From a virus: DNA of 24,826 nt. A program made the position numbers and the translations under genes. The stretch's first letter is position 1. The number at the start of each line of letters is the position of its first letter. The DNA lies in IMG/VR virus record IMGVR_UViG_3300047661_000002, positions 1 through 24,826 of that record; one strand, 5' to 3'. This document shows, one piece after another, positions 1-24,826 of the stretch. A model generated the notes under the pieces. It was not told the DNA's origin, did no database searches, and saw nothing but the letters and a program-made list of their open reading frames with translations.

Positions 1-1650
1 GTACCTGACCCGGACGAATATAAGCGTGTGTATGAAACTCGCATCGCAGCAAAAAAAGCCGGTGACAAAGCCACCGCGAACGCATTGAAACTTGTACTCA
101 ACACTACTTACGGCGCTATGAAAAATCCATACAACGCTTTGTTTGACCCGCGAATGGCAAACGCTGTGTGTATTTCCGGCCAACTATATCTCATTGACCT
201 TATTGAAAAGCTGGAAATGATACCGACCTTTAAACTGATTCAGTCAAATACGGATGGTCTGATTGTTTCATATGACCGCGACGTCGAATCAAAAATCAAC
301 TATGCTGTCCACGCATGGGAGACACGTACTGGATTTACTATGGGCTTCGATAGTGTTGAAAAGATAGTGCAAAAGGACGTTAACAACTACATTATGCGCG
401 GCGCAGACAGCTCGCTCGAAGTCAAAGGCGGTTATGTTTCAAATTATGGCGGCGGTGATTTTAAGAGCAAAAGCCTCGTAATTGCCGCAAAAGCAATCGT
501 TGCAAACCTGCTTGATGGCACATCGCCAACAAAAACAATCACCGATTGTGATGATATTGAGCAGTTCCAAATGATTTCTAAGGCAGGTCATACTTACGAC
601 AAAGTTATCTGGATTAGTGCTGGGAAGGAAATCGAAGTCCAGAACGTTGACCGCGTATATGCCTCCAAAAACAAGCAATCTGGCACTTTATATAAAATAA
701 AGCTCGCTAAAGGTGATCAAAAAGAACGCCGTGACAAGATAGCGAACTTGCCAATTCACTGTATTATTGACAATAAGAAGATGTTTCGCATTGAAGCAAT
801 CGACAAACAGTTTTATATTGACTTCGTTCAAAAACGCATCAATGACTACCTCGGTATCAAAACCGAGAAACCAGAAAAAGAAAGCAGGAAAAAAAGTATG
901 TCAACACACAAATTAGCAACTGAAACCCCAGCACAGGAAACTCAAGTAGCAGCCGAAGTAGTCCAACATGAGATACCAATTGTCGGATTTGGCGCAAAAC
1001 TCATGAAACTGCGTTCATCAATGGACGGTTTCAAGTGGGAAAAGGATGGCATCAACCGCCATCAGTCCTATGCCTACATTACTGAAAAACAGTATAAAAA
1101 CAATTTCAAAAAGGCACTTGCCGTTGCCGGTCTCGATTTCAAAGCTTCAATGTCCGAATATCAGTATATTCCAAATGCGACTGACAAAATGAGCTTGATT
1201 GTAGCCAAATACCTATTTGAAATCATCGACCGCGACAGTGGAACCCGTGAAGTTTACCCTGCGTGTGGGGCTGGTGCGGATATGGGCGATAAGGGATTGT
1301 ACAAGGCGTACACAGGAGCAATCAAATATTTCATTGCCAACAACTTCCTTGTTGCGGAGGGTGATGACCCAGAAAGCGATGTTGTTGAAACACAGCATGA
1401 AAAACCGAAATATACACCACCGGCAAAGCGTGAGGAAATCAAGGATAAGCTCTCCGACCAAGATGCACCGGCGACCGATGTGCAGGTCGAAACTATCGCA
1501 AATGGAATCGCCGCAATGGAGGATTCAGGTATCAGCGAGGATATTATACAGGATTATGCCGATCGACTGGCCTCGGATATGACAAAAAAGATAGCAGAGC
1601 AGACCATTGACGAGATTCACACACTTCTTGATAGTGTGGAAGCGGCATGA
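1..1650 (+). CDS. Family B DNA polymerase C-terminal part fused in frame to an ERF-type single-strand annealing protein (5' partial)
   Basis: The frame is open to the left edge, so the polymerase start and its exonuclease and motif A regions are outside the window. The first ~300 residues are the end of a family B polymerase: motif B KLVLNTTYG is at 88-114, and motif C appears as NTDG at 247-258 in place of the usual DTDS. After a lysine-rich linker (about 850-897) the same frame continues into a full-length ERF-like protein of ~250 residues starting at Met 898. This part carries the family's GADMGDKG...KAYTGAIKYF region at about 1270-1350. ERF proteins anneal single strands during phage recombination. 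There is no stop codon between the parts. Either this is a true fusion, or ERF is also made separately from the internal start at 898. Both domain calls are made by eye. The gene overlaps the next by ATGA. Confidence 0.85.
   Translation, partial: VPDPDEYKRVYETRIAAKKAGDKATANALKLVLNTTYGAMKNPYNALFDPRMANAVCISGQLYLIDLIEKLEMIPTFKLIQSNTDGLIVSYDRDVESKINYAVHAWETRTGFTMGFDSVEKIVQKDVNNYIMRGADSSLEVKGGYVSNYGGGDFKSKSLVIAAKAIVANLLDGTSPTKTITDCDDIEQFQMISKAGHTYDKVIWISAGKEIEVQNVDRVYASKNKQSGTLYKIKLAKGDQKERRDKIANLPIHCIIDNKKMFRIEAIDKQFYIDFVQKRINDYLGIKTEKPEKESRKKSMSTHKLATETPAQETQVAAEVVQHEIPIVGFGAKLMKLRSSMDGFKWEKDGINRHQSYAYITEKQYKNNFKKALAVAGLDFKASMSEYQYIPNATDKMSLIVAKYLFEIIDRDSGTREVYPACGAGADMGDKGLYKAYTGAIKYFIANNFLVAEGDDPESDVVETQHEKPKYTPPAKREEIKDKLSDQDAPATDVQVETIANGIAAMEDSGISEDIIQDYADRLASDMTKKIAEQTIDEIHTLLDSVEAA
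886..900 (+). promoter_or_regulatory. Internal ribosome binding site and in-frame ATG for a stand-alone ERF protein
   Basis: An AGGAA motif at 886-890 lies seven bases ahead of ATG 898-900. This ATG sits exactly where ERF-like sequence begins, after the charged linker that ends the polymerase part. The arrangement looks like a normal gene start, which suggests that ERF (898-1650) was, or still is, a separate gene whose upstream stop codon has been lost. The site is seen in the sequence; its use is inferred. Confidence 0.5.
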
Positions 1651-2720
1651 TGGAGATTAAAAATCAGACCGTCAGCCTTTCAGAACCACCTAAAAAGGTA
1701 AAGAAAATCACCGGAACGCGGTTCGCAGCCATTCTAGGTTTGAACCCTTGGTCGTCACCGTTTGAAGTTTGGTGCGACATGACCGGCACCTACAAAATAC
1801 CGTTTGAGGACAGTAAATACACCATTGCTGGCAAGGTTATCGAACCGAAGGTAATCGCCTATCTTGATGAGAAATATCACTATGGAAAACAGAGCAAGCG
1901 CGTTCTCAAGGACCCTGATGAATACTTCGGCAAAACCAAGGAACAGATGCACTTTGATCATTTCCCAGAGAATAAGGTGTTCGGAGGCATGTGGGATGCC
2001 CGTACCAAAACCATCGTTTATGAACTGAAAACTACCAAGCGAGTTGAGGATTGGATGCACGGCAGTAAGCTGGACGCTCCGATTTATTACAAGCTACAAG
2101 GCGCACTGTATGCTTATTTGCTCGGTCTTGATCGATTCCGTATGGTTCTCAGCGTGGTCGAGGAAAAGGATTATGAACATCCGGAAGATTTCGAGCCGAC
2201 ACCCGAAAACACCAGTGTTATTGACTATCGTATTTCTACCGAATTTCCACAGTTTGAACAGTACATCGAAACCTGTAACGAATGGCTCGAAAACTACATC
2301 ACGACCCCGATTAGTCCAGAGTGGACAAACGGCAGAAACGACACCGAGATTGTCAAAGCACTTACGACGGCGCATACCTCACCCAAGGGCGATGACGACT
2401 CGCAAACCAACCGCATCACTGTAATTATGGACGAAATCGAACCATTGCAGGCAGAAATTGATGCCACCGCCGAGCTGATTGCTGACAAGGAAAAACGGCT
2501 TAAAAAGCTCAAAGAGCAGCTTAAGCCGGAACTTCAAAAGCAAATGAAGGACAGCGACAAAAAAATCGTCCTTGATGGTTTTGATTATTTGTTTGAACTC
2601 AGTAAAATTCCGGCATCAGGCGTAGACACCGATCAATTAAAAGCAGACGGGCTGTATGACACATATAAAAAGTCCGGCTTCACTTTAAAATTAACCATTA
2701 ACAGGAGGAAAGTTTCATGA
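1647..2720 (+). CDS. YqaJ-like viral recombinase exonuclease
   Basis: This 357-residue protein resembles the YqaJ family of phage exonucleases, which resect double-stranded ends so that an annealing protein can load. Visible features are the N-terminal GTRFAAILGLNPW segment (residues 23-35), Glu66 in GKVIEPKVI, and the PD-(D/E)xK core with Asp117 in GGMWDAR and Glu126/Lys128 in YELKTTK. Gln151 lies in KLQGALYAYLLG. Residues ~260-310 are strongly charged and likely form a coiled coil. The start overlaps the previous stop as ATGA; a second ATG at 1650 is possible. Its place directly after an ERF protein is the classic exonuclease/annealing-protein pair, comparable in role to Red alpha and beta. 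The family call is confident by motif; activity is inferred. Confidence 0.88.
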   Translation: MMEIKNQTVSLSEPPKKVKKITGTRFAAILGLNPWSSPFEVWCDMTGTYKIPFEDSKYTIAGKVIEPKVIAYLDEKYHYGKQSKRVLKDPDEYFGKTKEQMHFDHFPENKVFGGMWDARTKTIVYELKTTKRVEDWMHGSKLDAPIYYKLQGALYAYLLGLDRFRMVLSVVEEKDYEHPEDFEPTPENTSVIDYRISTEFPQFEQYIETCNEWLENYITTPISPEWTNGRNDTEIVKALTTAHTSPKGDDDSQTNRITVIMDEIEPLQAEIDATAELIADKEKRLKKLKEQLKPELQKQMKDSDKKIVLDGFDYLFELSKIPASGVDTDQLKADGLYDTYKKSGFTLKLTINRRKVS

Positions 2721-3178
2721 TTAAAAAATTACAAAATAAGTTTCCAGTTCTACCAGAGGGTGAGCAACTCGTTTGTGTGAAAGAGGTTATTGACAAGGAT
2801 TATGCCAAATTTGATAAACTCACGGTGGTCATCGAGGATGAGCAAGGGGTATCATGCAAGCTAAACTTCAATTTTGTAAAAGACGATGGAACCCATAACG
2901 ATGGTGCCGAAACCGCGTATACCTTTATGTGCCGTGCGCTTCTTAACAATCAGAACGCAGATGAAATCGATACCGCTGATCTAGTTGGAAAATTCGCACT
3001 TGCAGAAGTTTCCCACACAGATGGGAAAAAAGGTGGCATATTTGCAAACGTCAAAAAGTGGACTGCTACGGATGAAACATTTGGTACAGCAAAAGCAGCA
3101 GAAAAGGCAGCACCCAAAAAGACAGCAGCCGAGCTGATTGCCGAAGCCCGTGAGCGCAAAGCAGCAGCGGCAAGCTAA
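2717..3178 (+). CDS. Probable DUF669-like single-stranded-DNA-binding accessory protein
   Basis: A 153-residue protein that starts after a clear GGAGG site and overlaps the upstream stop by ATGA. The first ~115 residues alternate in a beta-rich pattern, with LVGKFALAEVSHTDG followed by ANVKKW. This resembles the DUF669 phage proteins commonly encoded beside recombinases and thought to bind DNA. The last ~35 residues are Ala/Lys-rich and helical, and look like a flexible tail. It sits between the exonuclease and the VRR-NUC nuclease, so a role in replication or recombination is likely. No catalytic motif is visible. The family is judged by overall look and context, so the function is an inference. 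Confidence 0.65.
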   Translation: MIKKLQNKFPVLPEGEQLVCVKEVIDKDYAKFDKLTVVIEDEQGVSCKLNFNFVKDDGTHNDGAETAYTFMCRALLNNQNADEIDTADLVGKFALAEVSHTDGKKGGIFANVKKWTATDETFGTAKAAEKAAPKKTAAELIAEARERKAAAAS

Positions 3179-3465
3179 TGCGACTTGAAAAAACTTTGCA
3201 GGATGAATGCCTTGATTATCTAAATGCACGGCATATTTACAATGTCAATACACACGGTGATGCTTGGGAGCGTCGAGGTAGACCAGACATATATCTATGC
3301 TATTGCGGGCATTTCATCGGCTGTGAGCTAAAACGTGGGCTGGATAACCAGCCTACGGCTTTACAGCTTAAGCATCTTCGGGAAATTAGGGAAAGTGGGG
3401 GCATTGGCACATGGATAACGACGCTACTAGAACTGACAGACCTTCTAGGCTCTCTGGACCATTAA
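3178..3465 (+). CDS. VRR-NUC domain nuclease
   Basis: A small protein of 95 residues, the usual size for the single-domain phage VRR-NUC family of PD-(D/E)xK nucleases. The active-site set is visible: GRPDI at residues 34-38 (Asp37), then Glu50-Leu-Lys52 in CELKRG, and Gln63 in the following helix. VRR-NUC proteins act on branched or structured DNA such as Holliday junctions and flaps, and in phages they lie near the replicase genes as here. The start codon overlaps the previous stop (TAATG). Its last 55 bases overlap the next gene in another frame, which suggests coupled translation. Confidence 0.88.
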   Translation: MRLEKTLQDECLDYLNARHIYNVNTHGDAWERRGRPDIYLCYCGHFIGCELKRGLDNQPTALQLKHLREIRESGGIGTWITTLLELTDLLGSLDH

Positions 3466-5381
3466 ACAACCGCTTTTTGTATCTGCGTGAGGACAAAGCC
3501 CCGGTGTCGTGGGATATGTATGCTCTCGATGACACGGCCGGTTGTAAAACAGTCGGAGTTTTAATACCCGACCAATATGTAGTTGTTGATGTCGACAACA
3601 TGGAACAGGCAGAAAAACTCATGCGGCTCGTGATCGAGGAAAATATAAAATGTCAGATTATGCAGACGACACGTGGAAAGCATTTCTGGTTTACCTCGAC
3701 TGAAACGCTGAAAAACAGTACCAAGGTCATGACCGGCATCGGAATTCATGTCGACTATCGCTCATGGGGCAAACAGTCGCAAGTGTGTGTACGGATGAAC
3801 GGTGAGTGGCGGGAATGGCTCACGGAATACGAATGGGGAGAGCTTGACGCACTACCACGCTGGTTACGACCATTACTTCAATCCAAGTGGAAGTTTTACG
3901 AAATGGGCGAGGGCGATGGACGAAATCAGGCATTATTCGATTATCAGATTATGTTGTCGAAACGTGGGTATTCAAAGCAGGAAGCCTTTGACGTTCTACG
4001 GCTTATCAATACCTACATATTTAAAGAAACAATGCCGAATAGGGAGATCGACACAATCTGTCGCGATGAAGCATACCCAGACCCGGAAACAACCGTCTCT
4101 CAATTTGACCCGGATGCGCCGTGGTTTGGTCCAAAGGGTGGATTCTTACACAATATTATGGGTGACGAAATCCTAAAGGAAATGAATATTGTGCGCTATC
4201 ACCAGCAGTTTTATGTTTACGAGAACGGCTGCCACCGAGTCGGTGACAACGATGTGCCACATAAAATAGAGGTGCTTTTTCCAACGTCAACTATGAAACA
4301 GCGTGGAGAAGTTCTCGACTATATCCGCATTATGAGCCACCTCGAAAAGCCAACCCTTCATGAATATATTATTAATCAAAAAAATGGTCGATTGGATTTA
4401 AAAAAAGGAGAACGTATGTCACACACACCAGAAGCTCATGATTTTCAGCAAATTAATGCCTCTTATGACCCTACCGCTTACAGTGAACCACTTGAGAAAA
4501 TGCTCCGAAAAGTGTTTCAAAACGATCAGCAACTCTATGATTTGTTCGAGGAGATGATGGGTTATTGCCTCATTAAGAATTGCCGAATGCAGAAAATCTT
4601 TATATTTTTCGGCGACGGAAACAACGGTAAAAGTACACTCCTTCGCGTTATTTGTAATTTTATCGGCGACGGTAATTACTCAACTTTGTCTTTGCAGGAC
4701 TTAGAAAAGACCTTCCGACCTGCCGAACTTGAAAATAAGTTGGTCAATTTGGGTGACGATATTCCATCAACGACGATTAAAGATTCAAGTCTGTTAAAGA
4801 GCTTATCAACTGGCGAACGTGTTCTGGTCGAGCGCAAAAACAAGAACCCATTTATTCTTAAAAATTATGCAAAACTTATATTCACGACGAACAAAATGCC
4901 ACCAGTCAACGATAAATCCTTTGGATTTTATAGGCGTTTGGTTCTCATTCCTCTTGATGCAAAATTTTCTTCATCGGACCCCGATTTTGACCCAGACATT
5001 GAGGAAAAAGTTACATCTGACGAGGCAATGAGTTATTTATTAAATATGGCAATTCGAGGATTTAAACGCATGATGAAACACGGTTTCACGGAGTCAGACA
5101 AGGTAAAAAAGGCAGTAGAAACTTACAAACAAAAGAGTTCACACACGCTGACGTGGACCGCCGACAATGGAATTGATGAGGGTTATTTGCTTTTAAAAAG
5201 TACGCGTGAATTGTATTATGAATTCAAAAACTGGTGTGCTGATGAAGGTATTGAAAACGTTCCAAAGCAGCAAACGTTCACCAGCGAGCTTGAAAAACAG
5301 TTTAATTTTATGCTTTCGCTACAAAAGCGCGAAAAAGGAACGACGAATAGAGTTAAGTTTTTTCTGAAAATAAACGAATAA
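3411..5381 (+). CDS. Primase-polymerase/superfamily 3 helicase, P4/D5-like
   Basis: A 656-residue fusion that should prime and unwind DNA at the phage origin. The N-terminal part looks like an archaeo-eukaryotic primase-polymerase: the acidic pair in VVVDVDN (residues 57-63), RGKHFWF (88-94) and HVDYRS (113-118). A middle helical region starts around EGDGRNQALFDYQ (167-179), as in primase C-terminal domains. The C-terminal half is a D5-type superfamily 3 helicase with Walker A GDGNNGKST (401-409), Walker B-like VNLGDD (445-450) and sensor IFTTNK (490-495). Length and domain order match phage and plasmid primases of the P4 alpha type. The start lies inside the VRR-NUC gene. A repeat-rich non-coding region directly downstream could be its origin. 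Confidence 0.9.
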   Translation: MDNDATRTDRPSRLSGPLNNRFLYLREDKAPVSWDMYALDDTAGCKTVGVLIPDQYVVVDVDNMEQAEKLMRLVIEENIKCQIMQTTRGKHFWFTSTETLKNSTKVMTGIGIHVDYRSWGKQSQVCVRMNGEWREWLTEYEWGELDALPRWLRPLLQSKWKFYEMGEGDGRNQALFDYQIMLSKRGYSKQEAFDVLRLINTYIFKETMPNREIDTICRDEAYPDPETTVSQFDPDAPWFGPKGGFLHNIMGDEILKEMNIVRYHQQFYVYENGCHRVGDNDVPHKIEVLFPTSTMKQRGEVLDYIRIMSHLEKPTLHEYIINQKNGRLDLKKGERMSHTPEAHDFQQINASYDPTAYSEPLEKMLRKVFQNDQQLYDLFEEMMGYCLIKNCRMQKIFIFFGDGNNGKSTLLRVICNFIGDGNYSTLSLQDLEKTFRPAELENKLVNLGDDIPSTTIKDSSLLKSLSTGERVLVERKNKNPFILKNYAKLIFTTNKMPPVNDKSFGFYRRLVLIPLDAKFSSSDPDFDPDIEEKVTSDEAMSYLLNMAIRGFKRMMKHGFTESDKVKKAVETYKQKSSHTLTWTADNGIDEGYLLLKSTRELYYEFKNWCADEGIENVPKQQTFTSELEKQFNFMLSLQKREKGTTNRVKFFLKINE

Positions 5382-5388
5382 CCAAGAA

Positions 5389-5624
5389 TGACAACGTGAC
5401 AGAAACGGCAGCAAGCGTGCCAAAATGACAGTAAAGTGCCATAAGCCTGACGTCAAAAAAAGGCTAAGGTATGCGGTTTGTTATATAGTTGTCACGTTGT
5501 CACGCTTATTTGTCTTATGTTCTGTCTATAGAGATAATATATAAATATAAAGGGGGGAGTAAAAAAATAATAAATCATATAGAGAGAGAATAAAAAATGG
5601 GATGGTGACATTGTCAGTATGACA
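5389..5624 (+). repeat. Cluster of TGACA/TGTCA elements, candidate replication origin or operator
   Basis: The gap between the helicase and DUF4406 genes carries many copies of one pentamer in both orientations: TGACA at 5389, 5397, 5426, 5606 and 5620, TGTCA at 5490, 5498 and 5612. A perfect TGACGTCA palindrome is at 5448-5455. TGACAACGTGACA at 5389-5401 is the exact reverse complement of TGTCACGTTGTCA at 5490-5502, so each is a pair of half-sites eight bases apart. The element at 5606-5616 is a perfect palindrome, TGACA-T-TGTCA. Such spacing fits a protein-binding array: iterons of an origin or operators of a regulator. The sequence pattern is direct observation; the function is inferred. 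Confidence 0.7.
5510..5538 (+). promoter_or_regulatory. Probable vegetative promoter for the regulatory cassette
   Basis: A -35-like TTGTCT at 5510-5515 is separated by 17 bases from a -10-like GATAAT at 5533-5538, followed by AT-rich sequence. It lies between the TGTCA pair at 5490-5502 and the palindrome at 5606-5616, so a protein bound to those sites could control it. Transcription would start near 5545 and leave a ~105-base leader ahead of the DUF4406 gene. That leader holds an isolated G-rich stretch at 5551-5556 that has no start codon at a useful distance. Confidence 0.55.
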
Positions 5625-5649
5625 TAAAAATTGTGGAGGTAAATCTGAA

Positions 5650-5943
5650 ATGTCAGTGATATATATTGCGGGTCCAATAACCGGTGTGAAGCACTATCAG
5701 CGTAATTTCATAGCAGCAGAAATGAGATTAAAATTAGCTGGTTATACTGTTTTCAATCCAGCGAAACTTCCAAAAGGTCTTCCTTGGGAAGTATACATGC
5801 CAATATGTTACGCAATGATAGATGCTTGCGACATGGTTTACTTTCTCAAGGATTGGCATAAAAGTAAGGGTGCGTGTCTGGAATATGAACATGCAATGAA
5901 TCACAGCTTAGCTGTAAATTTCGAGGAGAAAACCCATGAATAA
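5650..5943 (+). CDS. DUF4406 protein, nucleoside 2-deoxyribosyltransferase-like
   Basis: A 97-residue protein that begins after a GGAGG site at 5635-5639. The start YIAGPITG (residues 5-12) and the later DACDMVYFLKDWHKSKGA (58-75) followed by acidic residues and HA match the layout of DUF4406, a family related to nucleoside 2-deoxyribosyltransferases. In those enzymes the GP(I/M)TG loop, the D..D segment and the S.GA..E segment form the nucleotide pocket. Small versions like this are common in Firmicute phages, but their substrate is not established. It heads the cassette that also encodes the HTH and late-regulator proteins. A role in nucleotide metabolism is inference from the fold. Confidence 0.82.
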   Translation: MSVIYIAGPITGVKHYQRNFIAAEMRLKLAGYTVFNPAKLPKGLPWEVYMPICYAMIDACDMVYFLKDWHKSKGACLEYEHAMNHSLAVNFEEKTHE

Positions 5944-6433
5944 TGAATTTAAAGTATTGTTTATACATACAGAACCGTGTTCCGTTTGCAAAGGCTCACA
6001 TGCCGAGTATCTCACTCGTCAGTGTTGCAGGAATTGTGAGTCTTTGCATAAGGCGATGATAAAACGTGGATTATTGATATTGCCGCATACAAGTGTGAAA
6101 GGTTCAAAAGTGATAACGGATATGGCATCGAGAATATCAGCTATGAAAGCAGCAGGGGCATCACTCAGGGAAATGTCAAATGCTACAGGTTTGGCGAAAG
6201 ACACCGTGAGCAGTTATATTTGCAAAGCCAATAAAGAGGCAGGAACAGGTTATGGACAGGCAAAACGCAGTAGTTACAAGTTGACTCCAGATCAGCAGCA
6301 GGAGATCATACAATTAACAGCGGCAGGTCAAACGGATTCTGCAATCGCCAGTAAAATAGGAGTTTGTGCAAAGACAGTTTCTAACGTCCTGAAACGGCAC
6401 GGTTTAGAACGCCATAAAGAGGTGCATGTATGA
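5936..6433 (+). CDS. Putative DNA-binding protein with N-terminal Cys cluster and two HTH motifs
   Basis: This 165-residue protein overlaps the previous gene by eight bases, with GAGGAG just ahead of ATG 5936. The first ~35 residues hold five cysteines (15, 18, 30, 31, 34) in a CxxC...CCxxC arrangement that could bind zinc. Two helix-turn-helix stretches follow: one around ISAMKAAGASLREMSNATG, the other around LTAAGQTDSAIASKIGV with KTVSNVLKRHG. The second resembles resolvase- or transposase-type HTH folds. No catalytic domain accompanies them, so a regulatory or replication-initiator role is more likely than recombination. It is a candidate binder of the upstream TGACA repeats, but nothing in the sequence proves that. 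I do not recognise a specific named family. Confidence 0.75.
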   Translation: MNNEFKVLFIHTEPCSVCKGSHAEYLTRQCCRNCESLHKAMIKRGLLILPHTSVKGSKVITDMASRISAMKAAGASLREMSNATGLAKDTVSSYICKANKEAGTGYGQAKRSSYKLTPDQQQEIIQLTAAGQTDSAIASKIGVCAKTVSNVLKRHGLERHKEVHV

Positions 6434-6813
6434 CGGCAAAAGAATATCTTGAGCGATATCTTGATGCCAATCGTGAGATTAATGCCAAACTTGACGAGAT
6501 TCAAAACTGGCGAGAACTTGCTACCAAGACAACACGGACGTTCGAAGGTGATGAGTCTGAATCAACTGCATCAATTGTCGCAAAGATTGTCGATCAGGAT
6601 AAAGAGGTTAATCGACAGATTGATATACTGGTTGAGCTTCGACAGGAAATAGAAACTGTAATTCAAGCGATACCGGATCACAGATATAGGGATGTGCTGA
6701 CAATGCGGTATATCAGCGGCAAACATTGGGAAGAAATAGCGGTGATTTTAAGTTACGATTATAGATACGTTTTGAAGCTTCACAGTGCCGCTTTGCGTGA
6801 AATCGAAATATGA
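6430..6813 (+). CDS. DUF1492/ArpU-type late transcription regulator, sigma region 4-like
   Basis: A 127-residue protein that overlaps the previous stop by ATGA. The N-terminal two thirds are charged helices, likely coiled coil (residues ~5-85). The C-terminal region, RYRDVLTMRYISGKHWEEI followed by AVILSYDYRYVLKLHSAAL, is a sigma-70 region 4-like HTH of the type found in DUF1492, ArpU and RinA proteins. These proteins lie at the end of the early genes in Gram-positive phages and several activate the late packaging operon. This gene sits directly ahead of a promoter-terminator pair and the HNH/terminase genes, which is the expected place. The family call rests on domain layout and position. 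Confidence 0.85.
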   Translation: MTAKEYLERYLDANREINAKLDEIQNWRELATKTTRTFEGDESESTASIVAKIVDQDKEVNRQIDILVELRQEIETVIQAIPDHRYRDVLTMRYISGKHWEEIAVILSYDYRYVLKLHSAALREIEI

Positions 6814-6820
6814 ACACGCA

Positions 6821-6850
6821 ATGACACATCAACCTATGATATAGTATAAA
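6821..6850 (+). promoter_or_regulatory. Probable late promoter
   Basis: ATGACA at 6821-6826 and TATAAA at 6845-6850 are each five of six bases from the consensus -35 and -10, with an 18-base spacer. The site begins just after the late-regulator gene and precedes the packaging operon. The start point would be near 6857, about 12 bases ahead of the terminator stem. It is a sequence-only prediction. Confidence 0.55.
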
Positions 6851-6868
6851 GTGTCCAGTAGAGGTTTT

Positions 6869-6904
6869 AAGGTGTTAACTCAAATGAGTTAGCGCCTTTT
6901 TTTA
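6869..6904 (+). terminator. Intrinsic terminator ahead of the late operon
   Basis: A 13-bp stem (6869-6881 with 6886-6898, two G-U pairs) with an AAAT loop is followed by a run of T to 6903. It closes the early/regulatory transcript. Because a promoter lies just upstream, it could also cut late transcripts to ~50 bases unless they are antiterminated. Confidence 0.88.
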
Positions 6905-6928
6905 TTACTCAGACAAACCGAGGAACAG

Positions 6929-7318
6929 GTGATAAGAATTAAAGAGTTTGCAGAGTGGTTCTATAAGGGTAAAGCGTGGCGCAAGTGTCGCACCGGATAC
7001 TTCCAATCACAACACGGCATCTGCGAACGGTGTGGCGGCGCAGGGCGAATCGTACACCATAAGAAGTACATAACACCATCGAACATCAACAACCCAGCAG
7101 TGGCGCTGGATTGGGCAAATCTCGAACTACTCTGCGATGAATGTCACCAAAAGGAACACCAAAAGACGCGAAATACGGCTGAAACCGTAAAATTTGACTC
7201 AAACGGTGACCTTATAGCCCCCCCACCCATGAAAATCCATGAGGCCTCGCAGAACCACGTACCCCACATTCATATACCTCGATTTTCCCTTTTGAATAAA
7301 AAAGGAGACAAACTATGA
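6929..7318 (+). CDS. HNH endonuclease of the packaging module
   Basis: A 129-residue protein starting at GTG 6929 after AGGA; no ATG is available before the domain. The HNH fold is clear: zinc pairs Cys32-xx-Cys35 and Cys69-xx-Cys72, His43-His44 in IVHHKKYITP, Asn64, and His73/His77 in CDECHQKEH. HNH proteins next to terminases take part in DNA cleavage during packaging of HK97-type phages. The last ~35 residues are low in conserved pattern (Pro- and His-rich). Their DNA includes a C-run that may instead be part of a packaging site. The gene ends four bases into the next (ATGA overlap). Confidence 0.9.
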   Translation: MIRIKEFAEWFYKGKAWRKCRTGYFQSQHGICERCGGAGRIVHHKKYITPSNINNPAVALDWANLELLCDECHQKEHQKTRNTAETVKFDSNGDLIAPPPMKIHEASQNHVPHIHIPRFSLLNKKGDKL

Positions 7319-8640
7319 ACTTTCAAACACTAAAAACCTCAGACTTACAGCCATCCGACTACAATCCACGCAAAGATTTGACACCAGAAGATCGCGAATA
7401 CCAGAAAATTATGCGCAGCATTAAAGCATTTGGATATGTCGACCCTATAATCGTAAATTATGATATGACGGTCATCGGCGGCCACCAACGCCTCAAGGTT
7501 TTGAAAGACCTCGGCTACGAGGAAATCGAGTGTGTGGTTTTGGAGGTTGACAAAGATCAAGAGAAGGCACTCAATATCGCACTTAACAAAATAAGCGGCG
7601 AATGGGATACCGACAGACTGAAAGACTTGTTTGCAGACCTCGACACCGGAGCATTCGATGTGGAACTTACTGGCTTTGATTATGCGGAGATTGAAGCTCT
7701 CATGAATCAGACACCGGAACAGGAAGTGGTCGAGGACGACTTCAATATCGAAACAGCCGCCAAGGAAATAAAGCAGCCCATTACCCACAAGGGCGACATT
7801 TGGCAGTTAGGTCGCCACCGGCTGATATGCGGAGATAGCACCGATGCAGCCACCATCGCCAAACTCATGGGAGGCAAACAGGCTCGACTGATAGTTACAG
7901 ACCCACCGTATAACGTAAATATCGAAGGCAGCACAGGTCTGAAAATAAAGAACGACAATATGGGCGACAGCGCTTTTTATGAAATCCTGCTTAATGCACA
8001 TAAAAGAATGTTTGAATCAGCCGAACCCGGCTGCCCCATTTATGTATTTCATGCAGACACAGAAGGTTTAAATTTCCGTAAGGCATACATAGCCGCAGGC
8101 TTTAAATTATCCGAATGTCTTATATGGGTAAAGAACTCATTGGTTCTGGGGCATCAAGATTATCACTGGTCCCATGAGCCAATTTTGTATGGATGGCGTG
8201 AAGGTGCAGCCCACCATTGGTACGGCGAGCGAGATAAAGACACTGTGCTAGAAGACGCAATCAGCATTAGCAAACTCAAAAAGGATGAAATGGTGGCACT
8301 GCTCAAGGAACTTTTAAAAGGCCGCGAGAATACGACAATCATTCGTGAGGACAAGCCATCAAGGAACGACGTTCATCCCACGATGAAACCTTTGAAATTA
8401 ATAGGTACCCTTATAAAAAATTCAAGCAGAAACGGTGACATCGTTCTGGATTCCTTCGGTGGTAGTGGCAGTACCTTAATGGCGGCAGAACAGCTTGGAC
8501 GCACCTGCTATACAAGCGAATTCGACGAGATATATTGTGATGTGATTGTCAAAAGGTGGGAGGACTTCACCAATGACAAGGCCATGCTAATAGAGGGTGG
8601 TGAGAGCGATGCCGAGACAGCCGGTAACTGTAGCAAATAA
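7315..8640 (+). CDS. ParB/Srx-domain DNA methyltransferase (adenine-N6 or cytosine-N4)
   Basis: A 441-residue two-domain protein. Residues 1-~130 form a ParB/sulfiredoxin-like domain with NPRK (17-20) and VIGGHQRL (53-60). Residues ~155-440 form an amino-methyltransferase: DPPY motif at 196-199, then HPTMKP (354-359) and the SAM-binding FGGSGST (381-387). DPPY ahead of the SAM motif is the beta-class order. Such fusions are common in Firmicute phages and probably modify phage DNA, giving protection from restriction or marking DNA for packaging. A long insert (~300-350) separates the core and may help target recognition. It starts after AAAGGAG and its end overlaps the terminase small subunit gene, so it belongs to the packaging transcript. 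No partner restriction gene is seen. Confidence 0.92.
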   Translation: MNFQTLKTSDLQPSDYNPRKDLTPEDREYQKIMRSIKAFGYVDPIIVNYDMTVIGGHQRLKVLKDLGYEEIECVVLEVDKDQEKALNIALNKISGEWDTDRLKDLFADLDTGAFDVELTGFDYAEIEALMNQTPEQEVVEDDFNIETAAKEIKQPITHKGDIWQLGRHRLICGDSTDAATIAKLMGGKQARLIVTDPPYNVNIEGSTGLKIKNDNMGDSAFYEILLNAHKRMFESAEPGCPIYVFHADTEGLNFRKAYIAAGFKLSECLIWVKNSLVLGHQDYHWSHEPILYGWREGAAHHWYGERDKDTVLEDAISISKLKKDEMVALLKELLKGRENTTIIREDKPSRNDVHPTMKPLKLIGTLIKNSSRNGDIVLDSFGGSGSTLMAAEQLGRTCYTSEFDEIYCDVIVKRWEDFTNDKAMLIEGGESDAETAGNCSK

Positions 8641-9127
8641 CAAAAAGCATTTGACTAATGCCGAAAAGCAGCGCCGAGAAAACAATGAGCAGGCAGTAAA
8701 ACCGAAAAGGAAGGGCAAGATAGTCTGCCCAGAATACCTTGATGAAACTGCCAAAACGGAATTTAACCGGCTGGTCAAGGAACTTAAAGACCTTGATATC
8801 ATTACGAGCATTGACATAACTTCTCTTGCAATCTGCTGTGACGCATACAGTAAATGGAAACAAGCAGCCGACTTTGTAAACCATACCGGCCTTTTAAAAG
8901 TCAAGGAAAACCGCTTCGGCGACAAGACCATTGAAAACAACCCGGCCGTCAAGGACGCGCTCCGGTATGGCGAGCTTTACCGCAAGATGGCAATTGAGTG
9001 CGGTCTGACACCCAACGCAAGACTGCGGTTGGCCGTGAAGGAAACAAGCGCCGGTGAGTCGCAGGACGAATTATATTTGTTTTTGAAAGCGACAACAGGT
9101 AGCTCAACGGACAATCGAACGAAATGA
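8609..9127 (+). CDS. terS: Terminase small subunit, P27 family
   Basis: 172 residues from ATG 8609; a GTG at 8597 in the same frame is possible, but GGTGGTGAG directly ahead of 8609 and the family's typical MPR start favour the ATG. The body has the P27 pattern: a basic N-terminal stretch, CPEYLDETAKTEF, then helices with LDIITSIDITSLAICCDAY and the ENPAV-like ENNPAVKDALRYGELYR. It should recognise the packaging site and regulate the large subunit. The gene overlaps the end of the methyltransferase by 32 bases in another frame. Confidence 0.9.
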   Translation: MPRQPVTVANNKKHLTNAEKQRRENNEQAVKPKRKGKIVCPEYLDETAKTEFNRLVKELKDLDIITSIDITSLAICCDAYSKWKQAADFVNHTGLLKVKENRFGDKTIENNPAVKDALRYGELYRKMAIECGLTPNARLRLAVKETSAGESQDELYLFLKATTGSSTDNRTK

Positions 9128-9143
9128 GAAAGGCCGTTGAGCG

Positions 9144-10787
9144 ATGAACTGGATAACAAAATACAATACGGAGATTCAATCAGGCAAAGTGGTGACTTCG
9201 GCCCGCGTGAAAAAAGTTTATGCCCGGTTGTGCGATGAAATAAAAAACTCTAAAGGGCAGTGGAAATACAATGATGCCAAAGCTGACCTTGCAGTTAATT
9301 TCATCGAAGCGTTCTGCAAGCAAAGCAAGGGCGAGTGGATAGGTCAAAAAATAACGCTCGGTATGTTCCAGAAAGCGTTCATCGCAGCCCTTTTTGGTGT
9401 GGTACATAAAAAGACTGGTCTGCGGCGGTTTCGTGAAACCCTGTTTCTGATTGCGCGAAAGAACGGCAAGAGTACCATGCTCTCGGCAATTGCATTGTAT
9501 ATGCTTGTGGCAGATGGCGAAGGCGGTGCGGAAATTTACAGTGTGGCAACAAAAAAAGATCAAGCCCGGATAGTGTTTAATGAAGCCGTCAACATGGTTA
9601 GGCAATCCCCTGCTCTTAGCAAGCATTTGAAAAAGCGCAAAAGCGATATATATTTTCCGTTGACATTTTCCAAGATGGAAGCCCTCGCTTCTGATAGCAA
9701 CAGCCTAGATGGTCTCAACAGCCACTGTGTCATAATCGATGAACTCCACGCAATCAAGGATCGCAACCTTTATGAGGTTATGAAACAGAGCATGAGTGCC
9801 AGACGGCAGCCGCTTCTAGTTATGATTACCACAAGTGGTACAGTACGCGAGTGTATTTATGATGATATGTATTCCTACGCTGTAAAAATTGCTGACGGAC
9901 TCGTCCAAGATGATCAGTTTCTTCCTATATTATACGAGTTGGACGACCGTAGCGAATGGACAGATTGGAAGATGTGGGGAAAGGCAAATCCCGCACTCGG
10001 CACAATCAAAAAACTTGAAGATTTAACTGCCAAGGTGGAGCGAGCAAAAAACAGCCCTTCTGATCTTTCCGGTATTCTGTGTAAAGACTTCAATATCCGT
10101 GATACGGTCGCCGGGATGTGGCTCACATTTGACGATGTGAACAATGAGACTACATACGAACTTGAAGAACTACGTAATTGTTATGCCGTCAGCGGCGCAG
10201 ATTTATCAGCCACAACAGATTTATCATGTGCAAGCCTACTCATTATGAAAACAGGCAGCGACAGAAAATATCTGTTACAAATGTATTTCCTACCGGAAGA
10301 ACTCTTGGAACAGCGAGTGAAAGAGGACAAGATTCCCTACGACAAATGGCATGAGCGTGGTCTTTTACGGCTATGCAGTGGGAACAAAGTAAATTACTCA
10401 GATGTCACTGCGTGGTACGTTGAGATGTTCACCAAATACGGAATTCGCCCACTCTGGAACTATTATGACCCTTGGAACTCGCGGTATTGGGTACAGGAAA
10501 TGATTGATACTGGTTTTGAAATGGTTGAATGCAGGCAGGGCAGCAGAACACTTTCCCAGCCTATGAAAGAACTTGAAGCCGACCTCAAAGCCCACAATAT
10601 AAACTACAACAATAACCCAATTTTGAAATGGTGTCTTACCAACACCAGCATACTGCGTGATAACAACGATAATATTCGACCGATAAAAGGTAGGAACAAT
10701 CGTCTGCGCATTGATGGTTCTGTAAGTTTGTTGATTGCATATTGCGCTCTTTTTGAGAAGATGGCTGATTACAAAGCAATGATGTGA
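9144..10787 (+). CDS. terL: Terminase large subunit
   Basis: A full-length 547-residue packaging motor of the Terminase_1 type. The ATPase has Walker A ARKNGKST (104-111), Walker B CVIIDE (195-200) and a coupling motif MITTSG (227-232). The RNase H-like nuclease shows Asp353 in SGADLS, Asp442 in YYDPWNS and Asp524 in RIDGSVSL. It pumps DNA into the prohead through the portal and cuts the concatemer. It begins 16 bases after the small subunit, with AAAGG upstream of ATG 9144. The sequence around the first 90 residues matches the adaptor-like N-terminus usual for this family. Confidence 0.95.
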   Translation: MNWITKYNTEIQSGKVVTSARVKKVYARLCDEIKNSKGQWKYNDAKADLAVNFIEAFCKQSKGEWIGQKITLGMFQKAFIAALFGVVHKKTGLRRFRETLFLIARKNGKSTMLSAIALYMLVADGEGGAEIYSVATKKDQARIVFNEAVNMVRQSPALSKHLKKRKSDIYFPLTFSKMEALASDSNSLDGLNSHCVIIDELHAIKDRNLYEVMKQSMSARRQPLLVMITTSGTVRECIYDDMYSYAVKIADGLVQDDQFLPILYELDDRSEWTDWKMWGKANPALGTIKKLEDLTAKVERAKNSPSDLSGILCKDFNIRDTVAGMWLTFDDVNNETTYELEELRNCYAVSGADLSATTDLSCASLLIMKTGSDRKYLLQMYFLPEELLEQRVKEDKIPYDKWHERGLLRLCSGNKVNYSDVTAWYVEMFTKYGIRPLWNYYDPWNSRYWVQEMIDTGFEMVECRQGSRTLSQPMKELEADLKAHNINYNNNPILKWCLTNTSILRDNNDNIRPIKGRNNRLRIDGSVSLLIAYCALFEKMADYKAMM

Positions 10788-10799
10788 GGACGGTGAAAC

Positions 10800-12104
10800 A
10801 TGGCGAAAGAAAAACGCGGCTTGTTTGAAACGCTATTTGGAGGCAGACCGCAAGCCCCAGCGCAGACCACCCAGCTCAAAATGCTCAACGCCTATACCCC
10901 ATACTTCATGAGCTATTCGGGCGAACCATATGATAATGACGTGGTTCGCTCAGCAGTTCATGCCATCGCTAGCAATGCCGCCAAGCTCAAGCCCAGACAT
11001 ATCAGGCGAGTATCTGGAGCCATTAGCAATACCGATTCACAGCTTGAATGGCTACTCCAATTCAGACCAAATCAGTATATGAACACCTATGATTTCATTT
11101 ACAAAACCATTACCCAATTGTACCTGACAAACAACGCCTTTGTTTATGTTATGCCCGACGAGATAACTGGTAAGCCCATGGGATTTTATCCACTCAACAG
11201 CATTGCTGTGGATTTACTAGAAGCAGTAGGCGATGATGAAACTGTGTATGCGAAGTTTTACTTTATGAACGGCAAGACGGTGGTTGTTCCTTACAGCGAT
11301 ATAATTCACCTGCGCCGATTTTATTATAAAAACGACATGTACGGTGAAACGCATAACACAGCACTTACACCCATTTTGCAAGTGATTACAACTATGAATT
11401 CAGGTATCATCAACGCAGTCAAAAGTTCAGCATACCTGCGCGGTCTTCTAAAATTTACCCAGAACATGATGAAGCCGGAGGATATCAAGAAGCAGCGTGA
11501 TGACTTCATAACTGACTATATGGACATTACGAATAACGGCGGTGTTGCGGCGCTGGATGCAAAGGCTGATTATACAGAACTTAAGGGCGACCCAAAAATC
11601 ATCGACGACAAAACAATGGGTCTTGTACGAGATCAGGTCTACCGCTACTTTAATATTTCCGAAGCCATCGTCACAAGCAATTACAATGAGGATCAGTGGA
11701 ATGCCTTTTATGAATCTGTAATCGAACCGCTGGCAATTCAGATGAGTCTCGAATTCACAACCAAAGTCTTCAGTGACAAGGAACTAGGTTTTGGTAATGA
11801 AATAGTATTTGAAGCAAATCGGCTCCAGTATGCCAGCGCCAAAACAAAGATATCTCTGGCGCAAAACCTCGGTCCGCTAGGCATGTTCACTATTGATGAG
11901 CTGCGTGAGGTTTTTGATTTAGCCCCTCTGCCAAACGGCGAGGGCGCAAAAAGGATGCAAACCCTCAATGTGGTTGACGCATCCAAAGCAAACAAATATC
12001 AGGTAGGAGAGGATGATAGCAATGGCAACCAAGGAACTCAAAATGAACCTGCTAATCCAGCGGCGGGATATGGAAGTCAGGGCAGTAATGGAGCCGGAAA
12101 CTGA
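10800..12104 (+). CDS. Portal protein, HK97 family
   Basis: 434 residues, the usual length for HK97-type portals, starting after GAGG 12 bases behind the terminase stop. Recognisable stretches include NDVVRSAVHAIASNAAKLK near residue 43, the LTNNAFVYVMPDE region, IIHLRRFYYKNDMYGE, and RYFNISEAIV near the C-terminal third. Portals form the dodecameric ring through which DNA enters and to which the neck attaches. The last ~35 residues are low-complexity Gly/Asn/Ser-rich and overlap the protease gene by 83-92 bases in another frame, so this tail may exist mainly because of the overlap. Confidence 0.93.
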   Translation: MAKEKRGLFETLFGGRPQAPAQTTQLKMLNAYTPYFMSYSGEPYDNDVVRSAVHAIASNAAKLKPRHIRRVSGAISNTDSQLEWLLQFRPNQYMNTYDFIYKTITQLYLTNNAFVYVMPDEITGKPMGFYPLNSIAVDLLEAVGDDETVYAKFYFMNGKTVVVPYSDIIHLRRFYYKNDMYGETHNTALTPILQVITTMNSGIINAVKSSAYLRGLLKFTQNMMKPEDIKKQRDDFITDYMDITNNGGVAALDAKADYTELKGDPKIIDDKTMGLVRDQVYRYFNISEAIVTSNYNEDQWNAFYESVIEPLAIQMSLEFTTKVFSDKELGFGNEIVFEANRLQYASAKTKISLAQNLGPLGMFTIDELREVFDLAPLPNGEGAKRMQTLNVVDASKANKYQVGEDDSNGNQGTQNEPANPAAGYGSQGSNGAGN

Positions 12105-12645
12105 CACTCGCATTGTAGAAGGATACGCCGTGCGCTTTAATGAACCTGCGATGTTTATGGTCGGCGACACCGAATACCGTGAGATTATCGATAGTTCTGC
12201 ACTCGCTAAAACCGACATGAGCGATGTGCCGATGAAATATAACCATTCTGATAGTTTTATGATTATGGCTCGCACCCGCAATAAGACCTTGCAGCTTATC
12301 CGGGATGAAAATGGTTTGAAAATCCGTGCGCAACTGGCAGATACAAGTGATGGTCGAGACCTTTATGAGCTTATAAAACGCGGCGACGTTGATAAGATGT
12401 CTTTTGCTTTCACCGTTCGAAAGGACGAGTATGACAAAAAGGCGCATACCCGCACCATTCAAGATATCGACAAGCTTTTTGATGTAAGCGCCGTTGATTT
12501 CCCCGCTTATGATACAACATCAATCAGCGCGCGGAGCTTTTTTGAGCTGGAGAGCGAGAATGAGCATAAGGAACTGGATAGGACTGAAGCGCGTCAGAGG
12601 AAACAGCAGAAAATTAGAACATTACTAAAAATGGGGAGGAATTAA
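12022..12645 (+). CDS. HK97-type prohead maturation protease (S78)
   Basis: About 207 residues. ATG 12013 is also possible, but AGGAGAGG ends only at 12012, so ATG 12022 (nine bases further) fits the ribosome binding site better. S78 features are visible: VEGYAVRFNEP early on, the catalytic His in MKYNHSD (about 75), and the catalytic Ser in MSFAFTV (about 127). Next comes the SAVDFPAYDTT strand that ends most family members. It removes the scaffold-like N-terminal delta domain of the capsid protein during head maturation. It overlaps the portal and is directly followed by the capsid gene, the standard order. Confidence 0.93.
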   Translation: MATKELKMNLLIQRRDMEVRAVMEPETDTRIVEGYAVRFNEPAMFMVGDTEYREIIDSSALAKTDMSDVPMKYNHSDSFMIMARTRNKTLQLIRDENGLKIRAQLADTSDGRDLYELIKRGDVDKMSFAFTVRKDEYDKKAHTRTIQDIDKLFDVSAVDFPAYDTTSISARSFFELESENEHKELDRTEARQRKQQKIRTLLKMGRN

Positions 12646-12649
12646 CAGT

Positions 12650-13804
12650 ATGAACAAAAGAATACAGGAAATTGAACTCCGACTGGGTGCCATTGAGGGC
12701 GAGATAGAAAATGACGATGCCGACCTTGACGAACTTGAAATTGAGGTCAAAAGCCTCAAGACTGAAAAAGACAAGATTGAAAAGCGGCAGCAGATAGCAG
12801 CTGGCATTTCGAGTGGCACCATCGAGAGCCGAACTATTCAAAAGCCTTCTACTGCTGTCATGTTTGACTTTGACCGTGAATCTGTAGCAAGCGCACCTGA
12901 GTATCGCTGTGCCTACCTTAAAAGACTTCAAGGAAAAACGCTTAATGAAGTCGAACAAAGGGCGCTGACTACAGGCACTGGCTCGGCAGGAGCAGCAGTA
13001 CCTACCACCACTCTTGACCTTGTCATTCAAAAGCTTCGACAGTTTTCCGTTCTTTTTCCGCTGGTTAAGGTTTCGTATGTTCCGAGCAACCTGACGCTTG
13101 TAGTTGCAAACGCTCTCAATTCGGCGACATGGAAACCCGAAGGCGTGGCAGGCACAGTAGCGGATGATACCGTAACTTCTATAAACCTCACAGGCTTTGA
13201 ACTTATTAAGCTAGTTCAAATTTCAGCAGCGGCCGATGCAATGACCATTGATGCTTTCGAGGAATACATCGCAGATCAACTTGGTCGCCAGATGTCCATC
13301 GCCATAGAAAACTCCATCTTAAATGGCACAGGAGCAGGACAAGCCACTGGAATTCTCACTGGTGTCACATGGGATGTAACCAACAGCAACACCTATTCTA
13401 AAACAAACGGTATCGGATACAACGACTTCGTAGGCGCTCGTGCGCTGCTCGGCACAATGTACCGTAACAACGGCGTGTGGGTATTCAATGGTCAAGCAGA
13501 AGCAGCCGTCATGCTCATTAAAGATGGCTACGGCCGTCCGTTATTCAACGCCGACCCAGCAGGCAGTTTTCCCGGTAAAATTCTCGGCAATCCATACATC
13601 GTCAATGATTATTGCCCTGTAGATACCTTTCTGTTTGGCTGCTTCGATTACTATTACATGAACTTTACAAAAGCACCGCAGATTGATGTTTCAAGAGAAG
13701 CAGCATTTACAAGCGGCATGCTGACATATCGCGGTCTTGCGGTTGCCGACGGTAAACCCGCACTCTCCGAAGCATTTATAAAGCTCACCCGAAGCCTTAC
13801 CTAA
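12650..13804 (+). CDS. Major capsid protein, HK97 fold, with N-terminal delta domain
   Basis: 384 residues after a GGGGAGG site. Residues 1-~50 are a charged coiled coil, the built-in scaffold that the neighbouring protease normally removes. The mature shell protein probably begins somewhere around residues 90-105, near ALTTGTGSAGAAVP, but the exact cut cannot be read. The HK97 fold is supported by the AAVPTTTLDLVIQKL start, the AADAMTIDAFEEYIADQLG helix, NSILNGTGAGQATGIL and the C-terminal FTSGMLTYRGLAVADGKP. It has no sign of extra surface domains. This is the most highly expressed head gene, consistent with its strong ribosome binding site. Confidence 0.95.
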   Translation: MNKRIQEIELRLGAIEGEIENDDADLDELEIEVKSLKTEKDKIEKRQQIAAGISSGTIESRTIQKPSTAVMFDFDRESVASAPEYRCAYLKRLQGKTLNEVEQRALTTGTGSAGAAVPTTTLDLVIQKLRQFSVLFPLVKVSYVPSNLTLVVANALNSATWKPEGVAGTVADDTVTSINLTGFELIKLVQISAAADAMTIDAFEEYIADQLGRQMSIAIENSILNGTGAGQATGILTGVTWDVTNSNTYSKTNGIGYNDFVGARALLGTMYRNNGVWVFNGQAEAAVMLIKDGYGRPLFNADPAGSFPGKILGNPYIVNDYCPVDTFLFGCFDYYYMNFTKAPQIDVSREAAFTSGMLTYRGLAVADGKPALSEAFIKLTRSLT

Positions 13805-13827
13805 TACACCGAAAGGGGATGTAGAAA

Positions 13828-14175
13828 ATGGCTCTGCTTGATGATGTAAAAGACGCACTTCGCGTTAGCGATACCAGCAAAGACACAGAAATTGATGATC
13901 TCATAGCGGCGGCACAGTCCGACCTTATCCTTGCAGGTGTAGATCAGACAGCGGCGCAGAACACGACCGATCCACTCATCAAGCGAGCCATTGTTCTATA
14001 CGCCAAAGCAAACTACGGCTGGGATAACCAAGAAGCCCCACGTTTCCAAAGTAGCTATGATCTTTTAAAAGCGTCACTCACACTTTCAGCTGATTACACT
14101 GACTATATCCCAACTCCAGAGAACACACCGAACACGTTCATGGGAGATGTGGCGGCAGATTGGGGTGACCAGTAA
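13828..14175 (+). CDS. Head-tail connector protein, gp6/DNA-packaging-protein-like
   Basis: A 115-residue, mainly helical protein with LLDDVKDALRVSDTSKDTEID and then LIKRAIVLYAKANYG, the pattern of HK97 gp6-like adaptors that bind under the portal and extend the neck. It follows the capsid gene after 23 bases with GAAAGGGGA upstream. The C-terminal ~25 residues are polar and probably flexible. Its stop overlaps the next start (TAATG). Confidence 0.88.
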   Translation: MALLDDVKDALRVSDTSKDTEIDDLIAAAQSDLILAGVDQTAAQNTTDPLIKRAIVLYAKANYGWDNQEAPRFQSSYDLLKASLTLSADYTDYIPTPENTPNTFMGDVAADWGDQ

Positions 14176-14507
14176 TGAGAGTGGACCGTGACAAAAAAAT
14201 AAGCATCGTGTCTTACCCGGCATCCGCTAGTAATAAAGACGAGTACGGAGCGCCGAACACGGCTGCTCCAGTTACCGTCGTGTCAAATGCGTGGGCGTCA
14301 ATCTCCCCGATTTTCGGCAAGGAATATTGGCAGGCCGAAGAAGTGCAGTCAAAAACCACCACAAAAATAGAGCTTGATTACATAGACGGCATCAACCGAA
14401 GCATGCAAGTTATATACGGTACACGGACATTTGAAATTTTGACAGTTATTGATGTAAAGGAAATGCACAGAACGCTTCAATTGATGTGCAAGGAGTTAAA
14501 TCCATGA
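14175..14507 (+). CDS. Head closure protein, SPP1 gp16-like head-tail adaptor
   Basis: 110 residues of mostly beta structure. The order ISIVSY, DEYGAP, a WASISPIFGKEYWQAEEVQS core and IDVKEMHRTLQLMCKE is typical of the phage head-tail adaptor family, which forms the stopper ring beneath the connector. Length and position between the connector and the gp10-like protein are as expected. It overlaps the next gene by ATGA. Confidence 0.88.
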   Translation: MRVDRDKKISIVSYPASASNKDEYGAPNTAAPVTVVSNAWASISPIFGKEYWQAEEVQSKTTTKIELDYIDGINRSMQVIYGTRTFEILTVIDVKEMHRTLQLMCKELNP

Positions 14508-14941
14508 GTGAGAAAATCAAGGGCCTCAAAGTTGACATTCTCGGTTCTGACGAGGTGGCATTGTTATTTAAAAACATTGACCTCATAAGCGAAAGGGTAC
14601 TTGATGAAGCCGCACTGGCTGGTGCGAACATTGTCAAGGCAGATGCCAAAAATAGAGTGCCGGTTGACACAGGCGACCTCAAGAACTCCATCGACATCCT
14701 AAGAAAAGAAAAATCGAAAAATCCTAAGAAAAAAGCCGCCTATCAGATTGGTCCGCGCTACAAGTCCAAGAAAAATCCTGACGGTGTGAATTACGGGCTG
14801 TGCGTGGAATTTGGTCACAAGACCGCATCTGGTGGAACTGTTGCACCGCACCCTTACCTTCGCCCAGCGGTCGATAATAATCGCAGCAAAATTATGAGTA
14901 CGGTTCTTCAAAAATTCTATGACGCATTGGGGAAGTTGTAA
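14504..14941 (+). CDS. HK97 gp10-like neck or tail-terminator-associated protein
   Basis: 145 residues from ATG 14504, chosen because AAGGAG at 14490-14495 lies eight bases ahead; an upstream in-frame ATG at 14486 lacks such a site. Family marks are ANIVKADAKNRVPVDTGDLKNS (about residues 43-64), the basic KKKAAYQIGPR stretch, VEFGHK near residue 105, and APHPYLRPAVDNN. Members act at the head-tail joint in siphoviruses. It is tightly packed between head closure and tail completion genes. Confidence 0.9.
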   Translation: MSEKIKGLKVDILGSDEVALLFKNIDLISERVLDEAALAGANIVKADAKNRVPVDTGDLKNSIDILRKEKSKNPKKKAAYQIGPRYKSKKNPDGVNYGLCVEFGHKTASGGTVAPHPYLRPAVDNNRSKIMSTVLQKFYDALGKL

Positions 14942-14942
14942 T

Positions 14943-15311
14943 ATGGTTGAAAAGTATTTCTATGCGCAAGTTTGCGCCTTCTTGCCGAAACTTACCGGAA
15001 GCATCTACCCAACCGAAGCACCTCAGAAAACGCCGCTGCCATACGGCGTCTACAATTGCACTGGGAGTTCAATGAATACCACTTTGACCACCGACACTCT
15101 GTTTAGCGAAACACTCCAACTCGACATATACGCCGAAACGTACAAGGAAGCCAAAGGATATTTTGATACGCTGCGGATTGCGTTTATGGGCTTCAGCGGT
15201 GACATGTGCGGCTATCCTGTCAAATGGGTAAAGGTAGAAAACGGAATGGACGGCTTTGAACCGGATGTATTAGAGCAAAAAACGACCCTCGAATTCAAAA
15301 TTTATTATTAG
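14943..15311 (+). CDS. Tail completion/terminator protein (gp17-like)
   Basis: 123 residues from ATG 14943, one base after the preceding stop, with GGGGAAG just upstream. The sequence has the PYGVYNC, LQLDIYAETYKEAKGYFDTL and LEFKIYY pieces seen in small tail completion proteins, which form the ring that ends the tail tube and joins it to the head. A longer in-frame extension to 14919 exists but lies inside the previous gene and lacks a better site. Confidence 0.82.
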   Translation: MVEKYFYAQVCAFLPKLTGSIYPTEAPQKTPLPYGVYNCTGSSMNTTLTTDTLFSETLQLDIYAETYKEAKGYFDTLRIAFMGFSGDMCGYPVKWVKVENGMDGFEPDVLEQKTTLEFKIYY

Positions 15312-15325
15312 GAGCGTGTACAAAC

Positions 15326-16003
15326 ATGCCAAACCTTTCTTATGGCACCTACTTGCAAATAGCTGGCGTAAATAATGTCGCGAGTTTGACAGATATACAA
15401 GGCCTCGATATAAAGACCAACACCGTCGATGTTACCAACCTCGGTAGCGCCGCGCTGTTCAAAGAATTCATGGCAGGTTTTAAAGAGGTTTCTGACCTAA
15501 CCCTTACCGGCTTTTTCCGTCCAGACGATACACTCGGTCAGATGCAATTATGGAGTTTACTGAACAGTGGAGCTGTAACGGCCTTCTCTATTGTTTTCCC
15601 ATTCGGCGCGAGTTGGAATTTCAACGGAATTGTAACTGGATTTAAGACCGACGCAAAGACTGAGGATGTAACTCCGTTTGATGGCACGGTCAAAATCACC
15701 GGCGCACCGACACTTAACGTGACACCATCCTCTGGACTTTCTGGTTTGACAAGCACGGCTGGAGCATTAACACCAATCTTTGCGAATGGAACTACATCAT
15801 ACACAGTAACCGCGACGACTCCGACCGTTACAGTCACCCCGACGGCTACAGGTACTATTACGGTCAATGGACAGGGTGTCACATCAGGCTCGGCTTCTCA
15901 GAGCATCAACATCACCAGTGGAGCGGTCACACCTATAACCATCACCGAAACAGACAGCGGAAAAGTGCCAAAAACTTACACCATTTATGTAGCACACGCC
16001 TAA
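15326..16003 (+). CDS. Major tail tube protein with C-terminal cadherin-like/Ig-like domain
   Basis: 225 residues. Residues 1-~130 are a tail-tube domain of the lambda gpV type: YGTYLQIAGV, an acidic DIQGLDIKTNTVDVTN segment, and EVSDLTLTGFF. Residues ~138-225 are a separate beta-sandwich like the cadherin-like PF12733 domain: LSGLTSTAGALTPIF, GTTSYTVTA, TVTVTPTA, TVNGQGV, then KTYTIYV at the end. Such added domains project from the tail surface and may bind carbohydrates or the host wall. It follows GGAGCG upstream of ATG 15326 and comes before the chaperone genes, the standard place for the tube protein. Confidence 0.92.
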   Translation: MPNLSYGTYLQIAGVNNVASLTDIQGLDIKTNTVDVTNLGSAALFKEFMAGFKEVSDLTLTGFFRPDDTLGQMQLWSLLNSGAVTAFSIVFPFGASWNFNGIVTGFKTDAKTEDVTPFDGTVKITGAPTLNVTPSSGLSGLTSTAGALTPIFANGTTSYTVTATTPTVTVTPTATGTITVNGQGVTSGSASQSINITSGAVTPITITETDSGKVPKTYTIYVAHA

Positions 16004-16022
16004 TTGAGATAGGAGAAATAAT

Positions 16023-16337
16023 ATGACGCAGGTAAAACTTGATAAACCCCGTAATTTAAAACTTGGCTTCAAGGCCATGATGACCATCGAAAAGGAACTT
16101 CATCAGCCGCTCGGCAAGGTTGACTTTAAAAATATCACGTTCGAGCAAATTGCAATAATCGCCTATGGCGCACTTACCCACGAGGACCGCAAGCTAACGC
16201 TTGAGAGAGTGGTGGATATTCTCGACGACTGCACCGAGGAACAGGTCACCGACCTCATGAACAAAATCGGTGACGAAATGGGTGAATCATTCGGAAAAAA
16301 CCCGCAGCGGGCAGAGCTTACGAAAGTTGCGAAATAA
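16023..16337 (+). CDS. Tail assembly chaperone G-like
   Basis: A 104-residue, mostly helical and acidic protein, with AGGAG ahead of ATG 16023. It occupies the place of lambda gpG, just after the tail tube and just before the tape measure. Chaperones of this kind bind the tape measure and recruit tube subunits. The slippery A AAA AAC sequence at 16295-16301 is in its reading phase 12 codons before the stop, so some ribosomes should shift by -1 and make the longer G-T form. Confidence 0.88.
   Translation: MTQVKLDKPRNLKLGFKAMMTIEKELHQPLGKVDFKNITFEQIAIIAYGALTHEDRKLTLERVVDILDDCTEEQVTDLMNKIGDEMGESFGKNPQRAELTKVAK
16295..16301 (+). other. Programmed -1 ribosomal frameshift site, A AAA AAC
   Basis: The heptamer fits X XXY YYZ exactly in the reading phase of the G gene (codons GGA AAA AAC CCG). 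The -1 frame is open from 16286 to 16666. After slippage the ribosome would read CCC GCA GCG and continue into the T part. A CCC...GGG mini-stem follows directly but is too short and too close to count as a clear stimulator. Confidence 0.85.
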
Positions 16338-16666
16338 AAACCGTAGTCGAACAGCTACGAGATTATTTAATGCTCTCTGCCCGCATCGGCATCACCCCGG
16401 AGCAATTCTATGACATGACACCGTTCGAGCTTTCCTGCTACACGGAAGCCTACAACGACAAACAGGATGAGTTACGACAACAGATAATTATTCAATCGTA
16501 CATGACGGCATCGCTGTCGCGAGCTGACAAAATGCCATCACTTCAGAGCTTACTGGACACCGAGACTACCAACAGCGACACGACGGTAATAGACGAAAAT
16601 GCGCTGCTTGAGGAATTACGACGGATGAATGCAGCGGCAGGAGGTGTAGAAATTGTCCCTGATTAG
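16301..16666 (+). CDS. Tail assembly chaperone T part, made as a G-T frameshift fusion
   Basis: The frame has no ribosome binding site before its first ATG (16370), but it is open back to 16286 and joins the G gene at the slippery site. The translated extension ends EQLRDYLMLSARIGITPEQF and continues with YDMTPFELSCYTEAY, a common pattern in the T part of siphovirus chaperones. The fused product would have about 214 residues, of which 93 come from G. The end overlaps the tape measure start by 14 bases. The -1 fusion is inferred from the site and phase, and is well known from lambda and many other siphoviruses. Confidence 0.85.
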   Translation, partial: PAAGRAYESCEIKTVVEQLRDYLMLSARIGITPEQFYDMTPFELSCYTEAYNDKQDELRQQIIIQSYMTASLSRADKMPSLQSLLDTETTNSDTTVIDENALLEELRRMNAAAGGVEIVPD

Positions 16667-19037
16667 AAATATTGTGGTTAAAGTAGGTGCGGATATATCA
16701 GGTCTTTCCAGCGGCATGTCAAAAGCGCAAGCCGATATGAAAGAAAACATCAATGGTATGCTTGATACCGTGAAAACCCTCGCACTTGCAGGAGCAGCAT
16801 CATTTACAGCACTTGCCGTAGCCGGTGTGTCGGCGGCCAGCAGTTTAAACGAAACCCAGAACATCATCAATACCACTTTCGGTAAAAGCTCTGCCCAGAT
16901 TGACGCATGGGCGCAAAACGCCTCTGCTGCGTATGGAATGAACGAATCCTCGGCACTGAAATATGTTGGCACGATGGGTGCGATGTTTAATGGCATGGGT
17001 GTGATAAGCGCCCAAGCGCAGCAAATGTCCGAGAGCATAACTGGCCTTTCAGGTGATATGGCGTCATTTTATAATATGAGTACGGACGACGCCTTCTCAA
17101 AATTGCAAGCCGGAATTGCGGGTCAGACCAAGCCACTCCGTGACCTCGGTATCAATATGTCGGCCGCAAATCTGCAAGCATACGCACTTTCTCAGGGTAT
17201 CACAACCGCATATAAAAACATGGATCAAGGGCAGCAGACCATGCTCCGATACAATTATCTCATGCAGGCAACAAGTCTCTCGCAGGGCGACTTTGCGAGA
17301 ACAAACGGCAGCTATGCCAACCAAATGCGTGTCTTTCAAGCCAACATGGAGGATATGACTGTAGCCCTCGGTCAAGCGGTCATACCGATAATTCAAGCGG
17401 CTCTGCCGTGGATTAATATGTTTATGCAAGCGATTGTGAATGCGGCTACTGTATTTACCAAATGGGTGGATAGTATGCTCGGTCTAAAGTATCAAGCAAC
17501 GACGGCAGCGATGGCTTCAAATTCCCTCGCAGATGCCCAAAACAACGTAGCTACTGGTATAAATAACGTGGCGGTGGCAGCGACAGCGGCAAAGAAAGCC
17601 GTAAGTGGTATCGACGAGCTGAACATTTTACAGAAAAACACCGCTGCAAGTGGAACAGGCACAGGTGCAGATACGACCCCAAGTGTACCCACACCCAGCG
17701 CCGGAACAGCGACACCAACGGCTATGAACGTAAGTGTCGGAATTGTTGGCGCAGGGGCAATCAAGGCGTTTAAGGCGGCGATGGCCGATGCGTGGCAGTG
17801 GATAGTCAAATATCAGGATGGCATCAAAGCGGTCGCAAGCGTCATAGGTGTGTTCTTTTTACCTGCAATAGCAAAGTCGATATTTGAGCTTGGTGTCAGC
17901 AGCGTCAGCGCATTTGGCAAAGGTATAGCAGCGATTGTTGAATATGGTGAGGCAGGCTGGGAATCACTCGCAAGCACCGAAGCGAATATCGAAGCATGGA
18001 TAGTCGAAAAGGCTGAGATGATTGAAGATATATCCTTTAAGGTTGAGGACAAAATCGCAACGCTCGCAACAGCGGCGGCTCATTATATTATGAGCGGCGC
18101 ACTGTGGGAAGATGTGTCGGCGTGGGTGGCTGAAAAAGTTGGGATTGTCGGAGATACGCTCGCCAAATGGGGCAACGAAGCGGCAACACTGGCACAAGCG
18201 GCAGCAACCAAAGCGGCGGCAATCGGGCAATGGCTACTGAACGCAGCGATGGATGCAAATCCCGTCGGTCTAGTTGTAATAGGTATCGTAGCATTGGTCG
18301 CCATATTTGTGACACTTTGGAATACAAATAAGGGATTTCGTGACTTTTGGATTAGCGCATGGGGCGATATGAAAAAAGCATGGGATGGATTCTCTATCAT
18401 GATTACGTCAGTGTGGAAAACCACCCTTGCGCCGTTCGGAGACTTCCTAGAGACTTTGTTTGTTACCCGATTTCATAGCATCGTAACCACGGTTACAGGA
18501 ATCATCAGTAGCATCAAGGACGTATTCAATGGTCTTGTTGACTTTTTCACCGGCGTATTTACGGGCAATTGGAAAAAGGCGTTTCAAGGAATCAGCGAGG
18601 TAGCCGGTGGTGTGTTTAGCGGCATCGGAATCATAATAAAAGCACCACTTAACGTTGTGATTGACGGCATAAATACAATGCTCGCGGGGGTAAACGGTAT
18701 AGCGGGTATGGCGAGCAAAATTCCCGGTTTGTCTTTCCTCAAGGGTGCGACCATTCCACAAATACCGAAGCTCGCACAAGGCGGCATCATCGACAAGCCG
18801 ACTGTTGCCATGATTGGTGAAGCTGGTACAGAAGCCGTCGTACCACTGAAAAACACAGGATTTATAAACACCTTGGCGACGGCGGTAGCAAGTGCAGTGC
18901 AGGGCGGCGGTAAAGCAGGAAGCAATGGCGATATCAACGTGACGTTGCAGATTGATGGTAATGTTTTCGGCAAACTGTGTGTCAAGGCGATTAATGCCCA
19001 GACACGGAAGCTCGGCGTCAATCCCCTGTATATTTAA
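16653..19037 (+). CDS. Tape measure protein, TTG start
   Basis: 794 residues. The start is TTG 16653, supported by a near-perfect AGGAGGTG at 16639-16646, six bases ahead. The first ~35 residues carry VVKVGADISGLSSGMSKAQAD, the usual tape-measure opening. Hydrophobic helices lie near residues 42-63, 392-415 and 536-558; these segments may help DNA cross the membrane. The C-terminal GGIIDKPTVAMIGEAGTEAV (about 710-729) is widely conserved in this family. At roughly 0.15 nm per residue the tail would be near 120 nm, an estimate from known tape measures. Alanine-rich low-complexity sequence explains the long shadow frames on the other strand. Confidence 0.93.
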   Translation: MSLIRNIVVKVGADISGLSSGMSKAQADMKENINGMLDTVKTLALAGAASFTALAVAGVSAASSLNETQNIINTTFGKSSAQIDAWAQNASAAYGMNESSALKYVGTMGAMFNGMGVISAQAQQMSESITGLSGDMASFYNMSTDDAFSKLQAGIAGQTKPLRDLGINMSAANLQAYALSQGITTAYKNMDQGQQTMLRYNYLMQATSLSQGDFARTNGSYANQMRVFQANMEDMTVALGQAVIPIIQAALPWINMFMQAIVNAATVFTKWVDSMLGLKYQATTAAMASNSLADAQNNVATGINNVAVAATAAKKAVSGIDELNILQKNTAASGTGTGADTTPSVPTPSAGTATPTAMNVSVGIVGAGAIKAFKAAMADAWQWIVKYQDGIKAVASVIGVFFLPAIAKSIFELGVSSVSAFGKGIAAIVEYGEAGWESLASTEANIEAWIVEKAEMIEDISFKVEDKIATLATAAAHYIMSGALWEDVSAWVAEKVGIVGDTLAKWGNEAATLAQAAATKAAAIGQWLLNAAMDANPVGLVVIGIVALVAIFVTLWNTNKGFRDFWISAWGDMKKAWDGFSIMITSVWKTTLAPFGDFLETLFVTRFHSIVTTVTGIISSIKDVFNGLVDFFTGVFTGNWKKAFQGISEVAGGVFSGIGIIIKAPLNVVIDGINTMLAGVNGIAGMASKIPGLSFLKGATIPQIPKLAQGGIIDKPTVAMIGEAGTEAVVPLKNTGFINTLATAVASAVQGGGKAGSNGDINVTLQIDGNVFGKLCVKAINAQTRKLGVNPLYI

Positions 19038-19059
19038 ATAGGAAAGAAATGATATAACT

Positions 19060-19422
19060 ATGGCTGTTTTAGTTATTAACGGCGTAGCCATAAGCCCAGA
19101 CCCGGCACAGTTTCAGTGGGTGCTGACGGATCTATCCTCGGACAACAGCGGTCGAAGCGCCAACGGCACAATGATGAAGGACCGCATAGCTCAAAAGGTT
19201 AAAATATCACCGCAGTGGGCATTTTTATCTCAGGCACAAGCATCAACTCTTCTACAGGCACTAAATGCAAATATCTTCTTCACAGTAACCTATCCAGACC
19301 CAATGCAAGGCACAAGTGTGACGAACACCTTTTATGTTGGCGACAGGACTGTTCCTATGTTTTCATATCAAAATGGTGTCGCAGGCTGGGAAAACGTCGC
19401 GTTTGATCTGATTCAGGAATGA
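19060..19422 (+). CDS. DUF6711-like tail protein
   Basis: A 120-residue protein between the tape measure and the large baseplate/fibre protein, where distal tail or small baseplate adaptors lie. The opening VLVINGVAISPDPAQFQWVL followed by SANGTMMKDRIAQKVKI, the WAFLSQAQASTLLQAL helix and FTVTYPDP resemble DUF6711, a beta-rich family of Firmicute phages. The ribosome binding site (AGGAAAG) is a little far from ATG. The exact role is not known to me; a minor distal-tail role is inferred from position. Confidence 0.78.
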   Translation: MAVLVINGVAISPDPAQFQWVLTDLSSDNSGRSANGTMMKDRIAQKVKISPQWAFLSQAQASTLLQALNANIFFTVTYPDPMQGTSVTNTFYVGDRTVPMFSYQNGVAGWENVAFDLIQE

Positions 19423-19436
19423 GGGAGGTGGCGTAA

Positions 19437-22400
19437 ATGTACGGCGTTTCAAGTAACTTTTTAACGGCGATTCAGCAAAGCGGTCGAATGCTAAGGTCTC
19501 AAGCCACCGTGACCAAAACAGGATATACGACGCTAAACCTCGACGATTCAAGCATTATGTCAATCAGCCAGACGGCAACCACCCTCAGCGGCGAGGATTT
19601 CGAGATTGGTACGGTTTGCTCGGCAGAGCTTGATATGGAAATAAACAACATCAGCGGCAACTTTTCAACCGCAGCGTTTCAAGGTGCGACTGTGACTGCC
19701 TCAATTGCCGTGCAGCGCGCAGACCTCACATATGAATACTGTCCACTCGGTGTGTTTTATGTCGATACCGTAGCCAAGACCGAAACTAGCATCATGATCA
19801 AATGCTACGATGCGATTGTCCTCATGGAAGCCCTGTACCAGTCAACGTTGACATATCCGAAAACACTGCTTCAAATTGCGCAGGACATTGCTACCAAAGC
19901 AGGACTGACCCTGACAAATACCAACTTCCCAAACGCATCGTTCAGTGTGGCTAAAGCACCAAATCTCGCGGGCGTGACCTTGAGGTCGGCTCTCTCATGG
20001 GTGGCTGAAGCCGCAGGGTGCTTTGCGCGGATAGACCGAAGTGGGAAGCTAGATATAAATTTTTATGCAAGCTCTGGGCAGATCATTTCCGCCGCCAATT
20101 ACTTCACCCTGCTTCACGACGACTTAAGCCGAGCAGCCATCACACAGGTGGTCATTCAGCAGAGCGTCGGAGGCGCAAGCGTTAGCGCAGGTATCGTGGG
20201 AAATACCTACACCATAACTGGCAACCCTCTCCTTGTGAATAATCCAAGCGGCGCTTTGACGGCAATTTATACCCAGTTGCACAACTTCACCTACATGCCA
20301 TTTAACGCCGACTGGCAAGGCAATCCAGCTTTTATGGCAGGTGATGCAATCACCATCACCGATAGAAATAACAACAGCTACTCGACCATTATGACCGAGT
20401 GCGACATTTCGTATGAAGGTGGATTAAAAGGAACGGCCACGGCGCTCAGTTTGACCTCACAGGCACAGAGCTTCACGACCGCCACGGCAGTAACAGACGC
20501 AGTCGACGCAGTGGTAGCAGGTCAGCAGACCATCACCAATTTACTCGCTGGGAATATCACGGCGACGAACATCGCAGTGGGCAGCCTTACCGCAAGTGTG
20601 CTACAAGCAGGAACTATCACAGCAGCCTCCGGTGTTATTGCAAACGCAGCCATTGGAACGGCGCAGATAGCGACCGGCGCTATTGGAAACGCACAAATAG
20701 CAACCGCAGCCATCGGAACGGCGAACATTCAGACCGGAGCAATTACCACCGCACTCATTGGAACAGCAACCATAACTACTGCAAATATCCAAAACGGAGC
20801 AATTACCAATGCGCTCATCGGCACCGCAGCCATCGGAACAGCGAACATTCAGACAGCATCCATTACTGACGCGCTGATATCATCGGTCGGAGCGAGCAAG
20901 CTCACGGCAGGAACGATAGACGCTTCACAGATAACGGTCACGAATTTAAACTGTGCCAACTTAACTGTAGGAACGATTAATGGGGTGCAAATAACCGCTG
21001 GCGCAATAGGCGCAACACAACTTGCGGCAGCAATAAACACCGCTATTACAACGGCTCAAACCACGGCCACTACTGCCCAGACAACCGCAAGCGGCAAGAA
21101 TTCGGCATATTACGGTTCAACACCCACTGGAACGTTTAAAAATGGTGATTTGTGGTTCAACACGACAAACGGCAACCAACTAAGTATATGGAACGGAACA
21201 GCGTGGACTCTAAGCAAATTCGGAAATTTAGCTGTGGCAAATTTGGACTGCGGCGCAATAACCACGGGGTATATATCAACTTTGCTGATTGCCGCTGGAA
21301 CGATATCCGCCGCGCAAATCGCCACAGGGACGATTACAGCGACGCAGATCATGACGGGAACGATTACAGCAACCCAAATTGCAGCCGGAACAATAACTGC
21401 TACACAGATAGCAGCCGGAACGATTACAGCTACGCAGATTAATACCACTGGACTTACAGTAGGTACGATAACCACATCAGGAAGCCCGGTAGTAGGTACA
21501 ATCGGTAATTTCACCGATCCGGGTGGGTTTGCCTCGGCAGGATTCGTACTAAATTATTCGGGAACGCAGATGTTCTCCATTTTTCCAAATAGCAACTCCA
21601 ACACTTGTTGGATGCAATCACCCAATGCGCTATCCATCACATCAGGAAACGGCATCTCCATATTTTCAAACAACAATCAGCCATGCCAAATTGTGTGTAC
21701 CACTTGGGTGGGCGGCACAACTAGCAATTGGGTATCGCTCACACCCTTAACCATCGTGATGAGTATAGAAACAGGAAAGAACACGTTCAACACGCTAACC
21801 CTGTCGTACACGGAGCTGACCTCCACTTGCGACATTGTAGCTCCATCATTCAATGGAAAACCATTTAGTGTAAGTGGTGTAAGATGGACCGTAATTCCCG
21901 CCATCGATGGCACAGGCGTCATGGAAATAGGCAAATTCTTAGACTTTCACGAAACGGCAGCCGATACAGCCGACTACACATCGCGGCTGTATTCAAACGG
22001 TGGTGTGCTTACAACGATGGGTGGTTTCACATGCGCGGGGCAGTTTACCACCAACGGCTCAACTTATCCGCAGATCATCGGAAACGGTACAATATTACAG
22101 CTTGCCAATTCTTCTGCGTCGACCGCAGGTGTAATTATTGAGGGTGGCGATTTAAGACCTGCCACAGATAATCAGCTAAATCTCGGCTCGTCCACTAAGA
22201 GGTGGGCAACGGTTTATGCCATCACCGGTACAATCAACACCTCGGACAGAAACCAGAAAAACAACATCAAAGAGCTGGATGAAACCAAAGCCGTTGATTT
22301 CGTAATGGCATTAAACCCCGTGACTTACAAGTTCAACACAGGGAAAAGTGGGCGCACCCACTATGGTATGATAGCACAAGACGTAGAAAATGAAATGACC

Positions 22401-22568
22401 GCGCTCTGCATGACATCGCTTGATTTCGCAGGTTTTGTCAAAACCCCAATGGATGAGGGCGGCTACATTTACGGACTGCGATATGAGGAATTCATTGCAC
22501 CGTTAATAAAAACAGTGCAGTATCTCGCAAACAGAGTGAAAGAGCTAGAAAGGAGAACAGCACGATGA
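19437..22568 (+). CDS. Baseplate hub/tail fibre protein with decapeptide repeats and S74 chaperone
   Basis: 1043 residues after a very strong GGGAGGTGG site. Residues 1-~345 resemble the hub-like part of phage minor structural proteins (LGVFYVDTVAKTETSIMIKCYDA..., SALSWVAEAAGCFARIDRSG). Residues ~376-483 and 621-670 are decapeptide repeats with small and hydrophobic residues, as in AAIGTAQIAT and GTITATQIAA, suited to a trimeric beta-helix or coiled stalk. A YYGSTPTGTFKNGDLWF segment around 560 matches a module seen in many Firmicute fibres. The last ~110 residues are an S74 intramolecular chaperone: TSDRNQKNNI with Ser936-Asp937, and YGMIAQDVENEM. This domain normally folds the trimer and then cuts itself off at the Ser. 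It probably sets host range. The next gene overlaps it by ATGA. Confidence 0.9.
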   Translation: MYGVSSNFLTAIQQSGRMLRSQATVTKTGYTTLNLDDSSIMSISQTATTLSGEDFEIGTVCSAELDMEINNISGNFSTAAFQGATVTASIAVQRADLTYEYCPLGVFYVDTVAKTETSIMIKCYDAIVLMEALYQSTLTYPKTLLQIAQDIATKAGLTLTNTNFPNASFSVAKAPNLAGVTLRSALSWVAEAAGCFARIDRSGKLDINFYASSGQIISAANYFTLLHDDLSRAAITQVVIQQSVGGASVSAGIVGNTYTITGNPLLVNNPSGALTAIYTQLHNFTYMPFNADWQGNPAFMAGDAITITDRNNNSYSTIMTECDISYEGGLKGTATALSLTSQAQSFTTATAVTDAVDAVVAGQQTITNLLAGNITATNIAVGSLTASVLQAGTITAASGVIANAAIGTAQIATGAIGNAQIATAAIGTANIQTGAITTALIGTATITTANIQNGAITNALIGTAAIGTANIQTASITDALISSVGASKLTAGTIDASQITVTNLNCANLTVGTINGVQITAGAIGATQLAAAINTAITTAQTTATTAQTTASGKNSAYYGSTPTGTFKNGDLWFNTTNGNQLSIWNGTAWTLSKFGNLAVANLDCGAITTGYISTLLIAAGTISAAQIATGTITATQIMTGTITATQIAAGTITATQIAAGTITATQINTTGLTVGTITTSGSPVVGTIGNFTDPGGFASAGFVLNYSGTQMFSIFPNSNSNTCWMQSPNALSITSGNGISIFSNNNQPCQIVCTTWVGGTTSNWVSLTPLTIVMSIETGKNTFNTLTLSYTELTSTCDIVAPSFNGKPFSVSGVRWTVIPAIDGTGVMEIGKFLDFHETAADTADYTSRLYSNGGVLTTMGGFTCAGQFTTNGSTYPQIIGNGTILQLANSSASTAGVIIEGGDLRPATDNQLNLGSSTKRWATVYAITGTINTSDRNQKNNIKELDETKAVDFVMALNPVTYKFNTGKSGRTHYGMIAQDVENEMTALCMTSLDFAGFVKTPMDEGGYIYGLRYEEFIAPLIKTVQYLANRVKELERRTAR
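20646..20885 (+). repeat. First decapeptide-repeat block in the fibre gene, 8 x 30 bases
   Basis: Eight consecutive 30-base units encode AAIGTAQIAT, GAIGNAQIAT, AAIGTANIQT, GAITTALIGT, ATITTANIQN, GAITNALIGT, AAIGTANIQT and ASITDALISS. Weaker units extend before it (from about 20562) and after it. The bases have drifted in third positions, so this is a protein-level repeat kept under selection. It is presumably the fibre stalk. Confidence 0.85.
21297..21446 (+). repeat. Second decapeptide-repeat block in the fibre gene, 5 x 30 bases
   Basis: Five 30-base units start at 21297, 21327, 21357, 21387 and 21417. They encode GTISAAQIAT, GTITATQIMT, GTITATQIAA, GTITATQIAA and GTITATQINT. These are more alike at DNA level than the first block, so recent copying or slippage is plausible. 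Any gain or loss of a unit would keep the frame. Confidence 0.88.
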
Positions 22569-22834
22569 CAGTAAACGAAGTTATAAACCTCAACTCACAA
22601 ATTATCGTTACCGAAAGCGGCACCGACGGCGCTACAACTAATATTCCAATTATCAATCTTTATGCGACCTTTGACGGCACAAACATGAGTGCAAACGTCA
22701 GCACAAACACCATTGACACCACGAGGGCGACCGATGCCACCTATGCAGCCACAATCAAAGACCAGTATACCCAATTCATGGCGGCAGTTTCCGATAAGGC
22801 GACAAGCATCGGCTTTGTAGTATTCACCGCTTAA
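22565..22834 (+). CDS. Small protein of unknown function after the fibre gene
   Basis: An 89-residue protein, overlapping the fibre stop by ATGA, with GAAAGGAGA upstream. It shows beta strands and polar loops (INLNSQIIVTESGTDGATTN, INLYATFDGTNMSANVSTN) and a helical end. No signal peptide, membrane segment or catalytic motif is visible. Its translational coupling to the fibre gene suggests a tail or fibre accessory protein, or a fibre assembly factor. I do not recognise the family. Confidence 0.75.
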   Translation: MTVNEVINLNSQIIVTESGTDGATTNIPIINLYATFDGTNMSANVSTNTIDTTRATDATYAATIKDQYTQFMAAVSDKATSIGFVVFTA

Positions 22835-22857
22835 TTTTAAGAAAGGGGCTTTATTTT

Positions 22858-23088
22858 ATGTTTGATTTACTCGTCGCGGAATTCAAGGACAAGTTAGTTG
22901 CAGACATCAACGGAAGCCAGCTCCCCTCAACCGCCATCGCGTATGTACTACAGGACATGCAGCAACAGATATCACAACTCGTCCAACAGCAAGTTCAAAC
23001 GCAGCGAGAACAGCGTGATGCAGAGCAAAAGGAGGTGATCCTAACAAATCTACCACCGGAACAAGACGGTATCGCAACGGAAGCGTAA
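22858..23088 (+). CDS. Small coiled-coil protein of unknown function
   Basis: A 76-residue protein with GAAAGGGG upstream of ATG. Residues ~28-60 are Gln-rich and helical (LQDMQQQISQLVQQQVQTQ), a likely coiled coil; the last 12 are acidic. Similar short XkdX-like or fibre-associated proteins often lie between the fibre and lysis genes, but this one has no sure family. It may form part of the tail tip or be a lysis accessory protein. Confidence 0.7.
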   Translation: MFDLLVAEFKDKLVADINGSQLPSTAIAYVLQDMQQQISQLVQQQVQTQREQRDAEQKEVILTNLPPEQDGIATEA

Positions 23089-23112
23089 ACGAAAACGAAT
23101 GGAGGAAAATAT

Positions 23113-23769
23113 ATGTCAACACAAACAGATTTTATTAACCTTATAAAAGCTGGTGCGCAGGATTCCCAAAAAAAGTACGGTATTCTGGCTAGCCTTACGA
23201 TTGCGCAGGCCGCCGATGAAAGCGGCTGGGGAACGCATGTTATCGCAAACAACCTATTCGGCATCAAGGCTAACGGTTCTACCGGACCGTGTGTCACTGT
23301 GGGTACAAAGGAATTCGTGGGCGGCGAATACATCAACACTACCGCAACTTTCAGGGCGTACCCTTCCCTTGCCGCAAGTGTGGAAGATCAAGCGAGCTTC
23401 ATTGCCAGCAATGCCCGGTACAAAAATATTCTACACATTACGGATGCTCAAAAAGCCTGCGAGCTTATTCAGCAGGACGGATACGCGACCGACCCGGACT
23501 ACGCAACGAAACTCTATGACATTATAAAGGAGTACAAGCTGACGCAGTATGACACACCCACCCCAACGACAGCGCCCGTGGCAGCCAAACACACCGAAGC
23601 GGTAAAGCAAGGCGCGTTCTTTATTCGCAGCACAACGAACCCTCTAGGCGGCATCGTTGGCACTGCAAAAAGTGGTCAGACATTTATTACGACCATCCTC
23701 TCCAGCGGTTGGCGGCAGATCAGCTACAACGGCAGAACGGCATACATCGGCCCTGCTGCATTCAAATAA
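23113..23769 (+). CDS. Endolysin, GH73 N-acetylglucosaminidase with C-terminal SH3-like domain
   Basis: 218 residues with GGAGG ahead of ATG. Residues ~5-145 are a glucosaminidase domain: catalytic Glu36 in AADESGWGTH, then IANNLFGIKANGS and YPSLAASVEDQASFI. It should cut the glycan chains of peptidoglycan at the end of infection. A Thr/Pro linker (about 148-162) leads to a C-terminal ~50-residue beta domain (GAFFIRSTTNPLGGIVGTA..., SGWRQISYNGRTAYI) of SH3-like shape, probably for cell-wall binding. There is no signal peptide, so it would need the downstream holins to reach the wall. Confidence 0.92.
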   Translation: MSTQTDFINLIKAGAQDSQKKYGILASLTIAQAADESGWGTHVIANNLFGIKANGSTGPCVTVGTKEFVGGEYINTTATFRAYPSLAASVEDQASFIASNARYKNILHITDAQKACELIQQDGYATDPDYATKLYDIIKEYKLTQYDTPTPTTAPVAAKHTEAVKQGAFFIRSTTNPLGGIVGTAKSGQTFITTILSSGWRQISYNGRTAYIGPAAFK

Positions 23770-23790
23770 GCCCATAAGGTGGTAATTATA

Positions 23791-24030
23791 TTGGAAAGTG
23801 AAATGAACCAGACGTGTAAAGATCGTTTTGACAAGATCGACGAGCGGCTCGACAAGGGCGACGGCGAATTTAAGGAACACGGAGAAAAACTCGTCGAACT
23901 GAAAACGGACATGGTGTATTTGACGAAATCCCTCGATGGTGTAACCAAGGCGTTATGGGCGGTTGCCTTTTCAATCGCAATGACGCTGCTCGGCTTTTTC
24001 ATTTGGTACATTGAGAATATGAAAAAATAA
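23791..24030 (+). CDS. XhlA-like lysis accessory protein or small holin, TTG start
   Basis: 79 residues from TTG 23791, eight bases after AAGGTGG; GTG 23779 lies inside that site and ATG 23803 is farther. The N-terminal ~50 residues are charged and helical (CKDRFDKIDERLDKGDGEF...), and a single membrane helix (ALWAVAFSIAMTLLGFFIWYI) sits near the C-terminus. This matches the hemolysin XhlA layout, in which a coiled coil precedes one membrane segment. It lies between the lysin and a holin, so a role in lysis is likely. Confidence 0.85.
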   Translation: MESEMNQTCKDRFDKIDERLDKGDGEFKEHGEKLVELKTDMVYLTKSLDGVTKALWAVAFSIAMTLLGFFIWYIENMKK

Positions 24031-24050
24031 GGCGGGCTAGATGGCTCGCC
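24031..24050 (+). other. Short hairpin between the two lysis-membrane genes
   Basis: GGCGGGC at 24031-24037 pairs with GCTCGCC at 24044-24050 (one G-U pair) around a six-base loop. There is no T-run after it, so it is unlikely to terminate. It may stabilise or partly pause the late messenger, or adjust holin expression. Confidence 0.55.
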
Positions 24051-24075
24051 ACATAAGGAATGGAGATTAAAAGTT

Positions 24076-24447
24076 ATGAATCAGATTTATGTCAACCTTT
24101 TGTACGCGGCAATAACGGCAGGTGTACCATGCTTGATTGGTGGTCTGTTTACGGCAGTGAATCATTTTGTAGGTACACAAAAGACCAGTAAGATCATAAA
24201 TACCCTTCAGACCAAGAGCCACCTTGCAACCGAAGCTGTACTTTTTGTTGAAGACGCATTCACCGCGCTCGGTGGCCCGCAGAAGCTGGAGAGTGCCAAA
24301 GTAAACCTAATTGGCAGACTCAATAACTGTGGCATTCCGGTTACGGAAAACGAAACAGATACGCTGATAAGAGCGGCTTTTCAGACGGTGAAAAGTGGGT
24401 TTGAGGCTGAGGTAAGTAAGGAAGCTGAAGTTACCGTTACTGCATAA
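24076..24447 (+). CDS. Phage holin, LLH family
   Basis: 123 residues with GGAATGGAG upstream. A hydrophobic helix near the N-terminus (NLLYAAITAGVPCLIGGLF) is followed by polar helical sequence (TKSHLATEAVLFVEDAFTAL... SAKVNLIGRLNNCGIPVTE). This is the layout of the Holin_LLH family, in which the single membrane helix oligomerises to open the cell membrane. It is the last gene of the late operon in the window. Confidence 0.87.
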   Translation: MNQIYVNLLYAAITAGVPCLIGGLFTAVNHFVGTQKTSKIINTLQTKSHLATEAVLFVEDAFTALGGPQKLESAKVNLIGRLNNCGIPVTENETDTLIRAAFQTVKSGFEAEVSKEAEVTVTA

Positions 24448-24608
24448 AAATTGATATATGAAGAAAGTGCTCGTTGTTACACTTTGCATGAACTGTGGTT
24501 TCCGCTTTGCCCCGATGCTAATTTTGCACAATGCCTGAACAAAAGCTGAAATCAACAGATAAATCTTGAACCATATTCACTGCTAAAATAGCCATATCTT
24601 ATTTCAAA
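24448..24608. other. Non-coding stretch after the holin
   Basis: No gene is supported here. A 26-codon frame (24458-24538) lacks a ribosome binding site. No clear promoter, repeat or tRNA is seen. It is probably the trailer of the late operon ahead of its terminator. Confidence 0.6.
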
Positions 24609-24667
24609 CAAAAGCTGTTCGTAGTCAAGGTTTATTCTCTTGACTGCGAACGGCTTTTGTTTTTTTT
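24609..24667 (+). terminator. Strong intrinsic terminator ending the late operon
   Basis: A 21-bp stem (24609-24629 with 24639-24659, two G-U pairs) closes a nine-base loop and is followed by a T-run from 24660 to 24667. Because the left arm starts with CAAAAG, the stem would also be preceded by A residues on the other strand, so it could act in both directions. Confidence 0.93.
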
Positions 24668-24826
24668 GAAAATCGATAGGATTTTAGATCAAAACTATTA
24701 CTGTTTTCGGTAAAATAGGAATTGCGCAAAAGGTCTCCAAAATGTTAGCACCTCGGATGGCTTAGAAAAGAGCCATTGTCAGCACCTGAAATAACGGCTA
24801 CCATTAGTTTGTTGAAGACTAAGGAG
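24668..24826. other. Non-coding right end with a small repeat and an edge ribosome-binding-site-like AAGGAG
   Basis: No reading frame of useful length is present. AGCACCT occurs at 24747-24753 and again at 24781-24787, and a short hairpin (ATGGCT with AGCCAT) sits between them. The final six bases, AAGGAG, look like a Shine-Dalgarno site for a gene that starts just outside the window. Nothing identifies an attachment site or promoter. Confidence 0.5.

Follow-up and report, generated by a model that had tools for sequence, protein, structure and literature searches.

The noncoding gap at 5382-5649 of the window, by which we mean the whole stretch of DNA analysed, a 24,826-base IMG/VR record of a tailed phage whose terminase resembles those of Bacillota phages, is very probably a replication origin whose iterons the neighbouring primase-helicase would read with its C-terminal domain. 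We put the probability of this reading, which is drawn from sequence comparison, at roughly 0.88. It is based on the enrichment of the repeats, their position and layout in most relatives, the covariation of iteron type with the C-terminal wing of the primase, the annotated origin of the Streptococcus thermophilus phage Sfi21, and the precedent of the SaPI and SCCmec Cch2 systems. The preliminary description had offered origin iterons bound by the initiator as one of two roles for the array, and its place and layout, the tie between iterons and wing, and the Sfi21 origin all argue for that role. An unexplained repeat cluster thus becomes a testable origin.

The repeat array

The features of the locus are as follows.

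3411-5381, plus strand: Prim-Pol and D5_N/DUF5906 primase-helicase, 656 residues, proposed iteron-binding initiator
5268-5378, plus strand: winged-helix-like C-terminus (residues ~620-656), putative iteron reader from the structural model and covariation with iteron type
5389-5401, plus strand: left iteron pair TGACAACGTGACA, 8-bp spacing
5418-5441, plus strand: left iterons TGCCA (5418), TGACA (5426) and TGCCA (5437)
5448-5455, no strand: TGACGTCA palindrome
5457-5480, plus strand: spacer with TATGCGG, resembling both flank spacers of relative L034
5490-5502, minus strand: inner-left iteron pair TGTCACGTTGTCA, in reverse orientation
5503-5605, no strand: AT-rich core, proposed unwinding element, 27% GC versus 45.8% for the window
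5606-5624, plus strand: right iteron cluster TGACA/TGTCA/TGACA

The gap measures 268 bp between the primase stop at 5381 and the start of the next gene at 5650, so the array does lie immediately behind the primase-helicase gene, as had been described. On recounting, eight copies of TGACA or TGTCA (starting at 5389, 5397, 5426, 5490, 5498, 5606, 5612 and 5620) and the TGACGTCA palindrome were all found where they had been reported within 5389-5624; a ninth copy, at 5651, is inside the next gene. The pentamer count that the preliminary description had proposed as a check shows enrichment confined to the gap: eight copies against a mean of 0.7 expected, a number reached by 0 of 2000 dinucleotide shuffles, while the remaining 24.6 kb of the window holds 72, about the expectation (whole window: 80 against 59.9 expected, sd 6.7). 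Nor did any of 1000 shuffles of the gap yield eight copies of any 5-mer with three or more letters (mean maximum 4.0). Only four of the eight sites are GTGACA, and the relatives described below have denser and less degenerate arrays.

The 8-bp spacing is common to the pairs 5389/5397, 5418/5426 and 5490/5498. We infer that the TGCCA elements at 5418 and 5437 are degenerate iteron copies, and the TGACGTCA palindrome is possibly another. The palindrome reported at 5606-5616 consists of two perfect arms around one centre base (TGACA-T-TGTCA). The 13-bp match is likewise exact, TGACAACGTGACA at 5389-5401 being the reverse complement of 5490-5502, and it extends to arms of 18 nt at 89% identity, 88 nt apart. 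Inverted pairs as long as 13 bp arose in 24 of 2000 shuffles, some of them probably in AT tracts, and on its own the pair is weaker evidence than the pentamer enrichment. It is best seen as two oppositely oriented iteron pairs of one origin and not as a special element.

A different kind of origin could be built from the same arms. In pRN1, a stem-loop of ~100 nt lies 3' of a Prim-Pol/SF3/winged-helix gene (PMC4234260), and 5384-5401 and 5490-5507 might similarly fold into a large stem-loop or cruciform recognised by its shape; the RNA fold of 5382-5649 has z = -3.7. This score does not discriminate, since any inverted iterons can pair. In two relatives (L046 and L023) the arms differ in iteron spacing, which makes the extended stem impossible, but the iterons and their orientation persist, and hairpins in the spacers are not significant (Stouffer z -1.6). 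We consider recognition by shape very unlikely indeed.

The primase-helicase

The protein encoded at 3411-5381 matches Prim-Pol, D5_N and DUF5906 in Pfam and the DNA primase family phrog_864 (1e-139). Its closest solved relative is the SaPI5 primase-helicase (7ola; sequence E 1.9e-61, fold E 3e-13). The predicted structure has a helix at residues 620-631 and strands at 633-635 and 650-653; overall the model is modest (pLDDT 64), and in it the C-terminal 40 residues (pLDDT 73-83) look like a winged helix.

By analogy with related systems, we suggest that the primase-helicase carries out DNA binding, loading, melting and priming. Its winged-helix-like C-terminus would bind the GTGACA-type iterons, helicase rings would load at the two clusters, 5389-5502 on the left and 5606-5624 on the right, and melt the AT-rich core between them, and the N-terminal Prim-Pol domain would then prime synthesis.

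Relatives and their arrays

The window region has no DNA-level match in the phage collection. At the protein level, scans of viral contigs and genomes recovered relatives at ~63% identity, together with more distant ones. The 63% relatives have a common gene order (YqaJ nuclease, small protein, VRR nuclease, primase, repeat-packed gap), and in those that share this synteny the gap behind the primase is roughly 250-400 bp long, with a lineage motif present 9-17 times where 0.2-0.8 would be expected; across all loci compared the counts are 4-17 against 0.04-0.8. The motif is GTGACA in the window and in L005, L006, L008, L010 and L014, GGGACA in L002, L004, L007, L019 and L030-L032, GTTACA in L034 and L036, TAGGACA in L046 and L047, TAAGACA in L023 and GTAACA in L022, with further motifs elsewhere. 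They have a common layout, in which outer repeats are followed by a spacer, a left and a right inner group enclose an AT-rich or alternating core, and more repeats usually come after the right group. This layout is found, with unrelated motifs, in elements from Staphylococcus, Paenibacillus, Enterococcus, Streptococcus and Lactococcus, and is also present in Lactococcus phi31, in streptococcal phages and satellites, and in a Loigolactobacillus plasmid. Comparison with related phages, another check that had been proposed, thus finds position and layout kept by most relatives with a motif specific to each lineage.

There are exceptions: the D5-type relatives L042, L043, L058, L066 and L068 have no such gap. 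In one 46% relative (L044, 4960-5240), no array lies right behind the primase, and AACAATT-like repeats occur in a noncoding stretch beyond a small interposed ORF. Searching genomes in the family of the Paenibacillus host returned only the known prophage, and 399 genomes of the host's class gave three more, more distant matches, of which the one examined (L071) carries GTAACAG repeats; primase scans with L007 and L034 as queries returned no new relatives.

The genes 3' of the array vary between relatives, and this bears on the other role proposed in the preliminary description, that of operators. A phage regulator, for example the HTH protein at 5936-6433, would bind TGACA and control the DUF4406, HTH and RinA-like genes and the late switch. 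The array is indeed upstream of regulator genes, and its sites flank a possible promoter at 5510-5538; the matches behind the promoter around which the array had been described as lying are weak (9/12). Within the loci examined in the relatives, with up to about 4 kb of flank, neither DUF4406 nor the HTH protein at 5936 has a match, yet the array stays with the primase, and the iteron type follows the primase C-terminus, as shown below. Because the two genes are absent from these loci, we regard operators for the late switch as very unlikely. An attenuator or terminator acting in the transcript between the primase and the late genes would account for the strong predicted fold. No Rfam family comes near its gathering score in the region, the sole terminator-like site is a weak one on the minus strand, and the short motifs face both ways and vary together with a protein domain, so that an RNA element is hardly credible.

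Iteron type and the C-terminal wing

We compared the body of the primase (residues 149-600) with its wing (the last 25 residues) in pairs whose bodies are at least 85% identical. With the recombinant L016 set aside, wing identity is 0.86-1.00 for pairs with the same motif and 0.45-0.80 for pairs with different motifs. The clearest pair is L002 and L006, whose bodies are identical (99.4% DNA identity over 1472 nt) and which abruptly cease to match over the last ~25 codons and the array, with different iteron sets. An assembly chimera in one contig may produce such a pattern, but it is repeated by L008/L031 and L010/L016 at about 95% body identity. In L016 the array (5990-6320) has a GGGACA left half with a matching primase C-terminus and a GTGACA right half, as if a crossover had occurred inside it. 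A tree of body DNA requires at least five changes of iteron type, with GTTACA treated as a third state, and a single GGGACA clade is rejected (AU p 1e-52). Since wing and array adjoin in the DNA, part of their co-segregation could be linkage.

Three of 648 ungapped columns separate GTGACA from GGGACA proteins, all within the last ten residues: 647 (Arg or Lys, respectively), 652 (Ile or Leu versus Val) and 655. In some of the GGGACA proteins, positions 652 and 655 coincide with the overlap of the first iteron with the coding end, which leaves 647 as the cleanest specificity candidate. From the alignment we therefore suggest residue 647, Arg in the window, as a candidate specificity position; the correlation comes from three pairs that are independent and well supported, a number too small for significance. 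A single-residue code at 632 (Gly) was also considered and dropped, as L016, L030, L031 and L032 do not fit it.

A second element in related origins

Many D5-type origins carry, in the spacers that flank the core, a quasi-palindrome close to AAAAmCGTTGATATATAAGGGnTTT. A copy stands to the left and another to the right of the AT core in L046 (4870 and 5021), L025 (4128 and 4272), L022 (5794 and 5952) and L074 (4545 and 4687). The two copies are oppositely oriented in L046, L047, L023 and L025, with the minus strand on the left and the plus strand on the right. A first, arm-based pattern gave a weak held-out result (Fisher 0.085). We then built a 24-bp profile by hand from streptococcal and Loigolactobacillus copies chosen by eye and tested it on other lineages. 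Measured against a null model that preserves dinucleotides only, it detects the element in independent lineages with a Fisher p of about 1e-9 overall and 0.014 in the clade of the window. The element is usually the best place in the whole locus and is unique or nearly so in most loci. The Sfi21 origin, which was outside the training set, has it twice, both best matches being on the plus strand. In the window, the spacer at 5457-5480 occupies the corresponding position, and the profile score is not above shuffles (p=0.66), with 61 better places elsewhere in the window. A literature search with fragments of the element found no relevant report among the papers listed.

Comparison with known origins

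The window has the Prim-Pol and D5/SF3 initiator, the noncoding gap directly 3' of the initiator gene and the short iterons to the left and right of an AT-rich core that mark SaPI/Sfi21-type origins. In the Sfi21 record, a 302-bp noncoding segment directly behind the D5-type primase gene is annotated as 'origin of replication, phage inhibitory sequence', and there too iterons flank an AT-rich core. The Sfi21 iterons (AGTTACT/AGTAACC) are unlike those of the window, its primase and helicase parts are separate ORFs and not a single protein, and the second element, present twice in Sfi21, is unrecognisable in the window. A near DNA search with the origin of phage 858 did not return the Sfi21 origin.

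SaPI Rep, to which the solved SaPI5 protein (PriRep1) belongs, is reported to use its C-terminal domain to read iterons that lie directly 3' of its gene (PMC7581432). A SaPI is a satellite island whereas the window is a tailed phage, and the comparison covers protein and layout. The putative origin of SCCmec Cch2 has a short 5-nt iteron (AAGTG) 3' of a helicase with a D5-related Primase_Cterm, and the C-terminal domain of Cch2 specifically binds its repeats in vitro (PMC7581432); it differs in having three iterons only and a separate CCPol-MP primase. The winged-helix domain of the P4 alpha protein, a multifunctional primase-helicase, binds the P4 origin repeats (PMC4234260). Its primase is of Toprim type, and the comparison covers the protein and its binding of repeats. 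In Vibrio PLE, the DNA-binding domain of RepA and the origin covary and swap as a module (PMC8263062), but the initiator is RepA_N (for which Pfam finds no match in the window's primase) and not Prim-Pol/D5, its DNA-binding domain is N-terminal, and the iterons are semi-palindromic and ~30 bp long.

An origin of this kind is thus already known from SaPI Rep/ori, SCCmec Cch2 and the Sfi21 ori. What is new is the window's membership, the natural swaps of wing plus iterons, and the second conserved element in other such origins. Identical helicase bodies with two wings and two iteron sets amount to a natural experiment for asking how initiator specificity can change without loss of function. Taken together, and at somewhat less than even odds, these results may mean that phages change origin specificity by exchanging or mutating a wing of ~25 residues and the adjacent array while the helicase is untouched; that very few wing residues set GTGACA versus GGGACA, with Arg647 (GTGACA) versus Lys647 (GGGACA) as the leading candidate; and that D5-type origins of Gram-positive phages have a second element flanking the AT core to left and right, which perhaps signals priming or strand loading. 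Extra copies of the Sfi21 origin (the PER element) block phage DNA accumulation and inhibit growth of the phage (PMC6356513), and an origin-targeting nuclease probably drove the swapping of PLE replicons (PMC8263062). We suggest from these two cases that iteron switching may be an escape from interference.

Other genes of the window

Two further reading frames were noted. One frame at 1-1650 matches a DNA polymerase family over residues 5-290 and, over residues 315-535, an Erf-like family of ssDNA annealing proteins, and is possibly a polymerase/Erf-like fusion. At 7315-8640, a ParB_N domain is fused to an N6/N4 DNA methyltransferase.
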